From Rhabdophis nuchalis (Eukaryota > Chordata > Lepidosauria > Squamata > Natricidae): 64,000 nt of DNA. Position numbers and translations under genes: made by a program. The notes beneath the pieces are model-generated. The model was given only the letters and a program-made list of their open reading frames with translations, did not search any database and was not told the origin of the DNA. The stretch is from positions 44,210,605 to 44,274,604 of the forward strand of contig CM077643.1 in assembly GCA_039707465.1 (NCBI GenBank). The letters run 5' to 3'. Of the stretch, positions 1-64,000 are shown piece by piece (positions within the stretch are counted from its first letter, which is position 1; each line of letters opens with the position of its first letter).

Positions 1-240
1 GTGAATCTGGGTTCCCCATTAACTGCTTGTCAGAAAGTTACAAAAGGTGATCACATGACTCCTGGATACTGCAACCATCATAAATATGAGTAAGTTCCCA
101 AGCTTCTGAATTTTGATCACATGACCATGGGGATGCTGCAACAATCTCAAGTGTGAAAAATGGTCATAAGTCACTTTTTTTTATGCTGTTGTAACTTCAA
201 TTGATCTCTAAATGAACTGTTGTAAGTTGAGGACTACCTG
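1..240. mobile_element. MITE family A, partial copy cut by window edge
   Basis: Half of a repeat seen at least seven more times here (for example 6845-7212, 13629-14012, 48049-48436). Hallmarks are GTGATCACATGAC, a TCATAAATATGAG box, GATCACATGACCATGGGGA, and a terminus reading GTTGTAAGTTGAGGACTACC. Full copies end in inverted AGTCCT(C/T)GACTTA and TAAGTCGAGGACT, so this is a non-autonomous TIR element of about 380 bp. I cannot assign the superfamily. Confidence 0.6.
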
Positions 241-787
241 CATTTAATTTGGCTATAAAGTAAGTATATCAATTAAAAATAAAGGGAGCTAGAATACACC
301 TTGCCTCAATCCCCTCTTGACAAGAATTTCCTTGGTGGTGTATCCTTGCACATTATACTACACGTTCATCTGCTAGGCAAGATAGGCAGCATAGAAATTT
401 AACAATAAATACATCCAAAGGTTTTCATATATCTTGTCTACAAGAACAAATAAGCTTTAATCAGTTGGGGAAGAGCAGTTTCTGAACTAGTTTGAATGTA
501 GAAATTAGAAAAGAAGCACATCTAAGATCAATAAATGCTATGAAAGAAGAACTAATTGCCTGATTGTGAATGTTTCATTTTTGTATGTAATTAACCGGGA
601 GTTTTGTTTTTCATGCACCTAAATTAGATACATTATAAGTGTTTATATGCATGCTTGCTTATTAATAGGGCTTGTATGTAATTGTGATTAAAACAATAGT
701 TAAAGGACATAGAATACATTATCATCCCATAAAAATTGGAGTCATGTTCAAAATCAACTTCCCTCCCCCCCAATCTATGATCTAGAA
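241..787. other. DDHD1 intron, no feature seen
   Basis: AT-rich intronic sequence. Nothing recognisable on either strand. Confidence 0.5.
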
Positions 788-1661
788 CAGTGGTTCTTAA
801 CCTGGGCGATATTACCCCTCAGGGGGCGATTTTGTTTTTCGGGGGGCGATGGAACAAAAAGGGGCAATGCGGGGGCGAAGGAACAGAAGGGGGGCGATAT
901 GGGGGCGATGGAGCAAGAGGTTTTGGGAACACTTTTGAGACTTTTCATACAGTAAACCGCTGTATATCTGTCATACAAAAGCATCAGATTACTTGCTATT
1001 AGTGGATTGAACTGTGTTTTAAAATGTTCCTTCAGGTAGCTTCAGTACAGAACACCGTACATATATGAATATGCATCGCTCATCTTCATGTGCGTTGTGC
1101 CGCAGCCTCTATCACTCTACCCATACAGTGGCGTGCCATTGGCCTTTTTACAGTGTGCATGAATATATATATTCCTCGAATCTTAATTTAGTTTCAGAGT
1201 TTTCGGCTTGAAATTCTTAGTTCCTGCATTGCAGTTTGTTCTTATGCCCTTTTTATATTTCTTTTTGCGTCTTAAAATTCACTTGTAATTAAATCATTAA
1301 ATGTTGCTGGTTTTTTCGGGCATTTCATTTTCTTGCAATTGAATTTTGTTTTCAGTGGTCATTGCATTTAAGTGTCATTGCATTAGCTGTAATACATGTA
1401 TCGCGAAGTTTGGGAGTAAAGTGATGAGTAGCATCAGAATTTTTCACATGGTTGAGATATCAGAGAAAGACTTGAAATAAATGATTTGCATCGATATGTC
1501 CTGATGACAATTTTAAAGAAAACAAAAAATGTGTTTGCATAAATCGAAGAATTATTTCCCTGTGTTGTGATTGAGAGGTTATGTGGGGGGGGGGGGGGGG
1601 GGGATGATAACTTCCTCAATGCTCAAGGGGGCGATTCTTTCAAAAAGGTTAAGAACCACTG
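788..1661. mobile_element. hAT-type DNA transposon, non-autonomous
   Basis: Terminal inverted repeats CAGTGGTTCTTAACCT (788) and AGGTTAAGAACCACTG (ending 1661), flanked by related 8-bp sites ATCTAGAA (780-787) and ATATAGAT (1662-1669). This matches hAT/Charlie ends. GGGGCGAT repeats occupy both subterminal regions and a poly-G run lies at about 1583-1602. No transposase frame remains. Confidence 0.75.
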
Positions 1662-1819
1662 ATATAGATGGATAATAAGAACCTATCCTATAAGAAGCTT
1701 AGTGAAACAACTACTTTAACTTCATCAGTTCTATAAATTTCCAGATCATGAACCATGAAAAGTTTAAAAATGGCAACCAGCACCTTAACTGTACCAAGAA
1801 GCTAGCTGACAATCAGTGC

Positions 1820-2560
1820 AGCTCTTGAAAAAGAGCTATTGGTGCCTCAACTCATTCATACATAAGCTACTGCATTCTGGGTGAACTCTAACCTCTGAAT
1901 GCTCTTCAAAGGCAGCCCCAAATACAGTGTCTTGCAAGATCATTTGAGAGGTGACCAAGGCATGAATGGCAATTAATAATGCCTCCAGTTCCAGAAAATC
2001 AAAATGAGTACATATAAAACTGAGCTGTGCAAAAGCCCTCTTGGCCACAGGTGCCATTGATTTCTCAAGCAGAAGCTGTGAATCTAAGATTGTAGAGACA
2101 CCAGATTGTGACTTTCCTCCTGGGGGAGTGCAACTCAAACTTAAGAATGGAATCCCTCCAGAATCGATGGACCTTTGAACGCAAAGTCACTCCATCTTAC
2201 AGAAATTTAATCTCAGCTTGTTCCTCTCCATTCAAATCTGGTTAGACACCAAGGCACCTGGAATGCAGTTTGATTCTGACCAACCAGAGGTCAAGAGGTG
2301 AAAATTAACATTCTGATGAAACCTACAACCATACTACTAGATGATGTCCTACAGAAGTTTCACAGAGATGTTGAATAGGAGCATGGAGAATATTGAGAGC
2401 CCTGAGTCTTTTTACACTTGAGGGGTTTGGGACATTATGTGTCAATGGAGGAGAAGGAGAAATATTGCAAAACAATATCCCCCACATCTAACTCCAGAGA
2501 TGACTCAGTTCTGTCATGTAATCTATAAGCAACCGATGCTAAATCCTGTGCTGAAAGGTT
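1820..2560 (-). mobile_element. Old L3/CR1-like LINE fragment
   Basis: The minus strand shows degraded protein similar to the CR1/L3 C-terminal region (residues like LSFICTHFDFLELEALLIAIHALVTS), with stops in all frames. It is older and more diverged than the other CR1 copies in the window. Confidence 0.4.
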
Positions 2561-2675
2561 CATGGCGACCTTTTTCCCCAGGGAAGATGAGCTGAATTTC
2601 CTAAAACCAATGTGTCTCAAGATCTCCAATCCTATAGTAAATTCCAACAGCTCAAGCAGCAAGGAGGACAATGAA

Positions 2676-2975
2676 ATGAGTACAGATGGTCCTTTACTTA
2701 CAACCATTTGTTTAGTGACTATTACAACAGCACTGAACAAAATGATTTATGACCACTTTTCACATTTACAACCATTACAGCATCAAATTTTATGATCAAA
2801 ATTTGGACACTTGGCAACTGACATGTATTTTTATGACAGTTGCAGTGTGACTTTCTGATAAGCAAAGTCAATGAGGAAGTCAGTTTTATTTAGCAACTGT
2901 GTCAAGAAAAGTAGTGAAATAGGACAAAATCCACATAAAAACTACCTTGCTTGGCAGTAGAAATTTTGGGCTCAT
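2676..2975. mobile_element. MITE family A copy, truncated by a CR1 insertion
   Basis: Contains the family's TTTAGTGACTATTACAACAG, GACCACTTTTCACATTTAC and CAAAGTCAATGAGGAAG boxes and runs to GAAATTTTGGGCTCA at about 2975, where the CR1 tail begins. The missing terminus suggests the CR1 landed in it. Confidence 0.6.
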
Positions 2976-2977
2976 TT

Positions 2978-3578
2978 AATAATAATAATAATAATTTATT
3001 TCTTATAAACCGCACCCTCTCCCCACAGGGACTCGGGGCGGTGCACAGGAGGAATAAGAACAATAACTATATACATATGTCATTAAAAATACATTAAATT
3101 AAGTGACCTGTGCTAAAATACCCGTTAAAACTATCTAACTAGAGATCCCCAATAAACCCTAAAAACAGAGGAGTAGCTATCCCAGGCCGGCAAGGCAGAA
3201 AAAGTGTGTTTTCAATTTAAGACGGAAGGAGCGGAGGTCCGTGGTGGTCCTAATATCGGGGGGGAGGTCGTTCCAGAGGGCTGGGCCCGCCACAGAGAGA
3301 GCCCTTCCCCTGGGTGTCGCCCGCTGACAAAGTCTAGTGGACGGCACCCGGAGAAGTCCCTCTCTGTGGGAGCGAATCGGTCGTGAGGATGTATGAGGCA
3401 GGATCCGATCCCGCAAGTAGCTAGGTCCCGAGCCATGGAGCGCTTTAAAGATGATAATTAATACCTTGAAGCGCACCCGGAAGACGACAGGCAGCCAGTG
3501 CAGCTCGCGCAAGAGCGGTGTTACATGGGTGTACCTTGTGGTACCCATAATTGCTCGCGCGGCTGCATTGTGGTCATA
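2978..3578 (-). mobile_element. CR1/L3-type LINE 3' end
   Basis: Minus-strand 5'-truncated copy: the C-terminal end of ORF2 ([32 protein letters not shown], ending FCLAGLG), a short 3' UTR with the GGGACTCGGGGCGGTGCACA box, and an (ATT)n tail at about 2979-2999. Truncation and tail are typical of CR1. Confidence 0.85.
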
Positions 3579-3899
3579 GGGATTACCTGTTGTCAGGGTT
3601 CGCCATGATAGCTTTGCAAATTGACACCTGTATTCTGTGTGATATTTCTCAGTGACAAGATCACTTACCAGTTTCATCCTTATTAGGAATCATCAGACAC
3701 AGGTAGCCTAATAAAAAAATGATTTTCTTATTATTAATTTTTTAACAAGACAACAGGGTTCTATTATAATATATTATATAATCGTAGGGGGAAAATAACA
3801 TTGAATTTGATATGTTGTCTGTTGTTACTTAAATAGATTCAACAACATTGTTCTAGCCTACATTGGATCTTAATATAATTCTGTTTCTTTCCATTTTAG

Positions 3900-4070
3900 A
3901 ATCTGAAAAGATTCCTGTGATGCGTGGACAATGGTTTATTGATGGCACATGGCAACCACTAGAAGAAGAAGAAAGTAATCTGATAGAAGAGGAACATCTC
4001 AGCTGTTTCAAGGGACAACAGATGCAGAACTTTGACACAAATGTGTCAAAACCTATAGATAGAAAAGAGG
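3900..4070 (+). CDS. DDHD1: DDHD1 exon: WWE-like segment
   Basis: The first DDHD1 exon in the window. The acceptor is a pyrimidine-rich tract ending TTTTAG at 3899 and the donor GTAAG is at 4071. Both flanking introns are phase 1. It encodes the tryptophan-bearing [13 protein letters not shown] segment followed by an acidic stretch ([12 protein letters not shown]), typical of the WWE-like region before the lipase core of this family. The exon must be joined to an upstream exon outside the window. Confidence 0.93.
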
Positions 4071-7000
4071 GTAAGATTTACTACCGAAAATTCATACTCT
4101 TCTTGTTATGATGGTCATAACTCTTGCAGGACAACTGATACTTAATTAGGTAATAATATTTCCACATTAATGGAGAGAACGTCCCCTAGAATATCAGTGA
4201 AATCTTTCTCAGCCTACATAGAATTGCCAGAAACTGTTCTTCCATGAATATATTTTCTCAGAATATATATTCAGCATTTCTAAATCAACAATGTGATGAA
4301 ACAAATATATATTAAGATGTAGCATTTCTATAAATCTGCTTAGTTGAAAAATGTAGTAAGTTGAATAATATTTTTTAAAATCCATTCAGTTAACTCTAGT
4401 TAGGATATATCTAGGAAAAAATGATCCATGTATGTTAAGCAAACTTGTTTTATTTTCCTTTTCCATAGAATAAAATTTTAAGCAATCAGAATCTTGACGA
4501 ACCATTAGCTCTGTTCTGAATAAAAGTTTGCACTACTTTGGTGGCAGAGAAAGGTTAATTAAATACTTATTTGGCTGTCAACTATTCAGGAAAGCTAAAA
4601 TTGTGCTGGTGGTAATTTGTTATAAATTTCATGATACTATCATGAATTAACAAAGGCAGAACTCTGCCTTTAGTTTCAGTGTGTTATGGAGTAGTATTTT
4701 TCAACCACAGTAAGTTAAAGATGTATGGACTTCAACTCCCAGAATTCCCCACATAATTCCCCAGCCAATTAGAATTTTGAGAGTTGAAGTCCTTGCATCG
4801 TAAATTTGGGGAGGTTGAGAGATAGTGATCTGAAGTAAGTCAAAACAAATTGATTCTATTAATTACCCTGCAAATAAAAGCCTAGTGCACATTAACAGAA
4901 AATTTGCTTAATCATTACATTGTAATTAATTGCAATCTTCTTAAAAGATCATTGTTTAGATGATCTGTTTTTTGCAGTTTACACAAGGGTTAAATCTGGT
5001 TCATGATTAAATTATTTTATTGATCTTATTAAGGCAGTGTTTGAAAAAATAAAGAACAGTTTGGTCTTATCTCCTTGACCAGTCACATTTTTAATCTTAA
5101 AGGACTGTGTGATAAATCTCTGGAAATAGCTGCATTTGAACCATGAAGCACCTTCAGCAAATTCAGTAAGCTTATCAGACTGGTCCAGTCTGAAAAACGT
5201 GATACTTTTGTGCAATTTTTTAGACTTTAGTCTTTCTTTCGGCACCAAACTGAAATTCAGGCTACGAAACAGGTTACAAAAAAGTATCATGCTGCTAAGC
5301 TTATTGAGAAAAGACAAAGAAATAGCAGAATAACAAAGTTGGAAGGGACCTTGTAGGCCAATCCCCACCCAGGCAGAAGACCCTCCACCATTCCTAACAG
5401 ACGACAGTCCAGTCTCTTCTTCTATAGGTAGGTTCACTGACTGCCTTGTTAAGCAACTTCAAAAGTACAACAGTGCTCAGGAAGTAAGTTTAGAACTGCT
5501 CCTTGCACACCATTGTGGCTATTGCAGCATCCCTGTAGTCATGTGCAAGTGATGTACATTTACAACAGTCATTATTTATTTATTTATTTTATTTTATTTT
5601 ATTTTATTAGATTTATATCCCGCCCTTCTCCAAGAGGACCCAGGGCGGTGCACAGGAATTTAAAAGATACATACAAAAATCAAATAGAAAATTTAAAAAC
5701 TTATTAAATACCCATCCTGTGCTAAAAACCAAATTAAAATCCCCAAAACTTAAAAACTATCTAAAATAGTCACAGCGGAGGTTACGCTAGGCCGGCTTGA
5801 TGAAAGAAATGTGTCTTTAGACACTGCCGGAAGAGGCGGAGGTCTGAGATGGTGCGAAGTTCAGGGGGTAGGTCGTTCCAAAGGGCGGCGCCCGCCACAG
5901 AGAAGGCCCTTCCCCTGGGTGTCGCCAGTCGGCATTGTCCTCCTGCAGTCATATGATCATCATTTACAACCTTCATAGCTGACTTTCAACAAGCAAAGTT
6001 AATGGGAAAGCCAGCAGGAAGTCACAAGTTATAGTGAAATGATGTTGCGCTTAACAAGCTGCAATGATTCACTTAAGTGGACCATAGTGGAAATGATATA
6101 AGTCCAGTGTGATCACATGATGTTTCACTTCATGACCACACTGCTTAGTAGTGGAGTTGCCAGTCCCAATTGCGATTGGTAATTTCTGTATTTTCATTTT
6201 CTACCAACCTACTTGCTGAACACATGGAATTCCTTTTTCCTTTCTGTCTCTCAGGTGAATTAGTAAAATATAAGACTGTATTAAATAATAAGTGAAACAT
6301 GTTTTGCTTCTAAAGCCTAGTTTAGAAGAGCATAACTCTTGTCTAACCTGGAAACAAATCCTGCTTCCAGGAGTTCTGGATTTATACACATCTGGGGTGT
6401 ATGTATTTAATTCAGTGCTGTAGGTTGGATCACTTGAGTTAGACCTCATTAATTTGTCACAAGACCTACACTAAGCATTACTAAGTTTAGATCCAAAGCA
6501 AATTAGCTTAAAATAATAATTAAAAAAGTATACCTGCAAACCTTTGAGTTTGACTTCTATTTTTATGAAGTATCTATTTCTGAGTTGCATGATTAATATT
6601 ACAATATTTTTAGGGCTTAACAAACATCAAAAATTTCCTTATTTTTCCTTTTGAATTCTACTTAATACTGTTAAATAGAGTGCAACATGTGCTGTTGGAA
6701 AGATTAATATAAGTTATGTAAGTAATTTCTGTATGTGAAACTTGACAGAGTGATAGATAGCTGATTTTTTTTGTATATAGATTATATATGTGTTACTGTT
6801 AGTGTCAAAGTAACTGCAGAGTAGTTTTTATTTTTGGATTGAATCATCTTAGTTAACTTACGACCACCAACATTTCTATTGCTAAGCAAGACGTTTGTTA
6901 AGTGAGTTTTGCTCCATTTTATGGCCTTTCTTGCTACAGTGAATCTCTGCAGTTGGTAATACTGTTCTTAAGTGAATGGTTTCCCCATTGATCACCTTGT

Positions 7001-10000
7001 CAAGGTGATCACGTGACCCTGGGACATTGCAGCCATCAAAACATGATCATGTGACCCATCATTGCAGCCAGTTGCTAAGCATCCAGATTTTGATCACGTG
7101 ACCATGGGGATGCCACAACTGTCGTAAATGTGAAAAATGCTCATAAGTTACTTTTTCTGTGCTGTTGTAACTTTGAACAGTAACTAAGGGAACTTTTGTA
7201 AGTCAAAGATATCTCTATTTAGATATTTCTAAAAGCTTCCTTCAGGCTTTGCTTTTCACTGTTCTTGCATAAACCTACCAAAAGCAGCTTCAAATTACTG
7301 CTTTGTCTGCACTAACTTGAGCAGCTGTCAAAAATGTTGTGACCTCCATCTAAATTGATCATAACCCATAGTTTAAGAACTCCTGCCTTAAAGCAAAATA
7401 AAATAATTAACAAAATACATATTGCTAATCAACTACTAGAAGAAATGAAGAAAGAGGAGACCAAATTCTACTCCTACTTTTGAAATGTTAATTTTAGCAA
7501 TTTTCAAAGTACAACCTTGCCCTGAAGGTGACCTGGGGGAGGTAAACTGTTCAACTGGAGGAGTGAATAAAAAAATGTTGTTCCATGCTATTGTTGAAGG
7601 GCATCACATTATTGGGACAGGAATAGGGAACTTTTATGTTAGTTTTAAAAATTATCACATCCTTTCATTCTTAGCCTGTGAATCAGTCTTGACTCCAATA
7701 AGTGCTTGGACTAGTCCTTGCAGTTTCCTTGCAAGATTTTCACAAGTGCTTTGCTATTGCCTTTTTTATAATAATATAATAATTTACTTTTATCGTATCG
7801 ATTATGTGCCATCAAGTCAATGTTGACTCTTTTTATATTGAAAAAGTTTTATTGGTTTTACATTTTTCTATAGGGTAGGGTAAGAAATTTTGAGAGCATT
7901 CACGTCAGAGTCGTCGGCCCTTCCGAGACCTCAAAATACACAATAAAAAGATAAAGATAACAAAAAAAAGCATTTTTCATAACACTACAAGGTAAAAGCA
8001 AGTACATATACCTAAATTCTCAATTCCATGCTGTCAGACATTTACAAAAAATCCAGATACAGATATTATGCAAAATTGTTCAGAAAAATCAAGGCAAAGT
8101 TATTTTTTCGATCTAAGTCTCTTGGCTATTGTATCTTCTTTTTCTCCTCCCTGGCCCCGAGCGGGCGGGGCCGTGGCCCCCTCCGTCCCCCCTGGATCTT
8201 CCCCCAGGGCAGAGGAATATTTTTTAAGAAAGGCTTCCGCCTCAGCAACTGTTTTAATCCTCACTCTTCCTCCTTCCCAGAACACCAGCATCCCTTCGGG
8301 TGTCACCCACTTGAACCAAATCCCATGATCAAATAAAATTTTAGACAAGAAGGAAAATTTCCTCCTTGCTTCTCGAATCTTTCTAGGAATCTGCTTCAAG
8401 ATAGTGACCGTTTTTTGTTGGTAAATTAAAGGGTTCTCTCTCTGCGCCCTCAGGATTTCCTCTCTGGTTGACCTTCTAACAAATTTCACATGTATCTCTC
8501 TAGGCGCTTCATTTATCCTGGCATATGCTGAGTTAATTCTATAGGCTAGGTCAATGTCCCCCCTGATCTCATCTTTAGGTTTTTGTAAATAGTCTGCTAA
8601 AATTGTGCTCATAAGATCAGGGAGGCATTCACCAGATTCCTCAAGAACGTTCTGAAATCTCAAAAAATATGTCATTCTTTCCATATCAATCCTAGACACA
8701 TGCCCATCTATTTCCCCAACCTCTTTAGTAACATTTTTAATCTCTCCCTTAACCCCCACCAACCCCCCTTCCAATTCTTCAGTCTTCTGTGTGTTTTCCA
8801 GCACTTGCTTCCTTGTGTCCAATAGCTCCTTCTTGAAATTGATGTTTTCAGCCCTCTGGGCCTGAATTTCGTTTACCAAAGTTTGTATAACAGTTTCAAG
8901 AGAAGCCATCCGTTGTTCTAAACTTGCCAGTGCTGTTTCTTGAGCCATGATTAACTGTTAAAGTCAGTGCCACCAAAATGGCGTTTTCAGGGTGGGGTTG
9001 GTGAGACTAACCGGGAGCCAAAAGTTCAGATCAAGGTTGAAACGTTGTAAAATTCAGGAACCAAGAGAGAGACAATTTTCCAGCTCAATAGTTATAATAA
9101 CGAAGGTAATCCAGAAAGGAATCACAAATCCAACAAGAAAAAAATTCTTCATTAATATCCAGAGAGAGTCCCATTTGTAAAGAGACGCTGGGAATTTTCC
9201 ATAGTTAAAATAGTCAGGCAGGGACAAAGAAAAGCCACTTTCCACCGCCCATCTCAGAGCCCAGAGGAGAGAGTAAAAAAATAATTTTTTTTTTAACCAG
9301 CCAGACCTAGAAACAATGTTGCAAGTAGCCGCATACCACTTTCCCTTGTTAGAGACAGTCCGGATTTAAGATTTCCGCTTTCTCTTCCAGAGAAGCCATT
9401 TTTAAGTGCCGCTTAAGTCCGAGGGGTTTTTTTTGAAAACAAACACCCCCCTCCCAGTCCGTTCAGCCTGGCTGGCAGCAAGGAAAAAAAGTCTTTTTAA
9501 ACTCACTCTCCCTCGCAGCTGAAGCCTCGGCAAGCCTTCCGCTCTCTTCCGCTCAGCCCTCTACATTGAAGTGAATGGCGCCGACAGCCGTTGGCGAAGG
9601 GAGAACCCCCCGCAGCATGTTCCTCCTCACCTAGGTCGCGGAGGGGATCGCTCTCCCCACCGCCGTGAGGAGAAACGTCTCCTCCGAGCCGACCCTACGG
9701 GAGACCTCCGGTAACCGGAGTGTCTCGCCCCCGTGGGGGGCAGAAAAGGCAACAAAGCGGCGAGCGAGCCCCAGGCTCGCCCGTCACCGCTGGAGCCGGA
9801 ACCGGAAGACAATGTTGACTCTTTAATAGCCAAATAAATATTCTCCAGGAAGCTCAGTTCTCTCCTATTATGATCCTTTAGCTCTGTGATGGTGAATCTA
9901 TGGCACGTGTGGTGGAAGTGGCACGCAAGCCATCTCTCCGGGCACATGAGCCATCATCTGCTGATCTTCTGGGTTTTGCTGCACCAGCCAGCTGATCTTC

Positions 10001-13000
10001 ATGCACATGGGAGCTCCAGGAACCGGAAGAGCAGCCGCCTGGCGCGCATGCGCCAGTTTCCAGCATGCACATCTGCTCCAGGTGGCTGCTCCTCTGGGTT
10101 CTGGCGTGTGTGTGCGTACAAAGACAAGCTGGCCGGTGCACATGCGCACGCTGGAAATCGGAAGATCATCTTTCTGGCACGCGAATACGCTTTTCTGGTT
10201 TAAGGTACAGACGCACATGCGTTCCCATTTCATCACTCAGTGCCAAAAGGTTTTGCCAACACTGCATTAGATCTTCCATTCGTGCACCTACCCTAATTCC
10301 ATCTTGCTGCTTATCTTTCTTTCCTCTTATCTTATCTTTCTTTCCATTGGACTATTGGTCCCACTGTCTCCCACTGTTACAAAATTCTCCAGAAAGCTAC
10401 ATCTTCACAAAACATGCCCAAAGAACAGTTGGATAATTTGAGCCAATCATTTATGCTTTGAATGAGAACTCTGGATTCATTTGTTCTGTGATCCAGTGGT
10501 TGTTAATGTACCTTTCTCAATAAAGTATAATAATGTAGAATCAGTTTCCTGATTGGATGTATCTCATACAAGTTACAAAGCCTGAGGCTAGCTGACATAT
10601 TTTAATATTATCTTTAAATGAATCTAAGGGCACAAATAAACAAACGTACATAAAGCTTTTCTAACTATATGGTGACAATTTTTTTATATATTTGGAAAAC
10701 GTATGAGGCCTCCTATCTATCTCTCACAGTGACTGGGCGGCTTACAAGCGGTAAAAAAATGCAGTATAAAAAACAATAACACACACCCAGCCAGTCACAA
10801 CACACAGTCAAGTGAGCAACATGATGTGCTCCAGTCCACTAAGGGTTCTGCAGGTCCACTGGCAAAAGCAAGTGTTCAGGGCTTTACAAAAGAGTGTCAA
10901 AATAGGGGCCAGTCTAATTTCTGCCGGGATAGTATTCCACGGGGAGGGAGCCACCACAGAGAAGGCCCTTCGTTTAAGTCCCACCCAATGTATCTCCTTA
11001 GGGCAGGGATGTCCAAACTTGGGAACTTTAAGACTTGTGGACTTCAACTCCCAGAATTCCCCAGCCAGCCAGGGGATAGGACCTGCAACATTGCCTCCCT
11101 ACTCTAGTGGGCTCAGGTGGATGTAAGTGGCAGTGCAACACAGAGTTGGATTTTGCAACTATAGAGATTGCTGGATAAATCCCGAGTTGACCAGCAGATT
11201 TATGACTGTTTTGTTTGATTTCTTGATGGTAGGAAGAATAAAATGTAATAAACTAAAACCTTTTTAAAATACTTCCTTTTTGTATGGGGTGATCTTTTTA
11301 TCCATCACCAAGACAGCAAAGCTATTTGAGACTTTATTTGCAGTCTTTATCTGCAGACTGTCTGCAATCAATTTACTGTATCACAGCTTTGAGCCTCAAT
11401 TGCAAGCAATTTCTAGAGTCACTGATGGGCAATTTTTAAGGTGGTTTAATCTATAGAAGTAGAAACACAAGAGACAGGTTCTATATATTTTTTCTGCAAA
11501 AGTTGAAATGGTCCTTGTGGATGTAAGTTGTAGCAAAGCATCTGAGTGCTCTTCGTTTTACCAGCTACCTATTTTACCTATTGTACAAATTGACCCTTAA
11601 AATACTAGGAGTAGAAGATACCACATGCTTCTTTCTGTGCAGCCTAAGTATCTTCTTTTGCTTGTTACTAAAATGGCAGGGGACCTTTTACATTGTAAGA
11701 TAGGAAAAGCACTTGATCTTATCCCTCCTTTCCTGATTGAATCCAGTCAGCATAAAGGATACTGGTAAGCTTTAATGCTCTTTGCCTAGAGTTAATAGTT
11801 AATCAGTGCTGGGAATGCTGCCAACACTGTTTCCTGCTCTTTGCTACTGCATGTGTAGCCCTAAGGTCCTTCATATTATTTGGCATTAGTTTGGCTTATT
11901 GTGTAATCTAGGGCAAAGCTACATATTACAGTATATAAATAGTGCAATTTGATATAACTCTATATAGCATTTTTCATACCAGTTTTTTCCCAATTTTAGA
12001 ACAACTGTATTGTTTCTTTCACAAGCTGTTTGCATGGAACTGAAGCTAGCTTAGGCTTAGCTTCGATATTAAATAGCAGCTGGGATAGGTTGAAGGTCCA
12101 CGGTAGAACTATAACATAGGAGAAAGGAGCTTAAAAATAAGTATTAGCATGCATATTGATACTAGAGGTAATACGGTAATTGGGACCAAAATGTCTGTTA
12201 CTAAGTAATGCAGCCATAATATGCAGTGTCACATAACTGCATTCCTTAGTGATGGCAACCCTGGCAGTCCCCAGTTGCTGCCATTAAATAAATCCCATGT
12301 GTCATTAGCAAGGACTCAACCCAATGCAAGTGATTCCCAGCTTGGTCCCTCCCAGCCCCAAACCATGGTTATGTAAGGAGCTGCCTCTTCTGTCTTCTCT
12401 TGAACTATCCTCACCTGCCTACCTCTTTCTCCACCATCTCTGACCTTTTGGCCAACCACTTATCTGCCACTTCCAGCTGCCCCCATTGTCCTATCCCAGA
12501 TCAAGCACACACACAAGTACACAAAGATACCTTTTTTCTCTTTACTAAATGAGGCTTGCAAACAAACACACACCCACGCACTTGCAGTATAGAGACAAGT
12601 CGTTCCCCCTCCCCCCCCAAATTTCCCCCAAATTTCAGAGGTTTTGGTTCTGGCTGCTTATTGTTGGTCTCCTTTAACTCCAAATTAGAAACCACCAAGA
12701 CACCCACTGCTGTACATGCTGTTACCCAGACCACTATTGCGCCAGCTGGAAGCTTTCTTGCAAGATGGGGACAGCCAGGTCTTCACCTGCCCATGGCCTC
12801 TGCATCCCAGCTGGCACCTTCACTCACATCCTGCTCCTGTCTAGGGCCTTCTTTCATGAAAGAAGTCCAGTGTGCGAAAGAAGAATCCTTCTGGAAGGCT
12901 GCTTCTTTTGCACCAGCACATCCAGGGCCTCGTTTTACATGGGGTCCTTCTTTTGCAAAAGGAGGTCTTGAGCAGGGCATGAATGGAGGCCGTGGCTGGT

Positions 13001-16000
13001 GTCCCAGAGAAACCCCAGCTACATCAGTGCAAAGGCAGCAGCATGAAAGAAGGCAATGGCCAGTACAGTAGGGTTGGGCAGTGTTGTGGGCTCAGCAGTG
13101 AGCAGACCCAAGCCGAGAGCCAAAAGGTAAATGTGGGCTCACACTGAATGGGCTCAAATTTTGTTCATGTGTACACAGAGGCATTGTAATGGCTAGAACT
13201 CTAATCTGCTATTAAACAGCATTAAAGCTTCAAAAAAACCTGTTTTTGCAAAAATGGCTCTGAAGATGCCAAAGTGTCTAGAAATAACTAAAATATAGTA
13301 TTGTTAATGTACCACCTTTATACAATTTAACACTGTGATTGAATATGGTGTGCCATTCTGAGGTGTTCCACAGATTATAATACAGAACGTATTATAAAGA
13401 TTACAGAGTTTGTGTTTTTTAACTTTAGAAAAGCATGCCTAGGGATGGTTATGAGAAGGATACATTAAATCCCACATACTATGGATAGAGAAAAAAGGTT
13501 TGTAATGCTGACATTTGAGGATAGGTAATTTGGAACAGATTCAGGAAGTTGTGAACAAAGATAGCATTTTTGAAAGAAACATAGCTGTTTCTTTCAAAGC
13601 AGTCAAGTCTGGGATCACCCAACAATATGGGTAGTCCTTGACTTAAAGGCGCATTTAGTGATGATTCAAAGTTATAACAGCACTGAAAAAGTTGACACAC
13701 CTGTTTTTCACAGTTATAACCTTTGCAGCATCCCAATGATCATGTGATCGAAATTCTTGGCAACTGGCTCATCTCATGACTGCTGCTATGTCCCAAGGTC
13801 ATGTGATCACCTTTTGTGATCTTCTGACCAGCAAAGTCAATGGGGAAGCCAGATTCACTTAACAACCAGGTTACTAACTTATCAACTGCAGTGATTCATT
13901 TAACAACTGTGGCAAGAAAGGTCAGAAAATGTGGCCAAACTCACCTATCAAATGTGTCACTTAACAACAATAATGTAGGGCTCAATTGTGGTCATAAATC
14001 TAGGACTACCTATATAGACTAACAGTAATTATAATATTATCAAACTAGTCAATACTATCAAACTGTTTAAATTAGTATACAGAAGGTCATAAAAGGTAGT
14101 CACATACCCTGGGACACTGCAACTGTCATAAATACATGCCACTTGCCAAGTGTATGAATTTTGATCATGGAGATACTGCAGTGGTTGTAAGTGTGAAAAA
14201 CTCAAACTTTTTCAGTGCCATTCTAATTTTTGAAAGGTCGCTAAACAAATGGTTGTAAATTGAGGACTATCTATAAATAATCCTCCTGAACTAGGATGAG
14301 GACAAGGGCAAGCTTACAACTTATGAGTGAGCATAATTATGGCTGTGTAATTCAGTAATTATTATTTATTCTTAATTCATTAAATTTTATGCCACTCGTC
14401 TTCTCTATAATGGGCTTGTAAAACCTAAGACAAGAAAAAAAAGGCTGCTATTTGTTCTTAATAACTTGATCCTTGGAATAACATGAGGCATAACAAGTTA
14501 TCTACCAATAAATAACTTGCAGAATACTTTCTATCTTAGTAACAAGAGAACAACCAGAACTCTGTTATTGTTGTGAAGACATCTGATGAAAGTATTCATA
14601 AATTTACTGCAGTTTACTGATTTTGTCCCACTTGTCAAATTTTTCTTACTTGTGCTGGCTATATGTGTTAACCCTCTCAAATAAATCAGATAGGAAAAAT
14701 AATAAGATGAACTACTTCTACTTTATTGTAGGGCCACATAATTTTGAAAGTCTGAAAGTACAAATCTCCCACCATCACTTTTAACAGCCTGATCAATTAG
14801 GGCAGGTCCTTCTTAAGTTTCTTTCTCTGATCATTAAGCCACCGGAGACTCCTCACTTGTCTGATTGACAGCATCTCTTCTCATCCTTCACATCATATCT
14901 AGAATCCATTTAAGCATTGATATAGAAGAAAAATCTTATAAAATCTTATAAATTCATATATAATTAGTAGTAAAGATTTAAATATTTTTGAAGCAAGTAT
15001 CACAAATGACTGAAGGATTTACAAATGTAGACTTTACTGTTACCATTTTTAAAGGAAATTTTCCAGATATATTGGCAATAATTTGTTCGCTTTGTACCCA
15101 AGATAAAATCTCTTGTTTTTATTTTCAGTTTTGCGTGAAGGAAACTGCAATGTAATGTTATTTGCAGGTTGTTCATTTTAAAGGATCAGACTGAATCCAG
15201 CCCATATTACTTAATATTTATTTTATTTAACTTTATATACTGCCCAACATGAATGACTGAGCAATTTATAAATAAAAAGGAACAAAGTCTTTCTAGGCCC
15301 TTTGAAATCCTACCAGTATAGGGGCATCCAGATTTAAGGAGAACTTTGTTCCAGAGAGTACGTGCTGGTACAGAAAAAGGTGGCATATTAAATCAAAAAA
15401 ATCTGCAACATACCAATCCTGACAGATTGAATTGGCTGGGCCAATACCTTTGGGAGCAGGACTCCCTCAAATAACCAGCACCTATGCCATGTAGAGCTTT
15501 ATAGCTAATAGCCAGCATTTTGAATCAAACCCAGGAGCAAACTGGCAACCAGTGCAGGGTGGCAAAATTCTTGTTGGCCTTCTGTCTAAGCAATTGGAAG
15601 GTTGCCTATTTTGTGAAGGAGTGGATTGTATCTGCTCCCTGATGGTGTCTCCCTTTTAAATCCTTGCTTTATGATCCTTTTAAAAAAACAATTGTCTATT
15701 AGTATGTTATTCATAGCATACAATATTTCATTTGACTCTATAAATCAATTTAATAAATATCATATTGAATTATAATCCAGAAAAACCCAGGATACAAAAA
15801 AATGAGAACAAGGGTGATCAAAATTAAAAAGGAGCAATAAATTTCTAAATCTCTTGGGGGGGGGGGGAAGCAAAACATACAAATATAAATACCCCATTCC
15901 ACCCTAGAAAACCTTGGTGAACAAAGTTCTTGTGACATAAGGAAGAGAAGTACTATATATTAGTTGAAAAATGCAGGATCATTGCTGTCTAGACTCTGAG

Positions 16001-19000
16001 AACAAACACAGAGAAAACATAGTTTAAGAAAAAATACGTTTCCTCAGTGTATGCTCCTAGATTCTACAATGAGATGGAAAATTAGTCTTCCATACAATCC
16101 ATGATATTCTACATTTTGCACAATTCACCCTCCCGTTTCCAATTGCCTTGCTAATTTCTTGGCTGTCTTTTCAGACTTTGAACAATAGGGAAGTTGGTAA
16201 ACTACCAGAGATTTTACAGCATGATTGATTGCACAGTTAAATAGGTAGGAAATCAGTATTCAAGGTTAACAATAACAACTTCTGAGATTCATCACTCTAA
16301 TTCTTCCCCTTTGTTTCTTCATTAATATTCTGGGCCTAGAGCAGAAACTTCTACAAGGACTTTTATATGCCACCTTCCGTGTTTAAAGGATAATCTTTCA
16401 CACAGAATTGTCTGTGTCATGTCAAACACAACAAATGGAAAAATGTACACAATAATATAACATCAGTAGTTGTTGATTGGAAGTAATGGGGATAGAATAA
16501 ATGCCATGCATCTCTAAGAAGAGCATTGGATCTACATTAGTTGTTAAAGTACATTGTATAATGTGATTTGGAAATTAGGAAAATGATTACTGAGCACTCT
16601 TATAGGAGGGAGTCACTGGTTTATAGAAATCTTTATTTTGGTGGTACTAATTAGTTGCAGCTACCATCTTCTCGGATCATTCAGGGGTTTGGACAACATT
16701 CTCCCATATCTTAATTTATGTTTTCTTAATTAGATCAGTTGTGTCCAGGAAATGCACCACCGCATCAAATTCTCAGTAACCTATTTAAGGTTTTGTTTTT
16801 GTTTTGGGTTCAAACAGAGACTTCCAAACTGATGCTCAGTTTTTTAAATTGTCAGATTTTGTCTTTCAAGTGAGCTTGACTCCCTGTTTGAATGCCAGCT
16901 GACCTTGGTGGTGCTTATTGTTCTCCTGTCTCTTAGGTGGGGCACAGCAGCTTCCTCTTCATTCCTAACTTGCCACTTGTGAGATACCTCAGCATTCATT
17001 CACCTTGTGATGTCCCTTCCTACACTGAACAGCACTGGCATCTACCTGTGGGGGTAAGGTAAGTCCATCAAACTACAGCACAGTAATCTTCAGGGGTTTC
17101 ACTTTTTTCAATATTCTCATTGAATAGCTTGGAAGCTTAAAATGAGTATTGAAAGCATCACAGTGGATGTGCATTTACCACCACAGGGAAACTCCAGTGC
17201 TGTTCAGGAATGGAAGTCTTGTTAATAGATAATGCATGTTGGGAATTTCCTGTCTTTCTTTCAAGAGTTGGAAAGTTACCGGTGGTCTTTCCCCTTGTTT
17301 TTAGCCATCTCTTTAGGCTGCCTAATATTCTGAGCCTATGTTACAGAGTTGTGCTTTATAATCCCAGTAAAATTGCTGACTGATTTATCTATGAATTCAC
17401 AGGTGATGGATGAACCCATTCATTTTTACATTGCATATATGTTGTTTTTCTGCTCTTTAAACAGAATCTTACTTGTATCAAAGGCGCAAGTAAGGAAAAT
17501 TATTATTTTCATTTACATATTTAATTGGTTCCCCATTAAATCAATGTTTTTTCTGTTTTGCTAGCATTTATCCATAGTATTTTTATTCTGTTTTCTGTGT
17601 TCATTAGTTTTTAGGATAGTTCCCTATCAAACCCAATTATGAACCTTCTCAAAAAGTTCACTTTGAAGCTCGGTTTTTTTACTTTTAGTTGTCAACTATC
17701 TACCTACCTTCTCCCTCCACTCTCTGTTCAAATGGAGAGGATATAAGGAGAATGCAGAGGCAACAGGGGTTAAACGCAAGTGGTCTGAAGGTACAGTAAA
17801 TCACAGATTTGTGTTCTTGTCTTCTCCTTGTATAGGAAGCTTTACACTGTAGCTAGCGCTGTATGTAGAGCGTTTAGATAACCAAATGCTTTCCCCTCTG
17901 CACAATTTTGATATTTCCTGATTCCAAAACAAAACAAAAAAGGAGACATTGTGGATCTTAATGAGACCATCTGTACTTTGCTCCTTACAAAGAAAAGTAG
18001 AAGCCGCCAGTGCTCTGACGAAGTATACTAACAATTAATTAAAATTCTAAAATATTTTGTACATTGTTTACTTAACATAAAAATTGGCCATGGAATACCC
18101 TCCACTTTCAAAAGAAAAGGCAAGGTTTTTATAAATCCTGTCCAGTTAATGATTTGTTTAATAGTTGTTTACTGAAAATTGATATGGATCATAACCTGTT
18201 CAGCTATAAAACTAACTGGATACTTTTAATAAAATTGCTTTGATTAAAACCGATAAATCTAATTATTTTACAAAATGTTGAAGTGGATTAATGTAAGAGA
18301 TTTAAAAAGTGAAGAGGAAGAGAAATAGATATTGGGCCAAATGTTTTGCCCCTAGGTATTACAGAAATAAGTTCATTGCTCTTCTTTGCTCATTTGCATC
18401 TTTGTCATAAGACATTTTGTTAACACTGTCACTGAATAAAAACAGTGCTCTCATTCTCAGAAAGGAGGAAAATTCTTAAAGCATGAGGAAAATAATAAAG
18501 TAATATTTTTCCTATTTTTTCACCATGGACTCATAAGAAAATAATTACTGTTTAAACAGCCATAAATTTTGTCAGTCTTCATGCTTATTACAGATGCAGT
18601 AAAATAACATTGGGAAGAGTCATGTGACTGTTCGGGCTTGTTCTAACAATGGGCATTCTTGCATACTTTCCTTTGCAGTTTTCTGATTAGTTACACCTAT
18701 TTTAGCGATAAAAAAAAAATCAGAGCTGTGCTCAACATGCATATTTGGCCTCAGAAAGAATTTCTGAAAATCCATGTCAAGGTGTGGACTTAATCATCTT
18801 ATTGTTGATCAGCAACATTTATATATGTATGCATCTATATGTATATATCCTGCATTTATTTGTACAACTCAAGGTCAGAGTTGATGAGTTAATGACCTGT
18901 AGGGTAATTCCACATCTCTGTGGAAACTCTTGGTTGATCTTAGTGAAATTAGAATGTTTAACTCATGACATTTAATGTCTTAACATTTTTAAGGTAGGCT

Positions 19001-22000
19001 AAATGTACTTAAGGAAGAAGTGCATTTTTCAAAAACGATCCAATAGTAATTGGATGTAGAAATTAGAAATTGCTAACAGCAGCGAAATGCTATGCCACTT
19101 CTTATATTCTCCTCCCAAATCTTCTACTCTTTAGAAAAAATAAAAAATGAAACAGGTGGGATTCAGCCTGCTTTTTTATGTAACATTTAATTTACCATAC
19201 CATAATGTATTATCTTATGTTTATCATCGAGCAGCGTATATGTGACAGTGGCTAAAAAATGTGAACCTTTTCAAGCACAATTTTCTTTTGCTCCAGAAAC
19301 CATTCATGTGAATAACTTGTCTCTTCAACAGATGTGTCATCTTGTTTGTCTTTGTTCTATCATAGGAATCTTTAGTAGTGCATAAATATTTTAAACTCCT
19401 AGATGATGGCATTAGACTTTCAAGAACTGCAGGCAGCTGACACTTATTTAGGGAACACAGAGGGTTCCAAACATTGGACTAAACATTCCCTATTTTAAAT
19501 AATAAATGCAGGGTACGATGTTAAATGCTGGATATTTTTATGTGAACTGAATAATCTCACTTAAACTCTTCATTTACCTGTTCAGATGAAAATTACATAA
19601 TTGGAAGTGCACCATGCTAACTCATAACAAATTATTAAAATCAAAATAAGCATAGTAAAATTACAGTACTTAAACAAAAGCAGTGAAATAAGTGATGAAA
19701 ATGGAGTTTAGAGTTTATAGGGACAAGAATTATTTAACTATGATCAACAAAAAAAATTCCACATGTTTCTGAGCTTTTAGAAAAAAATGAATCAATCTTA
19801 TTGGACCTAGTTGCCTTTTAAAACATTACTGGTTGCAAATGTGTTTTCATTATTCACAATTTGATATTTGGGTAACATGCTAATATGTAATATCAATACC
19901 CTTGTTTTTGTGTTTCCTTCTCCCTGTTTTTTGCTATTCCTAATTCTGGAAGAGGTGTGGTTCCTGTTTTATTTTATTTTATTAATTAAAAACCTTTTTT
20001 TTTTGGCTACAGCTGTTCATAGTTTGAAACTGAGTCGCAACCATGTGGATTGGCACAGTGTCGATGAAGTATATCTGTATAGTGATGCAACAACTTCAAA
20101 AATTGCAAGAACAGTCTCTCAAAAGCTAGGTTTTTCTAAAGGTAAAACTAATCGGAGTTTTGTGTGCATTATCAAAACATCCTTGCTGAATATATTGTAT
20201 GTTTCTGTGAAAAATGTGAAAACTTATCTGGTTTATTTTTCTGAAATGTTCTTAACAATGACTAGTGCTACTCAGAAAGAAACTATAAAATTAGCTCTCT
20301 AACCTACTAACCTAAAAAGATACAGTAGGGTGGGGTGGGTTGTTGTTTTTTTGACATACCAAATGTTTGTGATAAAGGAATAGTTTTCAACCATAACATA
20401 GCTGACCCCTCCCCAAGATATTTTAGCTACCCCAAATCTAAGATAAAGAAACATAGAGTATTTTGTTATCTTATATTATTCATTCATAGCAACTATATTT
20501 CTTTTCTTTTGTAATCCAAAGGCTTGCATGATTTTTCCCTTCATTTTCCCTTCACAAAACTCTTAAGTAGAATAGGCAGAAATAGAACAAATGGCATAAA
20601 GTTATCTAATCAGTTTATGGTTTAAACTTGGATTCCCTCAATCTTAATAAAACAATAACCTCAGTATTTCATTACATACAGATTTCTGATATTGCGTGTT
20701 ATACATATAAACATCAGTTGTTCAATACCTACGAATATCTGCTATTGAAGTAGTAACATTGCAGGGTTAAAATTAATCTTGCTATTAAATCTACTCAAAA
20801 TATAAGCCCTTCTTTCTGCAGTACACATATATATCTTGTGTATATGTGTTTTTCAGTATACCTTATAATGCATTTAAAGCAAATGGGAGAGGAAAAACTT
20901 TAAATAAACTTTTATGCTTTGGCACTTAAAACACGGTTTTGCACAAAGTAACTGCCTTTTCCAGATAGAATTAAGTGATGTCAATTTCATTCTGCAGCTT
21001 CAAGTAGTGGGACAAGACTTCATAGAGGCTATGTTGAAGAAGCTACATTAGAAGACAAGCCTTCTCCAACAACTCACATTGTGTTTGTTGTGCATGGCAT
21101 TGGACAGAAAATAGAGCAAGGAAGGATTATAAGGAATACTGCCATGTAAGTGCTTCATTTCTTTTTTGCAACTTGTATTTTTAATTTACATCAGTAGATC
21201 AGAAGAATGCTACAAAATATAAATAAGTTAATTTTGTTTAAATATACTTAAGAGCTGTTTAAGGAGTTGTATGTGCTTTTTAATTAGGCTACCAAATCTG
21301 TTTTTGTACTATTTTAAATTGCACTGTCTTAAGGTTTATATTAGAAGTTTTTACAATACTGATTTCATTTACAAGGTAAACATGATGGAGGTTTTAAATG
21401 GGATTTAGAAAGTTGCCTAGGGTTTTGCTCTGATCTAGACTTTTGAATACTACAGAAATCTTTGCTTCTCAGAAGTGAAATTAAACCAGACTTTGATAAG
21501 AGATTTGAAGGGAGAGGAGAAGGAAGGGAGGAAGGAGCTCTTGGTCCCACCACATTTTTGCCCACTCATAGTCATTCAGTTTCCCTCTTTAGGTAACAAA
21601 ATGTCACTGAAACAATGGCCCAGTGGGGGCACAGGTTGTACAATATGAGGATTAAAAATAGTGGCATAAAAATAAGAAAAAGCAAACAGTAATAAATACA
21701 AGTCACCAGAGAGTGAAACAAAATCATAATTGACTACCAGAATGCACTATCATAGAACAAATGACTTCACCTTATCCCAGGACCTGCTGAAGAAGCCAGA
21801 TTTTTACAGATTTGCGAAAACACAACAGGCTTAGGGCTATGCAGATCTCAGGAAGTTTTCCATTCCACAGGAGAGGTGGAGCTACAAAGAAGGTGCATCT
21901 CTTTGGATCTGCAAGGTGGCAGAACTTTACATCTGGGACCTGGAGCACGTGGACTTTACCAGACCTTTCTGCTCAAGCAGAAACAATAGGAGAAAGGTGG

Positions 22001-25000
22001 TTTTTAAGATAACTAGATCCCAAGAATATCCTTTGTTGGATAACTTTGGGCAAGATCATTTCCTATAAGCATCTGCTTTGCAGATCATTATTATTTATGA
22101 GAAATACTCTTATTTTTCAATCTAACACTTGTTTTTGTTTTGTTTTATGGTCTAGGATGCGGGAAACTGCAAGGAAAATAGAAGACAAATATTTTAGCAA
22201 TCTTGCAACACATGTTGAATTCTTGCCAGTAGAATGGCGATCTAAACTTACACTTGATGGAGGTATTTCTTTCTCTTTTTAAAAAACCTAATGATCTTGA
22301 TAATACTTGGAAAGTGGCATTTTTTATATTTTCTCTAGCGTTGAGTTTCACTTGTTCAGTTATCTAGCAAGAAACCCATTCATATTGTAAATGTTTCTGG
22401 ATACCATCTGCTCATTTTAATTTAGGCTTGTTAGATCTGTTGGCTCTAAATTTAATCCCAAACATCCTTCAGCTGCCTAAACTGATATAGAAGGAAAACA
22501 TTGGTAGTGATGAACAAGCACATTATCACAGCACTTGAGCAGTTTCCATAGTTTATTTATTTATTATTAAATTTCTATACTGCCCTTCTCCCTTCCGGGA
22601 CTAAGGGCGGTGTACAGGCAGCAATAAAATCAGTGATATAAAATATAAAAAATACATGAAATATATATTTAAAAATATATTAAATAATACGCCTGTTCTA
22701 AAACCATTAATAAAACCTACTAAAAACATTTAAAAAATTATGCCAGGCCGGCCACACAAAATAGATAGGTCTTCAAAGGCCGACGGAAGAGGCGCAGGTC
22801 TGTGGTCGTGCGTAGGTCGGTGTGTAGGTCATTCCAGAGGGCAGGAGCCACCACAGAGAAGGCTCTCCCCCTGGGGGTCGCCAGCCAACATTGCCTGGCC
22901 GACGGCACCCTGAGGAGGCCCTCTCTGTGGGAGCGCACTGGTTGGTGGGAGGTATTTGATGGCAGGAGGCGGTCTTGCAGGTAACCAGGTCCCTTGCCAT
23001 GGAGCGCTTTAAAGGTACTTACTAATACCTTGAAGCGCACCCGGAAAGCCACAGGCAGCCAGTGCAGCTCGCGCAGGAGAGGTGTCACATGAGAGCATCT
23101 AGGAGCTCCCAGGATCCCCCGCGCGGCCGCATTCTGAACTAACTGGAGCCTCCGGGTGCACTTCAAGGGAAGCCCCATGTAGAGAGCGTTGCAATAGTCC
23201 AGGCGAGAGATGACGAGGGCTTGAGTGACCGTGCGGAACGCGTCACGATCCAGAAAGGGGCGCAACTGGCGTATCAGGCAAACCTGATAAAAGGCCCCCC
23301 TGGCCACGGCTGTCATATGATCTTCTAGCGACAGCCGAGAGTCCAGGAGGACGCCCAAGTTGCGAGCCCTCTCTGTGGGGGCCAAAGACTCGCCCCCAAT
23401 AGCCAGAGCTGGCACCAACTGGCTATATCGTGCCACCGAAAGCCACAGCCAATCGGTCTTGGATGGGTTGAGTCGGAGCCTGTTTCTCCCCATCCAGACT
23501 CGCACGGCCTCCAGACACCGGGACATCACTTCCACGGCATCGTTGGGGTGGTCCGGGGTAAAGATGTACAGCTGAGTATCGTCAGCGTACTGGTGGAATT
23601 CTACCCCAAAACCACGGATGATCTCACCCAACGCCTTCATATAAATGTTGAACAGGAAAGGCGAGAGGACCGACCCCTGTGGTACCCCACAGGTGAGGCA
23701 CCTTGACGTCGACCTCTGCCCTCCTGCCAACACAAATTGCGACCGGTCGGAGAGGTAGGAGGAGAACCACTGTAAAACAGTGCCCCCCACCCTCAGCCCC
23801 ACCAGCCGGCACAACATGATACCATGGTCGATGGTATCGAAAGCCGCTGAGAGGTCTAACAGGACCAGGATAGAGGAACAACCCCTATCCCGAGCCCTCC
23901 AGAGATCATCCACCAACGCAACCAATGCCGTCTCTGTGCTGTGCCCAGGCTGGAAGCCGGACTGGCGCGGGTCCAGATAGACAGTTTCCTCCAGGTGCTG
24001 AGGCAGTTGTCGCGCCACCATACTCTCGACAGCCTTCGCGAGGAATCGGAGGTTGGAGACTGGACGATAGTTGGCCAACACAGGGAGGGCTTCTTGAAGA
24101 GGGGCCTCACCACCGCCTCTTTCAAGGCGGCCGGCAAAAACCCCTCACTCAAAGAAGCGTTGACAACTCCCTGGAGCCATCCTCGTGTAACCTCCCGGGA
24201 GGCCAATACCAACCAGGAGGGACACGGGTCCAGTAAACATTGGCATTCAGCCATCCATGTCCTCAGAAGTCACAGGATTGAACTCTTCCCAGATAACAGT
24301 CTTAAGACCTGCCACCGTCGGCCCGTCTGAACTAGTCCAATCGGAGGCCAACCCGTCACGGATCTGATTGATTTTATCATGCAGATAACACCCAAATTCC
24401 TCCGCACAACCCTGCAAGGGGGCATCCCACGCCCTCTGGTAAAGAAGGGAGTTGTTTTGAATCGTTGATTTTGAACCATTTAAGATTTTATCACACCTTG
24501 ATCTCCTTTTTTTCATTTTAGACACTGTTGACTCTATTACTCCAGATAAAGTTCGTGGACTAAGGGATTTGCTTAACAGCAGTGCAATGGACATAATGTA
24601 TTACACAAGTCCCCTCTATAGAGATGAGGTATGTGTATTGTTAAGTTTTGTTGTTGTTGTTGTTGTTTTTGAAGTGTGGAGAAAAAATGGCCCAGCAGCT
24701 TTTCAGTTAAGCATACTTTGGTTTCCCTGTTATCTTAAAGAAGAGTGTGTGAAGTTCTATTGTATAGAAACAAAGTAATGAGCTGCTTATCCTCTGTTTT
24801 TATGTACAGTAATAACCAGGCACAATCTTCTTGTCATATTCTTCTATTAATAAAATGGCATATGTTCTGTGCGTCATCGTTTTTAAGTTTTTATTTTGAA
24901 TATGGGTGAACTAAATGACCACTGAGTATTGGATGGTAAAAGTAGTAGTGAGAGAAATTCAAATAAAATGCTAAAAAAGGTTGTCTTTCAATCAGATTGA

Positions 25001-28000
25001 CATGATTATATCATTTAAAAGGGTAAAGATTGTACAGATGATAGGGAATCTTGGAGGAAATAATTGCACAAATGATATGTACATGCGGTATAGATTAGAT
25101 TAAACAAATAAATAAAAATGATGTCTTGGGTTGAACCATTCTATGGAATTCCCTGATACAGAAGGAAAGGCAGAGGTTCAGAACATAGTTTTTCTAATTT
25201 GCTTCTTAACATCATGATAACTAGGCTTTGGGTTAATAAAAGAACTCTAAAAGGGGAATCCTTAGTGCCAAAAAAGGAAGAGAAGAGATGTTGTCTAGAA
25301 AAGAAGCTATTGCATAGGACACCTCCACACTCATCACTTATTTATTGGAGCCCTGATACTTCCTACATGCTAGGGCTCTGCAGTTGGAAATCCTACAGTC
25401 AAATCACACACTGAGTGATAGAGTAAAGTCAGTATCCTTTTCAGACCTTGTGTGCCAAAAGGTACAATTATAGCATAAATTAGGATGTTGGAAATAATTT
25501 GATGCCCATGATTTGCTAAAACCTAACCTTACAAGTTAGGTTTTAGCAAATCATGGGCATCCAATTATTTCCAACATCCCAATTGATGCTGTGATCATAC
25601 TCTCTCATTTACCAACCAAAGGCAAGAGAGAAGTATAGTAAGTTATGTTGTGACAGTGAGATGTAATAATAGTTAACTATGTCAACCTCCCCTTTGAGTC
25701 TCTACAGTTCGGCTTGTGCAGTGACAGAAATTGAGTAGCCCAGTACAGATGTGATTCAGAGCACAAGTAATTTGTGGGGTGGATCCATTAAATAAATCTC
25801 CTCACTTTCTTCTGTCAGCACTGGGGGAATGTGCAATTAATCATCGCTATTGGTGGTAAATTTCTTAAAGTCTCTTCTTATATTGTGATGGCTACACGGG
25901 TTAGCAAATATATAACTGTCCATGACAAATATATAACTGTCCAAAACATGTCCAACATGTTTTATTTTCAGTGACCTTGTGAGCTAGATGAGGCTGAAAA
26001 TTCGCTTGCCTTAGATTGTTGTGCTGTTGCAGATGTAGTTTTACTTTACTTTATTGTCATTGTATGTATATACACAGTTTACACATACAATAAAATTCAC
26101 ATAATACCCAGAGACCAGGCCCAACACACATAACAATCCCCAAACACCCACCCACCCATCCAAAAATTCCCTTCCCTAAACCACCCCAGATATCCACACA
26201 ACAGACCAAGTAGTGCTGTCCAATAGCTCACTGATGGTGACCCTTTAGTTCATTGTTGAGTGCAATTATAGCTCTGGGATAAAAGCTATTCAGAAGACAT
26301 GTGGTCCTAGTTTTAATTGTTCTGTATCTTCTGCCAGAAGGCAACATTCAAAAAAGATTGTAAGCAGGATGGGAAGAGTCTCTGAGAATGTTTTGCAACT
26401 TCCTCAAACAGTGAGATGTGAAGATGTCATCCAGGACTGGTAACTGGAGCCCGGTGATTTTCTAGGCAGTTTTAATGATTCTCTGTAGAGCGTTTTTGTC
26501 TGTTGCAGAGCTGCTCCCATAGCATGCAAGAATGCCATATGTCAGGACACACTCAATAGTGCTGCGATAGTAGGACAGAAGTAGATGCTGAGATAGATTT
26601 CTCTTCCTTAGCATTCTCAGGAAGTACAGCCTCTTCTGTGCCTTCTTCACAAGCATGTTAGCATTCGTGGTCCATGAGAAGTCCTCTGAGATATAAATGC
26701 CCAGAAATTTAAAACTACCAACCTTCTCCACCTCCTCGCCATTTATGTACAATGGTAAATGTACATCTCTCTTCCCCCTGAAGTCAATTATAAGTTCTTT
26801 AGTTTTTTTGATGTTAAGTGTAAGATTATTTTCTTTACCTCACAATGTCAGCCTTTGTACTTCCTATAAGCAGACTCATTGCTCATTAATGAGCCCCACC
26901 ACTGTCGTGTCATCTGCAAATTTAATAATTGCGTTGGTGTTATACAATGGGGTACAATCGTGTGTACAAAGAATAAAGGAAGGGATTAGCACCCAACCCT
27001 GGGAGGTTCCTGTGCTTAATATCAGAGTAGAAGAGGGGTGAGATCCCATCCTTACTGACTATGGCCTATCTGTCAGAAAATCCTTTATCCACAAGATTTA
27101 TACCCAAATTGGACATTTTAAGAAACAACTATTAGGTAGAATGGTGTTAAAGGCAGAGCTATAATCCACAAATAGCAACCTTACATATGTTCCCTGTTGT
27201 TCCAAATGATTTAATACAGTATGGACAACAATAGACATAGCATCATCAGTTGATCTATTTCTCCTATATGCAAATTAGTATATGGGTCCAAAGTAGATGA
27301 AAGACTAGCCTTAATATAGTTCAACACTAGTCTGTCAAAACATCTCATGACAACAAATGTTAAAGCTACTGGTCTATAATCATTAAAGAGATACCACTAC
27401 TGTCTGCTTAGGGACTGGCGCTATAATGGATGTCTTCAGGCAGGTAGGGATAGAACACAGCAACGGATAGATTGAAAATATCCGTGAACTCTCTAGCTAG
27501 CTCTACAGCGCAGTCCCTAACAACCCGTCCCATGATTCCATCAGGCCCAGCTGCCTTCCGGATGTTAACTTTCTGGAAAGCGTGACTCGCATCAGAGATC
27601 TGCAGTAGAAGTGGTTGTTTATCGGTGATAGGTTTTAGTAGTGTACTATCAGTGGTAGATGCTGGAATGATGGTCGTTCCTGTTTCCACCTCAAAATGGC
27701 TGAAGATACCCAGTATGCCATGAAATTATAGAATTAAGTATCACAGATGCAGTAATGATAACCAGTTTGACTTGGAGGGGATTTAGATACACCCATAACA
27801 AATAAATCTATCAGTAACTATATTATTCCAAGATTAGAAGTGGCATGAAATAGTGTTAAACAAGAAGCAGTGGAAATGTTTCTTGCCTTCACGCTGTATT
27901 TTAAGGTTACTTGCCTGGCTATTGTTTGAATAGAGAGCTAAATATGTTGGGCTTTATAGCCAGATTCAGCAGGACTTTTTGTAAGTTTTGATGACTGAAC

Positions 28001-31000
28001 ACGAATTAAACCCAACTTTAATTATCCTCTACAGCTTCTGTAATTATCCAACTTTACATAAAAATACAACTTTAATTATCCTTTGCATAAATAATTTCAT
28101 GTATTTCTACTAGAATTCTCACTGATAATTTTCTAACACTTTCAGTATAAGCGCAATAGTTCCTTTGCTGTTTGAGTGTATTGGATTGCTTACTTAATTA
28201 GTAGGCATGGGCTAAGAAGTGGACTAAGGAGCAGTTTGCAAATAATGAGATCACAGGATTTATCCTACAAAGAATCAATTGTTAGCTGCAGCAAAGAGCT
28301 GCAATATAGACGTAGGATACATTTCTATGAGGAGAAAAATCCCCCTCAACATCTTGCATTGGATGAGAGGGTAAAAATCTCTTTAAGAGATTTTCCTAAA
28401 GAATTCAAAAATGTTCCATGGTTTAAGAAGGTCATCCAGCAACTGGGGTGAGAAATTTGACTGTAGGAGTCAGAGAGAAATGTGCTTTGTAAGCTACATA
28501 AAGGGGAAAAAATCAGTCAGATATTATAGTGCTAGTAGACATTTTAAAATTTAAAAAGAGAAAACTATTTTTGAAGAATAAACAAAAAATGGATTCTAGG
28601 ATCCAGGATATTCTTCCCCTGACAAATAATGTATGATAAACAGAATAAATATGCATACAGTGAAGAGGTGTACAATTTTTGGTGGTTAAGAACTTGCTAT
28701 GAAAAAGGAAAAAGGTCTTTAAATGGTACGATAGAGTCCAAAAGCAAAAACTCTGCCACACATCTGAAGTTTACTTAGTTAGAAAGGGTCAGGCTAACAT
28801 TGTAATAAGAAATTTCCATAGTAGGGACAGGATCAAAAGCAGGTATCTAAACTATCAGATTCTTCTCATATACCAAGTACGTAGATACTTCAGTATCGAC
28901 TTCTAACAAATTAGGTATCCTTCTGTATACTACAAAAAGTCACTAGTATCTTTTTCTCATTTTACAATTTGTCTCTTTTTTCATAGCCAGGGTATTTGTT
29001 TTATCTCATATCACAAATCGTATTTCAGGGGGCCCTCCCCCATGCTTGGAACCTATGTATTAAATAACTACTGTTACTGTAACAACAGAAACAGATCATA
29101 AATATGACTGATAATAGGAGCTGATTGTTCTGACCTTCTGAGATTTACTTATTTATGAACTGTTTATCATGACTTTATTTGGGGTCAGTTCAATGTTGCT
29201 ACCCTCTATGTTCCCAACAACAATGCTGTGAGGTGTATTGGTATAAGAAGGAGTGTCTGGCCCAAAGTCACTTAGCCAGCTTTCATTCCTAAGAGAGGAC
29301 TAAAATGGCACCCCAATTTCTAGCCCAATCCTTTATCTACAGCCTGAGAGATTCCTTTCCATATTTATGCTGCTTGATCTGATTGCATCAAAGTAGAAAA
29401 ACCTTAATGATGCTTCATGCCTCCAAGCAGATGTTCCACAGTGTTTATTTGAATCTTGTTGCAAATTACTTTGTTTCAATCTGCTCTAATTTGTTAATCA
29501 TCTAAATACCGGTAGCCTCTGTACAGTATCTTCTACCTGGAGACAGGTTGCTTGTTATTAATGTGTGTTAAGCTGCAAGCATGATAATTAAAATAGGAAT
29601 CTTTCTGTTTTAGCTTTTTAAAAGACTTGGCTCTTTGTTTATTTAAATGCTACATTTAAAAGCTACTATTCCATTAAATGTGGAGGGCGGAACTGATTGC
29701 TCTTCATTGCTTTTACTGTCCTATTCAATTGGCCATAAAATTTGCACTTAAATATAAGCAGAAATATAGAAACTAACTATACAGAATAGTTTTTAAATGA
29801 TTTTTTTCACCTCTCTGTGTTTCTTTTCCTCACACTTTTAAAACAGCTGGTAAAAGGCCTTCAGCAAGAGATGAATCGTTTGTACACACTTTTCTGTTCC
29901 CGGAATCCAGAATTTACAGAAAAAGATGGGAAAGTGTCTATTGTATCACATTCTTTAGGGTGTGTGATTACGTATGATATCATGACAGGATGGAATCCAG
30001 TCAGGCTCTATGAACAGCTACTTGAGAAGGAATATGATGTTCTCGAGCACTCTTGGATGACCTATGAGGAGCAGCGCTTGCTAGAAGAGTTTTACATAAC
30101 CAAGAAACAGTAAGAAAATATCCTTGAATTAAAAGAGATCCCTGGCATGAAGAAAATGCATGAGTAGATTCAGCACCATTTTGAGAAAACAGGATAGGTT
30201 TGATACATAGGCAGATCCTAGCTCAGCTGTGCCTTTGTAAAATAAATATTGGACATTTCTATCCATGATTTTTTTTTTTAGACTACACTGGCAGAGGTAA
30301 TGTAATGATGCATGCAGCTCTTAGTGGCCTTCAGTCTACAATAAGGCCTTTTAGGAAGGTCAGGGACATTTCTTAATGATCATTCAGTTCTTAACTAGGG
30401 GATGGGCCAGATGGACCATGGGGGAAAAGGATGGGTTTTTTTTTTGTCTCCTCTGTTTTCCTAAATAAAATGTCTTCTTTTCCACTGTTGCCATATACAG
30501 TATGTGGAAAATAGCAAATTCAAATAGAATGGACTGGGTGTTCTAATTAAAAGTGTTCATCCCAGTGTTAATTTTCTCCTAGGCTGAAGGAGATAGAAGA
30601 TAGATTGCATGGACTAAAGACATCAACTGTAGCCAAAACACCTGCCTTAAAATTCAAGGTATGAATAGATAAGGAATGTCTTTTCTTTCTGATAGGTCAC
30701 TTTTAACAAGCTGGTCAACTCTTATTTTTTAACCAATTCTACATTCAACTTAGATAAATCTACAAATATGTTTTCTATATACAAAACTTCTTAATTCAAA
30801 TATTACCAGGAAATGGATTATTTTCAAACAAAAAAAGTACTGTTGTCCTTATTATATAACAGAGGATAGGAGGAAATAATTAAGATGGTGCAGGGTGTGG
30901 CACCGGTTGACCTGAGTCAGGCTAGGTTTTGGCTGTACATCATGAATTGTTTTCAATATGTGCACTCCCAGTGAAAAGAAGTGCAAATTTGGATACTATT

Positions 31001-32753
31001 TTTGCCTCAAGAGTTTTCTGTCCCTGCAACATTAAAAGATACATCACTGAAAATAGTGTGAATTTACCTTTTCCTCTCCAGTTTTATTCTCCCTTGTCAT
31101 CTCAATCCAGCTAGCAGTTCATATGTTTTTTTTATAAAATCATTTTTTAAAAATGCAGATTATACAAAGGAATATGAGCATAATAGGAAGCTGGCATCTA
31201 TTACTGTCAACCAATCAGTATATCTGCAAGTTGTGATCAGATTGTTTTGAAGAAGTCACATCTCTGATATTGAACACAGCTTAATAACTTAATAGCTTAA
31301 TTTTATGAGAAATTACTGTACAACAATTATATTTGGTATTGGACTTTTTAAAAAGATCTTCCGCCACTGTATCCTGGCATATACTCTAGGACGTTGGATT
31401 TTGAACATTTTAAAACATATTTGTTGTTCATCTTCTGGCAGCCTTGCATGGTAACCCACAGAGGAAACACACCCAGATGAGCCACAGTTCTACTTTATTG
31501 TAAGGTTACAACAACAGAATCTTGCAAGTCTAAAAGTACATTTCTCCCCTGTTGCCTTTAGAGCCCAAGAAATTAGGGAGGGTCCCTTCTTGGATATTTG
31601 CCACACCCAGTTTCCTGCTGCAGTTTAAGCTGCCTCTTATTTGTTTATTTATTCAGTTTCTATAGCCACTCCTCTCAGGCAACTGACTCTGGACCACGGG
31701 TGGGTTGCTGTGCATGCACAGAACATGAAAAAATGATTAAAAACCAAGGTGGAAACAGCAGCAGTAACCAGGGAACCAGTTCGGGGGCATGGCCAGCCTT
31801 CCGCCCCTACCGGTTGGGCAACCCAGTCCCAATTTCCACTACTGGTTTGATCGAACCGGTGTGAACCGGTAGCAACCCACTTCTGCTCTGGACTGTAAAC
31901 AATCATAAGAGCAGTTAGAACCAAGTGCAAACACAACATATAAATGTATGCTTCTGTCTATCAGCTGCAAAAAGGTATAACTATCAATATAACCAGGAAA
32001 TGGGGCCCTTAACATTGTCCTTCCCTCATACCACTATATCTTCCTTGAAGTTTTTGTTAAGGAAAAAAATACTATAGCTTTCCTACGCACAGTCACTCAT
32101 GCGCTCGTGACATCCCGACTGGACTATTGTAACTCTCTCTACATGGGGCTCCCCTTGAGGTGCACCCGGAGACTTCAGCTAGTCCAGAATGCAGCCGCGC
32201 GAGCAATTATGGGTACCGCTAGGTTTACCCATGTAACACCGCTCTTGCGCGAGCTGCACTGGCTACCTGTCGTCTTCCGGGTGCGCTTCAAGGTGTTAAT
32301 TATCATCTTTAAAGCGCTCCATGGCTCGGGACCTAGCTATCTGCGGGATCGGATCCTGCCTCATACATCCTCGCGGCCGATTCGCTCCCACAGAGAGGGA
32401 CTTCTCCGGGTGCCGTCCACTAGACACTGTCAGCGGGTGACACCCAGGGGAAGGGCTATCTCTGTGGCGGGCCCGGCCCTCTGGAACGACCTCCCCCCCG
32501 GATATCAGGACGACCACGGACCTCCGCTCCTTCCGTCTTAAATTAAAGACTCACTTTTTCTGTCTGGCCGGCCTAGGATGAGTCTCTCTGCCTCTGGGGT
32601 TTTATGGGGAATTAGTATTATTAGTTTTAATGGGAATTTTAGCGCAGGTTATATTTAATTTGTTTTTAGAATTGTTGTATGTATTTGGTTTTTATTCTAC
32701 CTGTGCACCGCCCCGAGTCCCTGTGGGGAGAGGGTGCGGTTTTACAAATTAAA

Positions 32754-32833
<80 letters not shown>

Positions 32834-35800
32834 ATTGCAGTTAAGTAGTGGCTACAACCTCCTTAATTTCCCATATGGTCACAGAGAAGCAGATTTCTGT
32901 TCTGCTTTGGGAATATTCTGAACAGTTCTTTTTAAGCACCCAAGTTTCCCCAACCTTTCCTGCAATGCTTCTTTTAATTGAAATGTTCTCGGGGGAGGGG
33001 GGGAATCAAAACCACACTGTAGTATTTTTGTAACACAGCTTTCTTTCTGGTTATCATGTAACACAAAAAGATTATTAATTCATTATTAAACTGTGGCTTT
33101 TCTCAATTTGTATTGTTTCTCAAGGCAATGAGATCACAGCTCTTCTTCCTTACCTCAAAGTTTCCTGCTATTTGCTAGACCAGCTGCCTATTACTCTGCC
33201 TGTTAATATCAAATGAAATGTTTCCATAGGTGGACAATTTCTTCTGTATGGGATCTCCATTAGCAGTGTTTTTGGCCTTGCGTGGCATCCGTCCAGGAAA
33301 CAGTGGAAGTCAAGACCACATTCTACCCAGAAAAATTTGTAACCGGTTGCTAAACATTTTTCATCCAACAGATCCAGTGGTGAGTGTTAGTATAGTAGCA
33401 AGCTTTCACAGAACAGAGGCAACTATCATGGAGCAAGATGAAGTAGTCCCTCAGATAGCAAAATGTTGATGCCATTAAAATGGCAATTAGGCCATAGTAC
33501 ATCAGGATTTTTTTCTAAGGGAGAAAAAATTGAAGGATTCCTTTGTTGGAAGTCCTGAAGAGAAAAACAATTCAAGATGGTTGGGAAATTCTGAAAGATG
33601 AGGTAATTAAGGCCCAAACACAAACAACACCAAAGAGAAAGAAAAATGGGAAAGAACTAATGAGACCAATATGGTGGCATAAAGAGTTTTCTGAGAAATA
33701 GAGAAACAAAACATGGAATTTAAACTTGGAAAGAGGGAATCATAAAAAAGCCAAACCTGAGAAAATAGTTTAAACTCTTAAAACCTATTAAACGTTTTAG
33801 AAAGGCTAATGCTAAGAATTAATTGAATCTTGCAATTAAGCCCTTTTTTAAAAGAAAATGATCATATGGGCAGAACATGAAGAATGTGAGGGAAATTGTC
33901 CGTCTGCTGTTTGGAGAAGACTGAACTGCTTAATTCTTACTTTGTATTTGTCTTTTCATAAAAAGAAAAATGGTTCAGCTTCAGAATTGGGGCAGAAGAG
34001 ACATGCAGTCGAAGTAGGCCAGGAATTTGTGAGAGAACACCTAGCTGCTTTGAATAAATTCAAGTCTAATAGCCTGGATGGATTACATCCCAGGATGCTA
34101 AAGAAACTGGCAGACGTGATTTCAGAACTGGAAAAGATAATGTTGTTGCAGTTTTATGAAACGTTTAAAAAGTGGCCCAGAACACAGCCCAATCAGCTTG
34201 ACACCTTAGTATCTGGGAAAATCTGAGAAAGGTAGATCAAGTAGTGAGTTTGCAAGCATTTAGACAGGAACAGAGTGATTACTAGAATCCTGTATTATTT
34301 GTTAAAAATAGGTTGTGCTAAACAGATTTCATTACATTTTTTCACAAAATAACTAGATTAGTAAGCTAAGAGAATGTTATGGATGAAGTATACTTAGACT
34401 GTAGCAAAGAATTTGGTAAACTGGACGATGGCCATTTTTAATAAAATGGAACAGTATGGGATGGATGGCCCCATTACAGATGAATTCAGAGTTGAGGAAT
34501 TTGAAGATAATGTACAATCACAGATATATAAGCTTTTTTTAAAAATTGGATATCGCAGGCTACCAAGTAATTGTCATAGCTCATTTCTAGTTGAACTTGG
34601 CAGAAACATTTTCCTTAATGAACTCAGTCACACAAAATAGCTTTTTTAAATTAAGTTCTGTAAAGGGACTTCCATATAAACTATTGTTCTAACACATAAT
34701 ATGTGTCTTGACCTTCAGTCTTTCTTTAGGGTCTGTTATTTCTTGTTTTTGTTTTCTTTGTCATGGGCTATATATTTATTTATGTATTTATTATCAAATT
34801 TATAGCCACCTAACTCAATAACTCAAATATGAAAGAAAGTATGAAGAAATATCTAAACATCAGAAACATCAACTGCATGAACTAGATGTATTATATAAGT
34901 AGAAAATGGCATTTTTGTTTTCATAGATGTGGGATGGTGGTTTTAGAAATGATAATAGAAAACAATTTATTCAAAAACTTACTTTATCTTTAATGCACTA
35001 GTATCCTTAGCAAAACTTTACAAAGCAAATTGCTCATGATTTCCATGTATATTGCTGATGTTTCTTGGCCATGTGCAAATGCGCTACCAAATCAGCATAT
35101 GTTGTTAATTTTAAATCAATGTGTAGAACAAGTTAATGAAAAAATATTTTCAATTCCAATATAAGCAAAAATGATTGTTTGTATAGAGTTCAGATGAAGC
35201 TGCAGTACAGTAATGATTTTTTTTTCTAGGCAGCAGGATCTTTAGATCAGTCATATTACGAATGAAGGCAAATATATATGTCCCAGGATAATGTTGCAGG
35301 ATCCAATCTTGGACTCTCTCTGGGACCAGAGGTTTAATCTTCTAATTTTTTGGACTCATGCTAGAGCCCATCAGGGAACTTCTCTGTAACGTGCTGGTTG
35401 TTTGTATCACCACATAAATAGTACGTACAGAATAGGGAGAAGTTTCCTGAAGATGGGCTCCAGCCCAAATCTGAAAACTCAGAAGACCGAACCTCTGTTC
35501 CCAGTGACCAACCAAGATTGGATTCAGCATCAGTCATATTGTTTTAAACTTTAAATGGAGGTGAAGAGAGAAGGAACAAACATTTAAGTGATAAATGGGT
35601 AGATATTTGACCAGACGAAGACTGGATATAACTGAAATGTTCCCTGTTCAGTTTCTTTCTCTGTCTTCTTATTTGCAGGCCTATAGACTAGAACCTTTAA
35701 TTCTGAAGCACTACAGTAATATTTCTCCTGTGCAAATACATTGGTATAATACCACAAATCCACTACCTTACGAACACATGAAGCCAAGCTTTCTCAATCC

Positions 35801-38800
35801 AGCAAAAGAATCTACCTCTGTTTCTGACCCTGAATCTCTCACAACATTGCCCAGTCCAACAACATCCCCTGTCATGTCTCGGCGGCATTATGGGGAGTCC
35901 ATAACAAATATAGGCAAAGCAAGCATATTGGGTAACTATTAAACCTTTATTTGTTGGTAGCGTTTGTCTTCCTCTAAAGCAGTGGTTCTTAAATTGAGGA
36001 GAATTTAGGCATTATCCTGAAAATAAAGAAGCAATATGCAATTGCTTATTTATGAGTCAAAATCCAGTTTGCGATTGCTGCTCTGAAGAGCAGACTGTTT
36101 TGGGTGTTTTTGTTGTTGTTTGTTTTTGTGACGTAATGACATTTTCCTGCAATTGAGTCAAACAGTTTTAAAACCCTCCGCTCTAAAAAATAGAATTCCT
36201 GGAGCCATGAGGCTTATAGTGACATTGGACCAGTCATTGGTTAATCTACTTCACAGAAATGATAGAGGAAGCATAAGCACAAGGTACAGATAATTTAGAT
36301 TTCCTAGTATGGTCTTCTTTGATATTTTTCCCTTTTCAAAAGGAATAAATTAATTAAAAAATGAAAATGTGACAGAAGAAATGTGTTTCTATAAATGGTG
36401 CTGCAAGGAAGCATAAATGTTTACAGTAATCATAATATTTAGTTAATCCTCATTTAGTGACTGCCTTATACAGCAACCATTCACAGTTCGGACAGTAATG
36501 CAAAAGTAAATTTGCAAAATGTCCTCACATTTATGACTTTTGCACATCTAAAGCAAAGGAAAGCTGCAGTAAGACGATAAGCACACTTTGCAACCACTTC
36601 GCTTAACAACCAAGTTCTTGTCCCAATTGTGGTTGCTAAATGAAGACTACCTATGTTACATTTCAGACTCACTCTTCCATCATGAGTTCATAATCCTATA
36701 TAGAATATTGAAATTTGAAATATTGCTCTGTGGGGCAGTGGATAGTACTTTAGAATCATTTGGGCTAAAGGCCCTGTCCCATAGATCAGGGGTCCCCAAC
36801 CCCCGGGCCGCGGACCGGTGCCGGTCCGTGGCTGGATGGGAGCCGGGCCGCAAGGCTAGAGAGGAGGAGGGAGGGAGGCGGGGGCTGCCCCCTGAGCAGA
36901 GCGCGCAGGAGAACGCAGGCGCGGCTGTTCGCACCGTTGGAGTGTGACTCTTCCTCCACCCTCGTCGACGGAGGGACTCCTGGACGCCGCCGGACCGGCC
37001 ACCGATTCCCTCCCCTTCTGGCATGCCGGCCACTCGTTTTCATCCAGGGACTGCGGAGGCTCTGCGGGCTGGGGTGGGAACTGGCGGGTTGCTCCGGCGC
37101 CGCAAGGAGTCCCTCCATCGACGAGGGTGGAGGAAGAGCCCCCACCATCCTCCTGCGTTCTCCCGCGCGCTCTTCCCAATGGGCTGCCCCCCCTCCCTCC
37201 TCCTCCTCTCCAGCCCGGCTCCTATCCAGCCACGGAGCCTGACCGAGCGAACGAGCGACCAAGCCTGGCAGGCGGGATGAGGAGGCTGGGGGCGGGGGGA
37301 CGGGGGGACGATGACGACGACAGACACACATAAAGAGACAGAGGGAGGGAGGGAGAGAAAGATAGACAGAGACACAGAAGGAGTGATTGAATGAATGCAA
37401 GACAGACAGACACACGCACACACACACACACAGTGACAGAAATGGGCGGATGAAGGAGAGACACAAAGAGAGAAAGAAAGAAAAAAGTGGGAGAGAAAGA
37501 GACAGAAAGGAAAGAGACAGGAAAAGATACAGAAAGAGGGAAAGAGAAAAAGAAAGAGAAAGAAATAGAGAGAAAGGGAAAGAGAGAAAGAAAGAAATAG
37601 CGAGAGAGAAAAAGAGAGACAGAGACAAAGAAAGAGAAAGAAAGAAAGAGAGAGAGAGAAAGAAAGAAAGAACTTATGACCACAGTTGAGGCCAAAAGTT
37701 TGGTTGCTAACCAAGACCGTTGTTAAGTGAGTTTCACATTTTCAAAGTTGGCCACGCCCACCCAGTCACATGACTGCTGAGCCCCTCAGCCGGTCCGCAG
37801 AATTTTCTTTAAAATGAAACCGGTCCCTGGTGAAAAAAAGGTTGGGGACCCCTGCCATAGATGACTCTTATACTACTCAGTCCCACATCATGTCATGATT
37901 CCACTAAGTGAGGAAAGGGTTTATGATAGGCATCCAGTTTTGGTCACCACAGTATAAAAAATGTTGAGACTCTAGAAAAAGTGCAGAGAAGAGCAATAAC
38001 TGTTGGGGGACTAGAGGAAAAACACATGAAGAACGATTGCAGGAACTGCGTATGCCTAGTGTCTAACAAAGATAAGGACTAGGAGTGACATGATAGCACT
38101 CTTCCAATATTTGAGGAGCTGCCTCAGAGAAAGAGGGGGTCAATCTATTATCAAAAGCATCTGATGACAGAGCAAGAAGCAATGGATGGAATACTAACCA
38201 AGGCTTGAACAGGTTGAAGTCAATGGGATTAGCACAACTCTGTCATAAATCCTGGATCCTACCCCAAATAAACAAGTAACAATTTAGTTGGTTGTAAATG
38301 GATTGTACATCACAGAGCTTAGAGTTTGCTAATACATGGGCATTAACAGGTACAGCGGACGGTTCCAATGGATGCATTTTAATGAAGTAGGGATCCTGGG
38401 AATACAGTAACTGAGAATGACACCTCTAGTTTCAGGGTAAAACTATCCACGTGGGGGCAGCAGAGACAAAAGGGAAAAAACCTCAGTGTTATAGTCCTTA
38501 AGGGTGAATAACTGCAGTTTCAGTGACACTATTTTAATCAAATACTTCTGTACGCATGATGAAGGAAAGCTCTGGGATGGCAATGGACAAAAAAAACCCG
38601 GAACACCGGTATTACAATCAGTCTGTGAAAAAATAGTCATAAAATGTGGACGCTGGTCAGTTATACTAGAAGTTAAAGTGGTATGTAGAGAAAACCTGTG
38701 ATTTCTGTTAACAGGGAGCAGTTGTGAACTTATCATCTAACTTGTCACTAATCCCAGAATGCTGTGACTGCAGAATAACGTGTCTTGCTTTACTGTGCTA

Positions 38801-40042
38801 ATTGAATAGGGGCAGCTAGCATTGGGAAAGGCCTCGGAGGGATGCTGTTCTCGAGATTTGGACGTTCCAGTCTGCCCACCTCACAAGTGCCTGAGCCAGG
38901 AAAAGAAGGAACAGAACTGGAGGACAAGAAGTCAGGCCTGAGTCAAACATCAGTCGGGACTCAGACTTTTCCACACAGCAGTTCTGGCTTCCTAGATCCA
39001 ACAAGTAAGCAGTTCTTGGTTCCTTACTTTGCTAATCATGTCTTCACCTTTCTATCTAGGGCAGGAGTTACCAGCCCCTGGTCCGTGGACTGGTATCGGC
39101 CCACTAGGAACTGCATAAATGAGCGATGCTTCATCTGCGCATGCGCAGAACCTAGGTAGCACATGAAACTATCCCGCCCCTCCCCCAGCCCCCATTGCCC
39201 AAAAAGTTGTGGACCACTGATCTAAGAACTGCTTCCTCCTGATGTGGAAGTAGGATTTTGATTAGCAGCAAGCAAACTTCATGCGTTGACAAGAGAAGGA
39301 ATCATGACAGACTTCAATGGAGATTTAAATTCCAGTTCATTTGACTCTAGGGGTTCTGACCGTTCCCTAAAATTCATCACCATCAGTCCTACGACTCAGA
39401 AAGCAAAATAATATCTAAGGACTACAAGATCTCACTCTTCCATTTTTAGCTCTTGCTCTTATGAGAGAATCGTTACTGCTTCAGTGTTCAGTTTTACTGA
39501 TATTTCCCTGTTCTCTTCAATTGCTCGTATTATAAAGACTTTTTTTTTGCAACCCAGGGCCAACCAGCATAGCTTCTCTGGCTGTTGTGCAGCTTCTAAT
39601 ATTTTGACTGGAAAGTACTTTTTAGGGGCACTGCTGCCAAGCCTCACAATTTCCTTTCTGTTAAGTGATTTGGATTGGAGGGGGGGCATTTTTGAGATCT
39701 GTATCTAATTAGCAATTTAAGGAGATGAAGAATGCCACTCAATAGTGCTATTTTCAGCCCTATTCTCCCACCCCCACCACCCCTTCAAATGTTAGGTAGA
39801 TGTGAAGAATCAAAAGTGGACAGTTCTTCTGTAGTAACGGTTTTGTTTCCTGCCTAGTTGAGCTGGACCACAGAATCGACTTCGAGCTCAGGGAAGGCCT
39901 GGTGGAAAGCAGGTACTGGTCTGCCGTTACATCGCATACAGCTTACTGGTCATCAATGGACATCGCTCTTTTCCTTCTTACGTTCATGTACAAGCAGGAC
40001 CAAGAGGAGGATGACATCAAGACCCGCTTAGATTCTGTTTGA
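3900..40042 (+). CDS. DDHD1: DDHD1, phosphatidic acid-preferring phospholipase A1 (3' eleven coding exons)
   Basis: Intracellular phospholipase A1 that hydrolyses phosphatidic acid and phosphatidylinositol and yields lysolipids. Eleven exons (3900-4070, 20013-20141, 20998-21145, 22156-22262, 24522-24628, 29847-30109, 30583-30658, 33230-33379, 35679-35931, 38810-39004, 39858-40042) splice with AG/GT borders and matching phases into about 594 residues. Visible in order: a WWE-like segment ([17 protein letters not shown]), a lipase core with VVHGIGQ and the nucleophile motif SHSLG, then the DDHD domain ([43 protein letters not shown]). The family protein is about 900 residues, so roughly the first 300 (large first exon) lie upstream of the window. 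No frameshift or internal stop is seen. SEC23IP and DDHD2 are related, but the glycine-rich [16 protein letters not shown] segment and overall match fit DDHD1. Confidence 0.95.
5417..6170. mobile_element. MITE family A copy, split by a CR1
   Basis: Family A sequence before 5570 and after 5944 (CAAAGTTAATGGGAAAGCCAG, TGCAATGATTCACTTAA) surrounds a minus-strand CR1 end. The CR1 therefore inserted after the MITE. Confidence 0.5.
5571..5943 (-). mobile_element. CR1/L3-type LINE 3' end
   Basis: Minus strand: the last about 50 residues of ORF2 ([20 protein letters not shown] to FHQAGLA), a 3' UTR with the GGGCGGTGCACAGG box, and an A/T tail of ATTTTATTTT repeats at 5574-5610. Severely 5'-truncated. 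Confidence 0.85.
6845..7212. mobile_element. MITE family A copy
   Basis: Nearly full-length copy with GCTAAGCAAGACGTTTGTTAA, GGTGATCACGTGACCCTGG, TGATCACGTGACCATGGGGA and a degraded terminus TTTGTAAGTCAAAGA. It has diverged from the copy at 13629. Confidence 0.6.
7833..9809 (-). mobile_element. ORF1-only (half-L1, HAL1-like) L1 element with target-site duplication
   Basis: A minus-strand element flanked by an identical 15-bp duplication CAATGTTGACTCTTT (7818-7832 and 9810-9824). In its own sense it has a GC-rich 5' UTR of about 860 bp (9809 to 8949), an intact ORF1 (8948-8100), and then only about 265 bp of 3' UTR-like sequence ending near AATAAAAC and a short A-rich tail. No ORF2 (endonuclease or reverse transcriptase) sequence is seen. 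The intact 5' end plus duplication show that it inserted as this short unit. Half-L1 elements are known in mammals. A single internal deletion before or after insertion is the alternative. Confidence 0.75.
8100..8948 (-). CDS. L1 ORF1 protein (Transposase_22 family), intact frame
   Basis: A 282-residue L1 ORF1p-like protein: an RNA-binding, trimerising nucleic-acid chaperone of L1 ribonucleoproteins. Residues about 5-95 are a heptad-rich coiled coil ([20 protein letters not shown] onward). An RRM-like domain follows ([29 protein letters not shown]), then the C-terminal domain ([40 protein letters not shown]). The tail is basic (RLRSKK). The frame is open from ATG to stop with no frameshift, so the insertion is fairly young. 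No ORF2 follows. Confidence 0.85.
   Translation of the reverse strand: MAQETALASLEQRMASLETVIQTLVNEIQAQRAENINFKKELLDTRKQVLENTQKTEELEGGLVGVKGEIKNVTKEVGEIDGHVSRIDMERMTYFLRFQNVLEESGECLPDLMSTILADYLQKPKDEIRGDIDLAYRINSAYARINEAPREIHVKFVRRSTREEILRAQRENPLIYQQKTVTILKQIPRKIREARRKFSFLSKILFDHGIWFKWVTPEGMLVFWEGGRVRIKTVAEAEAFLKKYSSALGEDPGGTEGATAPPARGQGGEKEDTIAKRLRSKK
9884..10264. mobile_element. hAT family B copy (GATGGCGAACC ends)
   Basis: Starts CTGTGATGGTGAATC and ends TTTTGCCAACACTG, with 8-bp flanks CTTTAGCT and CATTAGAT (6 of 8 match). It belongs to the family at 45314, 53293 and 57587. No transposase frame is present. Confidence 0.6.
10695..10995 (-). mobile_element. CR1/L3-like LINE 3' end, diverged
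   Basis: Minus strand: residues [22 protein letters not shown] align by eye with the C-terminal [17 protein letters not shown] segment of the other CR1 copies, followed by a different 3' UTR (GTGACTGGGCGGCTTACAAG). Confidence 0.6.
11004..11092. mobile_element. hAT-type MITE fragment (ACTTCAACTCCCAGAATTCC family)
   Basis: Begins CAGGGATGTCCAAACTTGGG and contains GTGGACTTCAACTCCCAGAA. Related pieces lie at about 4690-4830, 41502-41603 and about 53150-53245. The right end is missing. Confidence 0.5.
11110..13620. other. DDHD1 intron, nothing recognised
   Basis: Several open frames exist around 12500-13070, but they overlap on both strands, are Pro/Ser-rich and match no family I know. I read them as chance. 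No splice-bordered exon of DDHD1 is expected here. Confidence 0.4.
13629..14012. mobile_element. MITE family A, full-length copy
   Basis: Both ends present: GGTAGTCCTTGACTTA at 13629 and ATCTAGGACTACC near 14010, an imperfect inverted pair. The interior has GATCATGTGATC, TCATGACTGCTGCTATGTC and CAAAGTCAATGGGGAAGCC. No coding capacity. Confidence 0.65.
14085..14275. mobile_element. MITE family A, partial copy
   Basis: A second, 5'-lacking copy just after the full-length one: CCTGGGACACTGCAACTGTC, GAATTTTGATCATGGAGA, and terminus TTGTAAATTGAGGACTATC. Confidence 0.55.
14280..15190. other. DDHD1 intron; possible repeat at 14705-14860
   Basis: Mostly unrecognised AT-rich sequence. TCTACTTTATTGTAGGG followed by GTCTGAAAGTACAAATCTCCC at about 14717-14770 resembles 31490-31550, so both may be copies of an unnamed retroelement end. 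Confidence 0.35.
15200..15645 (-). mobile_element. Old L3/CR1-like LINE 3' fragment
   Basis: Minus-strand sequence corresponding to the CR1/L3 C-terminal and 3' UTR region (GTGCAGGGTGGCAAAATTC, CATGTAGAGCTTTATAGCTAA on plus). Many stops; an ancient copy. Confidence 0.5.
15650..20012. other. DDHD1 intron, no feature recognised
   Basis: About 4.3 kb of AT-rich intron. I see no tRNA, LINE, MITE or convincing reading frame. Short T or A tracts only. Confidence 0.45.
20013..20141 (+). CDS. DDHD1: DDHD1 exon
   Basis: Acceptor CTACAG at 20012 and donor GTAAAA at 20142, phase 1 on both sides. It encodes [14 protein letters not shown] through KLGFSK, a highly conserved stretch between the WWE-like part and the lipase core. 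The intron before it is about 16 kb and holds most of the mobile elements listed here. Confidence 0.93.
20998..21145 (+). CDS. DDHD1: DDHD1 exon: start of lipase core
   Basis: Acceptor TCTGCAG at 20997 and donor GTAAGTG at 21146, entering in phase 1 and leaving in phase 2. It encodes [18 protein letters not shown] and the strand [12 protein letters not shown], which begins the alpha/beta-hydrolase-like core and probably forms the oxyanion-hole region. Confidence 0.93.
21146..22155. other. DDHD1 intron, no feature recognised
   Basis: Unique-looking AT-rich intron. Part of 21780-22020 loosely recalls degraded L3-type LINE 3' sequence (AGGTGGAGCTACAAAGAAGG), but not enough to call. Confidence 0.4.
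22156..22262 (+). CDS. DDHD1: DDHD1 exon
   Basis: Acceptor TCTAG at 22155 and donor GTATTT at 22263, phase 2 to phase 1. It encodes [14 protein letters not shown] through [17 protein letters not shown], a conserved part of the lipase core. The following intron is almost filled by one CR1 insertion. Confidence 0.93.
22552..24452 (-). mobile_element. CR1/L3-type LINE, long 5'-truncated copy in a DDHD1 intron
   Basis: Minus strand, opposite to DDHD1. It runs from an A/T tail at about 22552-22572 through the 3' UTR (GGGACTAAGGGCGGTGTACA) and most of the reverse transcriptase to about 24452, where similarity to the 43009-45305 copy stops. It makes up about 84% of this intron. Confidence 0.9.
22738..24081 (-). 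pseudogene. CR1 ORF2 reverse transcriptase, frame-shifted at its N-terminal side
   Basis: An uninterrupted 447-residue frame with the RT motifs in order: [48 protein letters not shown] (motif A), [28 protein letters not shown] (catalytic YADD), then the C-terminal [10 protein letters not shown] and APALWNDL region. Upstream sequence ([14 protein letters not shown]) continues in another frame near 24080-24254, so a frameshift separates it. The endonuclease domain is absent because the copy is 5'-truncated. It could not support its own movement. Confidence 0.88.
24522..24628 (+). CDS. DDHD1: DDHD1 exon
   Basis: Acceptor CATTTTAG at 24521 after a T-rich tract and donor GTATGTG at 24629, phase 1 to phase 0. 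It encodes [16 protein letters not shown] through [17 protein letters not shown]1 element ends only about 70 bp upstream, so the polypyrimidine tract and branch point lie in the short unique remainder. Confidence 0.93.
24629..25471. other. DDHD1 intron, nothing recognised
   Basis: AT-rich sequence with a short (GTT)n run at about 24648-24666. No repeat family recognised. Confidence 0.4.
25472..25590. repeat. Near-perfect 119-bp palindrome (56-bp arms, 7-nt loop)
   Basis: Left arm 25472-25527 and right arm 25535-25590 are reverse complements at 53 of 56 positions with no gaps, around the loop CTTACAA. An RNA from either strand would fold into one long hairpin, and on + it would be part of the DDHD1 pre-mRNA. 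It could be a palindromic MITE, a local inverted duplication or a hairpin RNA source. I do not recognise the family. Confidence 0.85.
26030..27720 (-). mobile_element. L2-type LINE fragment
   Basis: Minus strand. Frame 26752-26462 reads [36 protein letters not shown] and [11 protein letters not shown], the typical L2-clade segment after the RT core. Frame 27689-27408 carries [12 protein letters not shown] (N-terminal RT side). Stops and frameshifts lie between. The 3' end at about 26030 has TTTATTGTCATTGTATGTA. Confidence 0.75.
27720..29846. other. DDHD1 intron with one unassigned frame
   Basis: Apart from the open frame at 28176-28451 (listed separately), nothing recognised. Confidence 0.4.
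28176..28451 (+). pseudogene. Unassigned 91-codon frame, possible retrocopy fragment
   Basis: The frame has balanced, protein-like composition ([43 protein letters not shown]) and ends at a TGA. I do not recognise it. It does not match DDHD1 and lacks good splice borders, so it may be a decayed retrocopy or chance. No poly-A tail is seen downstream. Confidence 0.2.
29847..30109 (+). CDS. DDHD1: DDHD1 exon: catalytic serine (SHSLG)
   Basis: Acceptor AAACAG at 29846 and donor GTAAGAA at 30110, phase 0 to phase 2. It encodes [16 protein letters not shown], the G-x-S-x-G-type nucleophile elbow SHSLG (Ser codon 29952-29954) and the helical [17 protein letters not shown] region. The serine is intact, so nothing here suggests loss of enzyme activity. 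Confidence 0.95.
30583..30658 (+). CDS. DDHD1: DDHD1 exon
   Basis: A short exon with acceptor CTCCTAG at 30582 and donor GTATGA at 30659, phase 2 to phase 0. It encodes [12 protein letters not shown] through TPALKFK, a predicted helix linking the catalytic core to the DDHD domain. Confidence 0.92.
30660..31440. other. DDHD1 intron, nothing recognised
   Basis: AT-rich intron without a recognisable element. The next 200 bp (to about 31640) hold the possible retroelement end shared with 14705-14860. Confidence 0.4.
31695..31885. mobile_element. hAT family C MITE with perfect 8-bp duplication
   Basis: Starts CACGGGTGGGTTGCT and ends AGCAACCCACTTCTG (inverted ends), flanked on both sides by CTCTGGAC (31687-31694, 31886-31893). 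The interior has GAACCGGT boxes. A second copy lies at 51250-51485. Confidence 0.85.
32071..32832 (+). mobile_element. CR1/L3-type LINE 3' end with long (ATT)n tail
   Basis: Plus strand, same sense as DDHD1. ORF2 C-terminal part ([48 protein letters not shown]), 3' UTR with CTGTGCACCGCCCCGAGTCC, and an (ATT)n tail of about 80 bp. Confidence 0.9.
32752..32832. repeat. (ATT)n microsatellite
   Basis: About 27 uninterrupted trinucleotide units directly at the 3' end of the CR1 copy. It apparently expanded from the element's own ATT tail. Confidence 0.95.
33230..33379 (+). CDS. DDHD1: DDHD1 exon: start of DDHD domain
   Basis: Acceptor CCATAG at 33229 and donor GTGAGTG at 33380, phase 0 on both sides (150 bp). 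It encodes [19 protein letters not shown] through NIFHPTDPV, the strongly conserved opening of the DDHD domain with the first conserved Asp and His positions. Confidence 0.94.
33860..34440 (+). mobile_element. CR1-type LINE ORF2 fragment, decayed
   Basis: Plus-strand frames show [20 protein letters not shown], matching the GPDGIHPRVLKELAD-type start of CR1 RT. Further on, decayed [19 protein letters not shown] sequence corresponds to motif A (YLDFSKAFD). Several stops. Confidence 0.65.
34650..35678. other. DDHD1 intron, nothing recognised
   Basis: AT-rich. A TATTTATTTATGTATTTATTA run at about 34772 may be the tail of a lost LINE. No exon candidates. Confidence 0.4.
35679..35931 (+). CDS. DDHD1: DDHD1 exon: DDHD domain
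   Basis: Acceptor TTTGCAG at 35678 and donor GTAACT at 35932, phase 0 to phase 1. It encodes [36 protein letters not shown], a Ser/Thr/Pro-rich linker ([13 protein letters not shown]) and [17 protein letters not shown]. Confidence 0.94.
35980..36180. mobile_element. hAT-like MITE
   Basis: Starts CAGTGGTTCTTAAA and ends TTTTAAAACCCTCCG. The flanks CTCTAAAG (35972-35979) and CTCTAAAA (36181-36188) match at 7 of 8 positions. The right inverted end is degraded. Confidence 0.5.
36440..36655. mobile_element. MITE family A-like copy, diverged
   Basis: TAATCCTCATTTAGTGACTG at the left and GTTGCTAAATGAAGACTACC at the right, with CACTTCGCTTAACAACCAAG inside. A shorter relative of family A. Confidence 0.45.
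36787..37854. mobile_element. hAT/Charlie-type DNA element with perfect 8-bp duplication
   Basis: Ends CAGGGGTCCCCAACCCCCGG and GTTGGGGACCCCTG, flanked by CCATAGAT on both sides (36779-36786, 37855-37862). GC-rich left half, a polypurine tract at 37324-37672, and a right end with family A-like GTTAAGTGAGTTT. Open frames here are low-complexity products of the purine tract or GC-rich DNA, so I call none of them genes. Confidence 0.85.
37324..37672. repeat. Polypurine (GA-rich) tract with (CA)n
   Basis: Almost pure A/G on + (AGAGA, GAAAGAAAG) with a short (CA)n at about 37410-37432. Mirror-symmetric runs could form H-DNA. Translations of the opposite strand give Ser/Leu/Phe-rich artefacts. Confidence 0.9.
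37918..38250 (+). mobile_element. CR1-type LINE fragment
   Basis: Plus strand. Decayed frame containing [21 protein letters not shown] and [17 protein letters not shown] residues, matching the end of CR1 ORF2. Stops and frameshifts throughout. Confidence 0.6.
38260..38809. other. DDHD1 intron, nothing recognised
   Basis: No repeat or RNA gene recognised between the CR1 fragment and the next exon. Confidence 0.4.
38810..39004 (+). CDS. DDHD1: DDHD1 exon: Gly-rich segment and variable linker
   Basis: Acceptor GAATAG at 38809 and donor GTAAGC at 39005, phase 1 on both sides. It encodes [19 protein letters not shown] followed by a low-complexity Ser/Glu-rich linker ending SSGFLDPT. The leftover A joins TT of the next exon to give Ile, so direct splicing to 39858 is in frame. 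In mammals an extra alternative segment is known at this junction. I see no counterpart in the intron between. Confidence 0.92.
39062..39219. mobile_element. hAT/Charlie-type MITE
   Basis: CAGGAGTTACCAGCCCCTGG to AAAAGTTGTGGACCACTG, with GTCCGTGGACTGGTATCGG inside. Flanks ATCTAGGG and ATCTAAGA match at 6 of 8 positions. Same broad family as 36787-37854. Confidence 0.65.
39228..39857. other. Last DDHD1 intron, nothing recognised
   Basis: Searched by eye for an alternative DDHD1 exon; none seen. A T-rich run at 39539-39547 only. Confidence 0.45.
39858..40042 (+). CDS. DDHD1: DDHD1 last coding exon
   Basis: Acceptor TGCCTAG at 39857, stop TGA at 40040-40042. It encodes [20 protein letters not shown] and [20 protein letters not shown], the C-terminal DDHD motif with conserved Asp and His, followed by a short acidic tail ending TRLDSV. 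Confidence 0.95.
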
Positions 40043-40870
40043 TTAGGGATAGGGCAGGAATTAAGGAGGAGTGGGAAGGGGAGAAAGGATGAAACATGAC
40101 AATTGGCACAAAAAGCGTCTGACAACATCTGTTTTTAAGGCATGATGGTTTCAGTTTAAATGCATGTCTGATTTCCTTCCTTCCAAGATTATTTGTCCTT
40201 CAGTGCACATATCCATTTCTGTGCTAATTGAGGCCTTCTTGAAAGATCATTCTCAGCTCCCACCCTTCCAGCTTTCAAATAAGCCAGCAGTAGTTGTTTT
40301 AGCATCCATGTAGAATAACATCTTTGCAGATTAACATATCTGTTTAAGAGTAGCTGCTTTTTTTTAAATACAGAGACTAATCTGTTACAATGGATTTTGT
40401 TTTCATTTAAGAGAAATGCCTGCAGATCTAAAAGAGCCATGTTCTGTGTCCTTTGTATGAGTTAAATTAAGAAGCAAATGGGTACTGCTGCCCTCGATTG
40501 CATTGAAACCCCATCAAGCAAGTGGCAGATGCAAAGGGTGTAACAAAACTCATTCCATGTACTAAAACTGGCAAGCACTCCTTAATGTTTGAAAATATTG
40601 TAACAATAATTTATTATTACCTCTTACTGTTTGTTTTCTCCAATGTATTAAAAATGTTAGTTTTCTACAGTTTTTTTTCTTTTTTTTTCTTTGAAGCAGA
40701 GGAACATAATTTCAAAAAAAACCACATTTATTTTCTACAGTGTTAAAACTTTATTCCTCAAATGACACATGTCATACCTTTGTACTATTTCAATGGAGCT
40801 ATGGACACTGTGGCACACTTTTCAGTATTTTTTTCATTAAAAATAAACTTTTGTGATATCACACAAGCAT
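40043..40870 (+). other. DDHD1: DDHD1 3' UTR with polyadenylation signal
   Basis: About 800 bases of AT-rich sequence after the stop codon, ending in AATAAA at 40842-40847, the first strong signal seen after the stop. The exact cleavage site cannot be read from the sequence. The tail after 40870 is unremarkable until 41500. Confidence 0.6.
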
Positions 40871-41490
40871 TATTTGTTAAATCCTGTTTCTCCAAGATAA
40901 GTTAGGCTTTCTCTTTGATTTTGGCATATGTTTATATGTTGCTGTCTTCTCAATTTGCAAAATACCTACACTCAACTTCTTGGAGACTAAGTGGCAGAAA
41001 GTAAGTCTTAATTTGTGGTTCCTCATATCAAGCAGATTCTTAAGATGAGTGTTTGACTTTGAACAATTAGACCATTGTTAAGCTCTTTTGATAAAATGAT
41101 GCTGGCTAGAATCCAAAGAAGAGGCACTCGTACTCAACTACATTTTTCTTTCAGCTATTCAGGCTGTAAATGAAGCCATCTGCTTTTCACACTGCAGGGT
41201 GTTTGCTTCTTCACAAGGGCAACTGCTGCAGTCTAAAAACTCTTAAAAGTATTTCTTCGTTCCTTCTTCAACAAGACTCGCTCAGTTCCTTCCCTCACAT
41301 GCATCCTCCTTCATTTTGCATGCAGTGTTATCCCTAAATCTGTAAATGTGACACCGAATTTACTTGATTTATATATCAATTCAGTCTTTATTCTTGGATA
41401 TTCAGGGAACTTGGAAGAAAACATTGAATAAAATTTAGGAAAACATAAAAACATGATCAATGATATAATTACCACCAGTACTTGGACAGA
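40870..41490. other. Intergenic, nothing recognised
   Basis: Sequence after the DDHD1 polyadenylation signal. No repeat or frame I can support. Confidence 0.4.
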
Positions 41491-41501
41491 AGGTTCTAAA
41501 T

Positions 41502-41603
41502 CAGGGGTGTCCAACCTTGGCGACTTTTAAGGCTTGTGGACTGCAAGTAGGCTGCCTGGTGAATTCTGGGAGTCTTACAAGTTGCCAAAGTTGGAGACGT
41601 TTG
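41502..41603. mobile_element. hAT-type palindromic MITE with 8-bp duplication
   Basis: CAGGGGTGTCCAACCTTGGC to GTTGCCAAAGTTGGAGACG, flanked by TTCTAAAT (41494-41501) and TTCTAAAC (41604-41611). Same family as 11004. Confidence 0.7.
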
Positions 41604-41764
41604 TTCTAAACCATAGAGTCTACGTGTGCCATAGATTTGCCACCACTGCCATAGACTTAAAAGCCATTAATCAGAATCATAAAGCTTCCCTAAGAAGTGG
41701 CCTCCACAAAGTCATACTCTCTGTATTTAGGGATGAAGCTCACAGGCTGAGAACCAAGGCTTCA

Positions 41765-42445
41765 GTGTGGTATATCTGGATTATTGCAACTCTCTCTACA
41801 TGGGGCTCCCCTTGAGGTGTACCCGGAGGCTTCAGTTGGTCCAGAATGCAGCCGCGCGAGCAATTATGGGCACCTCTAGGTTTGCCCACGTAACACCGCT
41901 CTTGCGCGAGCTGCACTGGCTACCTGTCGTCTTCCGGGTGCGCTTCAAGGTGTTAATTACCATCTTCAAAGCGCTCCATGGCTCGGGACCTAGCTACCTG
42001 CGGGATCGGATCCTGCCCCATACATCCTCACGGCCGATTCGCTCCCACAGAGAGGGACTTCTCCGGGTGCCGTCCACTAGACTTTGTCAGCGGGCGACGC
42101 CCAGGGGAAGGGCCTTCTCTGTGGCGGGCCCAGCCCTCTGGAATGACCTTCCCCCCGATATCAGGACAACCACGGACCTCCGCTCCTTCCGCTTAAAATT
42201 AAAGACACACTTTTTTCGTCTGGCCGGCCTTGGGTAGTCTCTTTTTAGGTTAGGGGTTTTTAGGGGTAATTTTTAGTTTAGTTTATGGGTTTTAGTGCAG
42301 GATCAATTTAATCTATTTTTAATTTTGTATTTTGTATTTGTCTGTGGTTTTATTTGTATTTTTAATTGCCTGACCCCCGCCTCGAGTCCCCTTGGGGAGA
42401 GAGAGCGGGATATAAAATTAAATTATTATTATTTATTATTATTAT
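41765..42445 (+). mobile_element. CR1/L3-type LINE 3' end
   Basis: Plus strand. [20 protein letters not shown] to FRLAGLG, 3' UTR with CCTCGAGTCCCCTTGGGGAG, and an ATTATT tail at 42421-42445. The C-terminal frame is open for 156 codons. Confidence 0.9.
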
Positions 42446-42697
42446 CTTAACTGTAACATGGATGGTAGCATCCATCTGTAGCAATACTACGTATATATCT
42501 ACCTATAATTCTTTCAGATCAAATCATTATGCATAGAACTGTGATCTGGGGACTTGTAATAACCTGATGCCCTTAACTGTGCTAGGGAAGGAAGAATATG
42601 ACTTGGACAAAAAGCAATTTAAATAAAGTGCCCCCCCCCCCCCCCCAAATGCAGAAAGTCAAAATTTTGGCCAGGGTGAAAGAATAACTAATATTCT

Positions 42698-42950
42698 TTG
42701 TGCTCTCTGGGCTTGCTTGTTTTCTTGCAGCCATTTCATTACCCAAACTAGATGACATCATCAGTGCTAGCAAGGTGTGCAGTTTGCTGTCATTCTTAGA
42801 TTGGGCTGTTTGCTGTTGGCTTCTATCTCGTAAGACCACCCCACTAACACAGACAGGCAAGCCATTAGAATATAAACTGACAGCAAAGAGGACCCCTTGC
42901 TAGTACTGATGATGTTACCTAGCAAGAAAACAAGCTCAGAGAGCACCAAG
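42698..42950. repeat. Imperfect 253-bp palindrome, probable PLE terminus pair with hammerhead-like core
   Basis: The left half (GTGCTCTCTGGGCTTG, then TTTTCTTGCAG) is the inverse of the right half (AAGAAAACAAGCTCAGAGAG). The inner arms TGCTAGCAAGG/CTTGCTAGTA also pair. On minus, CTGATGA (42764-42758), a pairable GTCATC/GGGTAAT region and GAAA follow one another, hammerhead-like. The plus copy has lost the GAAA part. Assignment to PLEs is inference from resemblance. Confidence 0.5.
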
Positions 42951-43008
42951 GGCCCCTCATGAAAAAATAACTCACTGGTGTTTTTTACTTACATAGACCC
43001 TCAGCACA

Positions 43009-45305
43009 TTTATTTATTTATTTATTTTTATTTATTGAATTTCTAGACCGCCCCCTCTCCCCGAAGGGATTCGGGGCGGTGTACAGGAAAATTAAAACTA
43101 CTAAAAACATGACAATAGATACAAAATTAAAATCGAATTAAATAACCCTGTACAAATTTATAAACGTTAAAAACTAAACCCATTAAAACCAAATAAAACA
43201 ATTTAAATTACAGACTGTGGCGAGAAGCAAAAATTAGGCCAAGCCGGCTTGATGGAACAGATGAGTTTTGAGTTTCTGACGGAAGGAGCGGAGGTCCGTG
43301 GTAGTTCGGATATCTGGGGGTAGGTCGTTCCAAAGGGTTGGGCCAACACAGAGAAGGCCCTTCCCCTGGCCGTCGCCCACTGGCATTGCATAGTGGACGG
43401 CACCCGGAGAAGTACCCTCTCTATGGGAGCGAATCGGCCGAAGGGATGTATGGGGCAGGATACGATCCTGCAAATAACTAGGTCCTGTGCCATGGAGCGC
43501 TTTAAAGATGATAACCAACACCTTGAAACACACCCAAAAGGCCACAGGCAGCCAGTGCAGCTCGCGCAGGAGCGGTGTTACGTGGGAGTACCTTGTGGCT
43601 CCCAAAACTGCCCGCAGTGGACCAGTTGTAGCCTTCAGGTGCACCTCAAGGGGAGCCCCATGTAGACAGTGTTACAGTAGTCTAGACGGGACGTCACAAG
43701 CGCATGAGTGACTGTGCGAAGGGCGTCCCGGTCCAATAAGGGACGCAACTGGCGTACCAGGCGAAGCTGGTGAAACGCCCCCCTAGCCACGGCTGTCACA
43801 TGGTCCTCCTTCGACAGCCGGGCATCTAGGAGGATGCCCAAGTTGCGTGCCCAATCCACGGGGGCAAGATGTTTGCCCCCTATGGCCAGTGATGGAGTCA
43901 ACTGGTTGAACCGGGGCGCCGGTAACCACAGCCACTCAGTCTTGGACGGGTTGAGCTTGAGTCTGTTCCTTCCCATCCAGACATCGGGACATCACTTCGA
44001 CGGCATCGTTGCGGTGGTTTGGGGTAGAAATGTACAACTGAGTATCATCAGCGTACAGGTGGTACTCTACCCCAAAACCACAGATGATCTCGCCCAGCGG
44101 CTTCATATATGTATTGAACAGGAGAGGCGAGAGGACCGACCCCTGAGGAACCCCACAAGTGAGAGGCCTCGAGGTCAACCTCTGCCCCCCTGCCAATACA
44201 AATTGCGATTGACCGGAGAGGTAGGAGGAGAACCACCGTAAAACGGTGCCCCTCACCCCCAACCCCTCCAGTCGATGCAATAGGATACCATGGTCGATGG
44301 TATCAAAAGCCACCGAGAGGTCTAATAGGACCAGGATGGAGGAGCAACCCCCATCTCTGGCCCTCCAGAGATCATCCGCCAACGCGACCAATGCCGTCTT
44401 CGTGCTGTGACCGGGCCGGAAGCGGGTCCAGATAATCAATTTCTTCCAGGTGACGGGGAAACTGTTGTGCCACCACACTCTCTACAACCTTCGCCAGAAA
44501 GTGAAGGTTGGAGACCGGACGATAATTTACTAACAATGCTGGGTCCAGGGAAGGCTTCTTGAGGAGAGGCCTCACCACCGCCTCTTTCAAGACAGTTGGC
44601 AAGAACCCCTCACTCAAAGAAGCGTTCACTATTTCCTGGAGCCAGCCTCGTGCAACCTCCCAAGATGCCAGTACAAGCCAGGAGGGACACGGGTCCAATA
44701 AACATGTGGTGGCTTTCAGTCGCCTACGCAACCTGTCCATATCTTCGGAAGCAACAGACTCGAACTCCTCCCAGAGTGGTGTCTCAAGACCCGCCTCCGA
44801 CATCCCCTCCAGACCACTTTCGGTGGAGACCAACTTGCTCCGAATCTGAGTGATTTTGTCCTGCAGATACTCCCCAAATTCCTCTGCTCTGCCCTGTAGA
44901 GGGGCTTCCCGCGGCCTCTGTTGAAGGAGGGAGCGGGTCACCCCAAACAGGGCGGGAGGGCGGTTATCTGCGGACGCGATAAGAGTGGCACAATACTGAC
45001 GCTTGGCCACTCTTATCGCCACAAGGTAGGACCTCAAATGGTCTCTTATCTGTGTCCGGTCCGATTCAGAGCGTGCGGAACTCCATCTCCTCTCTAGGCG
45101 TCTCTTGCGGCGCTTCATCACCCTCAACTCCTCGGAATACCAAGGAGCCTGGGTGGTTCGCTGCCGCAAGAGAGGCCGCAAAGGCGCGAACCGGTCCAAG
45201 GCCCCAGCGGCCGCAATATTCCATGCAGCCACTAGGTCCTCCATCCGGGCGCGGGTCAGGGCCTCAGGTAATGGCCCAAGCTCCGTCTGGAACCTTTCTT
45301 TCATG
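43009..45305 (-). mobile_element. CR1/L3-type LINE, longest copy in the window
   Basis: Minus strand. Tail of TTTATTTATT repeats at 43010-43037, 3' UTR (GGGATTCGGGGCGGTGTACA), C-terminal region (43644-43234), RT core split over two frames (44478-43936, 43976-43635) with YADDTQLYI, and the EN-RT linker (45304-44372). It stops where a hAT element begins at 45314. Confidence 0.9.
43936..45304 (-). pseudogene. CR1 ORF2: linker and reverse transcriptase, frameshifted
   Basis: Frame 45304-44372 holds the linker (LVAAWNIAAAGALDRFAPLR, RKRRLERRWSSARSE) and first RT motifs ([30 protein letters not shown]). A frameshift near 44400 moves RT motif A (LLDLSVAFDTIDH), [17 protein letters not shown] and [11 protein letters not shown] to frame 44478-43936, and another precedes the C-terminal region. 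No endonuclease domain is present, so this copy is dead. Confidence 0.85.
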
Positions 45306-45313
45306 ACTTAGGA

Positions 45314-46036
45314 CAGGATGGCGAACCTTTTTTGACTCGCGTGCCATAAGCAGGGGGAGTGCAGGGGGGTCATGCGCGGACGTGCTGCACCCATAATGCA
45401 AAGTGTGACACACACACCCCCAGGGTGCATGCATGCATAGCAGGCCCTCCCTCCACCCATTTTTTGCATGCTTTTTTCGCCCTCCCCAAGCTCCAGAGTC
45501 TTTATAGGCACCTGGGGAGGGTGAAAACAGCCCCCCTCCCCAGAGGCCCTCTGGAGGCTTCAGGAGCTTCCCTGAAGGCTCCGGATGACAAATAATGACC
45601 CTACGAGCAAACCAGAAGTCACTTCCGGTTTGCTCGTAGGGCCGTTTTTAGTCCTCTGGAGCCTTTTTAGGGAAGCCTGAAGGTCCCTGAAGCCTCCGGA
45701 GGGCTTAAACTGGCTCTACGAGCAAACTGGAGGTCCGTTCCTGAATTTCCAGTTTACCCGTAGGGCCAGTTTTCTGCGCTCTGGAGGCTTCAGGAAAGCT
45801 CCTGAAGCCTCCAGAGGGCTTCGAGGAGGGATGGAGGGAGCTGTTTTTGCCCTCCCCAGGCTCCTATAAAGCCTCTGGAGCCTGGGGAGGGCGAAAAGTG
45901 GCTTTAAAAAAGGCTGAACTCAGCTAGCCAGCGTGCATATGCACGCTGGCCAACTGACAGGGCAACACCTCATGTGCCCTGACAAATGGCTCCACATGCC
46001 ACCTGTGGCACGTGTGCCATAGGTTCGCCATCCCAG
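45314..46036. mobile_element. hAT family B, longest copy, with 8-bp duplication
   Basis: CAGGATGGCGAACCTTT to AGGTTCGCCATCCCAG, flanked by ACTTAGGA (45306-45313) and ACCTAGGA (46037-46044), 7 of 8. The interior repeats CTCTGGAGGCTTCAGG blocks and contains a short palindrome at 45599-45641. No transposase. Confidence 0.8.
45599..45641. repeat. 43-bp palindrome inside a hAT element
   Basis: Arms of 21 bp around a single central C match at 20 of 21 positions (CCCTACGAGCAAACC outward). A second, decayed version lies at about 45717-45764, so the unit was duplicated in the element. Confidence 0.8.
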
Positions 46037-46044
46037 ACCTAGGA

Positions 46045-47639
46045 GCTCAATTTGCTTAATTCTAGTATTTGGTATATAAACCTGGCTAGAATTGATTTGA
46101 CCCTAAATAGTTTGGTGTAATTAATCAAAAGGATAAAAATATGTATATGAATTTATTTTCCTTGGGAGTAGTACTCATCCTAAAAGGTCAGATCTTACAC
46201 ATCAAATGCTTCACTTTGGTCCTATGTGTTGACTCTGCTAGCAGAGTCAGCTGTGTTTGGGAAATTATTTATATCTGTTAGATATCATATGTAGTTAGGT
46301 TCATGACAGCCTGATGGTAGCTTGCTGGGCTTTCAAAATTTTGATAGCCTGCCCAAGAATATTTAGTCAACAAAATGGTTGTGTGTGCGTGTGCGTGTGA
46401 GGGGGGGGGCACATCTGCTCATTTTGACTTTGTTTGAAAAGCCCAGTACAATATACAGAACGTTTTACAGCGACTCCAGCTCAAAGTCTATCTGTATCTT
46501 GACTTGTCTCCAAATCCCTCTACTAAGCAGTATGTCATTCTCTGCTAGATGACTTGGCCTGGTCAGCTGTTTTTCTCTGATCCACTTTTGTATTTATATG
46601 GGTAGGAAAGCTGCCTCTTTTATCTCTGCCCCTTAATAGAACACCCATGAGTCATAGGAGACTTTCCTCCAACTTTGATGGGGCGGTGGCGGTGGGGGGG
46701 AGAGACATTCACCTTATTAGTGCCTTTTGGCTCTTTCATTAAGTAAAGAAACTTTCAGTTTCTCCTGCATCCCCTTCGTCCCTTTCTTGATGATTTATTT
46801 TCTGTCCAGGATGTTATTTTTATGTTTTCCAGGATTCTGCAGTTAATAATGAACTTTCCCCTTTTCACTGAAAACTTGTTATCATTTCAAAGGTTTGTGT
46901 CTTCTGTAACGCTAGTCTGGGTGAACTATAATCCTGGTTTTCATGTAATAAGCCATTTGGAGGATAGAAGTAGCAATAAAAAACAATTGTACTTTAAATA
47001 CAGTAAACCTAATCCGTTGAAAATTGTAAGGGATCTTAACAATTCTGTTCTTGTGGGTTCCACTTTAATATAAGATCGGCAGCGTTAAATCAGGGGTAAC
47101 ATGAGGCCCTTAGGCTGTACAGTGAACCCCAAAGCTTGATTTTCAAAAATTCAGTGATAAAACACCAATTTATTATTTTTATTCTTTACTGTGGTTTGTT
47201 ACAAATAACAATAAAAAAGTAATGTCCCCCCCCCAAAAAAAATCTGGGTAAAAAATGCAAGTCAAAGCATTTACACATCTGGTGATTCATGCATCACATT
47301 CTCAGGTAGTCCAAAAGTAAATAAATCAATGAAATACAGCAGCCGAAAAATTGCTGCTTGAGGTACACTCTCCCTACAAGTAGTGCTTGCTAAAAGTATG
47401 CCGACAATTAAACGTTTTGTTGTTGTTGTTTTTTAGTTATTGGAACCAAGCACAAACAATTTGGTTTAAGGTGTGGGAAGATTTCAAGGAACTTTTAAAT
47501 TATACCTCCTTACATTTAGAAATAAATAGAACTTATTTTCTCCAACCTACCAAATGGCATATCAATGGCTTATATTGGGCGGGGGGGGGGGGATCAGTGC
47601 AGTTGTTATCCTCATATTTCTGCAATGATCAACCATCAT
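46045..47639. other. Intergenic, nothing recognised
   Basis: Contains a (GT)n/G-rich run at 46380-46408 and T-rich or C-rich simple stretches. No gene or known repeat supported. Confidence 0.4.
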
Positions 47640-47875
47640 AAGAGCCACGATAACACAGTGGTTAGAGTGCAGCAATGCAGGCTACTTCAGCTGACTGCTA
47701 GTTGTAGTTCAAATCTCACCAGGCTCAAGGTTGACTCAGCCTTCCATCCTTCCGAGGTGGGTAAAATGAGGACCCAGATTGTTGGGGGCAATAGGCTGAC
47801 TCTGTAAACTGCTTATAGAGGGATGTAAAGCACTGTATAAGTCTAAGTGCTATTGCTATTACTATCTGAAAGAAC
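47640..47875 (+). mobile_element. tRNA-derived SINE (MIR/L2-tail type, common in squamates)
   Basis: A-box-like ACAGTGGTTAGAGTGCAG at 47656 and B box GTTCAAATC at 47708, then a conserved body (GACTCAGCCTTCCATCCTTC; TAAAATGAGGACCCAG) and an L2/CR1-like tail (CTGTAAACTGCTTATAGAG, TATAAGTCTAAGTGC). This is a frequent SINE of snakes and lizards. I do not give it a database name. Confidence 0.8.
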
Positions 47876-48048
47876 TGTCATTAGGATATCTTTGATGGTA
47901 GGTTGCTAATTGTTGTCAGAAACACAATCAGAAAATCAGGTCTCCTAATTAACCGAGTTGCAACTGATGCAATGCAAGTACTAATCATTGCATTTTGAAG
48001 ATCGGAAAATTAGAAGGATATAGTATTATGGTTATTTAATGTGAATTC

Positions 48049-48436
48049 AGGTAGTCCTTAACTACAGTTCATTTATTGACTCTTCAAAGTTACAATGGCA
48101 CTGAAAAAAATGACATGGCCGTTTTTCACATTTATGACCATTGTATCATCCTCATGGTCATGGGACCTAAATTCAGACCCTTGGCAACTGTCTCATATTT
48201 ATGCCGGTTGCGGTATCTCGGGGTCACATGATCACCTTTTACAACTTGATAAGCAAAGTCAATGGGGAAGTTAAATTCACTTAACAACCATGTTATTAAC
48301 TTAACTACAGCAGTGATTCACTTAACAACTACGGCAAGAAAGTTTGTAAAATGGTGCAAACTTCACTTAATAAATGTCTCACTTAGCAAGAGAAATTTTG
48401 GGCTCAGTTAAGATCATAAGTCGAGGACTACCTTTA
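48049..48436. mobile_element. MITE family A, full-length copy
   Basis: AGGTAGTCCTTAACTAC to ATAAGTCGAGGACTACCT, with both inverted ends present. Interior matches the 13629 copy box for box (CCTCATGGTCATGGGAC, CAAAGTCAATGGGGAAG, GAAATTTTGGGCTCAGTTAA). Confidence 0.7.
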
Positions 48437-48935
48437 CAGCTTTCCATGTTAAAAGAATGAATGTGTTTTTGATAAAACGTTGTTAAATTAAACGGGCAGC
48501 AACTTAATTGGCTAAGCTACATTCAAAGTACATTCAGTTTTTTCTAATAAACATAAAACATGCTACATGATCCATTTCTCCTTTATAGAGAAAGTTTAAT
48601 GGATAGTAGTGGTTGGGGACGTTGGATTAGAAACTGAGAAGTTATGAACTCTACTCCTTCCTTAAGCATGAAAGCCGGCTGGGTGACTTCAGACCAGCCA
48701 CTTCACTCAGCCCAACTCACCTGACAGGGTTGCCACTTGACCTATGAAGCGGTTCCTCGTAATGGCTACATTGTGGGTGTTTCCCCTCCCACCCCCAGGA
48801 ACTACAAGAAGTGCTGCCAAGAAGCTAAGTTGTAAAAGCACTCATTTGCAATGTGTTCAAATATTTCAAAAAAGGATGGCTTGATTACATTTAGATTTCC
48901 GTCCTAGTTTTTCCATTATGGGGGACACAAAAGTA

Positions 48936-49352
48936 CCATATTTTTCAAACTATAAGATGCACCGGTGTTTAAGACGTACCAAGATTTCAAAGAGGTAAGT
49001 ATGAAAAAAACCTTTTTGTCCTCCCCGACCGCCAGAAACACTCTGCAGGCTTCAGCAAGGCTGGGGGAAGGCAAAAACGCCTCCGTTTTTGTGGAAAACG
49101 GCCCATTTTTCACCCGGTTTTTGCAAAACCGGACATTTTTGCCTTCCTCCAGCCTTGCTGAAGCCTGCAGAGTACTGCTGGGGGCTGGGGGCAGGCAAAA
49201 ACACCTCTGCTTTTGTGAAAAATGGCCTGTTTTTTGCAAAAATGGGGTGTAGGGACGGAGCTTTGGGAGGCCAAAAACGGTTGTATTCGGTGTATAAGTT
49301 CCATGCTCTTTTAGGGTGGGGGGAGGTGCATCATATGTTCCGAAAAATAGGG
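48936..49352. mobile_element. TA-flanked TIR element, family D
   Basis: CCATATTTTTCAAACTATAA at the left and GTTCCGAAAAATAGGG at the right, with TA on both sides. The interior is an inverted arrangement of AAAACGGCCCATTTT and CCTTGCTGAAGCCTGC blocks. Relatives are at 61750-62265 and (right end only) before 56071. TA targets suggest a Tc1/mariner-type source; not proven. Confidence 0.55.
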
Positions 49353-49359
49353 TACTTGA

Positions 49360-51241
49360 TATTTGAAATCATAGCTTCCTGAAATTTATTTAAATTATGC
49401 AAAACTAGAGAACTCTGATATTAAAACATTTCTGCAAAGTCAGCCACTAAAATGGAGAAGTAACACTCTGAGCTAGATCCCATCGGATCCTACTGTTCTC
49501 TCTGCCATGTGGGATGAACTCCCCAAGATCATCCCACATGGCACAGTATATATCAGGAATACCAGGATCAAGAGCATAGGGAATGGCCTTAAAGGACACA
49601 AGGAGGAGCCCCTACCAAGGCAACTACCAGGTATGAGGCCCTTGAGTCTGGGCCAAGAAAAAAGAACTTGAGAAAAATTCTAGCATTGCTTTTTTTTTAA
49701 AATTCTATTAATATTCTGCTTTTTAAAAGCAGTTTACATGACAGTGTTTTCTAATTTTACCCTTCCAACTTCACACTTCTTTCAGACTTGATCCTTGATC
49801 CCACAGTCCAATTTTAATATTATAACTAATACAATACACAACACTTATAAGTGGATAAATGCGTATGGAGCACGCCAAGCGATGTAGACTAGGATTGTAA
49901 AGTAATTGAAAACACAAGGAAATCAAGATTGGAATGGGACTCGGTAAGAATCGCTTTCCTCACTGGAATAGACTGGATTACACGAAGCTGTTATCTGTTA
50001 GAGAAGGAATTGAAGGTGTTGATGTAAGAGTTCCCATGTAAATATGTACATATTGCATAAAATCCATTTAATATAGTGAAACTGATCTACGGTAAGTTTT
50101 CCCTGCTCTGAGACTCTTATTGCTATTTAATGAAAGATGCAAATTGATTCTAATTTGTGGTGTGTACAAAACAGGTATTGTGCAGTTCAAAATTCTTGGA
50201 ATAGTGTACTTTCTATCTCCCCTCCCTCTCTGAACCAAAAATGTTTGGTTTACATGTGCCATATTTAGAACAGATAACCCCTTGTAGCAGTGAATAAACA
50301 CATGCCATCAGCTCCTTACAGTTTCCATTACTGTAGTTACATTACTACTCTGCAAGCTTGCCCATCTAAATGCATACATTATGTCCTTGGTTATTATTTT
50401 GCCTTCTTTCTACAGTGTATTTTATCATTTCCAATGTTTAACTTTGTCTTCAATCATGGTTGCTTCTCAGTCCTTTAAAGTGATCAAAGAGATTGAGTTC
50501 AGATATTGGACTGAAACTCTTGGGTAAAGCTTCGTATCATCTATGAGTCCTTGACCACTTCTCTTACATCTTGCACAATCTCCTGTGCAGAAAAGAACAA
50601 CAGATAAGCAAGAAAGGCCTTCTGGATCAACTAGGGCTGCAAATCCAGCAACATACTTTCCAGCCTTGCCTTGCAATGTGGGCTCGCTTCGCCTGTTTGT
50701 TTTAAGCAATTATAGCTTTTCTCCTGAAACTGGTTTCATGTAAGAAAGATGCTGGGAGAAATACTAAGGTTTGGACAAAGCATTTTCAACTGAACTTCTC
50801 TTTGTGGGCCCATCTTCTCTCCAAAGCTGCTAACGCCCAGTCACTTTCTGCATTTCTCTGTGCCCAATCCAGTTAACAAAACAAAAAAAAGACATAAAAC
50901 GAAGCCTGTCCATCTTCTTCAAGAGAGCAGAAACAATATCTGCAAGAAAGAGGAACGTTAGAAACAAAAGATTCCAGCTGTGGAACTCAGCAGTTTCTCC
51001 AATAGTGTTTTTTTTTACCTTGCAGGCTGTGAAGGAAAATGTTGCTTGAAATTACAGTAATGGGCATTGATCATATAGAAAAGGAAACCTTAGAGAAAAT
51101 AGTGACCGTAGTAGTAGTGAATCAGAACGATAGGATCCCAGTACTGCTGCTATGTGAATTTTTTCATATGAAGGTTGGCAAACAGCATTTTTCCCCTTAT
51201 GCCTTAATATCAGATTCCATCTGATTTTCCTGCATTTCCTG
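49360..51241. other. Intergenic, nothing recognised
   Basis: No repeat family, RNA gene or believable reading frame seen. Confidence 0.4.
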
Positions 51242-51249
51242 CCTCCCAG

Positions 51250-51485
51250 CAGAGGGTGGGTTCCTACCAGTTCGGATCAGTTCAGTTGAACCGGTAGCGG
51301 TTTTCTGGCCTGGGTCATCGGAACCGGCAGCAACCCAAGCCTGCCATGCCTCCAAACTGGTCCTCCGGTCGGGGTGGCATGTTTTTTTCCCTTTTTTAAT
51401 GTTCCGCGCATGCATAGATCTATTTTTGGGCAACTGCACACGTGTGCACCAAACCAGCAGTAATGCCAGCAGCAACCCACCCCTG
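51250..51485. mobile_element. hAT family C MITE with perfect 8-bp duplication
   Basis: CAGAGGGTGGGTTCCTACC to AGCAACCCACCCCTG, flanked by CCTCCCAG on both sides (51242-51249, 51486-51493). The interior GAACCGGTAGCGG matches the 31695 copy. Confidence 0.85.
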
Positions 51486-51772
51486 CCTCCCAGCAATATC
51501 TCCCCTCCCCCGAGGTTAAAACCAGGAGCAAAGAACTTATTTCATCTAACATTTGTCCTTTAAAGTACCTCCCCCTCCTATTGATTGCTTCTCCCCCCCC
51601 ATAAGTGGATGTATTTTTTCTCAGAGCAAAGGATGCAAGAAGACAGTAAGGAACAGCCAGAGATTACTTTAAAATAATAATTGTATTCCTGGTTGTGCAA
51701 CTTGTTTAGTTGCAACCATGAAGACGTTGCCTCTGGTATCAGAAACAAATCCAATCCTTTTCTCTAGGCCAA

Positions 51773-52111
51773 ATGTGTTGGCATAAAAGGCCAGTCTATA
51801 TGATCATGGGGTTTTTTGTATGTGGGGAATATTTTTATTCCCTCCGTGATTGGGAAATAAGGTTTGTTGAGAAGGAGGATTTTGAACTTTTCCCCACTAC
51901 TGAGTTGAAGGGCTATCCATCCATCCCAGAGTCAGCAGAAAATGTTGACACAAACATTGCTATTTTTGTGGCCAATCCCTACCCTGGTTCTATTGTCTAT
52001 TCTGACATGCTGTCAGATGGTGGTGTCCTTATTAGCAAGTGTGACACTCACTGGGCAAAGGTATTAGTTTTTCCTCTAATTTTGCTGCCATCTCTGTCCA
52101 GCATTTCATAA
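51773..52111 (+). pseudogene. Unassigned frame with exon-like borders
   Basis: The frame has a natural, non-repetitive composition (GEYFYSLRDWEIRFVEKEDF, ELKGYPSIPESAENVDTN, FVANPYPGSIVYSDML). It follows a pyrimidine tract ending CTCTAG (51769) and a possible donor GTATTA follows AAAG near 52061, so residues up to HWAK could be one exon. I do not recognise the protein. It lies 12 kb past DDHD1 on the same strand. It might be an exon of an unannotated gene, a decayed transposon protein or chance. Confidence 0.25.
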
Positions 52112-52299
52112 CCTGCAGGAAAAGTGCCACCAATCAGACTATGACAAGAGTGGGAAGGGTCTGAATAAGTTAGGATTCTGCCTTCTCTTCTTTAAATGCA
52201 TTTGCCTGCTCTGGTTCTTTAGTTTTCCAAGTTTTTTTTTAAAAGGGGATAGAAATAGTTCCAGAAAGAAGAGCAATAAACACTCGCTGGGATCAGAGG

Positions 52300-52795
52300 T
52301 GGCATTTTGCTGGTTCGGACCTGTTGTCAGTCTCGCGAGTTCCTGCTTCGCTGTCATGGAAACGGGGAGGGTGGGGGTTTGGGATGAGTGTGTTCTGCTG
52401 GTGGACAATGTTGATGTTCGTGTTATCTCCTGTGTAACGGACCTGCATTCCAGGATGGTGAAGACCTGCCCACCTGATGTTGGAGATGGAAGCATATTGG
52501 ACAATGCATAGGGGGGGTTTGGGGATTGGGTTGGGCTTAAGCTTAATACTTTCTGTTCGCGCCTAAACTAATCATTCTCAGCTTTACTTGGTCTGTACGC
52601 TATCGTAACTTAGTAAAAGAAGCCTTTAACATTTCAAAAAAATGTCTAAGTGTGGTCTTTCCTGAGTCAACGAAGAAGCAGGCCTGACACCTGTTCACCG
52701 GAATCAGTAGCGGAAATTGTGGGTGGCCCCGCCCACCCGCTGCCCTTGGGTGGCTCCATTTAAATGTGAGTGCGTGCTCACATTTGCAAACCGGT
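52300..52795. mobile_element. Older GGTTCGGA/ACCGGT element split by an LTR
   Basis: AGAGGTGGCATTTTGCTGG just before the solo LTR and GTTCACCGGAATCAG, GCAAACCGGTAGGG after it look like the two parts of a family C-like MITE interrupted by the LTR. The ends are not clear. Confidence 0.4.
52325..52689. mobile_element. Solo LTR (endogenous retrovirus or LTR retrotransposon)
   Basis: 365 bp beginning TGTCAGTCTCGCGAG and ending GGCCTGACA, i.e. TG...CA with short inverted ends, flanked by the 5-bp duplication CCTGT (52320-52324, 52690-52694). There are no internal coding sequences, so recombination between two LTRs removed the body. Which LTR class cannot be told from the LTR alone. Confidence 0.8.
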
Positions 52796-53149
52796 AGGGA
52801 AGGTAAGTGAATATCATCCCTGGCTGGGATGATTGTAAAAATACAAATAGGTCCTGCAGAAAAAGAAAATTGGAATTCACTAATTGCTGTGCAACATTTT
52901 TACTCGGGAGCAGGGGTGTGGTTGTGCCTGCCAAATAAAGTGGCATAGAAGCAGGGACATGTCCCATTGCCTTCTTCAAAAGAAATAGGTCACTTCCCTC
53001 CTATACCTTGTTGGAAGCTGGTGTCAAAAACAGAAAGCGATACATCAAAAGGGGACTCTGAAAATGAAGGATACTAATGGAAAAAGCAAAGGCTGGAAGA
53101 GAAAGGATTATAGTGGAGGCTGGCAAGTGGCCAGAGGGGAGAGAGCTTA

Positions 53150-53245
53150 TTTATACAGTATTCTCAGAATACAACTCTGATTACTTCTAGTCGTCTGACC
53201 TTGTCCACACATCTTAAAGTTGCTGAGGTTGAGAAACACTGCCAT
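53150..53245. mobile_element. hAT-type MITE fragment
   Basis: CATCTTAAAGTTGCTGAGG then TTGAGAAACACTG is the right end of the family at 41502. The left end is lost. Confidence 0.35.
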
Positions 53246-53292
53246 AGAGGCTTTGGGGCTGCTTCCTTTCGGTATCTGCCATTTATCTAGGC

Positions 53293-53663
53293 CCATGATG
53301 GCGAACCTATGGCACGGGTGCCACAGGTGGCATGCGGAACCATTTCTTAGGACGCGTGAGACGTTGCTCTTTCAGCTCCAGCGCACATGTATGCGTTGGC
53401 CAGCTGATTTAGGCCTCCTTTTGAGGCTGTTTTTCACCCTCTGGAGGCTTCAGGGAAGCTCCTGAAGCCACTGGAGGTGGGGGGAGGCTGTTTTCATCCT
53501 CTCCAGGCTCCTAGAAAGCCTCTGGAACCCGGGGAGGGTGAAAAAAGCACGCCAAAAGCAGGGGATCATGCACATAGTATTATGGGCATGGTACGTCCAT
53601 TCATGACCCCCCTGCGCTCTCCGCGCTTTTGGCACGCGAGCCAAAGAAGGTTAGCCATCACTG
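53293..53663. mobile_element. hAT family B copy with perfect 8-bp duplication
   Basis: CCATGATGGCGAACC to GGTTAGCCATCACTG, flanked by ATCTAGGC on both sides (53285-53292, 53664-53671). Closely similar to 57587-57958. Confidence 0.88.
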
Positions 53664-53671
53664 ATCTAGGC

Positions 53672-54529
53672 TTCCTTTATATTATAGAACTTGAAAGACG
53701 ACTGTTTCCATTCTCCATCCTTGTTCTGCAACTCTACGTGGCATGTAAAAAGGTTCTGTTCTAGGAAATGGTGGCTCTTTCGTTGCCTTCCTTACTAATG
53801 GTTAGGCAAAGGATATACTAATGTGAGAGAGCGTGACCTGCAAAGTTGCTGAAGCAAATCATTCTCATAAAGTACTCTGGTATGTGCTTGCCTGCAATCC
53901 AGGTCATGATGCTCTCAGAGCGCACGCTTTTCTCTTTGGCAAAAGAGACCGCTCTCAAAAATAGCACAGCCTCTGAATTGTGTGGAAGATGTAGCTTAAC
54001 AAAAATCTGGTAGTAATTATTTTGTTTCTCTCCCCCCATTCCAATTCCTATAGGATGTGAATATCTGCTCAAGTCTCAGAAATGTGTAGATTTTCAGCAG
54101 TTTGAGCCAAAACAGGAGGATCACAGCTTCGCTGTCTGGAAAGCTGCCTGCTCTGTCAACTAGATAGCCAATTCTAACAGGGTTCATGCTAAGGCAAAAG
54201 ATCTGGTTAATGAATACTTCCACACATTCATGCTCCCTCCTGGGTATCTGGCTGTTTATTGTGCAACCAAAAACATAGGATTACTGTCCGATCTGAAGCC
54301 TCAATGCTTTCGTCTTTACTATAGAGTGGTAGTTTCTAGAAACATCAAATCATGGCTATTTGAAATTCAAACTAATTAGTAAGACTTAACACTATGGAAA
54401 CTAACATGGTAGAGTTTGCCCACTTGGTAATAAACTTAGTCATTATGGTCATTCAATAAATCATGGCTCAGCATGATGTATACAGTACATTAATACAACT
54501 TATAAACTGATTGATTGAATCTACCCTGC
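53672..54529. other. Intergenic, nothing recognised
   Basis: No repeat or reading frame I can support. Confidence 0.4.
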
Positions 54530-54863
54530 TATAGAGTAGATAGAGAGGGAGTGACTGACAGACACAGAGAGAGACAGAAGGGGAGGGAGGGAAAGACAGA
54601 GAGACAGACAGAGACAGAGAGAAAGAGAGGGAGGGAGAGAGACGGAGAGAGACACAGATAGAGAATGACACAGGGAGGGATTGAATCGGAGACAGACGGG
54701 GAAAGAGGGAGAGACAGACATACAGAGAGAGGGAGGGAGGGAATCAGAGAGAGTGACACACACAGAGACAGGGAGAGACAGAGAGAGGGAGGAAGAGACA
54801 AATAGATAGAGACTGATTAAGTGAGTGAGAGACAGACAGACAGACACACACACAGAGTGACAG

Positions 54864-54894
<31 letters not shown>

Positions 54895-55135
54895 AAGAAA
54901 GAGAGAGAGAGAAAGAAAGAGACAGAAAGAGAGACAGAAAGAAAGAGAAAAAGAGAGAGAGAAAGAAAGAGAGAGACAGAAATGGAGAGAGAGAGAGAGA
55001 GGAAGAAAGAGATAGAGAGAGAGAGAGAAAGAGAAAGAGAGAGAGAAAGAAAGAGAAAAAGAGAGAGAGAGAAAGAAAGAGAGAAAGAGCGAGAGAAATG
55101 GAGAGAGAGAAAGGAAGAAAGAGAGAAAGAGGTAG
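54530..55135. repeat. 600-bp polypurine tract (GAGA/GAAA with GACA blocks)
   Basis: The plus strand is almost entirely A and G, with GACAGACA and (CA)n interruptions in the left half and pure GA/GAAA in the right half. Reverse-strand frames of up to 219 codons are Ser/Leu-rich artefacts. Confidence 0.95.
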
Positions 55136-55482
55136 GTAAGTTTTTTTAAAATTTATTTTCAATACATTGTGAAAACTCAACTGTCAGTTGATCTTAATGT
55201 TATGAAATGAAAAGTATGTCATTTGCAATTAACTTGGCATAAAATAATTTATTTGCATTTAATTGTAATGGTTCAAAGAATGTTCGGAAAAATGTTCGGC
55301 CCTCCACCATGTTCACTTCATCCAATCTGGCCCTCTTTGAAAAAAGTTTGGACACCACTGAATTAGAGTGATTAATGAGAATTACGTTGGTCAAGTACTA
55401 TGCCTGCAGAAACAAAGATTTGTTCCAAAGGTGGTCAGTGATTTCCTTCTCCAGCACATGGTAAATACACCTGGAAACATCT

Positions 55483-56010
55483 ACCTACCTACCTACCTAC
55501 TCTCTCTCTCTCCCTACCTATCTACTGTATTTCTCTCCCCCCTCTATATACCTACCTACCTACTCTTTCTCTCTCTCCCTACCTATCTGCTGTATTTCTC
55601 TCTGTGTGTCTCTATTTCCCTCCCTCTAGCCCTCTACCTACCTACCTATCTACACACTCTCTCTCCCTACCTACCTACTGTATTTCTCTCCCCCCCCTAC
55701 CTATCTACCTACTCTCTCTCTCCCTCTACCTATCTACTGTATTTCTCTCTATCCCTATACCTACCTACCTATCTACACTCTCTCTCCCTACTTACCTACC
55801 TACTGTATTTCTCTCTCTCTCTTTCTCTCTCTCTATCCCTTTATCTACCTACCTAACTACACACTCTCTCTCCCTCCCTACCTTCTTACTGTATTTCTCT
55901 CTTTCTCTCCCTCTACCTACCTACCTAACTACTCTCTCTCTCTCTCCCTACCTACCTACTGTATTTCTCTCTCTTTCTCTCCCTCTCTATCCCTCTATCT
56001 ACCTACCTAC
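55483..56010. repeat. Pyrimidine-rich VNTR (CTAC and CTCTCT with TACTGTATTTCTC units)
   Basis: About eight tandem, variable-length units, each with a (CTAC)n block, a CTCTCTCTC block and TACTGTATTTCTCTC. The unit core resembles the inverse of GAAAAATACAGTA, the family D end found at 56059-56071. The frames read here are low-complexity Tyr/Leu/Ser peptides. Confidence 0.9.
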
Positions 56011-56014
56011 TTTT

Positions 56015-56071
56015 TTTAAAAAAAATTGCCTCTTCAAAACCTGGGTGCGTCTTATACTCTGAAAAATACAG
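56015..56071. mobile_element. Right end of a TIR family D element
   Basis: CCTCTTCAAAACCTGGGTGC then GTCTTATACTCTGAAAAATACAG, followed by TA. It matches the end of 61750-62265. Confidence 0.5.
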
Positions 56072-56089
56072 TAAGTAGCTGCTCTCTAT

Positions 56090-56800
56090 AAGATCTGAAA
56101 GTTGGGCTGATTCTGGCTGGAGCAGGCTATCCTTTCAAATAGCCAGGTGCCAAGCCACAAAGAGCTTCATAGATCAATATCAGCACTTTAAATTGTACCC
56201 GGAAACCAATCAGCAATCAGCATAATGCCCACAAAATCAGGAGCCTTGATTATTTTCTCCCATCACCAGAAGCTGGCAAATATATAGAGTGTTACATCTG
56301 TTGGATCAGCTGAGTTTCTGAGTAGTCTTTAAGAGCAGTCCTATGTAAAGTACATTGCTATACTACAACTGGATGGTAGAGAGGATATGAATGATTGCAG
56401 GTAGGTCTTTTTGCATTAGGCAATGTTGAAATTGGTGAATCACCTGGAGCTGGGCAAACCTCCTCTACATTCTGTCAGCAGGTACCTCAAGTTCTGATGA
56501 CCCCACCCCAGTCTCAAACCACCTTCACATACCCATTTAGAAATCACACTGGTGTTGGTAAAGAATCCCAATGTACACATTGTCACTCTGCCTCAGTTGA
56601 ATTCAATTTCATTCTGCCACCCATATTTTCACAGCTTTCAAACACCATTATAGGACATCAATAGTGTCTCCCATACAATCCAGCATGGTGATATAAAGTT
56701 GGGTATCACCATTGATAATACTGCCCCCAAGCTGGCAGACAGCTACCTCATCCAACAGCTGCCGCTGCAAGGGAAAAAGTACTGGCTTCTGTGGCACCCT
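56090..56800 (-). mobile_element. Old L3/CR1-like LINE, left part
   Basis: Minus-strand L3/CR1 C-terminal-like sequence (plus text AGCCAGGTGCCAAGCCACAA; TGGCTTCTGTGGCACCC). It appears to continue after 57430, with an L2 end and a hAT element inserted between. Confidence 0.45.
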
Positions 56801-57425
56801 ACATGCCGATAAAGTTCTACAGGTGAATTATTGAGTCTCTCATTTGCGCCTCTATAACTGTCTGGTTTGGTTCTTCAACCCAACAAGACAGACTTCAAAG
56901 GATAATCAGAACTGCAAAAAACAATTACTGCCAACCTGACTTCTGTACACTGCATGAGACAAAAAGAGGGCCATGAAAATATTTACAGACCCCTCGCATC
57001 CTGGACATAAATTGCTTCAACTCCTACCCTCAAAACGATGCTATAGAGCACTGCAAACCAAGACAACTAGACACAAGACAGTTTCCCCCCCAAATGCCAT
57101 CCCTCTGCTAAACAAATAATTCCCTCATCACTGTCAAACTATTTACTAAGACTGCACTACAAATACTATTAGTCTTCTCATCATTCCTATCACCCATCTC
57201 CGCCCACTTATGACTGTATGACTGTAACTTTGTTGCTTGTATCCTTACGATTTATATTGATATTGTTTCCTAGCATGATTTGATTGCTTACTTGTACCCT
57301 ATGACTATCACTAAGGGTTGTACCTTATGATTCGTGATGAATGTATATTTTCTTTTATGCACCCTGAGCGCATATGCACATCTGCAATCACACTTGGTCA
57401 ATAAAGAATTCTATTCAATTCAAAA
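56800..57425 (+). mobile_element. L2-type LINE 3' end
   Basis: Plus strand. Decayed C-terminal residues (SVWFGSSTQQDRLQRIIRTA-like), a stop, then a 3' UTR with TATGACTGTATGACTGTAAC and a tail of CAATAAAGAATTCTATTC repeats. The same family probably as 26030-27720. Confidence 0.6.
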
Positions 57426-57429
57426 TTCA

Positions 57430-58330
57430 GTTCATATCAGAGATCATGTCTCTCCACTTCTCATTGAAACCATCCACCAATGGTTTCCAATCAGTGCCTC
57501 ACTTCCCACTCATCCCCATAAGATACTGTGATTGATTATATCAAAAGCCATCAAGAATCTAACAGACCGGGAGGGATGCACTACCCCAGTGATGGCGAAC
57601 CTATAGCACGGGTGCCACAGGTGGCACACGGAACCATTTCTTAGGGCACGCAAGGCCTTGCCCTGTCAGCTCCAGTGCGCATGTGTGTGCTGGCCAGCTG
57701 ATTTAGGCCTTCTTTTGAGGCTGTTTTTCGCCCTCTGGAGGCTTCAGGGAAGCTCCTGAAGCCTGTGGAGGTGCGGGGGAGGCTGTTTTCACCCTCCCCA
57801 GGCTCCTAGAAAGCCTCTGGAGCTTAGGGAGGGCGAAGAAAGCGTGCCAAAAGCAGGGGGTCACGCCCATAGCATTATGGGTGTAGCACACCCACACATG
57901 ACCCCCTTGCGCTCTCCCCATTTTTGGCACGCGAGCCAAAAAAGGTTAGCCATCACTGCACTACCCCATCCATATCCTGACACAAGTCACCAAAGACACA
58001 ATTGGTACTATCTCTGTCTCATACACAGGCCTGAAACCCTATCAAAAAGAGTCCTTTTAAGGGTCTCCTTTATTTGGGGAACTGTGAAGTTAGTCTTCTA
58101 CCACTGTCTTGACAGCCTTACATAAAAACAAAAAGTTAGAAACCTGACATTAGTTATCCAAAGCACCAGGAACCCAAAGAGGGCTTCTTCAGAAGTGGGC
58201 ACACCACACTCTTCTTCAAGGCTGATGGTAATTCCCCCCTCCTGAAAAGAGGCATTGACAATCTTCCAAATGCAGATGCCTACTTCTTGCCATGCTGCAG
58301 AGGTATTGGACCAGCTCTTAGCCAATGTGA
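57430..58330 (-). mobile_element. Old L3/CR1-like LINE, right part (RT region)
   Basis: Minus strand. Residues such as WQEVGICIWKIVNASFQEGG correspond to the [13 protein letters not shown] segment of the younger CR1 copies, and TGTGATTGATTATATCAAAAGCC on plus to motif A (FDTIDH). Interrupted by the hAT element at 57587. Confidence 0.5.
57587..57958. mobile_element. hAT family B copy with perfect 8-bp duplication
   Basis: CAGTGATGGCGAACC to GGTTAGCCATCACTG, flanked by CACTACCC on both sides (57579-57586, 57959-57966). This copy defines the family: 372 bp, inverted ends of 15 bp with one mismatch, no coding capacity. Confidence 0.92.
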
Positions 58331-58702
58331 CTGGACGTCAGCATTAAGTACTGTGAATTAGTCCCAAACTGAACTAAATAAGTTATGCAAGTTTTGCTCC
58401 GCTACGGTATTATGTTAAAGCGGAATTCTGCTATTTTTAAAAAAGAATGTAAGCATGGAATGTATATTGCCTGCCAAGTAAATTTTGTTTCTTTTTAAAG
58501 CACAGAGCCCCTGCATAACACAACATCAATACCCTTTGCAGCATTTTCTGCCTTATTGCCACTCAGCATGGCCTTAGATGTGGGCTCAGATAAGTGAAGC
58601 CAACGCCTAGCTTTCTGCCACAGCTGTGACCTTGTGGCACTCACAGAAGTAGTGGCATATCCACAAAGATAACCATGTCTCACCAAGTGTCTGTGTCAGC
58701 CA

Positions 58703-58790
58703 TATTTATTTATTTATTTTTTTCATATTTATAACCCGCTCCCATCTCACAACAAGGGACTCGGGGCGGCGATATGGAATCCATTCTTCC
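58703..58790 (-). mobile_element. CR1/L3-type LINE tail only
   Basis: TATTTATTTATTTATTTTT followed by ATAACCCGCTCCCATC and GGGACTCGGGGCGGC: the last about 60 bp of a CR1 3' UTR plus its tail. Confidence 0.75.
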
Positions 58791-59770
58791 ACTGGGCAGA
58801 GCTGCAAGATCCAGCTTCAGAAAACAAACCAAGAGACCCATGCACAAAGCATGGAATTTAGTACAGCCTCATGACGGATGGTGCAAGCAGCCAGCTACTC
58901 CTTCCTCTGGGTAAAAAAGAAATGGAGCATTCATTGAAAAGTGATAAAATAAGTAGCAGTGCTTTGGAGGGGGAAGTTAAGGGAGGCTATAAATGTGAGT
59001 GGAAAAAATGCAGGGTTGGGTGGGACCCCATGCTGCCTGTGGTAGGGTGGCCAGTGTGTGTGTGTAGCTCACAGGGATGGGTGGAGATTATGAGTCTTCT
59101 TTATGACTTGCATTCCATTTAAGCCTCCTTTCTTATGATCAGAGTAGGCTAAGAGCGATTGGTTAGCCAATAGTCAACCAGTTATATTCATCAATGTTTT
59201 CCAAAAGATATTAGCCCCACTGCCATCCTCGTGCTAGGGATTTTTCCTGCCTAAGGCTTACCCCATTGCAGGATTAGCTGTATTAACCTACCTAAATTTG
59301 TATTTCCTGTAGTTTTTATGAGTCAAGAATGTGGGGGTGTTTTTTTGCTTTCAACTCAATATCTTGTGACCCATCCAGATGTTGCTGAGCTGCTGTTCCA
59401 AGCTCTCCCCCAATTGGCTGGACTGGGCTGGAGTAAAGAGGAGATAAGAGTTGAGCAATACGTGGAAGTCCTTGTCATCATGGGCTAAAGCTCTCCTAGA
59501 ATAGAAGCTATCCACAGTTCCCATTACATTCACCCAGTATGATTGTTGACAGTTCAGAATGAGTCTACTATATTTGTAAGAGCGGGATGTGCAAAGTCAA
59601 TAGAGAAGCCAGCAGGAAGTCCTTGTCAGAGGGTCCTCACTTAACAATCAGATATGATTCATACATTACATCGAGATAACAATCACACCCAGGATTTCCA
59701 GAATAGCCATCACTAAGTGTGTGAGTGTGTGTGTGTGTGTGTATACATTAGTATGCATATATACATAGCA
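58791..59770. other. Intergenic, little recognised
   Basis: Only a short family A-like piece at about 59595-59660 (CAAAGTCAATAGAGAAGCC, CACTTAACAATCAG) and a (GT)n run at 59721-59742. Confidence 0.4.
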
Positions 59771-59779
59771 TATACCTGT

Positions 59780-59923
59780 ATATGTACTGGCAATTACAAC
59801 TGCCTCACATGTAATACTTCCCAGGTTCAAATCCCAGTAAGGGTATGGCTAGCTGATGAGAGCTCAATAGCTTGAAATAGATTTATACTAGTCTCCCTTA
59901 ATTTATTTATCAGCACAAAAATG

Positions 59924-59957
<34 letters not shown>
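59780..59957 (+). mobile_element. tRNA-headed SINE-like element carrying a hammerhead ribozyme, copy A
   Basis: Order: degraded tRNA-like head (GGCAATTACAACTGCCTC), B box GGTTCAAATCCC at 59824-59835, hammerhead fold (59839-59899), linker TTTATTTATCAGCACAAAAA, and an (AC)n tail from about 59923. The same order is seen in copy B (60262-60447). A Pol III promoter followed by a self-cleaving RNA recalls the hammerhead-bearing SINEs of schistosomes. Naming and mobility are inference. Confidence 0.7.
59839..59899 (+). ncRNA. Type-I hammerhead ribozyme, copy A
   Basis: Stem I AAGGG-TAT-GGCTAG pairs with CTAGTC-T-CCCTT (6 + 5 bp around an asymmetric internal loop, as in natural hammerheads). Core CTGATGA (59853-59859) is followed by stem II GAGCT/AGCTT with loop CAAT, then GAA and short stem III ATA/TAT with loop GATT. 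The cleavable H17 is A59887, with cleavage expected before C59888. The outer stem I is 5 bp here. Every invariant core base (CUGANGA, GAA, U16.1, H17) is present. Confidence 0.8.
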
Positions 59958-59959
<2 letters not shown>

Positions 59960-60124
59960 GTCTTATTGTATTCGGGTCTTTTCCCATGTAAGATATATAT
60001 ATATATACATATACTTGTGTCACAACACCCTGTTAAGCCCCAATTAAGGGAGGAAGCATACTGCTCTCCTTTTCTGCCTTTCGGCTTATCACCAGAGACC
60101 ATCTAGACAGAAAGCTATGAGTTC

Positions 60125-60235
60125 CGTTGTGTAATTTTTTTATATGTGTGTTATGTTTTTGAGCTGATCAATAAATAAGTCAGGGAGACTAGTATAGATC
60201 TATTTCGAGCTTTTTAGCTCTCATCAGCTAGATCC
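60125..60235 (-). mobile_element. Hammerhead SINE-like element, copy C, 5'-truncated
   Basis: Minus strand. Body and tail identical to copy B over about 57 bp (60173-60231 is the exact inverse of 60339-60395), then the TTATTGATCAGCTC linker and ACACAC tail running left to about 60125. The tRNA-like head is missing. Confidence 0.7.
60182..60235 (-). ncRNA. Hammerhead ribozyme, copy C (stem I damaged)
   Basis: The core CTGATGA (60227-60221), stem II, GAA (60206-60204) and stem III are as in copy B. The 5' strand of stem I reads GGATCTAG, so only the inner 4 bp and a few outer pairs form. Activity is therefore less certain. Confidence 0.6.
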
Positions 60236-60261
60236 TCCTGTTTCAGCTGATCAGGAAGAGA

Positions 60262-60416
60262 ACCTGATGGCCTAATGGTTAAGGCTCTTGCCTAGCATGT
60301 AATACAGCCCCGGTTCAAATCCCACTAAGGGTATGGCTAGCTGATGAGAGCTAAAAAGCTCGAAATAGATCTATACTAGTCTCCCTGACTTATTTATTGA
60401 TCAGCTCAAAAACGTA

Positions 60417-60447
<31 letters not shown>
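60262..60447 (+). mobile_element. tRNA-headed SINE-like element carrying a hammerhead ribozyme, copy B
   Basis: A-box-like TGGCCTAATGGTTAAGG at 60265, TGCCTAGCATGTAATAC, B box GGTTCAAATCCC at 60312-60323, hammerhead at 60327-60386, linker TTATTGATCAGCTC, and an (AC)n tail from about 60418. The best preserved copy. A clear target-site duplication could not be found. Confidence 0.75.
60327..60386 (+). ncRNA. Type-I hammerhead ribozyme, copy B (best copy)
   Basis: Stem I AGGG-TAT-GGCTAG pairs with CTAGTC-T-CCCT. Core CTGATGA (60341-60347), stem II GAGCT/AGCTC with loop AAAA, GAA at 60362-60364, stem III ATA/TAT with loop GATC. H17 is A60375 with cleavage expected before C60376. G10.1-C11.1 is the canonical pair. 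Stem III of 3 bp is short, as in other animal retroelement hammerheads. Confidence 0.85.
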
Positions 60448-60449
<2 letters not shown>

Positions 60450-60452
<3 letters not shown>

Positions 60453-61745
60453 AGAGATAGATATAGATATAGATATAATTTCCAGAAATGCCAGCATTTT
60501 GAGGTGATTTCTAGCAAATAACATCTCTAACCAATAATGGCAACAAATGGAGAAGGGCAATTATTATTATAAACAGTGTTTGTTTGTTTATTTGATTTTA
60601 TTCAGACTTCATTATTGTTGCTAAATTATCCTAATGTAAAGAATCCAGAAACATATGTTAAAAAACCAACAGTCTTCTTAAAAATATAATCTTAGGAGAC
60701 AGTAAGTGGTTGGAGGAGACAAATTTAAAAACACACCTCACTTTTTAAAACATGTCAGAGTTGAGGCCTGGTATATTGAGCACAGAAGGTCATCTCACAG
60801 GACAGATGCCCCCATGGGGAGGACAGCTTCTTCTATATTGCCACAAACAATAATCTGTAACCAGAGAGACAGAGAGCAGGACTTTTTGAAGAAGTTAGAT
60901 GCCTAGGAGGCTGCAATTGGTTGCTTGCAGTTACCCAATCTCAAATTGTTTAAAGCTTTATATAACAAAACTGACATCCTGAATTGGGCTCATTATTAGG
61001 CTATGCTAATCACCTATCCCAAATGTATAACATTCCACTCATATTTAAATTCAAGACTTTTATATATATCCACGTGAGCACATGCTGAAATCAAGAAACT
61101 CTTCCAAGATTGCAGTTTTTTCAATTGTTTAATTCTTCAATTGTGACAAATTGCTAATCTAAATACAGTATTATACAGTTTTGAGACAATGTTATCTTGA
61201 GATCCCCACAGAAAGACTTCTAAAGCTCCCACAGTTCCTTAATACTCTTAAAGCTGACAGCTGGATTTCACAAAATAAGGTCATTGGGGTAGAAATAACA
61301 TAGATTTAGCCATTATCTCAAAACAGTTACATTGTATCAATTACAATTATTATTACAATCCCTTAAATTTAATTTACTGTATTTTATGACTTAATTTAGT
61401 AAACAATGGTTCAATTAATTATGGGTGAACATGTTAAAGTGAATCCAGCCAACGTTTCTAAAATACTGGAGAAACTAAGTATTCATTTTTTGGCTCATGA
61501 AGCGTATAAACCGTCCCACCCACTCACACACTCCTAAAAGTTCCTTCTATACAACGGGAAAAGAAAGTGGCTTCTCTATTAAGGTAGAAATTCTTATTCT
61601 TGAAAATTGCTGAATATTATTTAAAATAATATTGTGTTTCAGCTGACATTTAGCAAATGGCGTAACTATTAATATTTTCATAAAATATTTATAAACACAT
61701 TTACATAATGTGTGTATGTGTGTGTATTTGTGCCTTCAAAGCTTA
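60450..61745. other. Intergenic, nothing recognised
   Basis: A GATAGATATAGATATA run follows the (AC)n tail of copy B. Nothing else recognised. Confidence 0.4.
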
Positions 61746-61749
61746 ACTA

Positions 61750-62265
61750 CCATATTTTTCGGAGTGTGAGACACCAAGGTTTTGAAGAGGCACATTAAAA
61801 AAAAAGTTTTTGTACTCTGCAAACCTCCCAAAAATGGCCCGTTTTACACAAAAATGGGCCCATTTTTTTCAAACAAAGGGCATAAATAGCCTTTAGAAGT
61901 CTTGCAGAGTGCTCCTGGGGGTTTGAGGGGGCAAAAACAAGCAAAAAAAGGCCAATTTTTCATGAAAACGACCCATTTTTTATCAAAAAAGGGCATGGAT
62001 AGCCTTTAGGGAGTTTATAGACTGCTCCTGGGGGCTGGGGGGGGGGGGGAATTGAGCAAAAAGCAACCCATAATTTGCTCATTTCTGCCCTCCCCAGCCC
62101 CCAGGAGCACTCTGAAAGCCTCCTAAAGTCTGTGCACGGCGATTTTGGTGAAGGAGGCGGAGTTTCAGGAGGCAAAAAATGCTGTATTCAGTGTATAAGA
62201 CACACCCAGATTTTCAGACTCTTTTTTGAGGGAAAAAGGTGCATCTTATACTCTGAAAAATACAG
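61750..62265. mobile_element. TIR family D element, TA-flanked
   Basis: CCATATTTTTCGGAGTGTGA to TATACTCTGAAAAATACAG with TA at 61748-61749 and 62266-62267. The interior consists of AAAAATGGGCC and GCTCCTGGGGG blocks and a GTATAAGACACACCCAG box. No coding capacity. Confidence 0.6.
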
Positions 62266-62323
62266 TACTATTGTAGCAATTGCCTGGATAATCCATGATG
62301 TGTGTGTGTGTGTGTGTGTGTGT

Positions 62324-62391
62324 TTTCGTAGATTTTCACGGGTGTAGGGGTGCTGGTCTTGTTGTATTCGGGTGTTTTCCCATGTGAAAGA
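62324..62391 (-). mobile_element. PLE terminus, inverted piece
   Basis: TCGTAGATTTTCACGGGTGT to TTTTCCCATGTGAAAGAC is the inverse of the end of the next piece (62440-62516). Same text occurs at 63559 and 63317-63340. Confidence 0.6.
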
Positions 62392-62516
62392 CAGAAGCCT
62401 GAGGATGGCAAGTGAGATCTTGCCGAAATGTTGCAATAACAATTTCATGCTATATACACAGGAAAATATCCGAAAACAGCAATACCAGCATACCTACACC
62501 CGTGAAAATCTACGAA
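62392..62516 (+). mobile_element. PLE terminus with hammerhead-like core
   Basis: Contains CTGAGGA (62399-62405), T, then pairable GGCAAG/CTTGCC around TGAGAT, then GAAA, and ends CCGTGAAAATCTACGA. The core fits CUGANGA...GAA except for one extra T before stem II. PLEs are known to carry hammerhead motifs in their terminal repeats. I could not pair stem I convincingly. Confidence 0.5.
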
Positions 62517-62524
62517 AGCATATA

Positions 62525-62571
62525 TATTTATTGATCAGCTCATAAAACTAACACACACACACACACACACA
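62525..62571 (+). mobile_element. Tail fragment of the hammerhead SINE
   Basis: TTTATTGATCAGCTCATAAA then (AC)n, matching the 3' end of copies A and B. It lies between two PLE pieces. Confidence 0.6.
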
Positions 62572-62604
62572 CATCTACGAAATCTACGAATATATATATA
62601 TATA

Positions 62605-63208
62605 TTCGCAGATACATATGTAGGTTTTGGTTTATTCGGGTCTTTTCCCGTGTAGTATTAAAAGTGTTTTTGCAATGTTTCGACGGGATCATCATCATCA
62701 TCAGGCTGGTGCCTTTGTTTTCTTCCGAGTAAACTGTGATCGAAGTGGCAGTTTTTCTATAAGTAGAGGTGGGGGGGTTGGAATGCTAGCTCTGCTGCTT
62801 TAAACGGATTGGTTGGCTGATTTGTCACATCCTGATTGGTAGATGGAGTTGATGTTTGTTGAGGATAATTGGTGATGGTATCAGTTTTTGTGGCTGGGAC
62901 TCGTTTAGTGGCCAGAGCTATTTTCCAGATGTTTGGCAGGTGGGAGGCATCATCACGTTTATTCATGTTGTGGGGGTGTTTCTCTATTTCAATAGCTTCC
63001 ATAATTATTCTCTTGTTGGAGTGTTCAGTTTTGGAGAGTAATTTGGTTTTTTCAAAATCAATTTCATGTCCTGTTGCTTTGAGGTGTTGGAAAATTGAGG
63101 AAGTATTTTCTTGTTTTTTGACAGCATTCAAAGGCTTCTTTTATAGGCACTTGGGTGAAGAGGGATACGACATCAAAACTCACGAGTAGATCGCTGGGCT
63201 GTAGATTT
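62605..63208 (-). mobile_element. PLE piece, RT motif fused to C-terminal region
   Basis: Minus strand in its own order: VSFDVVSLFTQVPIKEA (PLE RT motif A) near 63190-63140, an abrupt join, then the post-endonuclease region (NAVKKQENTSSIFQHLKATG; RIIMEAIEIEKHPHNMNKRD), a stop near 62757, and a 3' UTR with CCTGATGATGATGATG and CGAAACATTGC. The join removes the rest of RT and the GIY-YIG motif, so it is an internally deleted copy. Confidence 0.65.
62757..63131 (-). pseudogene. PLE C-terminal region (after the GIY-YIG motif), fragment
   Basis: A 124-codon minus-strand frame beginning MNAVKKQENTSSIFQHLKAT. The same segment follows the GIY-YIG motif in the copy at 63793 (KNAVKNHLNTSSLYQHFKAT). 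PLE proteins combine an RT and a GIY-YIG endonuclease. Here the N-terminal motif is absent and RT motif A lies just upstream in another frame, so it is nonfunctional. Confidence 0.65.
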
Positions 63209-63310
63209 TGTTTCTTTATTGTTTCAAAATCTACAGCCCAGCCCTACCCCCAAAATCTACTTGTGAGTTTTGATGTCGTATCCCTCTTCACCCAAGTGCC
63301 TATAAAAGAA
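63134..63310. repeat. Inverted repeat of the PLE RT motif
   Basis: 63134-63208 and 63224-63310 are reverse complements for about 70 bp (CTTTTATAGGCACTTGGGTG outward; GGCTGTAGATTTTG/CAAAATCTACAGCC at the centre) with a 12-bp insertion in the right arm and a spacer of about 15 bp. Confidence 0.85.
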
Positions 63311-63341
63311 TCTACATACCTATACCCGTGAAAATCTACGA
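63224..63341 (+). mobile_element. PLE piece, RT motif joined to terminus
   Basis: Plus strand: VSFDVVSLFTQVPIKE sequence, immediately followed by CTATACCCGTGAAAATCTAC, the element's end. Right arm of the inverted repeat. Confidence 0.6.
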
Positions 63342-63530
63342 ATTTTATTTATTTATTTTATTAAATTTATACCCCGCCCTTCTCCTTGTTAGGACCCAGG
63401 GCGGCGCACAGGCATCTTAAAAACACAAAATACAATAAATATCAATTAAAATATAATTAAATTCATTAACCCGTGCTAAAAACCCAATATTAAAAACCCT
63501 ACCAAATTACAAATTTCCTTAAAAAGTCAG
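63342..63530 (-). mobile_element. CR1/L3-type LINE tail
   Basis: TTTATTTATTTATTTTATT, then GGACCCAGGGCGGCGCACAG: a 5'-truncated CR1 3' UTR inserted among the PLE pieces. Confidence 0.75.
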
Positions 63531-63554
63531 AAAACATATACTGTATATATATAT

Positions 63555-63798
63555 TCGTAGATTTTCACAGGTGTAGGTATGCTGGTTTTGTTGTATTCGG
63601 GTGTTTTCCCGTGTAAGATTGAAATTGTTTTTGCAACGTTTCAGCAAGATCTCACTTGCCATCTTCAGGCTTCAGTCTGTTGCTATGAAGCTGCCGCCCT
63701 TCCTTAAATCTTGGTGGTGGGGGGTGGAGTGCTGACTCTGTTGTTGTGAGTGGGTTGATTGGCTGTGCAGCTGTATCATGATTGGTAGATTGATGCAT
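63555..63798 (-). mobile_element. PLE 3' terminus with hammerhead-like core
   Basis: Minus strand ends CACCTGTGAAAATCTACGAA. In sense it carries CTGAAGA, T, GGCAAG-TGAGAT-CTTGCT, GAAACG (63669 to 63636), the same layout as 62392-62516. It meets an opposite-strand PLE piece at about 63799. Confidence 0.6.
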
Positions 63799-64000
63799 GG
63801 AGTCTACAAAATTCCATGTAAAATCTGCCCTGCCACTTACATAGGACAAACCAATAGGAGAATAAGTGCACATGTTGCAGAACATAAGAATGCAGTAAAA
63901 AATCATCTTAATACCTCATCTCTTTATCAACATTTCAAAGCTACAGGAAATGATATTGACTTTCAGGGAACTAAATTGATCTCCAAGCTGAACAGCTCAA
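63793..64000 (+). CDS. Penelope-like element GIY-YIG endonuclease, cut by window edge
   Basis: Open frame from ATG 63793 to the window end. GVYKIPCKICPATYIGQTNR contains the GIY (GVY) and YIG motifs with the two cysteines typical of PLE endonucleases, followed by RISARVAEHKNAV and SSLYQHFKATGNDIDF. The nick made by this domain primes PLE reverse transcription. The true N-terminal side (RT) is not joined here: sequence left of 63793 is an inverted PLE end. Intactness beyond 64000 is unknown. Confidence 0.8.
   Translation, partial: MHGVYKIPCKICPATYIGQTNRRISAHVAEHKNAVKNHLNTSSLYQHFKATGNDIDFQGTKLISKLNSS

Follow-up and report, generated by a model that had tools for sequence, protein, structure and literature searches.

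A hammerhead-bearing repeat with a tRNA-like head in the genome of the squamate Rhabdophis nuchalis, interpreted as a probable retrozyme

In the genome of the squamate Rhabdophis nuchalis we find two families of a repeat that are best explained as a retrozyme, that is, a non-coding and non-autonomous retroelement with a unit of ~332 nt (family A) or ~346 nt (family C) whose RNA circles would be copied by Penelope-like elements. We give this reading a probability of about 0.73. The observations behind it are a hammerhead fold with covariation, tandem units, and constant laps, together with copies that end 3' at two preferred positions, are flanked by microsatellites, and often form head-to-head pairs. 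A broader reading, in which amniotes still carry active retrozymes, a Penelope-like reverse transcriptase, priming on both strands of a cut microsatellite, copies RNA circles for several laps, each array stems from one circle, and the hammerhead HH9 descends from such elements, is put forward tentatively, and on balance we doubt it.

The window, i.e., the whole analyzed stretch of 64,000 nt, contains three copies of the ribozyme. The scores given here were obtained with a covariance model (R1) built from the genome's own copies.

60327..60386, plus strand: type I hammerhead ribozyme of family A, intact; 94.7 bits (this exact sequence is among the inputs of the model)
59839..59898, plus strand: hammerhead of an older piece of the repeat; 86.4 bits (sequence among the inputs of the model)
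60184..60239, minus strand: third hammerhead copy, with core and stems II and III intact; 69.5 bits

According to the preliminary description of this DNA, the first copy is a type I hammerhead that is complete, with all invariant bases in place, and lies in a squamate repeat, and this holds: the bases and coordinates were confirmed in the window sequence, the core is intact, and the repeat consists of units found genome-wide. The core CUGANGA (here CUGAUGA, 60341-60347) and GAA (60362-60364), the A15.1-U16.1 pair, and H17 are all present, as are the three helices, with helix I as the open one. Stem II is formed by GAGCU-AAAA-AGCUC and stem III by AUA-GAUC-UAU. Stem I has the claimed arrangement of 6 bp, internal loop, and 4 bp, with an inner part GGCUAG/CUAGUC (six pairs, one of them G-U), an internal loop UAU/U, and an outer part AGGG/CCCU. 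The predicted cut lies between A60375, which is H17, and C60376. The older copy keeps the fold, as had also been stated, with another loop II, a G-U pair at 10.1-11.1, and an extra outer pair. The minus-strand copy, whose stem I is shortened to 4 bp by a head-to-head junction, was absent from that description. The description also lacked the Penelope-like elements, the tandem unit of 332 nt with its tRNA-like boxes, and the inverted pairs.

The hammerhead motif is real and exceeds chance. A descriptor comprising the core, stem II, GAA, stem III with A15.1-U16.1, H17, and a contiguous stem I found three sites in the 64 kb, with stem I of 6, 6, and 4 bp, the last of them on the minus strand. When the window was dinucleotide-shuffled 3,215 times, the same descriptor found no site with stem I of at least 6 bp and eight sites with at least 4 bp. 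The check with Rfam covariance models proposed in the preliminary description turned out negative, as no hammerhead family reached its gathering score in the window for any of the three copies. The best Rfam family for the window copy was Hammerhead_HH9 with 29.0 bits (gathering score 52; E-value 6.3e-5 for 1.1 kb and 0.0037 for 64 kb), and Hammerhead_1 gave 15.6 bits (gathering score 34). The gathering scores were likewise not reached in the nine search loci, of 30, that were scanned with Rfam, where the best values were 34.1 of 52 bits for HH9 and 28.5 of 34 bits for Hammerhead_1, nor in the family C locus L051 (26.7 of 52). For most copies HH9 is the top hammerhead family, at 23.6-34.1 bits, below its gathering score. 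For the monomer, the hammerhead (-15.1 kcal/mol) is predicted to be less stable than the minimum-energy fold (-18.2 kcal/mol); both this best fold and the RNAalifold consensus have another pairing in place of stem III. Since stem III is a 3-bp palindrome, cleavage may perhaps take place as a dimer. A weak hammerhead-like match at 3651-3710 on the minus strand (19 bits and E-value 0.067 with model R1, 23.2 bits with HH9) was set aside as probably due to chance or a very old relative.

The ribozymes of the window belong to larger pieces of the repeat, which are accompanied by simple repeats.

60232..60423, plus strand: piece of the putative retrozyme, unit positions 189-332 then 1-48; 97% to consensus; 3' end runs into (AC)n
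60419..60449, plus strand: (AC)n at the 3' end of the preceding piece (simple-repeat annotation)
60009..60231, minus strand: piece of the putative retrozyme, unit positions 294-332, continuing with 1-184; 99% to consensus; TA repeat at the 3' end
59785..59932, plus strand: older piece, unit positions 230-332 then 1-48; 84% to consensus
59925..59957, plus strand: (CA)n where the older piece has its 3' end; a Penelope-like fragment comes next
62525..62557, plus strand: short piece with a 3' end only, covering unit positions 16-48 and terminating in (AC)n; 8 nt past a Penelope-like 3' end

The pieces at 60009-60231 and 60232-60423 stand head-to-head with a gap of 0 nt. The search space was the window's own assembly, with 1.92 Gb in 348 contigs. 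The first query, representing family A, gave at least 44 matches when 40 of 2,007 first-look candidates were scored. The unit of this family is 332 nt long and non-coding, and the sequence after the ribozyme continues into the sequence before the ribozyme. The sister family C was found via a diverged copy in locus L004, with at least 43 matches from 40 scored of 943 candidates; its locus L051 contains a pure array of 4.9 tandem 346-nt units with 97% identity and without coding sequence. Tandem non-coding units of 332 and 346 nt with a hammerhead in each fall within the ~150-400 nt by which metazoan retrozymes are recognized. The longest ATG open reading frames have 38 aa (family A) and 25 aa (family C), and a frame for a reverse transcriptase plus GIY-YIG is absent from the unit. 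Altogether, perfect 35-nt ribozyme cores occur genome-wide 1,833 times for family A (944 + 889) and 2,119 times for family C (1,153 + 966), and the reversed control patterns occur 0 times. Copies were present in four of twenty random 10-kb loci from nine large contigs. The covariance model identified seven hammerheads in these 200 kb, six of which are among the inputs of the model, and a very rough extrapolation from this small and clustered sample (four of the seven lie in one locus) gives ~7 x 10^4 hammerheads per genome. Three scans of viral contigs gave 0 matches.

The ribozyme set used for the analysis of covariation comprised 68 segments (49 distinct) taken from 98 pieces. Of 50 sources, 34 contributed pieces, with L001 excluded as lying inside the window. 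On 45 distinct copies, 97.5% of cells of the 18-pair hammerhead are paired, and seven of the 18 pairs show double-sided change, in 19 cells. Among 500 shuffles, none matched the real structure on four of five measures and one did on the fifth; the number of pairs with double-sided change was matched by 0 of 500. Structures slid along the alignment pair in 34-53% of cells, and the structure slid by -1 has six pairs with double-sided change, but in eight cells vs 19. Because relatedness of the copies inflates such counts, more weight falls on the comparison of the two families, for which the family C consensus was taken from four whole units of one array, in L051. Between the consensus sequences of the two families, 12 of the 54 positions of the ribozyme are different, with all 11 core bases and all 14 tested pairs kept. 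These differences include three compensated pairs (one each in stems I, II, and III), one change from G-U to A-U, N7, and H17, the remainder being two loop bases and one outer-stem base outside the 14 tested pairs. Random placement of 12 changes kept the core and the pairs in 397 of 1,000,000 trials. Aligned identity between the families is 43/54 within the ribozyme vs 162/276 outside. The core, the 14 pairs, and H17 are retained in 46 of 68 copies, and in the other 22 at least one of these features is gone; the commonest loss is G12 to A, seen in nine copies, at a CpG. Differences between older and younger consensus sequences were too few to serve alone as proof of selection, and this line was dropped. 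As judged from these sequences, the conclusion holds that the hammerhead fold has been maintained by selection for structure. The preliminary description had suggested as much from two copies, which by themselves are thin evidence; with 49 distinct copies and a second family, each of stems I, II, and III is now seen to have undergone compensatory change.

Directly upstream of the ribozyme, both families carry motifs resembling the A and B boxes of tRNA genes, found by eye.

60261..60333, plus strand: tRNA-like head; Rfam tRNA 22.1 bits (gathering score 29)
60268-60278, plus strand: A-box-like TGGCCTAATGG, by eye against the A-box consensus
60312-60322, plus strand: B-box-like GGTTCAAATCC, by eye against the B-box consensus

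An older copy in locus L018 scores 29.0 bits with the Rfam tRNA model, equal to the gathering score; the same model gave no match in L051 up to an E-value of 0.1, and ARAGORN found no tRNA in the window. The arrangement suggests that Pol III may transcribe the repeat from its internal boxes. A head of this kind, SINE-like abundance, and Rfam scores below gathering would also suit an ordinary tRNA-headed SINE that carries an unused hammerhead-like fossil and acquired its tandem units via unequal crossing-over or slippage. We consider such a SINE distinctly unlikely, given the compensatory change between two source lineages and the anatomy of the copies. The 5' ends of the pieces are scattered, with a small excess near the tRNA-like start in their histogram and no single start, and 13 of the 98 pieces are longer than 362 nt, whereas a SINE RNA with a single 5' end does not yield pieces over a unit.

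The spacing of units within arrays also bears on how the tandem copies arose. Among the first 100 of 2,119 places of family C, all seven arrays with at least two direct spacings were exactly constant (347, 346, 345, 346, 346, 350, and 344), from array to array the values vary between 342 and 350, and such constancy was matched in 0 of 100,000 permutations. In two stretches that lack middle units, the count was confined to direct neighbors; the stretch near 79.91 Mb, with spacings of 344 and 346, would be an exception if joined. The spacing in L051 is constant as well (346 four times). The first 100 places of family A include no array long enough for this test, and their unit-size spacings are 341, 337, and 338. 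A lap fixed for each array could reflect one circle copied repeatedly; it would equally fit local tandem duplication, and the SINE explanation thus predicts constant spacing too. In the nine multi-unit copies with more than 90% identity, which are poor in variants, 0 or 1 variants are common to the laps, and this counts, if anything, mildly against one circle. Older multi-unit copies share 3 to 20 variants between laps, a count that decides nothing because subfamily differences can explain the sharing.

The 3' ends of the 98 pieces are concentrated at two internal positions of the unit (u), with 59 at u35-64, 24 at u169-198, and 15 elsewhere, so that 83 of 98 fall in two 30-nt bands. The query that picked the loci itself ends near u45, and a fairer set is therefore given by the 69 pieces that lie outside the search match; 37 and 21 of them (58 of 69) have their 3' ends in the two bands, and 11 elsewhere. 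A simple repeat is present within the first 30 nt of 50 of 97 3' flanks, compared with 10 of 98 5' flanks and 358 of 20,000 random 30-mers. The orientation of neighboring pieces is uneven: the 46 neighbors within 60 nt comprise 28 head-to-head, 12 tail-to-tail, and six tandem cases. Among the first 100 places of each family, whose coordinates were not selected for orientation, neighbors closer than 1 kb were head-to-head in five cases (the pair of the window included), tail-to-tail in one, and on the same strand in four for family A; the respective numbers for family C were 11, 0, and 35. Both outer ends of head-to-head pairs are mostly RNA 3' ends in or beside simple repeats. A run-off peak of cleavage was sought among the 98 pieces, and 2 of 98 5' ends lie within 2 nt of the cut site, without enrichment. 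The lack of a pile-up at this site suggests that the template is usually something other than cleaved linear RNA, and we claim no genomic footprint of cleavage.

LINEs are known to produce 5' inversions through twin priming, and SINEs, as tRNA-headed elements, usually depend on LINEs. Given this background, the retrozyme might instead be mobilized by a LINE, with the head-to-head pairs resulting from twin priming. This is unlikely in our view: the outer ends of the pairs are mostly RNA 3' ends at simple repeats, and neighboring Penelope-like copies show the same head-to-head and simple-repeat pattern. Two Penelope-like features of the window are the following.

63736..63999, plus strand: Penelope-like GIY-YIG frame that runs off the window (PF01541, E-value 0.013, below cut-off); candidate relative of the helper
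62325..62516: head-to-head Penelope-like 3' ends, 62325-62385 on the minus strand and 62389-62516 on the plus strand

The sole protein match of the frame is a Phrynocephalus forsythii protein named GIY-YIG in UniRef (73% identity). In the genome the frame has 7,313 first-look candidates, of which 150 were scored, with open frames up to at least 1,046 aa. The outer ends of the pair at 62325-62516 lie in (AC)n and beside TATATA. The loci that supplied the 27 Penelope-like 3' pieces had mostly been selected for the retrozyme. Of these pieces, 15 extend to the full 3' end, and simple repeats follow in 12 cases; four of six close neighbors are head-to-head, with gaps of 0-4 nt. One of 20 random loci contains a Penelope-like piece, and this count, like the choice of loci, limits the case for a link. 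By the anatomy, which is a correlation, a Penelope-like helper is suggested.

Copies of the unit are intermixed with Penelope-like elements, one is fused to GIY-YIG coding sequence (by eye, at L025:1961), and Penelope-like elements bear type I hammerheads themselves (PMC7761336). The unit could, from these points, be the pseudo-LTR of an autonomous Penelope-like family and no separate element. However, the Penelope-like 3' ends of the window terminate in CCGTGAAAATCTACGAA and the unit has no BLAST match inside them, and the pure tandem array of L051 exists without coding sequence, which makes this explanation very improbable.

Several further observations concern the Penelope-like elements and the rest of the window. 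The fusion in locus L025 spans 1948-1961 and joins the unit, ~11-14 nt past the predicted cut, to Penelope-like GIY-YIG coding sequence, forming a chimera (by eye). The Penelope-like ends at 62389-62516, 63554-63690, and 62617-62690 share a hairpin, CCTGARGATGG...GAAA, which in the third of them reads CCTGATGATG and which resembles, by eye, the minimal hammerhead reported for Penelope-like elements. A near-palindrome at 63136-63310 (81% over 186 bp), amid Penelope-like fragments, is another head-to-head arrangement and yields spurious plant miRNA matches in Rfam. A hairpin-like MIR8706 match at 25474-25588 on both strands (56.6 and 54.6 bits, below gathering) is perhaps a small inverted-repeat transposon, and a perfect (ATT)26 microsatellite occupies 32754-32832.

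For the retrozyme we propose the following cycle. Multi-unit copies would be transcribed, probably from the internal tRNA-like A and B boxes. The hammerheads, perhaps acting as dimers, would cut the RNA into unit-length pieces, which the host would ligate into circles, as is known in other animals. A Penelope-like reverse transcriptase-endonuclease would open (AC)n or (TA)n DNA and prime on each of the two strands, starting inside the unit at either u~48 or u~184. Copying of the circle would extend over anything from a partial lap to several laps, and two cDNAs would be joined head to head.

Penelope-like elements have been described as a strong candidate mobilizer of animal retrozymes (PMC7229834; PMC7761336), and metazoan retrozymes are reported to have no conserved motif that names the helper (PMC7761336). 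The Penelope-like element PAc (Poseidon) of Anolis, as presented in PMC11167929, shares with the units a hammerhead, internal starts, and cleavage and extension of both target strands by its protein, which has been purified and shown to be active. In contrast to the units, whose frames have at most 38 aa, PAc is autonomous with an RT/GIY-YIG open reading frame, and its internal starts fall at two adjacent sites within an AC-rich stem-loop, whereas the starts proposed here are ~136 nt apart. The PAc start sites are not homologous to the cut DNA according to PMC11167929, unlike the target relation proposed here. The same study reports that PAc ribozyme mutants insert normally in vitro and that no PAc reads begin or end at its ribozyme cut site (PMC11167929). 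These results from Anolis count against the proposed picture and are weighed in the confidence that we place in the retrozyme reading and its broader extension.

The repeats match metazoan retrozymes in unit size, in tandem arrangement, in the type of their hammerhead (type I), and in having no open reading frame; such retrozymes are those characterized from corals to an amphibian. Among other hammerhead-bearing repeats, the schistosome element Sm-alpha has a longer helix III. Sm-alpha and Sj-alpha, which unlike the units are flatworm elements, resemble them by description in being SINE-like, tRNA-related, and hammerhead-bearing, with about 38,500 and 5,000 motifs, respectively (PMC2770079). 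The axolotl retrozymes Rtz_331 and Rtz_353, in the account of PMC7229834, likewise have a type I hammerhead and form two families of tandem units (330 and 350 bp there), co-occur with Penelope-like elements, and reach very high copy numbers, and one of the two has a weak helix III with a palindromic tetraloop. The parallel between 332 and 346 nt here vs 331 and 353 nt in axolotl is close in unit length (PMC7229834). Unlike the axolotl elements described there, the units reside in a squamate host and have tRNA-like boxes directly upstream of the ribozyme, two preferred 3' ends, head-to-head pairs, and microsatellite flanks. Reptilian hammerheads have been described as conserved intron motifs, and the amniote intronic HH9 (Rfam RF02275) and HH10 are isolated motifs of this kind (PMC6155905), whereas the units are repeats; a likeness remains in that HH9 is the best Rfam hammerhead family for most copies here. 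Type I hammerheads, usually in tandem, have been surveyed from cnidarians to mammals (PMC7761336). The main texts of PMC7229834 and PMC7761336 contain no word beginning with 'reptile', and we found no squamate retrozyme in the open-access literature searched; a reptilian example may exist in wider surveys, supplements, or Repbase/Dfam. The kind of element is already known; what is new here is that a squamate probably harbors one, and that this retrozyme has a tRNA-like head and has left a signature of its insertion that can be read.

The legible marks of insertion described here bear on the question of what mobilizes animal retrozymes: preferred internal 3' ends, RNA 3' ends at both flanks, microsatellites, and laps that are constant for each array. 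If true, this reading would help to settle how ribozyme-bearing elements spread in animals.
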